NCBI GenBank assembly: GCA_029255605.1
Contig: JANLJF010000065.1
Location: 1-45,648, forward strand
Source of the DNA: Azovibrio restrictus
GTDB lineage: Bacteria; Bacteroidota; Bacteroidia; Chitinophagales; Chitinophagaceae
Direction: 5' to 3'
Length of the DNA: 45,648 nt
Position 1 is the stretch's first letter. Each line of letters opens with the position of its first letter. A program made the position numbers and the translations under genes. The notes below the pieces were generated by a model, which was not told the origin of the DNA, made no database searches, and saw nothing but the letters and a program-made list of their open reading frames with translations. Of the stretch, positions 1 through 45,648 are shown one piece after another.

Positions 1-1
1 G

Positions 2-550
2 GTTAAACAGGAAAACATAGGTGTATTGCCTGCGAAGTATGGCGCTACTACACCGTACATATTTGGAAAGATCAACAACCTGTACACTTTACAAATAGGC
101 TATAGTAAAGAGCAACTATTATTACCCGGTGTGGTGGAAGGAAATTTATCTGTGAGCTTTCGGTATGGAGGTGGTTTTAGCGTGGCGCTGTTAAAGCCGT
201 ATTATCTGAAAGTGGTAAAAACAGACTACACACAACCGGAGCCTGTGAGTGAATTGATCGAAACAAAATATACCGATAGCGTGGCTGCATTATTCCTGGA
301 ACGTACCCGCGTTTTAGGCAGCAGCAAATGGAGTAAAGGATTGAGTGAAACGAAATTAGTGCCGGGTATATACCTGGAGGCTGTTTTTGTAATAGAACCG
401 GCACCGAATAAAGGATTGGTTCAGGCAATTACTTTGGGGGCGAACGCTGCTGTTTATACCCAATCATTACCTATCATGGCAGAATTAAGGGCTTATAATT
501 GGAGTGCCAGCCTCTTTGCAGGACTGGCACTCGGTAAAAGATGGAAATGA
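2..550 (+). CDS. Probable outer-membrane protein, C-terminal part (5' truncated by window)
   Basis: The reading frame is open to the left edge, so only the last 182 residues are visible and the start lies outside the window. The visible part is rich in alternating hydrophobic/polar stretches with many Gly and aromatic residues, and it ends in a strand-like segment closing with ...GLALGKRWK. This suits the last strands of a beta-barrel or surface protein of Bacteroidota. I do not recognise a family. Its stop codon overlaps the start of the next gene (VWA protein) by 10 bp, so the two are probably co-transcribed and may act together at the cell envelope. The envelope location is inferred from composition only. 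Confidence 0.6.
   Translation, partial: VKQENIGVLPAKYGATTPYIFGKINNLYTLQIGYSKEQLLLPGVVEGNLSVSFRYGGGFSVALLKPYYLKVVKTDYTQPEPVSELIETKYTDSVAALFLERTRVLGSSKWSKGLSETKLVPGIYLEAVFVIEPAPNKGLVQAITLGANAAVYTQSLPIMAELRAYNWSASLFAGLALGKRWK
502..532. repeat. Inverted repeat at the junction of the first two genes
   Basis: GAGTGCCAG (502-510) and CTGGCACTC (524-532) form perfect 9-bp arms around a 13-base loop. They lie inside the end of the first coding region, just before the VWA start. The inner 8 bases of each arm recur in the hairpin at 1478-1514 after the VWA gene. It could be an mRNA structure, or chance. Confidence 0.4.
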
Positions 551-1425
551 TGAAGAAGTACCGATTGTGTTTATGGCTGTTGCTTGCATGCGTCGTGGGT
601 TTTGCAGCACGAGCAAATGGCCATCGGATTTTATTCCTGTTGGATGGGTCATCAAGTATGTCTCTACCTTACGAAAAAGGACAGACACGATTTCAGAAAG
701 CAGCGGCTACGATACTTTCCATTATGGACAGCATTTCGGCAAAAGAAAACGATGTAGAGTTTGCGCTAAGGGTTTACGGACATCAATGCCCGGCCCAAGA
801 AAAGAATTGTTTTGACTCAAAAATGGAAGTATCATTTAGTAAGGGCAATCGTGCTCAGATGGAGCTACGGTTAGACAATTTAAAACCGGCCGGTATCTCG
901 CCACTTTCATACGCAATCCATGAAGCTGTTTTCAATGACCTTCAAGCTGCATTTAATTATTCCATTTTTATTATTTCAGACGGAGATGAGAGCTGCGGCG
1001 GGAATATTTGTGCTGAAGTAGCAGCAGCCGAAGTTAAAATAAAAACTAGTCTCCGGCCTACTCTCATAAATCTTGGAACAAAGACTTCAATTAAATTCGA
1101 TTGTATCAATTACTGGAATAAAAGCGAGCCGGATCAACCATTAGCATTTTACAATAAAGAAATAGAAAAACAACAGAACGCGTCACCTAATATAGATACA
1201 GGCTATATCCTAATACGGAGTACAGAACAAATAAGCAAGCTAATGCTTTATAATTATAATGGATCTATTTACAACCTTAATAAACAACAATACCTAAATA
1301 TTATAAAAGGCGAGCGATTAAAAGTAAAAACGGGCCGATACAAAATTACTTACACTATAAACAATGTAGACCGCTCCGTGGAACTTACGACTATAAAGAA
1401 TATGATTACAGAAGTCAACAACTAA
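541..1425 (+). CDS. Secreted VWA-domain protein
   Basis: 294 aa. An N-terminal hydrophobic segment (about residues 6-24, ending ...FAARA) looks like a Sec signal peptide. Immediately after it comes a von Willebrand factor A domain: strand FLLDGSSSM carries the MIDAS D-x-S-x-S motif, and IFIISDGDESC is the second metal-site strand with its acidic residues. Several cysteines (in HQCPAQEKNC and SCGGNIC) suggest disulphides in an exported protein. VWA domains bind partner proteins through a divalent metal, so a role in periplasmic or surface adhesion/assembly is inferred; no enzyme motif is seen. The start at 541 overlaps the upstream stop; ATG codons at 547 and 550 are alternatives. The second half is clearly more AT-rich than the first, as in the RHS operon facing it. 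Confidence 0.8.
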   Translation: MEMMKKYRLCLWLLLACVVGFAARANGHRILFLLDGSSSMSLPYEKGQTRFQKAAATILSIMDSISAKENDVEFALRVYGHQCPAQEKNCFDSKMEVSFSKGNRAQMELRLDNLKPAGISPLSYAIHEAVFNDLQAAFNYSIFIISDGDESCGGNICAEVAAAEVKIKTSLRPTLINLGTKTSIKFDCINYWNKSEPDQPLAFYNKEIEKQQNASPNIDTGYILIRSTEQISKLMLYNYNGSIYNLNKQQYLNIIKGERLKVKTGRYKITYTINNVDRSVELTTIKNMITEVNN

Positions 1426-1477
1426 TACTGTTTGTTGTAATAAATGTTTACATTATTCTCCCTGGTAATAACTTAAA

Positions 1478-1514
1478 GTATTAGTGCCAGCATATTTAAA
1501 GCTGGCACTAATAC
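1478..1514. terminator. Long hairpin between convergent genes, likely bidirectional terminator
   Basis: Perfect 14-bp arms (1478-1491 and 1501-1514) enclose a 9-base AT loop between the rightward VWA gene and the leftward lipoprotein gene. There is no long T-run on either side, so efficiency as an intrinsic terminator is uncertain. Confidence 0.55.
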
Positions 1515-1560
1515 AAGAAATGGCAATTCTCCTCGTAGGACTAACTTAATTTTATCCCAA

Positions 1561-2223
1561 TTATGGAACATTGATACCTACTATACGATTATCGTTACCA
1601 TTCATCATATATGCAAATATGTATGTTTGAGCTCCAAGGCCTGTGTAATAAACATTAAAATAAATACTAACCGTACCGTCTCCTTGTTTAAAAGCAGCAA
1701 ATTCTATAGTATCTACACTGTTCTCGGGGATTGCCGTTGACAACAAATTTTTAAGTTCTGCATCCGTCATTTTTGCTGTAATAGTTTCTGCTAAGAAAGG
1801 CTTAGCTTTTTCATAACCATTTTGAGTATAAACAAAAATGAAATTTCTACTCTTATTAAAAAAATCTATTGCATTTTGGACATCTTCTACCGAATAGGCA
1901 TACACTTCCCTAGAGCCACCTACTTCGATTTGGAATCTAACACTATCTACATCTTTAACTTTAATGTCATCGATTATTTGCGTTGCAGCCACCGACGCCC
2001 AAGCCTCTGCATTCACCCAAGAATTACCCATTTTTTTCTGCTTTTCATTGAGTAACTCCGAATTGACAATTTTAATATTCAGCCGCCTTTGGCTCTTGTC
2101 GAAGGTTGCGGATATATTATCTGTTTTAAAATAACTCTTCAGCTCATTACTTTCAAATGGGACCTGTGTATTCCCCTTACAGCTAAATAACATAAATGAC
2201 AACGGTAATAAATACTTCAACAT
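1561..2223 (-). CDS. Putative lipoprotein of unknown function, last gene of RHS operon
   Basis: 220 aa. The N-terminus is a short hydrophobic stretch ending in a lipobox, L12-F-S-C15, so the mature protein should be lipid-anchored at Cys15. The remainder is soluble, mixed alpha/beta and without a motif I can name. It follows the small membrane protein gene with a 1-bp gap and closes the operon begun by the 494-aa protein. Position right after an RHS protein with a variable tip makes it a candidate immunity or accessory protein; this rests on context only. The facing hairpin at 1478-1514 would end its transcript. Confidence 0.65.
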   Translation of the reverse strand: MLKYLLPLSFMLFSCKGNTQVPFESNELKSYFKTDNISATFDKSQRRLNIKIVNSELLNEKQKKMGNSWVNAEAWASVAATQIIDDIKVKDVDSVRFQIEVGGSREVYAYSVEDVQNAIDFFNKSRNFIFVYTQNGYEKAKPFLAETITAKMTDAELKNLLSTAIPENSVDTIEFAAFKQGDGTVSIYFNVYYTGLGAQTYIFAYMMNGNDNRIVGINVP

Positions 2224-2224
2224 T

Positions 2225-2677
2225 TCAATAAAATGGTGTTTGTATAAATATTTTTTTTATATTTCTTTTAAAAAAAAGATGTCGCTTTGCGTACCCGAAA
2301 ATAGCTGATATAAACATAAGTATATACAACCAACTCTCACTCCAATTAATAATCATCAAATATGATAGAAACAATGTCACAATTACTAATCCGAAAATAC
2401 TAAATTTATCTGGCCTTATAAAACCTTTAACTGTAGTGGATGTGCTATCATATTCAGTTAAGTTAAACTCAAAAACAAAAGTAGATGTTAGAATGGGCAA
2501 CTGGGACGAGTTTTGTTTATAATATATTTGATACCCATGACGACTTTTTTTAAGAATTAACGTTGATTGATTCCTATCGCTAGCAGCAAGAAGACTGGCT
2601 TCTTGCTGCGATTTAAATAGAATCGTTTCTAACCTTGCTACCAATTCTATATAGCCAACCTCTATATTGAACTTCAT
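2225..2677 (-). CDS. Small membrane protein of unknown function downstream of RHS protein
   Basis: 150 aa when started at the ATG at 2677, 4 bp after the RHS stop codon. An upstream in-frame start at 2698 would overlap the RHS gene by 17 bp and add 7 residues. The N-terminal ~90 residues look soluble and basic. The C-terminal part contains two adjacent hydrophobic helices (in FGLVIVTLFLSYLMII and LYILMFISAIFGY), followed by a positively charged tail, so it should sit in the inner membrane. The tight spacing to the RHS gene and the next gene indicates one transcript. Small two-helix membrane proteins are common immunity partners of envelope-acting toxins, but I see no sequence proof here. Confidence 0.6.
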   Translation of the reverse strand: MKFNIEVGYIELVARLETILFKSQQEASLLAASDRNQSTLILKKSRHGYQIYYKQNSSQLPILTSTFVFEFNLTEYDSTSTTVKGFIRPDKFSIFGLVIVTLFLSYLMIINWSESWLYILMFISAIFGYAKRHLFFKRNIKKIFIQTPFY

Positions 2678-2681
2678 TATT

Positions 2682-5600
2682 CTATTTCTTAAAAACAATA
2701 TTAATTTTATATTCTATTCCTATTCCTAGCTTTACCCCCCCCCCAATACTTATCTTTCCGGCTGGCATTGTTTTTGGCGCGGGCTTAGTTTGTACGCCCC
2801 AAGCTTTTTGATATGTTCCAGTTGTCGCGACCCCGCTACCGGCACCTTTCCCATGACCAATATTAAAACCACCTTCTGCTTTAAATTCCCCATTCATTGC
2901 TGGTCCTCCTCCTTCAGCAGCTACAGAGAACTTATTCTCAACACCAAGTGTGAATACTTCTTTTACAGTGACCCCACTGGCGGATTTTAGGTTTATCAAT
3001 CCATCCTTTCCAGCCCAATTGATTTCTGTATTTAAAGCTCCGCCTGGAATAGGTTTTAAGTAATTGTCACCACTTTCTTTTAATGTATTTTTTAGAGATG
3101 CTACATCCATGCTTAAAGCGTTAACTTCAACACCATGCTGTATAAGAGGTGCATCAATCTCATATCCGGCCTGAACACCTAATGTAACTTCGACATCCTG
3201 TGTTATTTCAACATTTTTCCAAATTTCTTTTATTTTTTTTGCTATTCTAGAAAAAAAATTGGGCCGTGTAGCCGCTATAACTACATTGTTCAACATAAAG
3301 TTTATGTTAGCTATGTTAAACATTGGCCTACCGCCGCCGCCGCCGCCGCCACCACCACCAGCATCGCCCATGACAAGTACATCCCCATTATAATAATTAT
3401 TTGCAGCCCAGGCACGATACTCAGCAACCGACATAGATGCAACAATAAAACCAAAGCCATCAACTTCCAAATCTCCTCCCTCACCACTTCCATTAGACGA
3501 AATCATCCCTGTAGGATCGACGTCATTTGCAGGATCGTTAGCCATACCAGTGTATCCGCTTGGAAACTGATTGGCCGGATCTACTCCCCAGAATCTGCCT
3601 AGTTGAGGGTCGTATTGACGAGCATGAAAATCATAAAGATCAAGATTTAGTTCTGTTTGAAGCTTTTTACTTTGATACAGATACTTGTTTTCTAAGTCTG
3701 GCAGTATAGCTGTTTGAGGATCTATTAGCCTTCCGTGCGGATAGTAATGTTGCTCCTCGAGCTGGCGGCCAGAAACAACGGTAATGTTAGTGTTATCAAT
3801 ATGCAATTTCATTGCAGACTCAAGACTTATATATGCCATTACATACCCTGTAGCCTCTACAGTATATGTTGCATCTTTATCGAGACGATTCCAAACGTTA
3901 GAGCCGCCCTTTAGTTGCGTGATGCTTGATTGGTCAGGCAAAAGATTCATTTGTTGATCGAAGACCAAAAAATTTAGATATAATCTTGGGTATGCAGGGT
4001 CTGTAATGTTATTCTTAAGGTTTTCGTAAACATTATAGTTAGAAGGATTTAATATTGCACTCATAACTGGCTGTGATATACTGGGTGTTCCGCCTTCACC
4101 ACCACCTACTAAGCCAGGACCACTAAAAGTAGTAAGCAGCGACTGAAACATATCTTCTGATGGAGCATATGTATTGAAATTTATGCTGTCAGCAGCCTCG
4201 TAATATGCCCAAGAATGCAGATCAATCTGATCTCCTGGTCGAGCTTTAAATATAATTGCCGTGCCCATACGTTTTGCAGGGTCTAAGCCATCTAATTCGC
4301 CACTCATTACATCGCCCGGAGTACCTACAGGCTTCGATTCGCGGATTGGAGCGATTTGTGTAAACAGCGCCTCTTCTGAAGGAGCACCAGCCATTTCAAA
4401 ACCAGCCCAATAATCCATAGTTGCATAGCTAATGTCTGTAGTGAGCACAGATCTAACATTTCCTAAATGATCTTTTATAAAAAAATCATTTTTAAATTTG
4501 AGGCTGTCCTTCATCCAACGTGTGCGTCCCTCATCATGCGAAAAAAACTGCATAATATTATCGCGATACTGAAATGGTCCCCAATATTTATAGGTAGTAT
4601 CAATACCGCCTACATTTGTTGTCTTTTGTACTATATTACCCAATCCATCGTATATGTTCTTGACGGAATTAGATCCGGAATTTATTTGCGTGGGTAAATC
4701 AAGGTAGTTGTAAGTAATGGACTGTATTCCTTTATTTAAGTCTGAGCTCAGGTTTCCGTTTTGATCATAAACATAATCACTCCCAGATACATTGCCATCA
4801 AAGAAGTCATTTGTTCCATGGTTAGCAGCATTATCTATGACGCGGGCTAGTCTATTTGAGTTTATCTGGTACTGATACTGTAACTGATCTACCACCACTT
4901 CAGATGCACTAGAGTTTAAATCCTTCTGTTGCATCGCCATTATATTACCATTGTGGTCATAATTCAAACCCCAAGTACTGTGCTTATCACTACTCCAATA
5001 TGGGGGTATAATCCAAGGTGGTATTGAAGCATTATATTGCAGCACACGTTCATTAAAATCAGCAAACGTCATCCTGCCTGCCATATCATATCCATATCCG
5101 TATGAGCGAGGCATAGACAATGAACCAGTTCCCCTCCATATGTAGCCTGCTATTGTACCATCATAACGTTTTTGCTGAAAACCATGGTCATAATAAATGT
5201 TTTCTCCATAAGTCATCTTGTTATTATATGTAGGGTCTTCTACATATTTCTTGTTAATACTAATAATCTGACCTCTTATATTGTACTTATACTCTTGTTC
5301 TTCAACATCTCCAATAGCTTTTTTAATCAACTTGCCTCTCTTATCATAGCTATAAGAAGATAATGTCAACCAACCGTTATTGTCAACATTTTGCTTGACG
5401 TCTATTAACTGACCTGTATACTCATTATAATTGTATTTAGTCATTACGATCGTCTGAGGCTTAGTTGTTCCGCTCCAAGCATTATGTTCTTTTATATTAA
5501 AAACAAGGTCGCCTGTGAAATTATATTGATTGAATTCTACATCCCATGTAGTTGTAGTAGCCCAGTGATTCTTGCTATGCGTCTGTAGCAGTCTACCAAA

Positions 5601-7046
5601 TTCATCATAGAAGAAAACCTTTGATATCCAAAGGTTATTATTAAGTGGATCTAAAACACGTACTTGAGATCCGACTTGCAGTCCAAAAGATTTAAATTTA
5701 TGAACCTGATGAGGTCTAATAGTCTGACCAGTTAAAAAATCGGTAGCATAAGATGTCGAATAGTTTCTTCCAGCCATGGGAGAAGGCATGTTATTGTAAT
5801 TATCGTAATAATTAACAACATTAATCTCGCAGCCTGGAAGTGTTGTTGGTGGATACTGATAGCGATTATCGAACCCTTTTGCCAAATAATAATCTATCGT
5901 ACCATTAGGAGGGGTCGTACTAACAATAGATTGCCATGCGCTTTGTGAATTACTACTTTGAACGAGACCACTAAATGCCACCCTGTCCATGTCATCGTAA
6001 ACGTTAAATAACCATTTTCCTTGCTGGGCCAACAGTGGAGATTGTTCTAGCACCATCCTATGTTTTCGATCGTATACGAATCTACTTACTCCTAATTGAT
6101 CAGGCACTTTGCTTTCAATAACCTCTCCAAAGGCATTGTATACGTTGTGATAGCATAATCCGTCCAAAGCTGATGCCGACGGCGTCCAACCTACACCACT
6201 AATAGTTGCGGTTACCTTAGGAGTAAGTAACCAAACTAGCTTACTAAAGTCGTCATATACATAGTAAGTTTCAAGCCATCCGTTATCTATCTTTACCTTT
6301 TTACAGATTAGTTGGCCACTTTTATTATAATATTCTTGGGTTTCTGCATTATGCTCTCCATTTTTTATTTCTATCCTAATCTGGCCTGTTGAATAAGCGC
6401 CTGTAATCTCAGGTGCGCCTAACCCATTTAATGAAAATATCCATATGTTTCCGGCAGTATTATTATTATATATTGTATGCGTGCTTGTTCCTCTGTTACT
6501 GCCTGCAAAAGATGCCCCTGGGGAATATTTTTTGTGATAGACAAAATTTGTTTGTGGATCAATTTCAATTTTATCGATATCGAAGCTATTACCTAATTCC
6601 ATGCTATACTCCGGATAGGCACTGCTATTGTAAAATGTCCTTTGATCGTTAAATGGGTCATTGTGAAATGAGGTATTACGCCCATTGATATAAGGCAAAA
6701 ATGTGTACGCTGTCAATTTTGCGCGTTGGTCATTCGGAGTAATGATATCATCAACGGTTAGCGAGCCTGTCTTGATACTCTGAATAGGGTTTTCCCAACC
6801 ATTAAAATAAGTAGTGTTAACACTTATCTTACCCCATCCAATAGGAATACTGCTGGTAGCGTAACGTGGCTTAAAAGTCCTATTATAATTGAACGCGTTT
6901 GCACTTAAATTAACACCTAAAAAATTTGGCAGCGTAAAAGTTGCTGGTGTGCCTGATGGGTTATCATTTTCTATTGGACGATTGACCTGTCCATAGCTAT
7001 TGGTTGCTACAATTAGAAATGTAATGCTTGCTATAAATCTGAACAT
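2682..7046 (-). CDS. RHS repeat protein with core domain and variable C-terminal tip
   Basis: 1454 aa. Residues 1-19 form a Sec signal peptide ending in ...NSYG. The N-terminal part (FNYNRTFKPR and following, then WLFNVYDDMDRV) resembles the DUF6443-type start of Bacteroidota RHS proteins. Many YD/RHS repeats follow (YDDFSKLVW, YDEFGRLLQ, YDKRGKLIK, YDQNGNLSS). The RHS-associated core includes DFHARQYDPQLGRFWGVDP and ends with D1175-V-D-P-T-G, matching the DPxG autoproteolysis motif at the core border. After it come a ten-glycine linker (about 1228-1239) and a ~215-aa tip rich in Gly and beta-strand-like segments, which I cannot assign to a known toxin fold. RHS cores form shells that enclose their C-terminal cargo; toxin activity is inferred from architecture. 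The preceding gene is 25 bp upstream. Confidence 0.9.
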   Translation of the reverse strand: MFRFIASITFLIVATNSYGQVNRPIENDNPSGTPATFTLPNFLGVNLSANAFNYNRTFKPRYATSSIPIGWGKISVNTTYFNGWENPIQSIKTGSLTVDDIITPNDQRAKLTAYTFLPYINGRNTSFHNDPFNDQRTFYNSSAYPEYSMELGNSFDIDKIEIDPQTNFVYHKKYSPGASFAGSNRGTSTHTIYNNNTAGNIWIFSLNGLGAPEITGAYSTGQIRIEIKNGEHNAETQEYYNKSGQLICKKVKIDNGWLETYYVYDDFSKLVWLLTPKVTATISGVGWTPSASALDGLCYHNVYNAFGEVIESKVPDQLGVSRFVYDRKHRMVLEQSPLLAQQGKWLFNVYDDMDRVAFSGLVQSSNSQSAWQSIVSTTPPNGTIDYYLAKGFDNRYQYPPTTLPGCEINVVNYYDNYNNMPSPMAGRNYSTSYATDFLTGQTIRPHQVHKFKSFGLQVGSQVRVLDPLNNNLWISKVFFYDEFGRLLQTHSKNHWATTTTWDVEFNQYNFTGDLVFNIKEHNAWSGTTKPQTIVMTKYNYNEYTGQLIDVKQNVDNNGWLTLSSYSYDKRGKLIKKAIGDVEEQEYKYNIRGQIISINKKYVEDPTYNNKMTYGENIYYDHGFQQKRYDGTIAGYIWRGTGSLSMPRSYGYGYDMAGRMTFADFNERVLQYNASIPPWIIPPYWSSDKHSTWGLNYDHNGNIMAMQQKDLNSSASEVVVDQLQYQYQINSNRLARVIDNAANHGTNDFFDGNVSGSDYVYDQNGNLSSDLNKGIQSITYNYLDLPTQINSGSNSVKNIYDGLGNIVQKTTNVGGIDTTYKYWGPFQYRDNIMQFFSHDEGRTRWMKDSLKFKNDFFIKDHLGNVRSVLTTDISYATMDYWAGFEMAGAPSEEALFTQIAPIRESKPVGTPGDVMSGELDGLDPAKRMGTAIIFKARPGDQIDLHSWAYYEAADSINFNTYAPSEDMFQSLLTTFSGPGLVGGGEGGTPSISQPVMSAILNPSNYNVYENLKNNITDPAYPRLYLNFLVFDQQMNLLPDQSSITQLKGGSNVWNRLDKDATYTVEATGYVMAYISLESAMKLHIDNTNITVVSGRQLEEQHYYPHGRLIDPQTAILPDLENKYLYQSKKLQTELNLDLYDFHARQYDPQLGRFWGVDPANQFPSGYTGMANDPANDVDPTGMISSNGSGEGGDLEVDGFGFIVASMSVAEYRAWAANNYYNGDVLVMGDAGGGGGGGGGGRPMFNIANINFMLNNVVIAATRPNFFSRIAKKIKEIWKNVEITQDVEVTLGVQAGYEIDAPLIQHGVEVNALSMDVASLKNTLKESGDNYLKPIPGGALNTEINWAGKDGLINLKSASGVTVKEVFTLGVENKFSVAAEGGGPAMNGEFKAEGGFNIGHGKGAGSGVATTGTYQKAWGVQTKPAPKTMPAGKISIGGGVKLGIGIEYKINIVFKK
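3331..3350. repeat. CCG trinucleotide run encoding polyglycine linker
   Basis: Nearly seven tandem CCG units, followed by three ACC units (3351-3359), lie in the RHS gene and encode ten consecutive glycines on the minus strand. Slippage would change linker length in whole codons without breaking the frame. The run marks the border between RHS core and variable tip. Confidence 0.85.
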
Positions 7047-7071
7047 ATTAGTGATTTTATAAGGTAATAGT

Positions 7072-10000
7072 TTACCATTTAGGGCCTTGGGTAATTTTAT
7101 CTACTTGTGAAATGATATTTCCATATACATCTTTAACTCTCCATTGCCGACCATTTTCATCATATTCTGTGAATTTTATATTATTTGCTTGGTCGCAAGT
7201 GCTGGTTACTCCAAACAAGGGGTTATATGTGTATGTTTCCATTTGGGCATTTGATGGATGTAATCTCAATTCATCTATAAAAGTTGGGAATGGGGTATTA
7301 TTACTGATAATCAAAGTCCGCAATGATGATGGTCCTAATAATGGCGAAATATTGTAGACCATTAATTTATATCCGTTAGCAGTCTGTGCAACTTGCCCAG
7401 TAAGCATAGACCCATCAACATACACCTGCGCATTTTTATCCGTCCAGAAACTAAGATAATAGTACTTATCACCGTTGATTGTTCGCATGATATTTGTTGT
7501 TGAATTATTTGTTAGCTCGTAGCAAAAAAGACCTGTCATCGCATGACCAGGGTTTGTTCCTGGAAGCGCTGAACCGAGATAGACCTTAGACGCATCAAAG
7601 TTCCAATTACCCTTATCATAATAGCCTAATGTTCTGCCTACATTAATACCTTCAAAACTAGTGTATGCAACATCTTCAAAACGAGCGTTATTTATTACAG
7701 CTATTCTGCTGTTTAATATTGTATCCCATATTTGGCTACTATATATTACACCGTCATCATATTCAGTTTCTATAGGATTAAACTTATCATCCCAGGCAAT
7801 ATTTTTTTCCTTTTGAGCAACGGTACCTGTTGCATTGGCTGAGGTCTTTATTAGTTGCCAATTATATAATGTATTAGTCTCTGAAATATTTAGATATATC
7901 TTCCTTAGGCCACTCACCTTTATATCAGTCACACCCATCTCTTTAAATATTTCTGCTCCTTCCAGGTGCTGTTGATGAGTATACCGATACATATATTGCT
8001 TGTAATAGCAGTCTCCTTTACTATCGCACCATTTTACCTTTGAAACATTATCGCGGTCGTCATATTCATACTCCAGTATTTGTTGTATTTGGGTGTTGCC
8101 AGAATAAGTAGTCGTAGTACTTTTATTCAGAAGTCTTTTGTAAGACGGAAAAAGGTATGCGTTATTCGTAAAAGGCGGATTTGTGTAAGATGGCACATAC
8201 TTTGGACTGGTTATCGTAATATCGTCAAATATGTTCACAACAAAATAGCTTTGTCTTTGGTGGTTGGTCCGCGAATAGTTTGGTACAGTTGCGGATGCAA
8301 TCTGAGAAGTTATATACTCATTTTCCACTTTGGTAATTAACAAATCAATAACACCGTTATTCAGGTAACTTTCTTTTTTTAGCAAAAGACCTATTTCATG
8401 TAGTCTAAAAAAAGCAGGCGAGGTAATCTGAGAACTGAAGCGCTTATCCTCCGTTAATTTGGAAGCTCCTATGCCTAAGCCGGTATTAGCTTCAACATTC
8501 ACAATATTCGAAAAGGTATATTTGGTCTTTGATAAAATACTATTGTTATAACCTTCTTCAGTTACTGTAACAGTCGAATATCCATGATTGGATCCATTGT
8601 AAAAATCAACAGAATTAACAAATTGCGTAAACCATTTTTTCTGAACAATTGGATCTTGTTCTACAAAATTTAAATTACCACGTGCTGGCACCATTGGATT
8701 CGGATAGCCTGTAGGCACCCAATAATATAGCTTCTGATAAAACCTATATCCATCTTCATATGTATATTTCGTAACCGTTTTGTTATCAACCGTAACACCA
8801 TCCTGATACTCAATTTTTTGAATTCTTAGGCCGTCATAAGAGTTTGTTCCTGTTTCAATGGTTGCACAATATGTATTAGGGTTAGGAGGAGAAAGAAGGC
8901 CGGTATGTGCCTCATAAAAAAACTCAATTTCTCCGCCCAAGGCATTTTTTATTTTCTTCAAACTCCCAGCTTTAAGATAATTTATATCGGGTGTTTTGTC
9001 TGTACCGTAAGTTACATTGAGTGACGACGGTATATTATTACCACAACTTGATTGATTCGAATAGGTAAGATTATGAAGTGGTATAGAGAACTGTAAAATA
9101 TTGCCGGTGTTGTTTGTCACCCAAGATGAAGGTAATGGCACTGGGGTTTTACCATTGTAATAGCCATAATAATCTTGCGAGGGCGAAAGCCTAGCAGGTA
9201 ATCTGGTATTATCATATTCAAAAGAGTAATAACGTTCGGAGGGTCCATTATTAACAACCCGATCAATAGAGTTTAGCCTGAGCCGATAATCTAGAGCATT
9301 CCCATCGGTAGTATTAGTCAAACTTCTATTTGGAGTGTTTCCTTGTGCATAAAAATAATCCTGATTGAACTTAAAGCTAATCGTATTCAAAAAATTGTTT
9401 CCATAGCCTGATGTAACATTAATTTTATCAAGAACTGGAAGGGTATTAATTTCTTTCCTGTAAGTTGAGCCGTTAACAACGCTTAATTTACTGCCGTTCG
9501 GATATACTATCTCCGATAAAAATTGCATTTTACCATTGAAAAAAACATCTTCCGATTTGACGAATTTTGGCGGCACTGCACACCATCTATCCCAAGCAAC
9601 TTCATTGGGCAGACTCTCCGAAACACGTTCATCATGATAACTAGCATAATTTACATCTCGTTCGTCATACTTATAATATATCCAATGACCTGTATATGTT
9701 TTAATTTTTGAAAGTGACCACTTTGTTATTGCGTTATAAGATGTTGTTGAACCATCCTTCCACTCCATTTTTTTTTCTGTATAATCAACTTTGTCAAAAT
9801 ATAAAGTGTTTCCCTTCTCGTCTATCACTACAAAATTGTACAGCCTTGGGTCATATGAAGAATTGTTGCGCGCCCAATTAATGGCGTGATCTGCGAAACC
9901 AGTTTGATAATATAGTCTAACGTCGATTTCAGCGCGAGGAAAAGTGCCAATTTTTTTTGTATCGGTACCCGATAGGCTGCCCGTTAAATCCACAGAAAAT

Positions 10001-10473
10001 TTTAGTCGTCTTCCACCAAAGTCTAAAACGAAAATATCGTGGTTTCGATCTTTAGGGAAATGATCGTGTATGTCTGACCATATCCATGTTCCGCCTATTT
10101 GATTATTGTCATCCTTATACACCCAAGCCTCGTCTTCAAGTCCATTAGCGATACGTTGTATAGATGGGACGCCATCTAGTTGCCACCCCAGTCCTACTTG
10201 AGATGGTACATCATCTACCTTGATACCTGTAGAAGCATAGCTTAAAGAAATGCCTAGATCCAAGTCGGCAATGCTGTAACCATATATTGGAATATTGACC
10301 CCAGCTGTGCCAGTAAATAAGTCTGTATGTGTTAGTCCTCCTCCATTAGTTTGTATATTGGTTTTGGAGTTAGCAACAGCATCTGGATCATCATCTGCCA
10401 ATTCGCTAACTTGGGCTCTTGTGTCAAAAGCCATTAGCAAAAAAAATGCTAGTAAAAGGTTTAGGCGTTTCAT
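7072..10473 (-). CDS. RHS/YD-repeat-type secreted protein, partner of the core RHS protein
   Basis: 1133 aa with a signal peptide (FFLLMAFDTRAQ) and a following region (TDLFTGTAGVNIPIYGYSI, LDLGISLSYASTGIKV, VGLGWQLDG) typical of large secreted Bacteroidota RHS/SpvB-like proteins. The middle is Tyr- and Asn-rich beta structure, and YD repeats appear toward the end (YDDRDNVSK, YDENGRQWRVKDVYGNI). There is no core DPxG motif and no tip, so it cannot itself deliver a C-terminal toxin. It starts 1 bp after the 494-aa gene and lies 25 bp before the core RHS gene, so the two RHS proteins are made from one mRNA. A split shell, or a scaffold for the second protein, is a reasonable inference. It is less AT-rich in no part; composition matches the rest of the operon. 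Confidence 0.85.
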   Translation of the reverse strand: MKRLNLLLAFFLLMAFDTRAQVSELADDDPDAVANSKTNIQTNGGGLTHTDLFTGTAGVNIPIYGYSIADLDLGISLSYASTGIKVDDVPSQVGLGWQLDGVPSIQRIANGLEDEAWVYKDDNNQIGGTWIWSDIHDHFPKDRNHDIFVLDFGGRRLKFSVDLTGSLSGTDTKKIGTFPRAEIDVRLYYQTGFADHAINWARNNSSYDPRLYNFVVIDEKGNTLYFDKVDYTEKKMEWKDGSTTSYNAITKWSLSKIKTYTGHWIYYKYDERDVNYASYHDERVSESLPNEVAWDRWCAVPPKFVKSEDVFFNGKMQFLSEIVYPNGSKLSVVNGSTYRKEINTLPVLDKINVTSGYGNNFLNTISFKFNQDYFYAQGNTPNRSLTNTTDGNALDYRLRLNSIDRVVNNGPSERYYSFEYDNTRLPARLSPSQDYYGYYNGKTPVPLPSSWVTNNTGNILQFSIPLHNLTYSNQSSCGNNIPSSLNVTYGTDKTPDINYLKAGSLKKIKNALGGEIEFFYEAHTGLLSPPNPNTYCATIETGTNSYDGLRIQKIEYQDGVTVDNKTVTKYTYEDGYRFYQKLYYWVPTGYPNPMVPARGNLNFVEQDPIVQKKWFTQFVNSVDFYNGSNHGYSTVTVTEEGYNNSILSKTKYTFSNIVNVEANTGLGIGASKLTEDKRFSSQITSPAFFRLHEIGLLLKKESYLNNGVIDLLITKVENEYITSQIASATVPNYSRTNHQRQSYFVVNIFDDITITSPKYVPSYTNPPFTNNAYLFPSYKRLLNKSTTTTYSGNTQIQQILEYEYDDRDNVSKVKWCDSKGDCYYKQYMYRYTHQQHLEGAEIFKEMGVTDIKVSGLRKIYLNISETNTLYNWQLIKTSANATGTVAQKEKNIAWDDKFNPIETEYDDGVIYSSQIWDTILNSRIAVINNARFEDVAYTSFEGINVGRTLGYYDKGNWNFDASKVYLGSALPGTNPGHAMTGLFCYELTNNSTTNIMRTINGDKYYYLSFWTDKNAQVYVDGSMLTGQVAQTANGYKLMVYNISPLLGPSSLRTLIISNNTPFPTFIDELRLHPSNAQMETYTYNPLFGVTSTCDQANNIKFTEYDENGRQWRVKDVYGNIISQVDKITQGPKW

Positions 10474-10474
10474 A

Positions 10475-11959
10475 TTATCTGATTGTTGTTATTCGTAATT
10501 GTATTGGTGTTCGTAGTCCTTTTTCTTTATACCATGTATCGTACAGAACCTGTATACAGCCGTTCATCTTATCATTGATGCGATAGCGTTTTGTGAGTCC
10601 AATTAATATGGATTCATTATACGCACTTGTGCTGTGCGGGTTTTCTTTCTGTACTGGAATTATTTCACTATTCTTTATAAAAGCAGCTTGCTTAAACATT
10701 CTCTCATAGCCAGCATAAGCGCCAATCCCATACTGCCATTGCCACTCAACGAAAGTTCTTACACCAATTCCCTCAAAGCTGAATTTGATATTGCTCCAGT
10801 TCTGCCCTAGACCTATTGCAGTTGCGATACCGACACCATAAATAAGGTGCGGAGTGTGCTTATATCCTGCCATTGCCGCCATTTGTAAAATGGCTGGCTT
10901 CCCATCTATAGTGGCACGATTAGTTTGCCAACTGAATTGCTTTTCAATACGTTTACTCAAAGGCAAACCACGCATTGGATTTATTCTAAAGCTGGGTTTA
11001 TTAAGACTTCTAAGCTGGTGTATTGATTGCTTTGTCTGCTTTACAGAATTGGCGTTTGTTTGTAATTTTTTAATCTTGTCTTGGTAATCATTAATCTGTT
11101 TTCCCATATTTTGCTGAACACCGCCAATATTGGCACCAAACTTCTGCTGCAACTGCTCTGTTACCTGGCGTTTTGTCTGATAACCCATTTTCTCCAAATC
11201 TGAAGCACCCAGACTGCCTGCTGGCATTTTTCTACCACTTGCCTGTTCCATCCATTTGTCAAACCCTCGCTGGCCGTGTAAGATTTCTAATGCTTGCTCC
11301 TCAACTTTCGAAGGTTCATCGTTGATCTGCCTGAATACTTTTGTTTTCTCTTTAGCATAAAAGACCTGCTTATCAATCGACTTAAAGCCACCAATATTTT
11401 TGGCATTAACGTTGATGTTTTTAAGATTATTAAAACGTTGATTAATTAATTCTCCGATGTAACTATTGTATTGCTGATCAGACTTTAGAGTTCCAAGTTT
11501 ATCAGTGTAAGCATTAGAGTTTAATTCTGTAGAAAATGGCGCTTTTTCACCCAGGAATTTTTGAATGGCCACAAGGCTGTCAACATTACTGCCACTTCTT
11601 ATCCTAGATATATTTGCTGAGGATTTATTAATTCGGCTGATTGAATCAAACGATAGTGATTGTTGCTGATACCGAACATAAGAGGCACTGTCTTTACGCT
11701 TCAATTTTTCAGCATATACCTTCTCCTTTCTTTTAAGTTTATTCAGTAGTTTCTCCTGTTGACGCGAGACACGCCTATTGTATTTATCCAGTGATCTTAT
11801 ATTAAGATCAAGATATTTTTTACCATGCGCTAGGACCTCTTCTCCTTCTTGCTGAGAATAGAAATTTGCTCCGCCAAGAGTATCTGGCAGAATTCTGCTA
11901 TAACCTTTTACAGACAGGCATAGCAATATCACAATTACATATGAGATTGGGGGTCTCAA
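10475..11959 (-). CDS. Secreted coiled-coil protein with barrel-like C-terminus, first gene of RHS operon
   Basis: 494 aa. The hydrophobic N-terminus (YVIVILLCLSVKGYS) is a signal peptide. Residues ~40-330 are Lys/Gln/Arg-rich and helical (RRVSRQQEKLLNKLKRKEK; INDYQDKIKKLQ), predicted coiled coil. The last ~130 residues alternate aromatic and small residues (FVEWQWQYGIGAYAGYERMF, NESILIGLTKRYRIND, IQLRITTIR) like a small outer-membrane barrel. I do not recognise a named family. The frame has no ATG near the signal peptide: TTG at 11959 is the best start, because a stop lies in frame at about 11990. Leading the RHS pair suggests a role in their surface export or anchoring; this is inference. 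Confidence 0.7.
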   Translation of the reverse strand: MRPPISYVIVILLCLSVKGYSRILPDTLGGANFYSQQEGEEVLAHGKKYLDLNIRSLDKYNRRVSRQQEKLLNKLKRKEKVYAEKLKRKDSASYVRYQQQSLSFDSISRINKSSANISRIRSGSNVDSLVAIQKFLGEKAPFSTELNSNAYTDKLGTLKSDQQYNSYIGELINQRFNNLKNINVNAKNIGGFKSIDKQVFYAKEKTKVFRQINDEPSKVEEQALEILHGQRGFDKWMEQASGRKMPAGSLGASDLEKMGYQTKRQVTEQLQQKFGANIGGVQQNMGKQINDYQDKIKKLQTNANSVKQTKQSIHQLRSLNKPSFRINPMRGLPLSKRIEKQFSWQTNRATIDGKPAILQMAAMAGYKHTPHLIYGVGIATAIGLGQNWSNIKFSFEGIGVRTFVEWQWQYGIGAYAGYERMFKQAAFIKNSEIIPVQKENPHSTSAYNESILIGLTKRYRINDKMNGCIQVLYDTWYKEKGLRTPIQLRITTIR

Positions 11960-12448
11960 GGCAACAAATTGATTCTTTTGGCTATGTATCTAAACTAAAC
12001 TTGTGGGAATAATTTCGTTGAGATTGGATTTTGGTGTAGGCATTTTCGGTAATAATTTCATGTTGTTTGTTTTAGGTAGTGCAAAGGAATGTTTAAAATT
12101 TTAATTTTCAAATAGGTATGATAAAAAATGACATTTAAATCATAAGCTGTAGAAACAATGCATAATTCGATTATCTCTTAGGCATCCAAAATTAGCATCA
12201 AGCGATATTTTATTAGCGCAGCATTTGACGAAACTTCAATTTAATGGAGCGAAAGGTTAGCTTGATTAGATGAAGCAATGTTATACATAACCCTGCCCAA
12301 AATAATTGCTGTAATAGTTCCAACCGGACGAATTTCGGACGATTTTCAGGAAACTAAATGCAAAAACATGTAGTATGAAGTAATAGAAGAAGCTTATCAG
12401 TATTGCTTTACAAGGAAATTTCTAACGTAAAAATTCTTGGTTTTAATT

Positions 12449-12466
12449 CCTGTTCTGGGCACACTG
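12449..12466. repeat. Left att-like direct repeat
   Basis: CCTGTTCTGGGCACACTG is identical to 24668-24685 in the same orientation, and its last 10 bases recur at 26531-26540. It is the probable left end (attL) of the integrated element. I could not fold a tRNA or recognise tmRNA upstream, so the target gene is unidentified. Confidence 0.75.
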
Positions 12467-12480
12467 CCAAATCTTAAAGT

Positions 12481-12511
12481 CCCTGTAAACATTGGTTTGC
12501 AGGGGCTTTTT
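12481..12511 (+). terminator. Intrinsic terminator just inside the left end
   Basis: CCCTGTAAAC (12481-12490) pairs with GTTTGCAGGG (12495-12504) through one G-U pair, with a 4-base loop and a following GCTTTTT. It is oriented rightward with no rightward gene before it, so it would end a transcript crossing the att core. Confidence 0.75.
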
Positions 12512-12520
12512 GTTTGAATG

Positions 12521-12539
12521 TGTACCCAAGATGTACCCA
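12521..12539. promoter_or_regulatory. Candidate integrase arm-type sites, left end
   Basis: TGTACCCA occurs at 12521-12528 and again at 12532-12539, an 11-bp period equal to one helical turn. The same octamer lies at 24552-24559 inside the right end next to the integrase gene. Paired short repeats flanking the core are typical arm sites of tyrosine integrases. Confidence 0.5.
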
Positions 12540-12756
12540 GTTCACATCTTTTTAGGGTAAATTCCTTTATTAAACATGCCTCAAAGAACTAATAAGAATG
12601 CATAAACTTAGTAAAAAATTGAGGATGGCGCACGAGCTCAATCTTTATGCAGTTTTTTAACGCCTTACACACGAGTTTAGCAGTTCTACTTTTGCTGTCT
12701 GCACATTAGTTCGTATACGATTTGCAGGTACAGAAGCTGTAGCACGCATGGAGTGC

Positions 12757-13770
12757 TTAAAGACTCAAATTTGACTCTAATAACCAACCTTTAGTTACTA
12801 TTCCTTTTGCATTGGTAAACTCTGTGTAGACAAAGCTATCGGCTTCCTTGACCATCTTAATACGTTCTCCCTTTATAAGATATGCTTTCTTAATTGTGGT
12901 TGCATTTGGTTGATCATAGAAATACGCTTTCTCAGTAGTTACATAGAAATATATTGTTGTGTCCTTTGCTTCTGCATATGATGCTGGCGGTGCTTGTTCC
13001 TCTGTATTAGTTTCATGAGGGGCATCCAACGCTTTTGTTTGCTCCCATTCCAATGAAACTTCTCTAAAGCTGTATTTCCCAATTTTAGCGCTCCCTTGAA
13101 AACACACCCCTTCAAGATTATTATTCAAAACATCACCTTTTAGATATAGGTTGCTACCAATGTTTATATGCCAACTATTATCCCTATTAACATAACCGTG
13201 TACTACTATAGCTTGATGAGTAGATTTATTATATAACGTACCTGTTAATTTAGTGTCTATGACACGTAGCTTCAATGCTGCATGTTGCATGTAGTTATCT
13301 ATCCAACCAGTGTAGTTTCTTGGTCTGCGCGCCTCCTCTTCTGCCTTACGTTTATGATATTCGTCTGATTCAACTCTATTTCCTTTAGGGTCTATGTAGT
13401 ATACACCTTTCATTGCGTTGTAGTCGGCGTCATTACATAGCCAACCATTATCTGTCTTTATAAATTGCGCATGTGCGTTTTCTATTTCAAGCCTATCCCC
13501 CTTCGCAAAACTCTCAAACACCCCAAATACTGGAGATTTTATATTGTAATCTTCTATGAATTCTATAGTACATGAAAAATACACTTCGTGTAATGTATAC
13601 CCGTCTTTCTGCACCTCTACACCATTTTTCTTAGCAATATCTACTATGCGTATAGCATTGTTGAATTTCTTAGCGAAACACTCGCCACACTCGTCTATGG
13701 CTGGTTTACATGAACTAAATAATAGTAATGATGAAAGGAGCGTAAAAGCAAATAGACTATTAAGCCTCAT
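12757..13770 (-). CDS. Putative lipoprotein with C-terminal SH3-like domain
   Basis: 337 aa. The signal sequence ends in a lipobox (F18-S-S-C21), giving a lipid anchor at Cys21. Residues 22-130 form an unknown domain with several Cys. A Lys/Glu/Arg-rich helix follows (EYHKRKAEEEARRPRNY), then a beta-rich segment. The last ~65 residues (FYVTTEKAYFYDQPN to TKGWLLESNL) match the pattern of bacterial SH3-like domains, which usually bind peptidoglycan or peptides. It is transcribed away from the XRE regulator gene, with the palindrome at 13798-13816 in the shared upstream region, so it may be under that regulator's control. Its role in the element is unknown; a surface-exclusion or envelope-modifying cargo role is only a guess. 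Confidence 0.65.
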   Translation of the reverse strand: MRLNSLFAFTLLSSLLLFSSCKPAIDECGECFAKKFNNAIRIVDIAKKNGVEVQKDGYTLHEVYFSCTIEFIEDYNIKSPVFGVFESFAKGDRLEIENAHAQFIKTDNGWLCNDADYNAMKGVYYIDPKGNRVESDEYHKRKAEEEARRPRNYTGWIDNYMQHAALKLRVIDTKLTGTLYNKSTHQAIVVHGYVNRDNSWHINIGSNLYLKGDVLNNNLEGVCFQGSAKIGKYSFREVSLEWEQTKALDAPHETNTEEQAPPASYAEAKDTTIYFYVTTEKAYFYDQPNATTIKKAYLIKGERIKMVKEADSFVYTEFTNAKGIVTKGWLLESNLSL

Positions 13771-13797
13771 AGATGATTATTTGGTGCTAAAATAAAA

Positions 13798-13816
13798 TGC
13801 TTAGTTATACTAAGCA
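13798..13816. promoter_or_regulatory. Palindromic operator candidate between divergent lipoprotein and XRE genes
   Basis: TGCTTAGTTATACTAAGCA is a perfect dyad with 8-bp arms around TAT. It lies 27 bp upstream of the leftward lipoprotein start and 32 bp upstream of the XRE start. Symmetry and position fit an autoregulatory binding site for the XRE dimer. Confidence 0.6.
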
Positions 13817-13848
13817 ACAATATTTACATCATTCTATTACTTGGACGC

Positions 13849-14109
13849 ATGGCTGCGCCTAAAAAGTCTAAGTTTGAAATGGCAGTAATTGCACGTATCG
13901 CCGAGTTGCGTCGTGAGCGTGGCTATTCGCAAGATGACTTGGCTATATTCTTAGATGTGTCGCGTGGTTTTATCGGGCAGGTGGAAAGTCCCAATAGTCC
14001 GAGTACATACAGCTTAAACCAAATTAATAGGTTAGCGTATAAATTAGAGTGTTCTATTCATGATATCATCCCCAGTAGTGCAGTTGAAGAAAAGGAGTGG
14101 GATGATTAA
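13849..14109 (+). CDS. XRE-family HTH transcriptional regulator
   Basis: 86 aa. One lambda-repressor-like helix-turn-helix fills most of the protein: RIAELRRERGYSQDDLAIFLDVSRGFIGQVESPNSP with the usual S-Q-x-x-L-A and G-F-I-G-Q-V-E pattern. The length is that of stand-alone XRE regulators, including controller proteins of restriction-modification systems. It is divergent from the SH3 lipoprotein gene and has a perfect palindrome 32 bp upstream, so autoregulation is likely. Whether it also controls the type IIG RM gene 6.5 kb away is unknown; a similar palindrome is not seen upstream of that gene. Confidence 0.85.
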   Translation: MAAPKKSKFEMAVIARIAELRRERGYSQDDLAIFLDVSRGFIGQVESPNSPSTYSLNQINRLAYKLECSIHDIIPSSAVEEKEWDD

Positions 14110-14149
14110 TATCGACTTCCGCAAATATCATATATTGTAATTTCGTGCT

Positions 14150-14157
14150 TACTTTTG
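14150..14157 (+). promoter_or_regulatory. Candidate -7 promoter box
   Basis: TACTTTTG matches TAnnTTTG exactly. It is only 5 bp before the ATG at 14162, which would give a nearly leaderless mRNA. No clear -33 TTTG is seen at the usual distance, so this is weak. Confidence 0.3.
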
Positions 14158-14161
14158 TGAT

Positions 14162-14602
14162 ATGAAAATACATCCTTCAGGCATCACTATTATTGATGAA
14201 TATGTGAAGTTCAATATCAATAGGAGGCAGCCATACAGCGTGCATCAATCAGAACTGTCGAGAGATATTACGGTACACTACCCGCCGCAACAGCTTGTTG
14301 AAGATGCTCCGATTTTTGAAAATATAAGCTGGTTAATTTTTCATATTTTAACTTCAAAAATAGTTGAAGGGAATATTATTGAATTATTAAAACAAAAGAG
14401 CATAGAATTATATCCAGAAAGTAATATAAATTGGATAGCCACAGACAATTTTGTTAGATATCATACAGAATTCTACAAACGCTATTCCGAGAGGCTTACA
14501 CCCTCTAATTCAGAATATGAAAACTTAAACGAACGAAGTGAAGAGCGCGATGTACTACGAAAGCAAATCGCTGCAGAATTAAAAGCTGAGAACAATTTAT
14601 AA
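14162..14602 (+). CDS. Hypothetical protein
   Basis: 146 aa, soluble, no signal peptide or membrane segment. It begins MKIHPSGITIIDEYVKF and ends in a charged helix (ERSEERDVLRKQIAAELKAEN). I recognise no domain. It follows the XRE gene by 52 bp in the same direction and may be read from the same promoter or its own. It is convergent with the leftward gene that ends at 14622. Confidence 0.55.
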   Translation: MKIHPSGITIIDEYVKFNINRRQPYSVHQSELSRDITVHYPPQQLVEDAPIFENISWLIFHILTSKIVEGNIIELLKQKSIELYPESNINWIATDNFVRYHTEFYKRYSERLTPSNSEYENLNERSEERDVLRKQIAAELKAENNL

Positions 14603-14621
14603 AGGTACAACGTACTGCCTA

Positions 14622-15260
14622 CTATCCGTATTTGTCAACTAAATTTACATCTTCTATCCCGTACTCTTGCAACCATTTCAAGATTGATTGCTTAAGGTTT
14701 ATAACCGCAGTTTTAAATTCGCCTGCGGTATTTAGTGAGGTGTGAAATTGCGCTACGTAAAAGATGCGTGTATCTGGAATGGGATTATTATAATTCCCAA
14801 TAATCATACCGTTACGATTAAATACAAGGCTTCTTGTATAAACGAATTTATTGCGAATGCTTAACAGTTTTAGCTTCGCTGCAATGCCTTTAGGCAACAA
14901 CGGGTTAGCATGAAATTTGGTATAAAAATCCCAGTTTAACGCGTTGTCTTCAGGATAATAGAAATAAAGGCTGTCTTCCCTGTTATTAAATGTTGGGTCT
15001 TCAATCATTTCAAAAATACTTTCTTCAAGTATCGTTCGTAATCCATTTTCATAAGCAACTGAAAAAACTTCAATACGATTCTTAGAATTGTGTATGCATT
15101 CCAATAAATCCAAGACAACATCAAGCTGCTTTTCATGTGCTTTCCTTTTTAGAAATCTATCATACGCGATATAGCCCAATAGAAGCGTGAGCGCATTAGC
15201 AACAAAAGAAAGGAATGCTATACCATCACTGTCATCTAAATTTAATATCCAGTTTATCAT
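14622..15260 (-). CDS. Hypothetical protein with N-terminal membrane anchor
   Basis: 212 aa. A hydrophobic segment near the N-terminus (about residues 14-34, IAFLSFVANALTLLLGYIAY) is followed by a basic stretch and a soluble cytosolic-type domain, suggesting a single-pass inner-membrane protein facing the cytoplasm. No recognised motif. It lies 64 bp downstream of the serine recombinase gene on the same strand and may share its transcript. Small anchored proteins of this shape are frequent among unassigned defence-island genes, but nothing in the sequence identifies an activity. Confidence 0.55.
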   Translation of the reverse strand: MINWILNLDDSDGIAFLSFVANALTLLLGYIAYDRFLKRKAHEKQLDVVLDLLECIHNSKNRIEVFSVAYENGLRTILEESIFEMIEDPTFNNREDSLYFYYPEDNALNWDFYTKFHANPLLPKGIAAKLKLLSIRNKFVYTRSLVFNRNGMIIGNYNNPIPDTRIFYVAQFHTSLNTAGEFKTAVINLKQSILKWLQEYGIEDVNLVDKYG

Positions 15261-15324
15261 GCGGTGAACAGTTAATTGTAAAATAACCAGATAATGTGGT
15301 ATTCATATAGGAATAATTTTTGTG

Positions 15325-15918
15325 TTACATTTTTTCTTTAATAAAAGAGGATACAGTTAGCCTATGTACCCCTAATAATCTACCAATTCCACTAACAGAG
15401 ATTTTTTTCTTCAATAGACGCCTTATTTCTTCTTCCTGACCGCTAAGCTTTAAGCTGGTAGCTTTTCGCCCTTTAGGCCGACCTAAAACGACACCTTCGG
15501 CCTTTTTACGTGCCAGTGCTTCCTTTGTACGTTGTGATATCAGATTCCGTTCAATTTCTGCAGATAGGCCAAACGCGAATGCCAGCACCTTAGAATTGAT
15601 ATTGTTACCTAATTCGTAATGTTCTTTGATAGTATATACCTGTATTTCCTTTTCCATGCATAAATGCAGTATACTCATAATCTGCATTAGGTTTCTACCC
15701 AGCCTGGATAGTTCTGTTACAATTAGCTGATCACCTTTCTGCATCCGTAGTAGCAGCTTACCAAACTTCCTGTCATCAAGCCGCTTAGTTGCACTAATGG
15801 TTTCTTCTATCCATTCATCTATCACAATACCACGCTGCGTAGTAAACTTTTTGATTTCAAATCTTTGGTTTTCGTTGGTTTGCTTATCGGTGCTTACACG
15901 AATGTATCCGTAGTTCAT
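15325..15918 (-). CDS. Serine recombinase (DNA invertase/resolvase family)
   Basis: 197 aa, the usual length of Hin/Mpi/Tn3-resolvase type small serine recombinases. YIRVST places the nucleophile at Ser9 with Arg7. The catalytic domain continues through ELSRLGRNL and the E-helix (EIERNLISQRTKEALARKKAEG). GRPKGRK links to a C-terminal helix-turn-helix (about 160-195, ISVSGIGRLLGVHRLTVSSFI). The enzyme cuts both strands by 2-bp staggered breaks and religates them. Its start codon is 34 bp from the inverted repeat that bounds the type IIG specificity cassette, outside the invertible segment, so it is the obvious candidate to invert it. It could instead be a resolvase for other sites; the window shows only this pair. 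Confidence 0.9.
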   Translation of the reverse strand: MNYGYIRVSTDKQTNENQRFEIKKFTTQRGIVIDEWIEETISATKRLDDRKFGKLLLRMQKGDQLIVTELSRLGRNLMQIMSILHLCMEKEIQVYTIKEHYELGNNINSKVLAFAFGLSAEIERNLISQRTKEALARKKAEGVVLGRPKGRKATSLKLSGQEEEIRRLLKKKISVSGIGRLLGVHRLTVSSFIKEKM

Positions 15919-15951
15919 GGTTAAATTTTTACCATTAAGATAGCAGAAAAA

Positions 15952-16818
15952 ATGAGCGATTATTTTAGACAGAATAACCTTGCAATTTCAGGGTTCACTA
16001 AGGAAAAAAGTTGGACTGTAAACACTCCTGCTGAAGCAGAAATTAAAGGAAAAGTTGAACAAGCGGGTAAGCCATTGAAGGAATGGGGCATTCAAATAAA
16101 CTACGGAATCAAAACAGGTTTCAATGAAGCGTTCATTATTGACAGCAAATTAAGGGACGATTTGGTTAATAAATCCCCAAAAAATGACGAAATTATACGT
16201 CCGATTTTATTGGGCAAGGATATTAAGCGTTATTCATACAACTGGGACGGTAAGTGGGTCATTTTTACTCGTAGGGGTATAGAAATTGATAGTTATCCAT
16301 TCGTAAAAGAATATTTGTACAAATTCTATGAAAGATTGAAGCCACGGAATAATAATGAGACTGAAGGCAGGAAACCTGGTCCGTATAAATGGTACGAGAT
16401 ACAGGATAATGTCGCCTACTATCAAAGTTTCACAAAGCCTAAAATAGCATGGGGCAACTTGGCTTTAAACGCACAATTTTCACTCATTAAAGATGAGTAT
16501 TATATAAATGCGCCTTCAGCGTTTATTTCATCAGACAGCCTTAGTTTATTAGCAATTCTCAATTCCAAGCTATCTGATTTTTATATTAAACAACTGGGTG
16601 TAACCCGCAATGGAGGTTATTTTGAATACAAACCTATGTTCATTGAGCAGCTTCCAATACCTGAACTAACACCTAAAGAGGATAAGGCACTATCAAACTT
16701 AGCGCAAAGCCTCATCAATACACCTTCAGATAAAATTATCGAGAATAGTATAAACCAAGTAGTATATGATTTGTATGATTTATCTGAAGAAGAGAAGCTT
16801 TATATGGATAGCATTTAA
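15952..16818 (+). CDS. Silent alternative specificity cassette of the type IIG RM enzyme
   Basis: 288 aa, homologous throughout to residues 951-1265 of the type IIG enzyme on the other strand. Both start (M/L)SDYFRQN, both contain SWTV, KPLKEW/QPLKEW, KNDEIIRPIL and a G-(K/R)-DI-(K/R)-R motif, then diverge in the middle (target recognition part), and end in the same Y-x-L-S-E-type tail. It has no nuclease or methylase motif, so it cannot work alone. A weak or absent ribosome site before its ATG and a perfect in-frame 24-bp repeat at its start suggest it is expressed only after inversion joins it to the 950-aa fixed part. The frame is intact, so it is not a decayed fragment. Confidence 0.85.
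   Translation: MSDYFRQNNLAISGFTKEKSWTVNTPAEAEIKGKVEQAGKPLKEWGIQINYGIKTGFNEAFIIDSKLRDDLVNKSPKNDEIIRPILLGKDIKRYSYNWDGKWVIFTRRGIEIDSYPFVKEYLYKFYERLKPRNNNETEGRKPGPYKWYEIQDNVAYYQSFTKPKIAWGNLALNAQFSLIKDEYYINAPSAFISSDSLSLLAILNSKLSDFYIKQLGVTRNGGYFEYKPMFIEQLPIPELTPKEDKALSNLAQSLINTPSDKIIENSINQVVYDLYDLSEEEKLYMDSI
15953..15976 (+). repeat. Left inverted repeat of the invertible segment
   Basis: 24 bases, starting TGAGCGATTATTTTAG, identical to the minus-strand sequence at 17761-17738. It covers codons 1-8 of the silent cassette (SDYFRQN). Partial dyad TTATT...AATAA is visible around its middle, as in serine-recombinase crossover sites. Confidence 0.9.
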
Positions 16819-19800
16819 TTTGTACGCCAAACTTCATCGAAATCATCAATGGCTTTTATTTCTATTTCGCTTAAACCGTAATGATTATAAATTAAGTTGT
16901 TCATAGCGCTTTCTATAGCCGATGAATCTTCGTTATTAGTCTTCATAAACATAATTTGACTTAGAATATCTTTGAAAACTAAGTTCTCAGATACAGATAC
17001 TTCTTTCACTGGTATTTCCTGAAAGAAAATCTTTCTTAACTCCCTTGTACCACCTAATAATTCCGGGAAGTTGTCAATAAAACAATATCTAAATAGTTTA
17101 GAATTAAGGAAGCATGTTAAATATTCTAAAAATTCACCCGTAATAATAAAGCACTTGTTATTGACAAAATAATGCTCGTTTAAATCATAGGTGAAATTCA
17201 TGAATTTCGTTATCTCAGGATATATTATTTTCGGCTGCTCAAACGATTTCCAGTAATTTGCTCCGAACCTTTGTAATGCATACCATTCATATCTAATTCC
17301 TGTTTCTGCTTTATTCCTTTGAGTCAACTGAGCTTTATATTTCATCAAATGGCTGTAAACGTCAGGATATTGCAATTCAAATTGTCTTTCAGCTTCGGTT
17401 GATGCGCCAGCAATATCGGTTTCATGCAAAGGAAAATGCCAAGGGATAAATAATAAATGTTGATCGCTCTTATCATAATAGAATCTTTGGATATCTCTGC
17501 CACGTAAAATCGGACGTATAATTTCGTCATTTTTAGATGATTTCTCAACCAATTCATTTCGAATATTACCGTTAATAATAAAGGCGTCATTATAACCAGT
17601 AAGGATACCTCTGTTTATTTGTAGATTCCACTCTTTTAAAGGCTGGCCTACTAATTCGACTTTAGTTTTAATTTCTCTTTCAATTTGCGATAGTACAGTC
17701 CAACTTTGGTTTGGCGTAAATGTTGATGTTTCAATACTATTCTGTCTAAAATAATCGCTCAAATTTTTTATGCTATCTATGTTCCCATTCAGCATACAAG
17801 TCTGAATTTGGGCTTTATAATCAGCTTTCTCAATTAATAAAATATTAGTATCGACTGTTGCTGCATCGAAAATATTCAACCCTGCAAGGTCTATTAATTC
17901 AAGAGGATTGCATTTAGATAGGAAGAACTGTCTCAACTGCTCACCATATCCAGCACGCATCCACTTATTAGACGTTATATAACACAGGTATCCATTAGGT
18001 TTCAAAAGATGGATTCCTAACTCATAAAATAGGCAGTATATATCTCCAGTTCGGACAAATGTGGTAAAATCTTGAGATTGAAGACAGTCAGCATATCCCC
18101 CCAGCTTCTGCAGTTGAATATATGGCGGATTTCCAATTAGAATGTCAAACCCAGCAAAGTTTCCATCATTATCTAATACTTCTGGAAACTCAAACCGCCA
18201 CTCAAAAGCGTTTCGGTAGTTAACGTTGTCCTTTATTTCTGAAATTTCTTGCTCTATCTTTTCTATTTTCTTTTCAAGATTTTCTATCTTCTTTTTTGTA
18301 GTAGTATCGGGCTTTTTCGTTTCAAATAAGTTACCGCTTTGTAGTTTTACCAATTCACCCCTTGCTTTAGATAACTTCTCACGTCTTTCATCGTGTATGC
18401 TAAAGTATGTCTGAAAGTCCCGTTTTATACCCGCTATAAGTTCAAGTAGTTTACGCTTTTTCTCCCTGTCAGTTTCATTTTTGAAGTCCATTACAGCAGA
18501 GCGGTATTCAGGTATCGTATGGTTAATACTTTTCAGCGCTTTACTCAAATCTGCATTCAGGGCATACCTACTTATTAAGGCATTGCCTACCTTGATGTTT
18601 ATATCAATGTTTGGCAGCGTTTCTAAATCTTTAAAATTGGTTTCTTCTTTGTAGTAAGCATTCTTTAACAGTTCTATCCATAACCGCAGGCGGCATATCT
18701 TAACAGAATTAGAATTTATATCAACACCAAACAAGCAGTTCTCTATTATGGTTTGCTTTTCGTGAAATAGTGTCTTCTGTATTCTCTGACTTTCCTTGCT
18801 ATGGGGATTATATATGAATGGATCGCCGTATTCGTCCGTCATCACCAACTCATCGTTGATAACATCTACAGTATACTCTTTTATACGCTTACCATCACTG
18901 TCTATTAATATTCCTAATTCTGCCTTCAGCGCTATAATTTCGTTCAGTGCAGAAACCAAGAAGTGGCCACTACCGACAGCAGGGTCGCATATTTTAAGGG
19001 AGTTGATTATTTCATTGGCTTCTTGCCTATTGCTTATTTCATTGTGTACATCATTGATACTTTCGCACTTCCAGCCATATCTCTCATTAAATTTTTGAAC
19101 TACGCTCTTTCGGATGGATTCCCTACACATGTACATGGTGATAAATCCCGGTGTGTATATCGAACCATCTTTGTAACCATTAATCTTTTCAAAAACCTTG
19201 CCTAATACTGACGCGTTTATTAATGTGCGGCTATCCTCCTGTATATCGTCCTTCCCTTCGCTGGCAAAATCGTAGGCATCAAGAAAGTCGAATATATACT
19301 CAATTGTTCGTATTGCACCTTTATTCTTATAGTGTCCCTTCAAGACGCTATTGGGCATCAACTCTAAGGTTGTTTCATTGTCAAGAGCATTAATTTTTAC
19401 GGTTTCATCTTCTAACTCACTAATCTCGAACAGGGAACTGTTCAAATACGGCACATTAGCATATTTTTCTTTGATAGCTGCTGGCCTATCTTCTGCTTTA
19501 CGCGCTAAAATCTGATGAAATAATTTATACAATTCATCAAAATCATGTATAGTAGCAGCATTAAGGAAACGTAGTTGCTGGTTGCCTCTATTATATGTGA
19601 TAAGCTGGCCTTCCAGCAGCTTAATAAATAAAATTCTGTTAACCCAAGTAAGGGCTAATTCAACTGCAATATTAAATGCTCTTTCATCTTTGTTTGTGCC
19701 GTACTGTTCAACATTTTTAACCTTATAAAGCTCTTCTGTTTCTAATAAGGTTATAATATTTTCAATTAGGGAGCCTGCATTTCTACTATCCTTCTTTCTG

Positions 19801-20612
19801 CGAATTACATTCTTGCCGGACTCTTTCACCTCCTCCAAGCCAATGATGTAAAGCAGTTCCTTATAAAACTTATCATTCAGCGCATTACTGTCAACTGAAG
19901 ATTTGCGCAGTAAATGGTATGGTGAATGGATTTTGTAAAGGGCTATCAGACTTTTATCCTCTTCCTTGTTGGTATCCTGTAGCGCCTTTTTGTATTTGCG
20001 TATATCAAACCTTGTTACAGGTATTTCATCCTTAATACTATCAATGTACGGCTTAGCAATTTCATTATAAAACAGCGAGGTATCCTTACTAACCTTTTGG
20101 TTATTTTTCCATTCCGTGTATTGCCTTACAAAGTCTTTGTTTTTGGCAAAGTGCTTTTCAAAATACTGTGCGTCAAAAATAAACCACTCATATACGTTGG
20201 TGGCAATACAATTTTTAATATCTATGTTATTCTCGTCTATACGCTCACGCATATAGTATAATACAAGCTCATGTAATGCTTTTGTATTTGGCTTGTCTAA
20301 TGTCAGCATCTCACCTTTATTTCCTGGACGCTTTGCTTCCATTATCACGCCTACTTTATCCTTGTTGCTTTTACCTAAGTGTATTACGAGGTCTGTGGCA
20401 TTCTTGGTATTGACTTCGTTGGTTTCCCGATAGTAGGTATTAAGCAAGAAGTCACGAATATGATTCTTCTGGTTCTCCTCTCTTTCAATTTCATCTACCT
20501 TACCTAAAAGATGTAGCAGGTTGTTTTTAAAGTTATCAATTTCACTGCGTAGCGGACGCAGCTTAATCAACTCTTTAGTGGCGATTTTGGGGGATACCTC
20601 TTTCAGTTTCAT
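16815..20612 (-). CDS. Type IIG restriction-modification enzyme (fused endonuclease, N6-adenine methylase and specificity)
   Basis: 1265 aa, normal for single-chain type IIG enzymes. The N-terminus holds a PD-(D/E)xK nuclease: D74 in ATDLVIHLG and E92-A-K94. A helical connector follows. The methylase has motif I CDPAVGSGHF (D543 onward) and the catalytic motif IV N828-P-P-Y, the signature of N6-adenine methylation. A coiled-coil insert (about 740-800, KKKIENLEKKIEKIEQEI) lies between them. Residues ~951-1265 are the target-recognition region, ending in the conserved NHYGLSEIE tail. It cuts unmodified DNA and methylates self DNA, so it is a defence cargo. The specificity region begins at a 24-bp inverted repeat and can be exchanged for the 288-aa cassette. 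BREX PglX is an alternative label, but no other brx genes are present and the nuclease motif favours IIG. Confidence 0.92.
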   Translation of the reverse strand: MKLKEVSPKIATKELIKLRPLRSEIDNFKNNLLHLLGKVDEIEREENQKNHIRDFLLNTYYRETNEVNTKNATDLVIHLGKSNKDKVGVIMEAKRPGNKGEMLTLDKPNTKALHELVLYYMRERIDENNIDIKNCIATNVYEWFIFDAQYFEKHFAKNKDFVRQYTEWKNNQKVSKDTSLFYNEIAKPYIDSIKDEIPVTRFDIRKYKKALQDTNKEEDKSLIALYKIHSPYHLLRKSSVDSNALNDKFYKELLYIIGLEEVKESGKNVIRRKKDSRNAGSLIENIITLLETEELYKVKNVEQYGTNKDERAFNIAVELALTWVNRILFIKLLEGQLITYNRGNQQLRFLNAATIHDFDELYKLFHQILARKAEDRPAAIKEKYANVPYLNSSLFEISELEDETVKINALDNETTLELMPNSVLKGHYKNKGAIRTIEYIFDFLDAYDFASEGKDDIQEDSRTLINASVLGKVFEKINGYKDGSIYTPGFITMYMCRESIRKSVVQKFNERYGWKCESINDVHNEISNRQEANEIINSLKICDPAVGSGHFLVSALNEIIALKAELGILIDSDGKRIKEYTVDVINDELVMTDEYGDPFIYNPHSKESQRIQKTLFHEKQTIIENCLFGVDINSNSVKICRLRLWIELLKNAYYKEETNFKDLETLPNIDINIKVGNALISRYALNADLSKALKSINHTIPEYRSAVMDFKNETDREKKRKLLELIAGIKRDFQTYFSIHDERREKLSKARGELVKLQSGNLFETKKPDTTTKKKIENLEKKIEKIEQEISEIKDNVNYRNAFEWRFEFPEVLDNDGNFAGFDILIGNPPYIQLQKLGGYADCLQSQDFTTFVRTGDIYCLFYELGIHLLKPNGYLCYITSNKWMRAGYGEQLRQFFLSKCNPLELIDLAGLNIFDAATVDTNILLIEKADYKAQIQTCMLNGNIDSIKNLSDYFRQNSIETSTFTPNQSWTVLSQIEREIKTKVELVGQPLKEWNLQINRGILTGYNDAFIINGNIRNELVEKSSKNDEIIRPILRGRDIQRFYYDKSDQHLLFIPWHFPLHETDIAGASTEAERQFELQYPDVYSHLMKYKAQLTQRNKAETGIRYEWYALQRFGANYWKSFEQPKIIYPEITKFMNFTYDLNEHYFVNNKCFIITGEFLEYLTCFLNSKLFRYCFIDNFPELLGGTRELRKIFFQEIPVKEVSVSENLVFKDILSQIMFMKTNNEDSSAIESAMNNLIYNHYGLSEIEIKAIDDFDEVWRTN
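17738..17761 (-). repeat. Right inverted repeat of the invertible segment
   Basis: Reverse complement of 15953-15976, 24 of 24 bases identical. It lies inside the type IIG gene and encodes LSDYFRQN from residue 951. Beyond it the two regions drop to ordinary homology, so the exact stretch stands out as a maintained recombination site. Confidence 0.9.
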
Positions 20613-20689
20613 GATTAGGCAATTATGGCTAAAACGATATATGCAAGCGTATTGGGGCTAAATATATCCATACTACCGTTAATTTGCAA

Positions 20690-20706
20690 GGTGGCAAAAT
20701 GCCACC
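20690..20706. promoter_or_regulatory. Inverted repeat upstream of the type IIG gene
   Basis: GGTGGCA / TGCCACC arms around AAA, 78 bp upstream of the RM start and just past the stop of the primase gene. No T-run follows on the minus strand, so an operator is as likely as a terminator. Confidence 0.35.
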
Positions 20707-20715
20707 CTGCGCCAG

Positions 20716-21585
20716 TCATTCACTGTATTTTTTCAATAGATATGCCAGTGTGCCTAACGAATAATGATATTTTGTTTTTAGGCACGCATCATATTGCCTA
20801 TTGCAATTGTCATGGTTGTATTTGTTAGATAAGCTACTAATATCATGATATTTTGCACGGCCAGCTTCGCCGTAAATATTAGCAATGGCACACCCTGCGC
20901 CGAACCAATCGCTATATACTTCTGTAATGTCTGTTTTAAGGCTCAAAATTTCGGCCAATATCCTGTCTGAGGCTTTTCTATCTACACTGCGGTTGTGGGC
21001 GTGTAATGAGGTCTTTATCGGTGATTGCAGACATTGGGTTACAGGTATAGCATGATGGTTTACATATGGATCTGCGTCGTAGCTTATGCCCCGTAAGCGA
21101 CATACATCTTTGCAGGCTTTATCTATATAAATACCATATGACGTTAGAAAAAACAATTCCATAGCTTTAAAATGCTGCTGGTGCTTTTCTGGGTATGCAA
21201 TGGGTATGACCGTGTATACTCCTTTCCCCGAAGCCGACAAACCCGCAAAAGCGATATTTGGTACTTCTGCCATTTGAAATTTAAATGCAATCCAGTCATC
21301 AACACTGGGATTGTCCTTGCCATCAATATCAATACATATGAACCCGCTATGCTTCACTAACGTATTTATGCTTCGTTTTTTCTTAAAAATGCCGCTCGGT
21401 GTACATGCAGGCAACTGAGCCTTTAACTCCCTTATAGTTTCCGAATTGCTACATTTGCGAATCTCTAATATTTCGTCTTTATAGCCTTTGTTTACTAACC
21501 ATTTATATAGCGGCATTGTGGCAAAAGGTTCAGGCGAATTAAAATCCCTGTATATGCTTATTTCCCCATTTAAAGTAGATTTCAT
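20716..21585 (-). CDS. PrimPol-type (BT4734/VirE-N) protein with PriCT-2 domain
   Basis: 289 aa. Residues ~20-185 resemble the BT4734-like/VirE N-terminal domain: FICIDIDG supplies a D-x-D metal-binding pair, SASGKGVYTVIPI the following strand, and VCRLRGISYDADPYVN the conserved Arg/Asp segment. The C-terminal ~75 residues (YSDWFGAGCAIANIYGEAGRAKYHDIS to LLKKY) fit the PriCT-2 primase C-terminal domain. Such proteins prime replication of mobile elements, usually beside a helicase. Here the DUF3987 ATPase gene lies 59 bp upstream on the same strand, separated by a striking 30-bp palindrome. It has no helicase part of its own, so the two genes probably act as a split primase-helicase. Confidence 0.8.
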   Translation of the reverse strand: MKSTLNGEISIYRDFNSPEPFATMPLYKWLVNKGYKDEILEIRKCSNSETIRELKAQLPACTPSGIFKKKRSINTLVKHSGFICIDIDGKDNPSVDDWIAFKFQMAEVPNIAFAGLSASGKGVYTVIPIAYPEKHQQHFKAMELFFLTSYGIYIDKACKDVCRLRGISYDADPYVNHHAIPVTQCLQSPIKTSLHAHNRSVDRKASDRILAEILSLKTDITEVYSDWFGAGCAIANIYGEAGRAKYHDISSLSNKYNHDNCNRQYDACLKTKYHYSLGTLAYLLKKYSE

Positions 21586-21601
21586 GAAATTTACATTTAG
21601 A

Positions 21602-21631
21602 ACCTGTTTCTGTTTCGAAACAGAAACAGGT
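21602..21631. promoter_or_regulatory. Perfect 30-bp palindrome with tandem TGTTTC units
   Basis: Arms of 15 bp meet without a loop. Each arm contains TGTTTC twice in tandem, mirrored as GAAACA twice. It lies in the 59-bp gap between the ATPase and primase genes. Iterated hexamers in a dyad suggest a binding site for a dimeric or multimeric protein, such as an origin or operator of the element. As RNA it would form a strong hairpin, but no T-run follows on the minus strand. Confidence 0.6.
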
Positions 21632-21644
21632 GTGTTAACATTTG

Positions 21645-23060
21645 CTATTTTTTAATTACTCCAGCTTTTGTAAGCCAACGATATACTGTACCACTAAGCT
21701 TTGCATTATTCAAGACCTTAGCAGCAATCTGCCTGTATGTTAGGCCACCTTGTAGATAAAGTTCGATACACAGCTGTTTCGCAGCTAACTTATCGGTTTC
21801 ATCCGCCAATGGCTGGCTATTGGTTCTACGACTGAACTGCATTAAGAAATCATACACTTTCATACTGTGGTCGAGGAGCGTTGTAGTTATCATCCAGGCA
21901 CATTTAAAATCCACCTCTTTGCACATTATATCTTCCTCCAATTCTGATAGCTTATATGATGGGGAATAGCTACGGTAAATAGATAATATCATGGCGATAC
22001 GGGTAAATATCAATGCGTACCTATGTATGACACCATCCATTTCCTCTGTGTGGACATCTCTGTATTCAGATTTTAATTTCTGGAACCTCATCTGCATACG
22101 TTGACTTTGTTGCTTAGTAAGGCAAAAAAACAATGGCGTTTCCTTGCGTTGCACAAGCTGACTGTGAACTTTCTTTACAATCTCCGCCTTAACACTCACA
22201 ATATCCCTGAACTTTCCACGGCTACCTTCAAAAGGATTTTTAAATTCATGTGTTGATGGTGCCATATAAAACATGAACCTGCTAAATAGCCCATCCTCGG
22301 TATCACCAAAGAATGTTACCAGATGCTTTGGCGTACTCGTCAATAACATAGACAGGTAGGGATTTTCTATTTCTACAGTACCATCTGACTTACGGCTACA
22401 GCTAAACATTTCATGATGGAATGCTTTAAGTATCAAATCTGAAAAGCCTCCATGCTCCTGCCGTAGTGCAGTGGATAGCGTAGCTGCTTCCGTTTCACAA
22501 ATAATAGCACGCCCATCATTGTCTGCCATCAACCGATAGATATTGCTTTTGGTGTTATTAGCTGGCATAAGCAGCATTTTATTACAATCTGACAACTCAA
22601 TGGGCTTAGGGGCTTCTTCGATATCATCTTCATCATAAACCTTTTTACGCTTGATTGTTCTCGTCTTCTCATACTGCTCACGCGCAACTTTGGCATTTCC
22701 CGCCAATTCTCTGTGAATAGGCATTACCAGTTCTTGACATTTTTTAAGCATCCCTTTACCGACCCCAGCAAAACCGTATAAGTATCCGTACAAATTAGCT
22801 TCATAATGTTCATCCATGTAGGCCACTTTGTAGTTAGGAAGAACACCGCTTAACAGAACCAAAGAGCAAAAAACCGCGATATCAGCTTCCCCGTTATCAT
22901 TGCAGCTTTGTACGATATCTTTAAAAAAAGGCGGTAGTAACTCAAATACTTCTTGCTGAAATTTTGGGTAACTATTAGTTTCACTAAAAAGGTCATTCAA
23001 ATGCTCATCTATCGAGCGCGTCTTTTCACTGCCGTCTTTACGGCTGTATTGCTCCTTCAT
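21645..23060 (-). CDS. DUF3987 helicase/primase-like ATPase
   Basis: 471 aa. Walker A is GFAGVGKGM (residues ~96-104), Walker B-like IICETEA follows, and STPKHLVTFFGDTEDGLFSRFMFY carries the sensor and arginine-finger type residues usual in DUF3987 proteins of Bacteroidota mobile elements. A Lys/Glu-rich insert (KTRTIKRKKVYDEDDIEE) separates A and B. The C-terminus is a helix-turn-helix (TYRQIAAKVLNNAKLSGTVYRWLTKAG), as expected for DNA binding. It probably unwinds or loads at the element's origin together with the downstream PrimPol protein. It lies 17 bp after the excisionase-like gene in the same operon. Confidence 0.85.
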   Translation of the reverse strand: MKEQYSRKDGSEKTRSIDEHLNDLFSETNSYPKFQQEVFELLPPFFKDIVQSCNDNGEADIAVFCSLVLLSGVLPNYKVAYMDEHYEANLYGYLYGFAGVGKGMLKKCQELVMPIHRELAGNAKVAREQYEKTRTIKRKKVYDEDDIEEAPKPIELSDCNKMLLMPANNTKSNIYRLMADNDGRAIICETEAATLSTALRQEHGGFSDLILKAFHHEMFSCSRKSDGTVEIENPYLSMLLTSTPKHLVTFFGDTEDGLFSRFMFYMAPSTHEFKNPFEGSRGKFRDIVSVKAEIVKKVHSQLVQRKETPLFFCLTKQQSQRMQMRFQKLKSEYRDVHTEEMDGVIHRYALIFTRIAMILSIYRSYSPSYKLSELEEDIMCKEVDFKCAWMITTTLLDHSMKVYDFLMQFSRRTNSQPLADETDKLAAKQLCIELYLQGGLTYRQIAAKVLNNAKLSGTVYRWLTKAGVIKK

Positions 23061-23077
23061 AATTTTTTTTTTAGTGT

Positions 23078-23308
23078 TTACAATTCAGAAACCATCAATT
23101 GCCTATTAGCGGTAAGCCAGCTATCTACTTCGTCCTTCTTAAAAAATAGCTTACGGCCGAATGGCGGCTTATAGTGTGGTATTTTCCTTTGATGTGCCAG
23201 TTTGTAGATATAGGATTTCTTGTAACCTGAGTATTCTACTAATTCGTCTACGGTAAATACGACTGTCTTTGAGTCTTCCCCATTGTGGGAGATTGTGATT
23301 TTTTTCAT
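23078..23308 (-). CDS. AlpA/excisionase-like HTH protein
   Basis: 76 aa. A single winged helix-turn-helix of the HTH_17/MerR-like type: FTVDELVEYSGYKKSYIYKLAHQRKIPHYKPPFGRKLFFKKDEVDSWL. The wing contains the R-K-L-F-F-x-x-x-E-V-x-x-W-L end typical of excisionases. Next to an integrase such proteins bend DNA for excision or activate the element's genes. It is the first gene of the leftward replication operon; the intergenic region upstream holds two DnaA-box-like sites and the integrase terminator. Confidence 0.85.
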   Translation of the reverse strand: MKKITISHNGEDSKTVVFTVDELVEYSGYKKSYIYKLAHQRKIPHYKPPFGRKLFFKKDEVDSWLTANRQLMVSEL

Positions 23309-23372
23309 CGATTTTTCATTTACCTACTTAATAACGCCTGCACCAAAAATCCTTCTGAAAAATGCCCTTTTA

Positions 23373-23393
23373 TTATCCACAGCCTGTGTATAA
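23373..23393. promoter_or_regulatory. Pair of inverted DnaA-box matches
   Basis: TTATCCACA (23373-23381) and TGTGTATAA (23385-23393, reverse complement TTATACACA) both match TTATnCACA perfectly, in opposite orientation with 3 bp between. They sit upstream of the excisionase-like gene that heads the replication operon. They may bind host DnaA for replication or regulation. Confidence 0.5.
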
Positions 23394-23420
23394 AAAAAAT
23401 GGGACACAATGTGTCCCATT
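23392..23420 (-). terminator. Intrinsic terminator of the integrase gene
   Basis: Perfect 11-bp arms (23398-23408 and 23410-23420) with a 1-base centre are followed on the minus strand by eight Ts. The hairpin begins in the integrase stop codon. Confidence 0.85.
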
Positions 23421-24465
23421 AAAAAGTAGGTAATAACTGTATTTGTTTCTCCTTCATACTATCAGCAATCCTGATATAGCGCTGAGTATATTTTACACTT
23501 CTTTGTCCCATTAGGCTGGAGGCGACCAGAATATTTGCTCCATAAAAGATGAGATTGGTTCCAAACGTATGCCGACCACAGTGCCATGTTATTTTCTTAT
23601 TTACCCCTGATTTAACTACCCATTCTTTCAGCACCTTATTGCACCCATTAAGAGTGGTAGGCAGGGCAAATACCAAATCGTCTGGCCGACCAACTACTGG
23701 CAAAAATCTCACGGCAATCTCATGCAAATCCACAGTTACATTATAACCTGTCTTCGCCTGTGTCATACTGACCTTCCCTTCGGAAATATGCTTCCACCGC
23801 AAGCGAGAAACATCACAGTACCGTAAGCCAGTAAAGCAAGAGAATATAAATGCGCTTTTTACTGCAACGTTAATACAGCCAGCGCCAGCCAACACCTTCA
23901 ATTCATCCATTGTGAGCACTTCTTTAGGAATACCTTCCTTACGCTTCATTCTGATATCTGCGGCTGGGTTATTGGCAAATATGCCTTCCTTTGTTGCGTG
24001 CTTCACCACCTTACAGAATAACTTAAAGTAATTGTGGGGTGTTTCACCTGATAGACTATCCTCTAAAAACCCCTTAAACCTCACTAAAAAGCTTTCATCT
24101 TCTACTATCGTAAATGGCAGTATACTTTTAGGGTAAAACAACTTCAATTTGTTTAACACGGCGCTGGCGCGACGCTCTTTTGTTGGAAACCTAACGAAGT
24201 AATCGTTGTAATATGAAAAGAAATCACCTTTCTTCTTATTAACAGGCAATGCCACTCTATTATTCAGCAGGTCATTTTCCTTTTTTACCCGCAGCTTTTC
24301 AAATCTTAGAAGATTATCTTTATTTAGCTGTTTGGTTCGTTCGTCTTTAGCTGGATAAATATGTAACCCTGTAGCCTCTTGCACCCTAACACCGTCAATT
24401 CTATAGTCAAGATAAAGTGCAGTACTCTTTTTCAATTTTCGTTCACGTTTGATTACTTTGATCAT
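23419..24465 (-). CDS. Tyrosine recombinase / integrase
   Basis: 348 aa. It has an N-terminal arm-binding region with Lys/Arg, a core-binding SAM-like domain (about 80-165), and a catalytic domain with R215 (TGLRYCDVSRLRW), H295-x-x-R298 (HCGRH) and nucleophile Y330 (YTQRYIRI). The histidine often seen in L-G-H is a glutamine here (M-G-Q321), a tolerated variant. It catalyses integration and excision at the 18-bp repeats. The gene lies ~200 bp from the right repeat (24668-24685), reads inward, and has TGTACCCA-like sites between it and the repeat. Terminator at 23392-23420. Confidence 0.93.
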   Translation of the reverse strand: MIKVIKRERKLKKSTALYLDYRIDGVRVQEATGLHIYPAKDERTKQLNKDNLLRFEKLRVKKENDLLNNRVALPVNKKKGDFFSYYNDYFVRFPTKERRASAVLNKLKLFYPKSILPFTIVEDESFLVRFKGFLEDSLSGETPHNYFKLFCKVVKHATKEGIFANNPAADIRMKRKEGIPKEVLTMDELKVLAGAGCINVAVKSAFIFSCFTGLRYCDVSRLRWKHISEGKVSMTQAKTGYNVTVDLHEIAVRFLPVVGRPDDLVFALPTTLNGCNKVLKEWVVKSGVNKKITWHCGRHTFGTNLIFYGANILVASSLMGQRSVKYTQRYIRIADSMKEKQIQLLPTF

Positions 24466-24540
24466 ATTTTTTTGATTTTGTAATCCCTATTAATAACAGC
24501 ACGAGGCCTGAAAATTCTGGAATAACCAAAAAAATATTTT

Positions 24541-24569
24541 TGTAACCAAAGTGTACCCAAAGCTGGGTA
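24541..24569. promoter_or_regulatory. Candidate integrase arm-type sites, right end
   Basis: TGTACCCA at 24552-24559, a near copy TGTAACCA at 24541-24548 and inverted TGGGTA at 24564-24569. Same octamer as at 12521-12539. The cluster lies between the integrase start and the right att copy. Confidence 0.5.
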
Positions 24570-24667
24570 AAATAGGGTCAAGTAACATCTGGTGTAAGTA
24601 GTCACATAAGCCTTACTGATAAGGGGTTTCAAAAAAAAGATATTAAAAAAGTAGTTCCCATGAATTA

Positions 24668-24685
24668 CCTGTTCTGGGCACACTG
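24668..24685. repeat. Right att-like direct repeat
   Basis: Exact copy of 12449-12466. It is followed by a 45-bp stretch with a terminator, repeated at 26541-26584, so this junction belongs to both elements. Confidence 0.75.
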
Positions 24686-24730
24686 AAAAATGAAGCAGTT
24701 ATGAATAAACCTCATAGCTGCTTTTTCTTT
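24676..24730. repeat. Long direct repeat, left copy (second insertion)
   Basis: 55 bp nearly identical to 26531-26584: one substitution and one missing T. It starts with GGGCACACTG, the end of the att core, and includes a terminator hairpin. Confidence 0.85.
24693..24730 (+). terminator. Terminator inside the long repeat, intact copy
   Basis: AAGCAGTTATGA (24693-24704) pairs with TCATAGCTGCTT (24712-24723) with one G-U pair, followed by TTTCTTTT. The copy at 26549-26584 has an extra mismatch in the stem. Confidence 0.75.
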
Positions 24731-24854
24731 TCTCGAAATTCTTCGTGTACTAAACTCTAAAGAGGACAGATGTGATTTAAAGAATTGGTTTGCAAATTTT
24801 AGCATTTACTCCACATTTAGTATATTAGAATTAATTCATGTAGCATTGATTCCT

Positions 24855-25670
24855 ATGTCAACTATGTCTATTCAAATTCCACCAGTGGTTTACAAATATC
24901 GTGACTGGTCGAATCCTGAACACAAACGTCTATTAACTAACTGCGAAATAAACTTTGCACCGCCAATTGATTGCCAAGAACAACATGAATGCAACTTGTC
25001 AAGAGATTACGATTCTGTGAATGAGGGACTACTCTATAAATATTATTACCACACGGCTCCAAATTATGGGTACTATTCTCATGAAGACCGCGACAACATC
25101 GCGAAAATGATGGTTAAAAACTCTCCGATGAATGATATTAAGCATCGGGAACGAACCAACGAACGGTTCAGAGCTATCATAAATCGCGATTTATCAATCT
25201 TTTGCGTTAGTCCTTATAAAGATGTAATGAATTTATGGGAAGTTTTTGCAGATGGTCATATGGGATTTTGTGTAGGTTTTGATAGTGCAGCTTTAATGAA
25301 ATACTCAGATTATTTTGGCAGCGGCGGTAATGTTGTTTATTACGACACTAGTAACCCGCCCAAAATCAGACCATTTACATTTTCAAAAGAGGAGCTAATT
25401 GAGGATATGATGAAAATGATATACTCCTTACCTGACATATTTGTAGATGAGAAAGAATACAGATTTTCTAAATTGTATATTCCTAATCGGCAACTATCAG
25501 TTGATGTAAGTTGTTTTAAAGAAATCATACTTGGCAGTAGTATTTCCGAAAAGGATAAGGATGAAATTACAACTATTGTGAAGAAGCAATTTCCGAAAGT
25601 AGAATTCTCTCAAGCTAAATGTGACATAGCGAAGGAGTCCTTTGAATTTTATGGAATCTCTTTAACGTAA
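24855..25670 (+). CDS. DUF2971 family protein
   Basis: 271 aa from the ATG at 24855; a second ATG at 24864 is possible. VYKYRDWSNPEHKRLL near the start, the INFAPPIDCQEQ segment, and FCVSPYKDVMNLWEVFADGHMGFCVGFD in the middle match the DUF2971 pattern (Y-K-Y-R, then L-W-x-x-Y/F-A-x-x-H-x-G). EYRFSKLYI and LGSSISEKDKDEI follow as usual. No signal peptide or membrane helix. The biochemical function of the family is not established to my knowledge; it is frequent in defence and mobile regions. The next gene starts 25 bp after its stop, so they form a pair. Confidence 0.8.
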   Translation: MSTMSIQIPPVVYKYRDWSNPEHKRLLTNCEINFAPPIDCQEQHECNLSRDYDSVNEGLLYKYYYHTAPNYGYYSHEDRDNIAKMMVKNSPMNDIKHRERTNERFRAIINRDLSIFCVSPYKDVMNLWEVFADGHMGFCVGFDSAALMKYSDYFGSGGNVVYYDTSNPPKIRPFTFSKEELIEDMMKMIYSLPDIFVDEKEYRFSKLYIPNRQLSVDVSCFKEIILGSSISEKDKDEITTIVKKQFPKVEFSQAKCDIAKESFEFYGISLT

Positions 25671-25695
25671 TTCTGGATTATCTAATTTGCGTGTT

Positions 25696-26490
25696 ATGAA
25701 AAGACGTACTTTTCCAAGTGGTGCATATGATATAAATTGGAAAATAATTAAGGATGCGAAATGGGGGCCATTTAAATCGTATCAATGTGTAATAAATGAA
25801 GAAGAAGCATTTTTTATACTTAAAAATGCCCAGTGTCATATTTTGTATCAGTACATTCACGCAGATGCACAATCGGTTCTCTTGAATTTTGACGATTTTT
25901 TCAGGGAAGTTAACACAATAGACCGTAAAATATCGGGCTTTGAAAGGTGCATGAAAACCGTTATCATCAACTTTCCTTGTAGTTATTTCAGCCAACAACA
26001 ATTGCTTTCACTCCCACCCGACATCCGGTATTTAAGATTGAGTTGCGATTACAACAACTTTTATGGGACTGTTGAGAAAATTGATTTGATAGAGTGGGAA
26101 TTTCGACACGACATTAAGCTAATAAACTGGCAGTTTGAGAAGAACGAATGTGAGTGTGAAGATTATGAGTTGGATGGCCGATTTATAATGAACTTCATTG
26201 TTAATGAAACATTATATAAAGCCTCAATTGGCAACTTGGAGTTAAGTACATTATTGCAATCTGCAAGTATAATCCCTAATTATATACAGTTGTCAATTGA
26301 CAACTATAATCACGTATGGATTGAAGTAGACAAGGAAACTAAAAAAATTTTTATTGGAGATTACTTCAGAAACTACTTTACAAAACAAAATGCAATAGAT
26401 TTTTGTTATCATGTTTGGAAGAATTGCAATTGGAGTAATAGTGGTGTAGTGAAACAAAAGCAGCTTGAATATAAGTACAAAGAAACTTAG
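25696..26490 (+). CDS. Hypothetical protein paired with DUF2971
   Basis: 264 aa from the ATG at 25696 (TTG at 25687 would add three residues). Soluble, rich in aromatic residues, Asn and Cys, very AT-rich DNA. I recognise no domain or catalytic motif. It is probably co-transcribed with the DUF2971 gene and is followed 40 bp later by the right long repeat with its weakened terminator. Because it shares the 1.85-kb insertion with DUF2971 only, the two may act as one cargo module. Confidence 0.6.
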   Translation: MKRRTFPSGAYDINWKIIKDAKWGPFKSYQCVINEEEAFFILKNAQCHILYQYIHADAQSVLLNFDDFFREVNTIDRKISGFERCMKTVIINFPCSYFSQQQLLSLPPDIRYLRLSCDYNNFYGTVEKIDLIEWEFRHDIKLINWQFEKNECECEDYELDGRFIMNFIVNETLYKASIGNLELSTLLQSASIIPNYIQLSIDNYNHVWIEVDKETKKIFIGDYFRNYFTKQNAIDFCYHVWKNCNWSNSGVVKQKQLEYKYKET

Positions 26491-26530
26491 TACTTCCTAT
26501 AGGTCAGGCATCAAAAAATGAACTAAACCG

Positions 26531-26584
26531 GGCACACTGAAAAATGAAGCAGTTATGAATAAACCTCATTGCTGCTTTTTCTTT
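26531..26584. repeat. Long direct repeat, right copy (second insertion)
   Basis: Matches 24676-24730. The bases before it (CTAAACC) differ from the 24668 copy, so the identity begins at GGGCACACTG. From here on sequence composition changes to the core-genome type. Confidence 0.85.
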
Positions 26585-26664
26585 GGTACAACAATACTAT
26601 ACATTCCTCCTTCGTTATCCGCTCGTTAACCAATTCTAAATTCCCCGTTAACAGGCCGCCGGAA

Positions 26665-26697
26665 TTTGGCAGCAGCCCGGTTGCCGTTGCATCTTTG
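26665..26697 (+). promoter_or_regulatory. Candidate promoter for the small ORF
   Basis: TTTG (26665-26668) and CATCTTTG (26690-26697, one mismatch to TAnnTTTG) are 21 bp apart, a normal Bacteroidota arrangement. The ATG follows 38 bp later. Confidence 0.5.
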
Positions 26698-26735
26698 CCC
26701 TATCAAACAAACACACACTATAAATAACAAACACA

Positions 26736-26858
26736 ATGGCAAAGATCATCGCAATAGCATTCATCCTGTTTTCAGCTTACGTGGTTAAGCATCAAAACAC
26801 AGCCGCAATAGCTGCTGCCGCCACGCACGATATGTCATACACCATTGCCCACAAATAA
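26736..26858 (+). CDS. Small hydrophobic peptide
   Basis: 40 aa beginning MAKIIAIAFILFSAYVV, then a polar/alanine-rich tail ending in YTIAHK. A single short hydrophobic helix suggests a membrane peptide or a signal-bearing exported peptide. Support comes from a promoter-like pair upstream and an intrinsic terminator 25 bp downstream, so it forms a complete small transcription unit. I know no named family. It is the first gene right of the insertion junctions. Confidence 0.5.
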   Translation: MAKIIAIAFILFSAYVVKHQNTAAIAAAATHDMSYTIAHK

Positions 26859-26882
26859 TAATTTTCCAAACCTTATATAACG

Positions 26883-26908
26883 AAGGCTTGCCATATGGCA
26901 GGCCTTTT
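26883..26908 (+). terminator. Intrinsic terminator after the small ORF
   Basis: AAGGCTTGCC and GGCAGGCCTT arms form a stem of about ten pairs with one G-U, closing on ATAT and followed by TTTT. Confidence 0.7.
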
Positions 26909-27305
26909 GCATAATATACAACTCATCGCTATTTTACGTATATTTGCTATAGTTCTTTGAAGGCGATTGAAAAGTGCAGCAGGATTATTTTATCGTAAAC
27001 ACATAAGGGAAAATAAAACCGGTGATTTCACAACAAATCACAATAATTGTTTCTTTTACCGGCAGCATAAAACCGGAAACAAACGGAAACAAAATGCTTG
27101 GATTGATATTGAAAATCAATAATTTAGGTAGGCGGAATTGATTGTTCCGTGAAATCGGAACCGTTTGGAACAGTTCCGGTTGTAAACGGCGGACTTGCGA
27201 ATATTGACTGCCGACTTAATTATCCACAATCCTCTTAATGTTTCATAAAAATCACCGTGGAACATTATTTTTGTGGAAGACCGTTTTTTTCAACCACACA
27301 AATCC
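26909..27305. other. Non-coding region upstream of the hydrolase-parAB cluster, with repeats and a DnaA box
   Basis: About 400 bp without a gene. It holds a 7-bp inverted repeat (GTGATTT 27022-27028 / AAATCAC 27035-27041), several ACCGG/CCGGT motifs, CGGAAC/GTTCCG arms near 27156-27179, a perfect DnaA box TTATCCACA at 27220-27228 and GTGGAACA close to half of a parS-like site at 27257-27264. A chromosome origin or partition site is possible because parAB follows, but one DnaA box alone is weak. Confidence 0.35.
27266..27273 (+). promoter_or_regulatory. Candidate -7 promoter box for the hydrolase gene
   Basis: TATTTTTG matches TAnnTTTG and lies 32 bp before the ATG at 27306. No clear -33 element. 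Confidence 0.45.
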
Positions 27306-27986
27306 ATGCGTTTCACATATTATGGCCAGTCCTGCTTTATGGTAGAGGTTGCAGGTAAAAAACTGCTATTCGATCCGTTTATTACAGGTAATGAACTGGC
27401 TAAAGATATAGATGTCAATAGCTTACAGGCCGATTATATATTGGCTTCGCATGGCCATGGCGACCACGTAGGAGACTTGCTGACGATAGCTAAAAATACG
27501 AATGCTACGGTCATCTGCTCGCCCGAAGTGGAAAACTGGGTGAACGGCAAGGGCTATAGCCATACCATAGGCATGAACATGGGGCTGATGAAAACCGAAT
27601 TTGGCGAGGTGCGCATGGTAATAGCAGGCCACAGCAGCTCGATGCCTGATGGCACTTATGGCGGCAACCCGGCAGGCTTTGTTATCAAAACGGCAGAAGG
27701 CAACTTCTACTATTCCGGCGATACCTGCCTGATGCTGGATATGCAGCTGATACCCAGGTACTTTGCAAAGCTCGATTTTGCACTGTTACCCATCGGCGGC
27801 CACTTTACTATGAATGCGGAAGATGCAGTGATAGCTGCCGGGTTTATAGAATGCGATAAAATCATAGGTGTGCACTTCGATACCTTTGGCTATATCAAAA
27901 TAGACCATGATGCAGCTGTGCAGGCATTCAAGGCCGCAGGAAAAGAGCTTATTTTGCCAACCATTGGTAAAACGATAGATATATAA
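27306..27986 (+). CDS. UPF0173-type metal-dependent hydrolase (metallo-beta-lactamase fold)
   Basis: 226 aa from the ATG at 27306, which gives the usual family start MRFTYYGQSCFMVEV; an upstream GTG at 27273 adds 11 non-conserved residues and is rejected. SHGHGDHVGD is the H-x-H-x-D-H metal motif, AGHSSSMPDGTYGGNPAGFVI and YSGDTCL supply the next ligands, and GVHFDTFGYI the last histidine. Cytoplasmic; the natural substrate of this family is not established. It precedes parA by 44 bp in the same direction. Confidence 0.88.
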   Translation: MRFTYYGQSCFMVEVAGKKLLFDPFITGNELAKDIDVNSLQADYILASHGHGDHVGDLLTIAKNTNATVICSPEVENWVNGKGYSHTIGMNMGLMKTEFGEVRMVIAGHSSSMPDGTYGGNPAGFVIKTAEGNFYYSGDTCLMLDMQLIPRYFAKLDFALLPIGGHFTMNAEDAVIAAGFIECDKIIGVHFDTFGYIKIDHDAAVQAFKAAGKELILPTIGKTIDI

Positions 27987-28030
27987 TAATAATTCACCTT
28001 ATCTCAATAGAAAGGAAAACATAAGTGACA

Positions 28031-28855
28031 ATGGCGAAAGTAATAGCGATAGCGAACCAAAAGGGAGGAGTAGGGAAGACTACTACGGCCATCAACCTGG
28101 CTGCAAGCCTGGCTGTACTGGAATATAAAACACTGCTGGTAGATGCCGACCCCCAGGCCAATAGTACCACGGGTAATGGCTTCGACCTGAAGAATATACA
28201 GGTGAGCCTGTACGATTGCATGGTGAATGATACACCGGCATCGCAGGTGATACTGGAAACAGGCACGCCCAACCTGTACCTGGTGCCCAGCCACCTGGAC
28301 CTGGTAGGTGCCGAAATAGAGCTGATACATCACCCCAACAGGGAACATGTAATGCGCAATGCACTGGAAGAGCAACGTAAGAATTTTGATTTCATCATTA
28401 TAGACTGCTCACCATCGCTGGGCCTGATAACGGTAAATGCCCTTACAGCTGCCGATAGCGTGGTGATACCCGTACAGTGCGAATACTTTGCCCTGGAAGG
28501 TTTGGGCAAATTGCTGAACACCATCAAAATAGTACAAACCCGCATCAATACCGATCTGCAGATAGAAGGTATCCTGATGACGATGTACGATGGTCGCCTG
28601 CGCCTGAGCAATCAGGTGGTGGAAGAAATTAAAAACCACTTTGGCGAGTTGGTGTTCGATACCATCGTACACCGCAACACCCGCCTGGGCGAGGCCCCAA
28701 GCTTTGGCACTCCTGCATTAATGTATGATGCGGAAAGCACCGGCGCTGTCAATTATCTCAACCTGGCAAAAGAGATATTGCAGAAGAACAACCTGACCAA
28801 AATAAAGAACGAAGACAAAATCTTTGAAACCGACGACCATGTCGCAGACCAATAA
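28031..28855 (+). CDS. parA: Chromosome partitioning ATPase ParA (Soj)
   Basis: 274 aa from the ATG at 28031; the GTG two codons earlier is less likely. The deviant Walker A motif is KGGVGKTTT (residues ~11-19), Walker A' DADPQANSTTG follows, and IIDCSPSLG is Walker B. Typical of the chromosomal ParA/Soj family, which forms ATP-dependent dimers on DNA and moves ParB-parS complexes. It overlaps parB by 17 bp, showing coupled translation. Confidence 0.95.
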   Translation: MAKVIAIANQKGGVGKTTTAINLAASLAVLEYKTLLVDADPQANSTTGNGFDLKNIQVSLYDCMVNDTPASQVILETGTPNLYLVPSHLDLVGAEIELIHHPNREHVMRNALEEQRKNFDFIIIDCSPSLGLITVNALTAADSVVIPVQCEYFALEGLGKLLNTIKIVQTRINTDLQIEGILMTMYDGRLRLSNQVVEEIKNHFGELVFDTIVHRNTRLGEAPSFGTPALMYDAESTGAVNYLNLAKEILQKNNLTKIKNEDKIFETDDHVADQ

Positions 28856-29768
28856 GAAGCAAGCATTAGGAAAAGGTATTCGCGCATTGCTGAATACCAT
28901 TGATGAGGAAATGAAAGGGCCTTCGGAAACCGGTTCTGTACCCCCATCGGTATCTGGTAATAACACCCCGGCAGCAGGCAGTATCACGCGCATCCCTGTC
29001 GATCAGATAGAAGTGAACCCCAAGCAGCCCCGCCACGATTTTGATGAGCAGGCGCTGAAAGAATTATCAGAAAGCATCAAGTTGCACGATATCATCCAGC
29101 CTGTCACAGTAGTGAAGGTGGGCGCTACTACATATCAATTGATATCGGGCGAACGCCGCTGGCGCGCATCGCGCATGGCTGGCCTGAAAGATATACCTGC
29201 ATACATACGCACGGCTGATGACCAGCAGATGCTGGAAATGGCCCTGCTGGAAAACCTGCAGCGCGAAGACCTGAATGCGATAGAAATATCACTAAGCTAT
29301 AAAAGGCTGATGGATGAGTGCGACCTGACACAGGAACAAGTGGCAGAACGCATGAAGAAAGACCGCAGTACGGTTACCAACTATCTGCGCCTGCTGAAAC
29401 TGCCGCCAGATGTGCAGAAGTCGGTACGCGATGGCCAGCTGAGCATGGGGCACGCACGTGCCATCATAGGGCTTGATAAGGTAGATGAGCAACTGTATGT
29501 GTACCGCGAAGCTATGCAGAAAGGCCTATCTGTAAGGCAGGTGGAACAACTGGTGAAGAATATGGCCAGTGGTGCCGAAAAACCGGTGGCATCTGCTGCA
29601 CCAACCAATAAGATACCACCTGCATACAAGCGTATAGAAGACAATATGGCTTCTCACTTCAGCACCCGCGTAAAGCTGGACAGGAAGAAGAACGGCAAGG
29701 GTAAGATTGTGATAGAGTTCTATAACGATACCGACCTGGAGCGCATCATGGAGAAAATGAGCCTTTAG
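28839..29768 (+). CDS. parB: Chromosome partitioning protein ParB (Spo0J)
   Basis: 309 aa from the ATG at 28839 (MSQTNKKQALGKGIRALL, the usual ParB start). The N-terminal CTPase domain has ITRIPVDQIEVNPKQPR and SGERRWRASRMAG (G-E-R-R motif). The HTH domain follows (LTQEQVAERMKKDRSTVTNYLRLLKLP, LSMGHARAIIG), and a C-terminal dimerisation part ends in FYNDTDLERIMEKM. Binds parS sites and spreads as a CTP clamp. No perfect parS was found in the window. Confidence 0.95.
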   Translation: MSQTNKKQALGKGIRALLNTIDEEMKGPSETGSVPPSVSGNNTPAAGSITRIPVDQIEVNPKQPRHDFDEQALKELSESIKLHDIIQPVTVVKVGATTYQLISGERRWRASRMAGLKDIPAYIRTADDQQMLEMALLENLQREDLNAIEISLSYKRLMDECDLTQEQVAERMKKDRSTVTNYLRLLKLPPDVQKSVRDGQLSMGHARAIIGLDKVDEQLYVYREAMQKGLSVRQVEQLVKNMASGAEKPVASAAPTNKIPPAYKRIEDNMASHFSTRVKLDRKKNGKGKIVIEFYNDTDLERIMEKMSL

Positions 29769-29818
29769 TTGACCTGTTGATTGGTTGATTAGTTGACTTG
29801 TTAATCAATTAACCATTT

Positions 29819-29908
29819 CCTCCCCTTGGGGGAGGCCGGGAGGGGCGATAGTATTAATTATAACCACAAAACTACTTCCTCCCCCTTGGGGGGAGGCCAG
29901 GAGGGGGC
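29819..29908. repeat. Two GC-rich near-palindromic repeat units
   Basis: Copies at 29819-29846 and 29878-29908, each CCTCCCC(C)TTGGGGGAGG followed by CC(G/A)GGAGGGG-type sequence. The second copy ends 2 bp before the ATG at 29911, so its AGGAGGGGG also acts as the ribosome site of that gene. Units of this look are dispersed in many Bacteroidota genomes. Confidence 0.7.
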
Positions 29909-29910
29909 AA

Positions 29911-30390
29911 ATGATTCCGCAAAACTGGGAAAAGGAAGCGAAGGAACACCAGAAGGCTTACAAAAGGCTGCTGGAAAAGGGTAACAGGAACAAGATGCTG
30001 AAAGCCTTGCCAGACCTGCATGAAGAAGCCTTTAGCAAGATAGACTGCCTGGAATGTGCTAACTGCTGCAAGAACTATTCCCCCCGCTTCAAACAACCCG
30101 ATATAAAACGCATAACCAAAGTGCTGCGCATGAAAGAAGGTGATTTTGCAGCTACCTACCTGCGCTTAGATACCGATGGCGACTATGTGGTAAAGCAATC
30201 GCCCTGCCCATTCCTGGCGGCTGATAATACCTGCAACATCTACGAAGATCGCCCCAGCGACTGCCGCCGCTATCCGTATACTGATGAAGATGTACTGCTG
30301 AAACGCGTACAATTGACATTAAAAAATGCCACCGTTTGCCCCGCTACCTACACGGTACTGGAAGCGTTGCTGAAGATGGAAGGAAAGTAG
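29911..30390 (+). CDS. YkgJ-family cysteine cluster protein
   Basis: 159 aa. Cysteines are arranged as in the YkgJ family: CLECANCC, then CPFL, CNIYEDRPSDCRRYP and CPA. These are thought to bind zinc or an Fe-S cluster; function is unknown. The basic N-terminus (KEAKEHQKAYKRLLEKGNRNK) is normal for Bacteroidota members. The strong AGGAGGGGG ribosome site is provided by a dispersed repeat. Stop is 2 bp from the convergent nnr stop. Confidence 0.85.
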   Translation: MIPQNWEKEAKEHQKAYKRLLEKGNRNKMLKALPDLHEEAFSKIDCLECANCCKNYSPRFKQPDIKRITKVLRMKEGDFAATYLRLDTDGDYVVKQSPCPFLAADNTCNIYEDRPSDCRRYPYTDEDVLLKRVQLTLKNATVCPATYTVLEALLKMEGK

Positions 30391-30392
30391 TT

Positions 30393-31901
30393 TCAGCTTG
30401 CAGTAAGTTCTTTATACACACTCCCCAGCTCATTCACAATATCACCCGCTATCAAAGCTTCCTGCGATATGGCTTCGGCAGCAAGGTCTCCTGCACGGCC
30501 ATGAAGGTACACACCCAGCAATGCAGCATTGTAAGATGAATAGCCTTGTGCCAGCAGGGAAGTAAGGATGCCTGTCAGCACATCGCCGCTGCCGCCTGTG
30601 GCCATACCGGCATTACCGGTTATGTTATACCAGCATTCACCTTCGGGGGTTACTACAGCGCTGTACCGGTCTTTGAGGATAATGTAGATATTGTAGCGCA
30701 TAGCCTGTGTACGCGCCAGTTCCAGCCGCTGCATGCTGTTGCCCGTTTTACCAAACAGCTTTTCAAACTCTTTGGGGTGGGGCGTTATAATGCTATCGGC
30801 AGGTATCTTGTGTAATAGCTCCGGTTGCTTAGCCAGTATATTGATGGCATCGGCATCTATAACCAATGGGTTTTTATAGGTCTCTATGAAATCGGCAAAG
30901 GCCTTGATGGTATATTCATGTGTGCCCATGCCGGGGCCTATGCCTATTGTATCATCGTCTGTATATCCACTAATGGCTGATATGTACTTATCTCCCTTAG
31001 TTGTAAACATGGCTTCGGGTAGGGCCGTTTGCAGAATGGTATAGCCGCATTCCGGCGCCATTACCTTTACTTTGCCGGCACCTGTGCGCATCGCAGCTTT
31101 GGCAGATAGCGTAATGGCACCCATCATCCCGTGGCTGCCACCTACCAGCAATGCAGTGCCGTAAGTGCCTTTGTGAGAAAAGGGTTGGCGTGGCTTATAG
31201 ATGCTCCCGGCAGTCAGGCTGTCTATCACGTTATAGTTGGTAGCAGTGGCCTCTATGAAGGTTTGGTTCAGGCCAATGTCTAATATGTGTATATCACCTG
31301 CAAGCTTGCCTGTTTCAGGATGCAGGAAGGCACGTTTGTAAAACTGGAAGCTAAGAGTATCGTTCACGGCCAATACCTGTTCCGTATCGGCTGGTATGGT
31401 GTCGGCGGGCATGCCGCTGGGTATATCTATGGCTATCTTCCTGTTGGGTAGCTGGTTGATGTGGTTAATAAAGTCGGCTACCCAGCCTTCTACAGCGCGG
31501 TTCAGCCCCGTACCTAATATGGCATCTATGATGACGATGTTGGCAGGTATGTCGGTTATAAAGGCATCCGGTTGCAGTATCTCTACCAGCGATGCATCTA
31601 TATGCTGCAGCTTCTTCAGGTTCATCTCACAGTCTTCCGATAGCTTGTCGGCAAATTGCAGTAGAAAAGCCTTTACGCCATAGCCCATGCGGTGCAGCAT
31701 GCGTGTAATGGCCAGTCCATCGCCGCCATTGTTGCCGCTGCCACAGAGCACCACAAATACGGTGTCTTTGGGTTGATGTGCCGTGAGCCATTCCACACAG
31801 CGTGCAGCGGCACGCTCCATCAGGTCGAAAGAGGATATGGACGAGGCATGTATAGTATAGGCATCGCAAGCCTTTATCTGAGAAGCTGTGAACAGTTTCA
31901 T
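30393..31901 (-). CDS. nnr: Bifunctional NAD(P)H-hydrate epimerase / ADP-dependent dehydratase
   Basis: 502 aa, the normal fused length. The N-terminal YjeF_N epimerase domain (1-~215) has GSGNNGGDGLAITRML and DAILGTGL. The C-terminal ribokinase-like dehydratase domain has KGTYGTALLVGGSHGMMGA, GIGPGMG, ITPHPKEF and the ATP/ADP site GGSGDVLTG. It repairs damaged hydrated NADH/NADPH: the epimerase interconverts R and S forms and the dehydratase restores NAD(P)H. Stand-alone transcription unit. Confidence 0.95.
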   Translation of the reverse strand: MKLFTASQIKACDAYTIHASSISSFDLMERAAARCVEWLTAHQPKDTVFVVLCGSGNNGGDGLAITRMLHRMGYGVKAFLLQFADKLSEDCEMNLKKLQHIDASLVEILQPDAFITDIPANIVIIDAILGTGLNRAVEGWVADFINHINQLPNRKIAIDIPSGMPADTIPADTEQVLAVNDTLSFQFYKRAFLHPETGKLAGDIHILDIGLNQTFIEATATNYNVIDSLTAGSIYKPRQPFSHKGTYGTALLVGGSHGMMGAITLSAKAAMRTGAGKVKVMAPECGYTILQTALPEAMFTTKGDKYISAISGYTDDDTIGIGPGMGTHEYTIKAFADFIETYKNPLVIDADAINILAKQPELLHKIPADSIITPHPKEFEKLFGKTGNSMQRLELARTQAMRYNIYIILKDRYSAVVTPEGECWYNITGNAGMATGGSGDVLTGILTSLLAQGYSSYNAALLGVYLHGRAGDLAAEAISQEALIAGDIVNELGSVYKELTAS

Positions 31902-31975
31902 ATAACAATATTAAGCAAACAATGAGATGACAAAAATTATATGCCTAAATATCTGGAAATGTGTAGATAACTGCT

Positions 31976-32006
31976 TTTGGTCACTGTAGTGTAATTCCTA
32001 TCTTTG
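31976..32006 (+). promoter_or_regulatory. Promoter of the receptor-TPR-barrel operon
   Basis: TTTG (31976-31979) and TATCTTTG (31999-32006) with a 19-bp spacer are exact matches to the Bacteroidota -33 / -7 consensus. The expected start near 32012 leaves a leader of about 54 bases. Confidence 0.7.
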
Positions 32007-32065
32007 TTGCGCTTCAGGAATAATATAAAAGACTATTTTTCGGGGCAAATTTTAATATTCATTTA

Positions 32066-34492
32066 ATGAAAACCACTTCTATCCAAAAGCAAACCTTATG
32101 GCTGGTGCTGTTATTAGCACTTTTCGGCACCACCGCTATTGCCCAAACCGTCAAAACAGGTGCCGTAAAAGGTTTCGTGTACGACAAAGCATCGGGCGAA
32201 CCTGTAATATATACCAATGTAATACTGCTGGGAACCAAAATAGGGGTGCAGACCGATGTGAATGGTTATTTCTCCATCACGCAGGTACCGGAGGGCGACT
32301 ATACACTCTTCACCAGCCTGATAGGATACGATAGTGTTAAAGTCGCCATCTCTGTTAAGGCAGGGCAGGTTATTACGAAAAAACTATTCCTGGGGCAGAA
32401 GAGCCAGGAACTGAAAGCCGTAGAAATATCGGCCCGTAAAACAGAAAAGCAAACGCAGATAAATGCCGGTAGCATAAACATAACCCCACGCGAAATGAAG
32501 CTGCTGCCCAGCACCGGTGGCGAGGCCGATATAGCCCAATACCTGCAGGTAGTGCCGGGTGTGGTATTTACCGGCGACCAGGGCGGACAATTATATATAC
32601 GTGGTGGCGCACCTTCGCAAACAGGTATATTGCTGGATGGTGTAACGATATACAACCCCTTCCATACGATAGGGCTGTTTTCTGTATTTGAAACAGACGC
32701 TATACGTAACGTAGAAGTACAAACTGCGGGTTTCAATGCGCAATACGGCAACCGTACATCGGCTATACTGGATGTGCGTACCAAAGACGGTAACAAAAAC
32801 CGCTTGTCGGGCAAGGTATCGGCATCGCCACTGATGGCGCGCGTAATGCTGGAAGGCCCGCTGGCAAAAGCAAAACGCGAGGGTGGTTCATCTACTACTT
32901 TCCTGCTGACAGCTAAACACAGCTACCTGGCATCTACTTCAAAATCTTTATATGGCGGTTTGGGCGAGCCTTTCAAAAGCGGTCTGCCTTATACCTTTAC
33001 CGACCTGTATGGTAAAATAACCTTCAATGGTGATAACGGTAGTAAGCTGAATGTATTTGGTTTCAGTTTTGACGATAAAGCCAAAATACTGAACCCTGTA
33101 ACTCATACCGAAGATGCCACCTTCAACTGGAAGGCATATGGTGGTGGTACCACCTTCGTAGTAACGCCTGCCGGTAGTTCATCGCTGATAAGCGGCCGCT
33201 TTGCTTACTCAAAATACCTGATAGACTATACCAACTTTAAGGATGCTAATTCGGCACCACGTACCAGCGGTATTGATGGGTTTGAAGGTGCTATCGACTT
33301 CACTTACTTCCTGCCGGGCTATAGCCAGCTGAAGTATGGTGTGGAAGTGAGCGGCTTCCATACATCGCTGGATTATAAAAATGAAATGTCGGGAACCTTT
33401 ACGACATTAGACCGCCGTCATACACTGGCTGCGCTTTATGCTATGTATCGTAAGAACTTCAGTGAGAAGCTGGTATTTGAGCCCGGTCTGAGGGTGCAGT
33501 ATTATGCAGCATTGAATAAGCTATCCCCTGAGCCACGCCTGGGCCTGAAATATAACATGACAAGTAACATCCGCCTGAAAGCTGCGGCCGGTATGTATTC
33601 CCAAAATATTATCAGTACCAAGAGCGACAAGGATATCGTAAACTTTTTTACAGGCTTCATACTGAGCCCGGACGAAACGGTTAAGAACACAGACAATGAG
33701 GAGGTGAACCATAACCTGCAAACAGCGTACCATGTATTAGGTGGAATAGAAGTAGATGTACAGAATGTAGAATTTAACCTGGAGCCATGGTATAAGAACT
33801 TTTCACAGAACATGGAGTTGAGCCGCGTGAAAGTATCTAACAGCGATGGCAACTTTACAGCCGGTAGCGGCCAGGCTTATGGCATAGACCTTTCCGCACG
33901 CTACAATAAAAAGCGCTGGTACCTGTGGGGCGTAGTGTCTTACCAGAAAGTAGAGTATGAAACAATGGTAATGAAAGATAATGTGCTTCATTCTACACCG
34001 GTTAAGCAACCGGACGGCACGATTACTTACGGATATACATACGAGCTGGAAAAACAAACCTATGCTCCGCCATTCGACCGCAGGGTGAACATGAACGCCC
34101 TGGCAGCCTATACAGCCGGTAAGAAAAGAGATTGGGAAATATCGGCAAGGTTCAACTATGGTTCGGCATTCCCCTTCACACAAACACAAGGTTTTTACGA
34201 GAAGCTTAGCCCTACAGCCGGTGGCGGTGGCACCAACATAAACCAGCAGAATGGTACTCCCGGCCTGATATATGCTACCTCTATAAACGGTGGCCGTCTT
34301 TCAGATTATCACCGTTTGGATGTATCTGTGAAGAAGATATTTAAACTGGCCAAATACTCTAACCTTGAAACAACATTGAGCGTGAGCAATGTGTATGACA
34401 GAAACAACATATTCTATATAGACAGGAACCAGAACGTTCGCGTTTATCAATTACCGGTATTCCCCAGCCTGAATGTGAACTGGACATTTTAA
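32066..34492 (+). CDS. TonB-dependent receptor with carboxypeptidase-regulatory-like domain
   Basis: 808 aa. Signal peptide ending ...TTAIAQ. Residues ~30-115 are the CarboxypepD_reg-like beta-sandwich (GAVKGFVYDKASGEPVIYTNVILLGT, VNGYFSITQVPEGDYTL). The plug follows (VEISARKTEKQTQ, QYLQVVPGVVFTGDQGGQLYIRGG, ILLDGVTIYNP) and then a ~570-aa barrel ending in ...VNWTF, a typical aromatic last strand. Outer-membrane transporter or protein-interaction receptor; ligand unknown. First gene of a three-gene operon, 14 bp before the TPR gene. No SusD partner is nearby, so it is not a classic polysaccharide locus. Confidence 0.9.
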   Translation: MKTTSIQKQTLWLVLLLALFGTTAIAQTVKTGAVKGFVYDKASGEPVIYTNVILLGTKIGVQTDVNGYFSITQVPEGDYTLFTSLIGYDSVKVAISVKAGQVITKKLFLGQKSQELKAVEISARKTEKQTQINAGSINITPREMKLLPSTGGEADIAQYLQVVPGVVFTGDQGGQLYIRGGAPSQTGILLDGVTIYNPFHTIGLFSVFETDAIRNVEVQTAGFNAQYGNRTSAILDVRTKDGNKNRLSGKVSASPLMARVMLEGPLAKAKREGGSSTTFLLTAKHSYLASTSKSLYGGLGEPFKSGLPYTFTDLYGKITFNGDNGSKLNVFGFSFDDKAKILNPVTHTEDATFNWKAYGGGTTFVVTPAGSSSLISGRFAYSKYLIDYTNFKDANSAPRTSGIDGFEGAIDFTYFLPGYSQLKYGVEVSGFHTSLDYKNEMSGTFTTLDRRHTLAALYAMYRKNFSEKLVFEPGLRVQYYAALNKLSPEPRLGLKYNMTSNIRLKAAAGMYSQNIISTKSDKDIVNFFTGFILSPDETVKNTDNEEVNHNLQTAYHVLGGIEVDVQNVEFNLEPWYKNFSQNMELSRVKVSNSDGNFTAGSGQAYGIDLSARYNKKRWYLWGVVSYQKVEYETMVMKDNVLHSTPVKQPDGTITYGYTYELEKQTYAPPFDRRVNMNALAAYTAGKKRDWEISARFNYGSAFPFTQTQGFYEKLSPTAGGGGTNINQQNGTPGLIYATSINGGRLSDYHRLDVSVKKIFKLAKYSNLETTLSVSNVYDRNNIFYIDRNQNVRVYQLPVFPSLNVNWTF

Positions 34493-34506
34493 TTTAAATT
34501 AACTGA

Positions 34507-37500
34507 ATGACGATACGAAAGGAAAAGTTATTCCCCCGGAGCCTGGTATGCTTAGCAGTAGCAACACTGATAAGTAGCCAGGCTTCGGCGCAATTGCACA
34601 CACCGTACCAGCCGGAACATAAATGGCTGAAACTGGCGGGCGAGCAGTTCCAGCAAGGGCAATACAGAAGTGCATGGCAATCGGCCAAAACATACCTGCA
34701 GGAGAATAAGAACGATATATATAACCGGCAGATAACCGGCCTGGATGAAGCAGCCTTTTACATGGCGGCGGCAGCACTGCGGCTGGATGACGCCGGCTGT
34801 GTAGATACGGCAGAAGCATTCATCAGGGCTACGGCCAACCCTGCTTACAAGCAGCGCATGGCTTTTAACGTAGCACAATATTATTTCCGTAATAACATGC
34901 CGGGAAAGGCGGTGCCATACTACGAAATGGCAGGCATTGATAACCTGAGCAACCGTGAGATAGCCAATGCTAAGTTTGAGCTTGCCTATTGCTACTTCAA
35001 CCTGCGCCAGTTTGATAAAGCCACGCCACTGCTGCAAGGCATCAAAGAGCTGGATGGCAAATATTATGTAGCGGGCAACTATTACTTTGGCTTGCTGGCC
35101 TATAACCAGGGCAACTATGCCGATGCCCTGCAAAGCTTTCAGCGTATAGAAAATGAGAAGGAGTATAAAGACATCGTGCCGTACTATATAGCCGAGATAT
35201 ACTACTTCATGGGTGAGAAGGGTAAGGCGCTGGAAGAAGCCAAACGCCTGCTGAAACGCAGCGACAAGCTTTTCTACGATAATGAGCTGCACCTGCTGGC
35301 CGCCCAGGTATTGTTTGAAAATAAGAACTACAGGGAAGCACTGCCATACTTTGAGTACTACTATACGCATACCGACAGGATACGTAAAGAGGAATTGTAT
35401 GAAATGGCCTATTGCTATTATGATGGTGCCGAATGGAGTAAGGCGATAGATAAATTCAAGCAACTGAGCAATGCGGAAGATTCGCTGGGGCAAACAGCCA
35501 TGTACCTGCTGGGCGATTGCTACCTGAAGACCAACGACCTGATGAGCGCACGCAATGCTTTCAGTATATGTGCCGATATGCAGTTCAACCAATCTCAACG
35601 TGAGGCGGCACTGCTGCTGGCTGCAAAGCTATCGTATGAATTGGGATATAACGATGAAGCGCTGACCAGGGTGAATGACCTGCTGAGCTCATTCCCGGAA
35701 TCGGCACATAAAGACGAAGCAAAAACACTGCTATCAGACCTGCTGATAAAAACCAACCGTTACCAGGAAGCCTATAACATTATGCAAGAGGTAACGAACC
35801 GGGATGAGGTGTTTCGCCGTGTGTACCAAAAAGTGACCTACGGCTATGCCATGCAGCAGTTGCAAAGCGGTAATATGCAAATGGCTGATGGCCTGCTCGA
35901 AGAATCGTTGCAAAACAATGTGGATGACAGCTATGCAGCAGTAGCCAACTTCTGGAAAGGGGAAATAGCCTACCGCATGCTGCGCTTTGCCGATGCCACC
36001 AGCTATACAGAACGATTTGTGGCAATGGCCGGAGGGAGCAATAAGGCGGAAGCACTAAGCACTACTGTTACTTTGCAGAATGCTTATGTGAACCTGGGCT
36101 ATGCCGCTATGGAGCAACGCAACTTTGCAGCTGCACAAACTTATTTCAGCAAAGCACAAGGGCAGGTAGCAGACCCGGCCATGGCGCTGAATGCCGTGAT
36201 ACGTGAAGCCGATGCGGTATTCATGCAAAAAAATTATAGCAAGGCCATAGCCCTATATGATAAAGTAATAAGCGCCAACAGTGCCGATGCAGATTATGCA
36301 CGTTATCAAAAGGCAATAGTGCTGGGTGTTACCGGCAGGCGGGCAGAGAAAATAACTTTGCTGCAAGGATTGATAAATAAAACACCGGCATCGGCCTATG
36401 CATATGATGCGCGTTATGAGCAGGCACTGGCTTATATAGAAGAAGATAAATACCAACAGGCAATAACGGTATTGCAGCCTTTGACAACCGCACAGGAAAA
36501 GCGCAACCTGGCACCTAAGGCATGGATGAAAACAGGCTTTGCATACCAGCAACTGCATATGAATGATAAGGCGATAGAAGCCTACAAACATATTGTAGCA
36601 GAATATCCTGCGGCTGAAGAGCGTGCTGCGGCGCTGGATGCATTGAAGAGCCTGTATATAGAAACCAATGCACCGGATGCATACGCACAACTGCTGAAGG
36701 AAAACAACATAGAAGGCGCCGATGATAACAGTCTGGATTCAGCCTACTACAGCGCTGCCGAAAACCAGTTTGCTGCACAGCAATGGGATAAGGCGCGCAC
36801 AGCTTTAGGGGCTTACCTCAGCAAATACCCGAATGGTGTGTTTGCCAATAAGGCACATTACTACAAGGCAGAATCGCACTATCAACTGAATGAAACGAAA
36901 GAGGCACTGGCAGAATATGATGCGGTGCTGAACAACAACTGGAGCGAGTTTTCGGAGCGTAGTGCTGTGAAGGCCGCGAGCATTGCCTTCCTGAGCGATG
37001 ACCATGCAAAGGCAATAACCTACTACGGTATGCTGCGCAACAGCGCCATGAATAAGAACACACTGCAGGATGCCTATAAAGGACTGATGAATAGCAGCTA
37101 TATACTGAAGCGCTATGCAGAAGCAGCAGCCTATGCCGATACGGTCTTATCGCTGCCAGAACTGCCGGAGCAAGCCAACCTGGAAGCTACCTATATAAAA
37201 GCAATGGCACTGCAGCAGGATAACAAAGCAGAGCAGGCGCTGCCTATATTCCAGAAGCTGGCAGCCAGCAAAAAGCAATCGGTAGCAGCGCAGGCCAACT
37301 ACTATGTGGCTGAAATGCACTTTAAGAATGGTAAGCTGAAGGAAGCAGAAGAAACCGCGAATGCTACCATAAAACTGGCAAGCGGCAACGATAACCTGAC
37401 GGTAAAAACATACATACTGCTGGCCGATATCCTTACGAAGCAAAACGATTTTTTCAATGCCAAAGCATTGCTGCAAAGCATTGTAAAGAATACGAAGAAT

Positions 37501-37584
37501 GACGACCTGAAAGCAGAGGCAAGCCGCAAGCTGGAAGAAGTAAAAGCTTTGGAGAAAAAGCAAAGCAAATTGTCGGAAGAATAA
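34507..37584 (+). CDS. Large secreted TPR protein
   Basis: 1025 aa. Signal peptide ending in ...SSQASAQ (residues ~1-29). Almost the whole chain is tetratricopeptide repeats, visible as A-x-x-x-Y/F units (KAVPYYEMAG, YADALQSFQRIEN, YREALPYFEYYY, WSKAIDKFKQL, YSKAIALYDKVI, MNDKAIEAYKHIVAEYPA). A Lys-rich C-terminus ends in ...KKQSKLSEE. TPR solenoids bind proteins; location between two outer-membrane proteins suggests a periplasmic scaffold for them. Function is otherwise unknown. Confidence 0.88.
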   Translation: MTIRKEKLFPRSLVCLAVATLISSQASAQLHTPYQPEHKWLKLAGEQFQQGQYRSAWQSAKTYLQENKNDIYNRQITGLDEAAFYMAAAALRLDDAGCVDTAEAFIRATANPAYKQRMAFNVAQYYFRNNMPGKAVPYYEMAGIDNLSNREIANAKFELAYCYFNLRQFDKATPLLQGIKELDGKYYVAGNYYFGLLAYNQGNYADALQSFQRIENEKEYKDIVPYYIAEIYYFMGEKGKALEEAKRLLKRSDKLFYDNELHLLAAQVLFENKNYREALPYFEYYYTHTDRIRKEELYEMAYCYYDGAEWSKAIDKFKQLSNAEDSLGQTAMYLLGDCYLKTNDLMSARNAFSICADMQFNQSQREAALLLAAKLSYELGYNDEALTRVNDLLSSFPESAHKDEAKTLLSDLLIKTNRYQEAYNIMQEVTNRDEVFRRVYQKVTYGYAMQQLQSGNMQMADGLLEESLQNNVDDSYAAVANFWKGEIAYRMLRFADATSYTERFVAMAGGSNKAEALSTTVTLQNAYVNLGYAAMEQRNFAAAQTYFSKAQGQVADPAMALNAVIREADAVFMQKNYSKAIALYDKVISANSADADYARYQKAIVLGVTGRRAEKITLLQGLINKTPASAYAYDARYEQALAYIEEDKYQQAITVLQPLTTAQEKRNLAPKAWMKTGFAYQQLHMNDKAIEAYKHIVAEYPAAEERAAALDALKSLYIETNAPDAYAQLLKENNIEGADDNSLDSAYYSAAENQFAAQQWDKARTALGAYLSKYPNGVFANKAHYYKAESHYQLNETKEALAEYDAVLNNNWSEFSERSAVKAASIAFLSDDHAKAITYYGMLRNSAMNKNTLQDAYKGLMNSSYILKRYAEAAAYADTVLSLPELPEQANLEATYIKAMALQQDNKAEQALPIFQKLAASKKQSVAAQANYYVAEMHFKNGKLKEAEETANATIKLASGNDNLTVKTYILLADILTKQNDFFNAKALLQSIVKNTKNDDLKAEASRKLEEVKALEKKQSKLSEE

Positions 37585-37593
37585 AACGAAAGC

Positions 37594-39339
37594 ATGAAGT
37601 TGAGAATAGTCTGCATACTGATATTGATGCTGGGGATGGCCTACCAGGCCGATGCCCAGCGTGCGAAGCGTAAGAAGCCTGTTAAAAAAGAAACAAGGGC
37701 CAAAGCTAAAACCAAAGCTGCAGCTAAGAAACCTGCAAAGAAAACAGCAGCCAAACAAAAGGCTAAGGCGCGCACTGCAGCAAATGGAGATACCACTACA
37801 CTGAAGAGTACTACGATAGAGATCATTCAATCGTACAAGCCGGACGTGAAGATGGCACCCAAACCGGAAATGCAGCCATCGCTGCCGCCGGCTGACAAGC
37901 GCGTGCCGCAGATGCACTATACCGTGCCACCGCAGAGCCTGTATTACACCTACAGCTCTACACCGCTACGCCCGCTGGCATTAGGCAGGGATACGGTAGG
38001 GCTGGGCTTCCAGAACTATGTGAAAGTAGGAGGGGGCAACCTTTCTACCCTGATGCTGGATGCCGGTATCGGGTCGCTGCATGGTAGCAACTATGAGTCG
38101 GCCATACATGTGCACCACCTGTCGCAATCGGGTAAGATAGAGAACCAGAAGAGCTCACTGACAGGGCTGGAAGCAGAAGGGACGCTGCATACATCGAGCC
38201 ATGCATGGCATGGCGCGCTGCATGTGTTGCGCAACCAATATCACAATTATGGTTATGACCATAACCTGTATGACTATACGGCATCGCAGGTAAGACGTTC
38301 TTACACGGGCATGGGCCTGACTGTGGATATGCACAATGAAGATGATGAAAAGCCACTGAGCTACCATCCATCGTTGGGTGTGCTGCTGTATGGCGATAAC
38401 TACCAGGCATCTCAGCGCAAGGTGGATATGAACATACCGGTAACGTATAAAGTAGATACCGGACTGAAACTGGGGCTTGGTATACTGGGCAGCTATGCTA
38501 CGCTGAACGACTCCACTACCACATCGCGCGGTAGCCATATGTTCAAAATAATGCCCTCAGTCAGCTTTCATAAAAATGGTCTGACGCTGGATGCGGGTTT
38601 ATACCCTACGCAAGGGCAAAGCAATTTTTACCTGTTGCCCGATGTGAAAGTGGGCTATACCATACCAAAAACACAGATAGGTGTATACGCGGGTTGGCAG
38701 GGGCAACTGCGCCAGAATACTTATGATGAGGTAAGCGGGCGTAACCCCTTTGTGGCCAACAGCTACAACCTGAAACAAACACATACGGATGAAATATTTG
38801 CAGGGCTGCAAACCAACATCGGCAGCCATATAACGCTGAGCGGAAGAGTAAGCTACTGGATGTTTGAAAACATGCCGCTATTTATAAACGATACGGGCAG
38901 CGACTACAAACAATTCTTTATAGCCTATGATAAAGTGAATGCCCTGTCGCTACAGGCTGCTTTGAGGTACCATGTGGCCAATACGTTTGCTGTGGGTGTG
39001 AGTGCTACCTATTATGGTTATAATGCCGATGCCTTTCGCCATGCATGGCACGAGCCCGGTGTGCGCATCAATGCCGACCTGCTGGTGCGCCCGATGCCGG
39101 AACTGGTGATAACGGGTTATGCCAGCATCATGAACGGCATCTATGCGCTGGAAAGAGGTGGTATCAGCCGCAAGCTGAGTGCGATAGCAGATATAGGCGG
39201 TAGCGCAGAGTATAGTTTTATACCCCGGTTGTCGGCCTTTATACAGGTGAATAATATATTAAATAACCGTTACGAGCGCTGGTATGGCTACCAGGCATAC
39301 GGTATCAATATACTGGGCGGTATCAGGTTTAAATTTTAA
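37594..39339 (+). CDS. Outer-membrane barrel protein with lysine/alanine-rich N-terminal segment
   Basis: 581 aa. Signal peptide ending ...YQADAQ, then ~40 residues extremely rich in Lys and Ala (RAKRKKPVKKETRAKAK...), then a TonB-receptor-like linker (TTIEIIQSYKPDVKMAPKPE) and a barrel whose end (FIQVNNILNNRYERWYGY... to IRFKF) resembles TonB-dependent receptors. It is too short for plug plus full 22-strand barrel, and I see no plug motif. The basic stretch could interact with acidic polymer or the TPR partner. Starts 9 bp after the TPR stop, third gene of the operon. Confidence 0.82.
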   Translation: MKLRIVCILILMLGMAYQADAQRAKRKKPVKKETRAKAKTKAAAKKPAKKTAAKQKAKARTAANGDTTTLKSTTIEIIQSYKPDVKMAPKPEMQPSLPPADKRVPQMHYTVPPQSLYYTYSSTPLRPLALGRDTVGLGFQNYVKVGGGNLSTLMLDAGIGSLHGSNYESAIHVHHLSQSGKIENQKSSLTGLEAEGTLHTSSHAWHGALHVLRNQYHNYGYDHNLYDYTASQVRRSYTGMGLTVDMHNEDDEKPLSYHPSLGVLLYGDNYQASQRKVDMNIPVTYKVDTGLKLGLGILGSYATLNDSTTTSRGSHMFKIMPSVSFHKNGLTLDAGLYPTQGQSNFYLLPDVKVGYTIPKTQIGVYAGWQGQLRQNTYDEVSGRNPFVANSYNLKQTHTDEIFAGLQTNIGSHITLSGRVSYWMFENMPLFINDTGSDYKQFFIAYDKVNALSLQAALRYHVANTFAVGVSATYYGYNADAFRHAWHEPGVRINADLLVRPMPELVITGYASIMNGIYALERGGISRKLSAIADIGGSAEYSFIPRLSAFIQVNNILNNRYERWYGYQAYGINILGGIRFKF

Positions 39340-39406
39340 AAATTGCAGCCTGTTAGGCTAATGTTAGGGGTATTGTTTATTTTACACCCGATTTTAGAGG
39401 TTCATC

Positions 39407-40372
39407 ATGGATGTTGCAAAATATATAGGGCTTTTTTTACTAAAGAATAATACATGCCATATACATGGGCTGGGCAATATAGAATGGAGGGTAAAACCTG
39501 CATCCTATAACGGGCATAGCCTTGTGCCGGGTGTGCGTGAAGTAGTCATCGCACCCACCGGTTTGGCAGATGATTCCCTGTCTAATTTCATAGCAACCAA
39601 TGAACAGATAAGTATATCGAAGGCTACCAATGCGGTACGCGATTTCAGCATAGCTGCAAAAAACGACCTGCAAGCGGGTAAGGAAGTAGCCATACCATCG
39701 CTGGGCAGCTTTGTAGAAGTAAACGGTAAGCTGCAATTCAACACAGCACACTACCTGCTGGAAACCCCCGGCCCTATACCTGCAGAAAAGGGGAAACCTA
39801 AACGTGCAGAAGAAAGGCAAGCCGCACCGGCATATACTAATGAACCTGCCGCTGCATATGCCAACCCGATATCGGAGCCAACAGCGAATTATGAACTGCC
39901 TGATGCGCCTAAGCAAGGACTTAACTGGGGCCGCATCATACTACTGGTAGTATTGCTGGCAGCCATAATAGGCGGTATAGGCTACGTGGTGAAGAATATG
40001 ATGAGCACAGGTGGTGGCTATAACAATGGCAGCGATACCGCAACCAAACAAGTGATACCCGCCCCCGCACAGGACATGGCACCTGTAACGCCGGTAGTGG
40101 ACAGCGCTGCGGTTGATACGGTAGCAACAGAGGTAGTAGCACCCAATGGCACCATCAGCTTTAAGGTGATACTGAACACTTACGAAACAAAAGCCAAGGC
40201 TGAAAAGCGTATGAAGCAACTGCGCAACTACGGTAATAATGTAGAACTGGTGGTAGAAGATACCAACCAGTTTCACGTAGTGATGCCTGTAACGACACCT
40301 GCAGGCAATAAGCAGAAAATGCTGGATTCCCTGCGCAACAATTTCAATCCCGACGGTGTGTTTGAACTGTAA
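39407..40372 (+). CDS. HU-CCDC81 / SPOR domain protein
   Basis: 321 aa. Residues 1-~115 match the two bacterial HU-CCDC81 domains (YIGLFLLKNNTCHIHGLGNIEW; ISISKATNAVRDFSIAAKNDLQAGKEVAIPSLGSF). A Pro/Ala/Glu-rich linker leads to one transmembrane helix (~176-195, IILLVVLLAAIIGGIGYVV), then a periplasmic linker and a C-terminal SPOR domain (~245-321, ISFKVILNTYETKAKAEKRMKQLRN). SPOR domains bind denuded glycan strands at the division septum, so a cell-division role is likely. Its stop is 9 bp from the convergent purD stop. Confidence 0.88.
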   Translation: MDVAKYIGLFLLKNNTCHIHGLGNIEWRVKPASYNGHSLVPGVREVVIAPTGLADDSLSNFIATNEQISISKATNAVRDFSIAAKNDLQAGKEVAIPSLGSFVEVNGKLQFNTAHYLLETPGPIPAEKGKPKRAEERQAAPAYTNEPAAAYANPISEPTANYELPDAPKQGLNWGRIILLVVLLAAIIGGIGYVVKNMMSTGGGYNNGSDTATKQVIPAPAQDMAPVTPVVDSAAVDTVATEVVAPNGTISFKVILNTYETKAKAEKRMKQLRNYGNNVELVVEDTNQFHVVMPVTTPAGNKQKMLDSLRNNFNPDGVFEL

Positions 40373-40381
40373 TCGTTCAAA

Positions 40382-41665
40382 CTACATAAACTCATAACCA
40401 ATATCGCGGCGGTAATATTTGCCCTCGTACTGGATGTGTGCTGCATTCTCAAAAGAGGTAGCCAATGCGTTTTGCAGGTTTTTGCCGTATGATGTAATAG
40501 CTATTACGCGGCCACCATTGGTAACGGTATGGCCATCTTTTATAGCTGTACCGGCGTGGAATAATATACTATCGCGCACGCCTTCAAAACCACTCATGGT
40601 TTTGCCCTTGGGATAAGAACCGGGATAACCTTCGGATACCAGCATTACCGTGCAGGCAGCGTGCTCATCATGCTTTACTTCCACTTCGTTCAGCCTGTTT
40701 TCGTGCATGGCTATGATGAGTTCTACCAAATCATTTTCAAGACGTGGCATCACAACTTCGGTTTCCGGGTCGCCCATGCGGCAGTTATATTCTATTACAT
40801 AAGGCTCACCTTTCACCTCTATCAGGCCAAAGAAGATAAAACCCTGGTACGTGATGTTTTCAGCAGCCAGCCCTTTTACGGTAGGCTCTATAATGCGGTC
40901 GGTAACTTTTTGCATAAAGTCGCCGGTAGCAAAAGGAACGGGAGAGATAGCCCCCATGCCACCTGTGTTAGGGCCGGTATCGCCTTCGCCTATGCGCTTG
41001 TAATCTTTAGCTTCCGGCAGGCGCACATAGTGGGTACCATCGCTCAGTACGAATACCGATAATTCGATACCCGACAAGAATGCCTCTACCACTACCTTTT
41101 TACTGGCATCGCCAAACTGCGCTTCCTTTATCATGGTAGTAAAGGTTTCAATGGCTTCGGTATGGTCTTGTGCTATTACCACACCCTTGCCTGCAGCCAG
41201 TCCGTCGGCTTTCAATACTATGGGTAGTTCGTGCTGCTTCAGGTACTCAACACCTTCGTCAAAATTCTCTTCGGTAAACTCGCGGTAAGCAGCCGTAGGG
41301 ATATTGTGGCGCTCCATGAATTTTTTAGAGAAAGCCTTGCTGCCTTCCAGTTGCGCACCTTCTTTTGAAGGGCCGGCTACTACTATATGTTTCAGGTCGG
41401 CATCGTTCTTAAAGAAATCCCAGATACCTGCTACCAAAGAGTCTTCGCCACCGGGAAATAAGATATCTATTTTATTTTCAAGGCATATACGCTTTACTTC
41501 TTCAAAGTCGGTAACAGACAGGTTGATATTGCTGCCATATTGCGCCGTACCGGCATTGCCCGGGGCAATGAACAGTTCCTTGCAATATTTGCTTTGGCGC
41601 AATTTCCACGCTATAGCCGATTCGCGGCCACCTGAACCCAGAAGAAGTATATTGTATGCAGACAT
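40382..41665 (-). CDS. purD: Phosphoribosylamine-glycine ligase (GAR synthetase)
   Basis: 427 aa from the ATG at 41665, where the family start MSAYNILLLGSGGRESAIAWKL begins; an open extension upstream to 41743 is non-conserved and overlaps the next gene. N domain LFIAPGNAGTAQYG, ATP-grasp core (LPIVLKADGLAAGKGVVIA, EAFLSGIELSVFVLSDG, GDTGPNTGGMGAISP) and ending FIEYNCRMGDPETEVVMPRL. Catalyses ATP-dependent joining of phosphoribosylamine and glycine in purine synthesis. Divergent from the POT gene, 51 bp apart. Confidence 0.96.
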   Translation of the reverse strand: MSAYNILLLGSGGRESAIAWKLRQSKYCKELFIAPGNAGTAQYGSNINLSVTDFEEVKRICLENKIDILFPGGEDSLVAGIWDFFKNDADLKHIVVAGPSKEGAQLEGSKAFSKKFMERHNIPTAAYREFTEENFDEGVEYLKQHELPIVLKADGLAAGKGVVIAQDHTEAIETFTTMIKEAQFGDASKKVVVEAFLSGIELSVFVLSDGTHYVRLPEAKDYKRIGEGDTGPNTGGMGAISPVPFATGDFMQKVTDRIIEPTVKGLAAENITYQGFIFFGLIEVKGEPYVIEYNCRMGDPETEVVMPRLENDLVELIIAMHENRLNEVEVKHDEHAACTVMLVSEGYPGSYPKGKTMSGFEGVRDSILFHAGTAIKDGHTVTNGGRVIAITSYGKNLQNALATSFENAAHIQYEGKYYRRDIGYEFM

Positions 41666-41716
41666 AGTAGTGTACAGTAATTGATTATCTTGAGCCAGCA
41701 AAAGTATTGAAAGTAT

Positions 41717-43360
41717 ATGGAACAGACGAATGCGAAAAAGCATCCGAAGGGGTTACCCTTTCTCTTTTTTACAGAAATGTGGGAGCGGTTTGGGTATTAC
41801 CTGATGCTGGGCATATTTGTATTATACATGATAGATGTAAACAACGGCCTGCAGATACCCGATAAAAATGCCGATGACATCTTCGGTACATTCATAGCCT
41901 TTACCTATCTCACCCCATTCCTGGGTGGTTTTCTTGCCGACAGGAAGTTTGGCTACATAAAATCGGTATATGTGGGTGGTTTACTGATGGCGGCAGGATA
42001 TTTAGGATTGGCGCTGCATAACATGAGTACCTTCTATATTTCAGTGGCACTTATTATAATAGGTAACGGCTTTTTCAAACCCAATATATCTACCCTGCTG
42101 GGCAACCTGTATTCGCAGCCCGAGTATAAGAGCAAAAAAGATAGCGGTTACAACCTGTTTTATATGGGTATCAATATTGGCGCCTTCCTGGGTCCGATAC
42201 TGGCTGCCTTTATGCGTAATAAATATAGCTGGCCGGCAGCCTTTGCTACTGCGGGCATAGGCATGCTGGTAGGACTGGTGGTCTTCAGCTTCGGGCTGAA
42301 GCATATACGCCATGCAGATGTGCTGAAACCGGTAGAGAAAGGGGATGCCAGCATGGGGCAGGTATTTGGCGTGGTATTCTTGCCGGCGATGATAGCCGGT
42401 GTGCTGGGGTGGATGCTACCGGGCAATATACTGGGTAGCGACAGTACCGATGCCTTTATAGCAGCAGCTATACCGGTAGTGATATTCTATGTATCGCTAT
42501 GGGTACGGGCGAACGCAAGTGATAAACGCCCGATAGCTGCATTGCTGGTGATATTTGCATTGAGTGCAGCTTTCTGGGCCGTGTTCAAACAAAACGGTAC
42601 GGCACTGACCCGCTGGGCCAAATACTATACCGACCGCGAAGTGGCCGAAGTGGTGGAAGCGCCTGCGCGCAAACTATACCAGGTGGAAACCATGCCCACC
42701 AAAATAGATTCGGTAACGAAATATGATGAACAATACCAGGCGGTGAAAGTAGATGGGACGGTGCAGAAAGAATGGGGCCGGGATGTGTACTTCCGCAACC
42801 AGCCGGCAGATAAAATGCCGGTGGATGATAAGCCTGTTTACCTGGTGAGTACCGAATTGTTCCAGTCTATCAACCCGGCGTGGGTAGTACTGCTTACACC
42901 CGTGGTCGTCGGCTTCTTTGCCTGGCTCAACCGCAGGGGAAAAGAACCCTCCACCGCTACCAAGATAGCTTTCGGCCTGCTGATATCAGCATTGTCTACA
43001 TTGGTAATGGTATGGGCGGTATATGCGGGCGGCAACGGTGCAGTAAAAGTATCTGCGCTATGGCTGGTGGGCTGTTATGGTGTCATCACGGTAGGGGAGT
43101 TGCTGTTGAGCCCTATGGGGCTTTCGCTGGTATCCAAGCTAAGCCCGCCAAGGCTTACAGCGCTGATGATGGGCGGCTTCTTCCTGTCTACTTCCATAGG
43201 GAATAAAATGTCGGGCGTACTGGCCAGTAAGTGGTATGATTATGAGAACAAGGCCGATTTCTTCCTGTTCAACTGTATGCTGCTGCTGATAGCTACGGTG
43301 CTGGCCTTCCTGGTACTGCGGTGGCTCAACCGTATTATGAAAGAGAAAAATCTGCAATAG
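41717..43360 (+). CDS. POT-family proton-dependent peptide transporter (first of three)
   Basis: 547 aa, MFS fold with 12-14 helices. TEMWERFGYY contains the E-x-x-E-R proton-coupling motif in helix 1, and SGYNLFYMGINIGAFLGP is the second PTR2 signature. A hydrophilic loop of ~95 residues (about 293-388) between mid helices is an insertion compared with the next paralogue and may be a small periplasmic domain. Transports di-/tripeptides into the cytoplasm by symport with H+. A terminator follows at 43385. Confidence 0.92.
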   Translation: MEQTNAKKHPKGLPFLFFTEMWERFGYYLMLGIFVLYMIDVNNGLQIPDKNADDIFGTFIAFTYLTPFLGGFLADRKFGYIKSVYVGGLLMAAGYLGLALHNMSTFYISVALIIIGNGFFKPNISTLLGNLYSQPEYKSKKDSGYNLFYMGINIGAFLGPILAAFMRNKYSWPAAFATAGIGMLVGLVVFSFGLKHIRHADVLKPVEKGDASMGQVFGVVFLPAMIAGVLGWMLPGNILGSDSTDAFIAAAIPVVIFYVSLWVRANASDKRPIAALLVIFALSAAFWAVFKQNGTALTRWAKYYTDREVAEVVEAPARKLYQVETMPTKIDSVTKYDEQYQAVKVDGTVQKEWGRDVYFRNQPADKMPVDDKPVYLVSTELFQSINPAWVVLLTPVVVGFFAWLNRRGKEPSTATKIAFGLLISALSTLVMVWAVYAGGNGAVKVSALWLVGCYGVITVGELLLSPMGLSLVSKLSPPRLTALMMGGFFLSTSIGNKMSGVLASKWYDYENKADFFLFNCMLLLIATVLAFLVLRWLNRIMKEKNLQ

Positions 43361-43384
43361 CAGGCTTTTGTCATACGATATTTA

Positions 43385-43410
43385 AAATACCGCCGAGTGC
43401 GGTATTTTTC
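43385..43410 (+). terminator. Intrinsic terminator after the first POT gene
   Basis: AAATACCGC (43385-43393) and GCGGTATTT (43399-43407) arms with loop CGAGT, followed by a short T-run. Confidence 0.8.
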
Positions 43411-43476
43411 GTTTCAGGGGTTTCAACGCTCATAAATTTTACTATCTTTCGGCACATAAAAATTTTAAAGTACAAT

Positions 43477-45210
43477 ATGTCGGAGTCACACAAAGACCAG
43501 GAACTGGGTGCAATCGTTGACCAACCCATAGAAGTGGAAGCACATGTAAAGAAGGGGCACCCGAAAGGCCTTTGGGTTTTGTTCGGTACGGAGATGTGGG
43601 AGCGGTTCAACTTTTACGGTATGCGCGCCCTGCTTACGCTATTCCTTGTAAACTCGCTGATGATGAAAGAGGCGGATGTCTCCATTATATATGGAGCCTT
43701 CCTGGGCCTTTGCTACCTGACGCCCATGCTGGGTGGTTTTATTTCCGACAGGTTTTTAGGTAACCGTAACTGTATCATACTGGGTGGTACATTGATGGCT
43801 TTGGGCCAGTTGTGCCTGTTTGCCAGTGCCAGCATTTTTGATTCCAGTCTTGATACGGCAAAACTACTGATGTGGATAGCGCTGGGTATCATCATCTTCG
43901 GTAATGGCTTCTTCAAACCCAACATATCGAGCATGGTGGGCAGCCTGTATCCCAAGCAGGAGAAAACAAAGCTGGATTCGGCGTTTACTATCTTCTATAT
44001 GGGTATCAACGTAGGTGCGCTGCTGGGCCAGTTCATATGCCCATTCATTGGCGACGTAAAAGACGCTGCAACCGGTGTGCGTGATATACATGCTTTCAAA
44101 TGGGGTTTCCTGGCGGCATCTATAGCTATGCTGCTGGGTACACTTACGTTCTTTATACTGAAGAATAAATATGTGGTAACGCCTGAAGGTCGCCCTATAG
44201 GTGGCCTGCCATCTAAAAACGAAGCTGCTGACTTTGAAGAAGGCGAAGCACAAAAAGCTAACTTCTCTACGAAGTCTCTTGTTTTATCAGTAATAGCCTT
44301 GGTTGTACTGGGTGCTGTTTTCCATTTTATATTTGGACAAAACTTTATTTACTCGTTCATATACGGTAGTGGTATCACGCTGGCCGGCCTAATACTTTCA
44401 GATACATCGCTGACCAAGGTGGAAACACAACGTATCCTTGTTATCTACATCGTGTCTTTCTTCGTTATCTTCTTCTGGGCAGCTTTCGAGCAGGCAGGTT
44501 CTTCACTTACCTTCATTGCCGATAACCAGACCGACCGTAACTTCCTGGGCTGGCAGATACCACCATCCATGGTACAGATATTCAATGGCCTGTTCGTAGT
44601 AATACTGGCCGTTCCTTTCAGTATCCTGTGGGATAGCCTGCGTAAGAAAAATGCAGAGCCTATATCGCCTATGAAGCAAGCCTTTGGCTTGGCGCTGATA
44701 GCACTGAGCTATTTCATCATAGCCAACAACGTAAAAGACCTGGGTAACAGCGGCCTGCTGGCTGTGAAATGGCTGATATTATTATACCTGATACAAACAT
44801 GTGGTGAGCTATGCCTGTCGCCTATCGGGCTTTCGCTGGTGGGCAAGCTGGCACCTAAGCGTTTTGCATCGCTGCTGTATGGTGTATTCTTCCTGTCGAA
44901 TGCATCCGGTTATGCACTGGCTGGTACACTGGGTTCGATACTGCCGCCAACGGGAGATAAGTTTACAAAAGCAGAAACACTGGGTATAGACCTGCAAGGT
45001 GTGCTGGATAAAACCGTAACACCAACGGCAGAACAACTGAAACTGCTGGCCGAAAACCAGATCGTATATCAATACCCGTCATTTGCAGGCGTTACCATTC
45101 ACAACCTGTATGAATTCTTTATGGTGTTCGTGGTATTGTGCGGTGTGGCATCTATCGTATTGTTTGCCATCACGCCAAAGCTGAAGAAAATGATGCACGG
45201 TGTGCGTTAA
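43477..45210 (+). CDS. POT-family proton-dependent peptide transporter (second)
   Basis: 577 aa from the ATG at 43477 (MSESHKDQELG); the frame runs further upstream but overlaps the preceding gene and terminator. GTEMWERFNFYGMRALLTLF has the E-x-x-E-R motif, and DSAFTIFYMGINVGALLG the second signature. The large loop of the first paralogue is absent; instead there is a long segment (~540-550, GDKFTKAETLGIDLQGVLDK...) before the last helices. Has its own terminator, so it is transcribed separately. Confidence 0.93.
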   Translation: MSESHKDQELGAIVDQPIEVEAHVKKGHPKGLWVLFGTEMWERFNFYGMRALLTLFLVNSLMMKEADVSIIYGAFLGLCYLTPMLGGFISDRFLGNRNCIILGGTLMALGQLCLFASASIFDSSLDTAKLLMWIALGIIIFGNGFFKPNISSMVGSLYPKQEKTKLDSAFTIFYMGINVGALLGQFICPFIGDVKDAATGVRDIHAFKWGFLAASIAMLLGTLTFFILKNKYVVTPEGRPIGGLPSKNEAADFEEGEAQKANFSTKSLVLSVIALVVLGAVFHFIFGQNFIYSFIYGSGITLAGLILSDTSLTKVETQRILVIYIVSFFVIFFWAAFEQAGSSLTFIADNQTDRNFLGWQIPPSMVQIFNGLFVVILAVPFSILWDSLRKKNAEPISPMKQAFGLALIALSYFIIANNVKDLGNSGLLAVKWLILLYLIQTCGELCLSPIGLSLVGKLAPKRFASLLYGVFFLSNASGYALAGTLGSILPPTGDKFTKAETLGIDLQGVLDKTVTPTAEQLKLLAENQIVYQYPSFAGVTIHNLYEFFMVFVVLCGVASIVLFAITPKLKKMMHGVR

Positions 45211-45236
45211 ACTTTCGCGCATTACTATATTCTGAA

Positions 45237-45263
45237 AGCAGGGACATTGTCCCTGCTTTTTTT
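45237..45263 (+). terminator. Intrinsic terminator after the second POT gene
   Basis: AGCAGGGACA (45237-45246) and TGTCCCTGCT (45248-45257), perfect 10-bp stem with a 1-base centre, then seven Ts. Confidence 0.88.
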
Positions 45264-45336
45264 GTGGGGTATAAAAGGGGGGAATGGGAAATAAAAGCTA
45301 TTTTGGTGCGTTCATATTAAAAATCAAGATTTACGG

Positions 45337-45648
45337 ATGTCTGTACAATCAACAACATTAGAAGAGATACAGGATTTTAAAGGGAAGTATCCCCGGCAAC
45401 TCTGGTTCCTGTTTTTCAGTGAGATGTGGGAGCGCTTTTGCTTTTATGGTATGCGTGGTATGCTAACGTATTTTATGGTGTACCAGATGCTAATGGATAA
45501 AGGTGTGGCCAATCTGCAGTATGGTGCTACCCAGGCATGGGTGTATGCATTTACTTTTATTGGAGGCTTGTTTGCAGATAAAATATTGGGTTTCCGGAAG
45601 TCGTTATTTTGGGGTGGTTTCCTTATGATAATAGGTAGTATCCTTTTA
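45337..45648 (+). CDS. POT-family peptide transporter (third), 3' truncated by window
   Basis: The first 104 residues are visible, from the ATG at 45337. LWFLFFSEMWERFCFYGMRGMLTYF carries the E-x-x-E-R motif of helix 1, and GGLFADKILGFRKSL the usual loop after helix 2. The frame is open to the right edge. Third tandem member of the family, with its own upstream terminator-separated region. Confidence 0.9.
   Translation, partial: MSVQSTTLEEIQDFKGKYPRQLWFLFFSEMWERFCFYGMRGMLTYFMVYQMLMDKGVANLQYGATQAWVYAFTFIGGLFADKILGFRKSLFWGGFLMIIGSILL

Follow-up and report, generated by a model that had tools for sequence, protein, structure and literature searches.

A type IIG restriction-modification gene with a predicted invertible recognition tail beside an Mpi-family recombinase

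The locus and its probable carrier

The window, by which is meant the whole 45,648-nucleotide stretch of DNA analysed here, carries on its minus strand a gene for a type IIG restriction-modification enzyme of 1265 aa (16815..20612), of which residues 952-1265 form a predicted invertible tail. The enzyme consists of a nuclease region (DUF7149 and DUF7814), an N6-adenine methylase (Eco57I) and a TaqI_C recognition tail. A silent alternative recognition tail of 288 aa, referred to below as the cassette, lies on the plus strand at 15952..16818; TaqI_C is its only domain, and it has neither a methylase nor a nuclease part. The two reading frames run tail to tail, with their stops overlapping at 16815-16818. 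On the other side of the cassette, a gene on the minus strand (15325..15918) encodes a serine recombinase of 197 aa. Its Resolvase domain was recognised (PF00239, E 1e-33), and the protein passes the NCBIfam model NF009949 ('master DNA invertase Mpi family') with 325 bits against a cut-off of 272. All three ORFs are intact, and a single arrangement is found in the assembly of the window's strain.

Domain matches of the enzyme were obtained to DUF7149, DUF7814, Eco57I, MmeI_Mtase and TaqI_C, and the PADLOC model REase_MTase_IIG fits it over its full length (E 3e-264). Residues D74, E92 and K94 of DUF7149 are invariant in 24 aligned sequences, the pattern of a PD-(D/E)XK nuclease, and the methylase motifs DPAVGSG and NPPY are present. 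A single chain therefore combines the motifs of a nuclease and of an adenine methylase with one recognition domain, and the assignment to type IIG that was made in a preliminary description of this DNA is borne out. A model of the N-terminal 470 residues (pLDDT 84) gave no significant PDB match in Foldseek, the best being the type IIG enzymes BpuSI (E 0.16) and DrdV (E 0.37). The model of the cassette is moderate (pLDDT 63), and its fold search was clear, with chains of M.BseCI, CamA and MmeI in the PDB as matches.

The tails of the enzyme and the cassette can be aligned, with identities of 37% at the amino-acid, 24% at the codon and 51% at the nucleotide level. Both begin with a perfect 24-bp inverted repeat, TGAGCGATTATTTTAGACAGAATA, the two copies of which are the predicted outer crossover sites: one in the cassette (15953..15976, plus strand) and one in the enzyme gene, at the linker between the methylase core and the recognition domain (17738..17761, minus strand). 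The predicted invertible segment between them spans 1809 bp (15953..17761). Both ORFs read the repeat in one and the same frame as SDYFRQN, which makes up residues 952-958 of the enzyme and residues 2-8 of the cassette. In an alignment with CamA, it falls past the methylase core and ahead of the recognition part, which is a sensible place for a tail swap. The recombinase ORF starts at 15918, with a gap of 34 bp to the repeat. The homologous C-terminal region on the opposite strand, the perfect repeat read in one frame by the enzyme and the cassette, and the recombinase 34 bp outside it had all been described before, and the positions agree throughout.

An inner inverted repeat, IR1, was absent from that description, although at 30 bp it is longer than the outer repeat. 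It is also perfect, reads KNDEIIRPIL, and lies directly before the TaqI_C match (16180..16209 on the plus strand in the cassette; 17505..17534 on the minus strand in the enzyme gene). The reading frame is preserved by inversion at either the outer pair or the IR1 pair, and in the window the in-frame inverted repeats link one constant 5' part to two 3' parts. To judge the length of the repeats, the codons of both tails were shuffled synonymously 5000 times. A run of at least 24 was obtained with P 0.0004 at the outer site and P 0.004 anywhere in the tails, and a run of at least 30 with P 0.0004 at IR1 and P 0.0008 anywhere in the tails. Chance or mere protein conservation as the source of the repeats is rejected on the strength of these shuffles, together with the cassette-less relatives and the between-locus control described below. 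A promoter scan found 26 candidates against 23.9 expected.

The codon ahead of the outer site was compared between cassettes and forward copies that have an AGC codon at this site. ATG stands just before it in 12 of 24 such cassettes, the window's included, as against TTG in 26 of 29 forward copies. It could be argued from this difference that the silent tail has an ATG start of its own and yields a free-standing recognition protein, which modulates the enzyme, with inversion being secondary. We give this idea very little credence: the ATG is not universal, one cassette having TAG and others ACG or AGG; several of the cassettes are close relatives; and no TaqI_C domain is known to act by itself.

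The three genes lie between two copies of an 18-bp direct repeat, the left one a probable attachment site (12449..12466, plus strand) and the right one attachment-like (24668..24685, plus strand). At up to 3 mismatches, 0.02 matches were expected from 100 shuffles. The repeat has the same sequence as the 3' end of an apparent tRNA-Leu gene in three genomes of the same genus, where this end is followed by nearly the same terminator-like sequence as the window's right copy. A tyrosine integrase gene (23419..24465, minus strand) lies about 200 bp inside the right repeat, and primase-like (BT4734_N and PriCT_2) and DUF3987 genes occupy 20716..23060 on the minus strand. Taken together, the repeats, the integrase and the primase and DUF3987 genes suggest that the switch probably rides on an integrative element of about 12.2 kb bounded by copies of the tRNA-Leu 3' end; the carriage on a mobile element proposed earlier is thus probable. 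A further remnant near 26530 suggests stacked insertions.

Recurrence of the layout and conservation of the site

Among the best 80 relatives of the enzyme, the gene is followed by an inverted piece of the tail in eight, and in six of these the locus also contains the recombinase. Another six are interrupted by the end of a contig, and a relative of the recombinase lies on a different contig; in five of these split cases the recombinase lies no more than about 0.5 kb from the contig end, and one is cut inside the gene. In two genome samples, a search with the recombinase gave matches in 9 of 395 genomes of the phylum and 11 of 394 genomes of the family, the window's own genome being counted in each. 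The layout that the preliminary description proposed to look for in databases, a IIG gene with an inverted tail cassette and a serine recombinase, was recovered here: 13 of the 19 non-self recombinase matches have both a forward and an inverted tail next to them, in two the contig breaks off at the outer site, and four are without a tail. These matches include the genomes of L003, L058 and L010 and are not independent of the list of 80 enzymes.

The layout also recurs in the family of Chryseobacterium taeanense, where recombinase matches were found in 36 of 320 genomes, giving 38 rows. All but one of these were used (G1415:C9, with four in-frame stops, was left out), and both tail copies are present in 25 of the 37, the query's own locus included, two of them fragmentary. 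In seven of the other 12, the contig ends no more than about 2 kb from the recombinase. Sequenced isolates that have the layout include Chryseobacterium taeanense DSM 17071 and Pedobacter ginsenosidimutans KACC 14530. Such tails are carried by two enzyme bodies, namely the DUF7149/DUF7814 body and a shorter one, which has only 26-31% identity to the window's enzyme and aligns only from about residue 240-380 onward. A plasmid collection yielded 23 records with a related protein, and a DNA search of plasmids with the Bacteroides oleiciplenus locus L028 gave one match, a Bacteroides finegoldii plasmid with a frozen tail. A phage collection gave no match by DNA search. Many related recombinases occur on viral contigs, where 46 of 49 loci (L160-L208, many of them short) are without such a tail; the three that have one (L161, L166 and L191) represent two elements, the same as L086 and L085. 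The recombinase family is not exclusive to tail inversion. That this recombinase is the agent at the sites in question is suggested by the conservation of the sites and by the contig ends.

Conservation was assessed in 45 related, non-independent loci, from which L152 and L265 had been dropped as coming from the genomes of L010 and L005, respectively. The codon identity between forward tail and cassette exceeds the between-locus control most at SDYFRQN (0.76 versus 0.34). A smaller excess is seen at AEIIRP (0.60 versus 0.44) and at YWEDFSK (EDFSK; 0.60 versus 0.45), and the identity is 0.05-0.24 across most of the last third of the tail. The repeat codons are not kept in relatives without a detected cassette. 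The residue preceding the proline of IIRP is lysine in 82% of the cassette-less relatives and arginine in 90% of the invertible copies.

A site matrix of 21 nt was trained on the outer site of the invertible loci, so their outer-site scores are high by construction; the tail profile was also built from these loci, and its columns fit them better than the controls. The controls were 65 relatives without a detected cassette, of which 10 have less than 900 bp after the tail, where a cassette could be missed, and 48 align at the outer site. A score above 8 was obtained at the outer site in 58 of 66 invertible copies, by construction, versus 1 of 48 controls (L024, a probable relic). The preliminary description had raised the case of homologous loci that keep the flanking homology and lose the repeats; as this comparison indicates, the site is kept together with the cassette and, apart from the one probable relic, is not found in relatives in which no cassette was detected, which speaks for the switch. 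At IR2, a further inner site of the tails, the same score was exceeded in 54 of 83 invertible copies versus 0 of 65 controls, and at IR1 in 12 of 80 versus 1 of 64 (L050). Of 90 tails, 65 have IR2 and 8 have IR1 as the best second site by the matrix, with a mean best second-site score of 10.8 versus 4.2 in codon shuffles. In the window, the highest score (30.2) is that of the outer site, IR1 scores weakly (5.9 and 11.1) though it is a perfect repeat, and IR2 scores -7.4 and -22.2. The IR2 site is lost in the window, and the outer site and the 30-bp IR1 are kept.

The motif looks like two half-sites round a central dinucleotide, which is GA in the window. As far as can be read from the DNA, one type of site is present in frame at two or three borders of the tail. 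The same motif at up to three in-frame borders suggests that modules of the recognition domain may be exchanged separately, in the manner of a small shufflon.

Inversions, chimeras and contig ends

When L028 was compared with L302, an 852-bp block containing both end modules was found to be reversed, at 95.9% identity and bounded by 31-bp copies of IR2. The flanks are in direct order, with 93% identity in the body and 89% on the recombinase side. The same inverted block distinguishes L085 from L028. Both orientations occur in nature among these related loci, which are relatives of the window's locus. The clear inversions are those between related strains or species, not inside one culture. In L005, L268 and L270 compared with L269, the forward end module of one corresponds to the silent end module of the other (86-87%); the reciprocal module pair was not found in these comparisons, and the exchange is one-sided.

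Three further loci (L024, L090 and L303) are chimeras. Their first modules match the silent cassette of another locus at 97-99.6%, and their end module matches the active copy of that locus at 99-100% over about 150 bp. No recombinase was found beside the chimera in L303 or within the L024 locus, which is partly masked and may hold a cassette. On the plasmid L090, a gene of the recombinase family is annotated at another place. L024 is a probable frozen derivative or relic.

Another line of evidence comes from the ends of contigs. L003, the window's closest relative, and L091, the contig with the matching recombinase, both stop on one stretch of 25 nt, and L042 and its partner contig L158 likewise on one of 18 nt, at IR1. 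The contig of L018 ends on the last base of an 18-bp repeat that forms an inverted pair in L006, and the contigs of L016, L008 and L280 stop in IR2. The ends of L030 and its partner contig lie about 100 bp beyond IR1, and those of L050 and L031 at other places. Of eight IIG genes truncated on the 3' side by a contig end, six belong to the invertible kind, versus 8 of the 72 others (Fisher P 0.0002, a post hoc comparison in which all truncated loci except L031 had been searched for a recombinase). An 18-bp repeat should break an assembly only if both continuations are present, and this evidence is indirect. An assembler using short words might break at 24-25 bp without any inversion.

These ends bear on the question whether the window's locus is a frozen relic, in which the cassette is a dead duplicate and inversion has ceased. 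The single arrangement in the assembly would fit such a relic, as would the frozen recombinants without a cassette among the relatives (L090 and L303) and the existence of degenerate loci (L267, and the recombinase of L128 and L154, which contains stops). However, the three ORFs of the window are intact, the 24-bp repeat is perfect at both outer sites and scores highest with the matrix, and the contigs of the closest relative end exactly at the outer site. A relic is therefore very unlikely.

The repeats could also stem from homology and occasional gene conversion between the two tail copies, with rare general homologous recombination over evolutionary time and the recombinase as a bystander. 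In some loci the inner repeats exceed the length of a serine-recombinase site, as would be expected after gene conversion (30 bp long in the window, 62 bp long in L028 and 288 bp long in L147), IR1 matches the site matrix in just 12 of 80 copies, and some exchanges are one-sided, as in the comparisons with L269. This explanation does not readily account for the outer site and IR2 sharing one DNA motif despite encoding different protein parts, nor for the near absence of that motif from relatives without a detected cassette. Moreover, the recombinase adjoins the cassette in most loci that were found through the recombinase, at 18-25 bp the repeats are short for recombination of the RecA type, and several contigs stop on the repeats. 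Gene conversion is thus considered unlikely as the main process.

The best explanation of the whole, which we hold with high confidence, is a recombinase-driven flip of the tail that gives two versions of the enzyme, with exchange of parts of the tail in relatives. According to this mechanism, the Mpi-family recombinase would pair the two outer sites at the methylase/recognition linker and flip the 1809-bp segment. The constant body (nuclease and methylase, residues 1-951) would be joined in frame to one of two tails, the present one of 314 residues or the silent one of 287 residues, the latter giving a complete alternative enzyme of 1238 aa. Because a single recognition domain serves both cutting and methylation in the type IIG class, the specificities of both activities would be expected to switch together at one flip. 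The anatomy of the locus, the common reading frame, the conservation of the site and the natural inversions between related loci are shown; we infer the pairing of recombinase and site, flipping in the window's strain, the activity of the enzyme and a difference between the two specificities.

The earlier reading of the locus as a tail switch is supported, mainly through the relatives. Its picture of only two states is probably too simple, because the inner repeats also recombine in relatives. The copies of the site at the inner tail borders of these relatives would allow exchange of parts of a tail, and in the window nested inversions at IR1 and the outer site could give up to four tails. A more far-reaching proposal is a shufflon within the gene: one invertase site motif at up to three borders (the linker, the start of TaqI_C and the middle of TaqI_C) would let the parts be exchanged independently and give hybrid specificities, also in a living population. 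The arguments for and against this proposal seem to us evenly balanced.

Relation to known systems and significance

Mpi of Bacteroides fragilis flips many capsule promoters. The recombinase of the window belongs to the same family, but its predicted sites are located inside a coding region beside the gene. Milman, Yelin and Kishony reportedly described gene-altering programmed inversions in 2023 (NAR), with type II restriction-modification systems as a newly found target family; the 3' part of a gene is reportedly likewise swapped there with an inverted silent copy by site-specific inversion. An inverted silent copy and a recombinase are also said to accompany PglX of BREX (Goldfarb, 2015), another class-gamma adenine methylase whose tail is reportedly exchanged by inversion. 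The window's enzyme differs from PglX in having a nuclease motif; the PglX models scored far below the cut-off and no BREX protein was found by PADLOC among nine neighbours, and the enzyme was rejected as a PglX. In Campylobacter jejuni, reversible variation of a phase-variable type IIG enzyme reportedly alters methylation (Anjum, 2016); the mechanism there is reportedly a repeat tract and does not involve inversion. Both type II systems and PglX have reportedly been found to invert before, and the tail inversion is not a new kind of event. The preliminary description had considered a switch at a type IIG enzyme to be much less described, which in view of the reported type II inversions is only partly right.

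A close comparison in the literature examined is the well-known inversion of HsdS in type I systems, in which expressed and silent recognition domains are exchanged and methylation and restriction change together, according to the available portions of PMC7394358 and PMC6265443. The swap predicted for the window likewise involves an expressed and a silent copy and proceeds by inversion. In the window, however, restriction, methylation and recognition reside in one polypeptide without an S subunit, and the recombinase is an Mpi-type serine recombinase; a type I system was rejected, as no separate HsdR, HsdM or HsdS was found among the neighbours scanned. A coordinated change of specificity is described as difficult in type II systems, with a frameshift in a Helicobacter pylori type IIG enzyme as an exception (PMC6265443, 2018, available portion). 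Recognition domains of H. pylori also move within and between genes, type IIG included (PMC7379913, available portion). The recognition domain and the target change there too, but inversion with a dedicated recombinase does not appear in the available portions of these two papers. Likewise, inversion of a type IIG gene is not described in the available portions of PMC5903667, PMC6265443, PMC12707154, PMC11868660, PMC11892184, PMC13076061, PMC10333322, PMC7394358 and PMC7379913. The literature examined, in the portions available, contains no description of an in-frame site motif at several borders of one recognition domain with an adjoining Mpi-type partner.

For a type II enzyme a change of target is normally unsafe, as cutting and protection must shift together. 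Where both reside in one chain with a flip-over tail, this coupled change takes a single step. If the inner sites work, nature recombines parts of one recognition domain and thereby shows where such domains can be cut and rejoined, which would be of practical use for making new restriction specificities. In that case, mobile elements of the Bacteroidota could vary both the phage defence and the methylome of their host within a clone.

Probable termini of the carrying element

Copies of an apparent tRNA-Leu 3' end with its terminator-like sequence downstream lie at 12449-12466, 24668-24685 and about 26530-26584. These copies are probably the attachment sites of a 12.2-kb element, together with a stacked remnant, and no tRNA genes were found in the window. 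To the left of the element, the window encodes a 1454-aa protein (2682-7046) with DUF6443 and RHS-repeat matches.

Rearranged recognition tails in related loci

Handles beginning with L denote loci in other genomes, plasmids or viral contigs. At L085, the middle tail module (9065-9331) is inverted in place relative to that of L302, with 99.6% identity, which breaks the enzyme. The flipped module would represent either an OFF state or a misassembly of the metagenome. At L147, the end modules of the active and silent copies are identical across 288 bp, a pattern such as gene conversion would leave. Three further loci (L024, L090 and L303) encode chimeric enzymes, with the cassette undetected in each; the L090 enzyme sits on a Bacteroides finegoldii plasmid. 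These three are probably frozen products of the switch.

Possible start codon of the silent tail and possible self-control of the recombinase

The codon directly 5' of the outer site (in the window, the 24-bp inverted repeat shared by both tails) is ATG in 12 of 24 silent cassettes vs. TTG in 26 of 29 active copies. The window cassette likewise has an ATG at this position (15952), and the silent tail may be translated independently. At another locus, L005, the interval that separates the outer site from the start of the recombinase holds a half-site-like copy in the opposite orientation, a possible operator for self-control.

Related recombinases in other settings

The scaffold of one locus (L266, in G009) is probably misjoined: a collagen-like repeat runs into a recombinase identical to the one in C. 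taeanense, and the enzyme gene of this contig lies ~70 kb away from that recombinase. At the contig starts of L300 and L301, a related recombinase adjoins a stretch resembling the methylase NPPY region, clearly so in L300, and this layout hints at a crossover point farther upstream within the gene. At L296 (2792-7152), ORFs of 1071 and 382 aa lie tail to tail and adjoin the recombinase, with the tail-family match limited to the end of the 1071-aa ORF; the pair is perhaps another type of invertible enzyme. Finally, the related recombinase at the contig end of L297 adjoins an HsdS-like start, identified by reading the translation, so the roles of the recombinase family may extend to type I systems.
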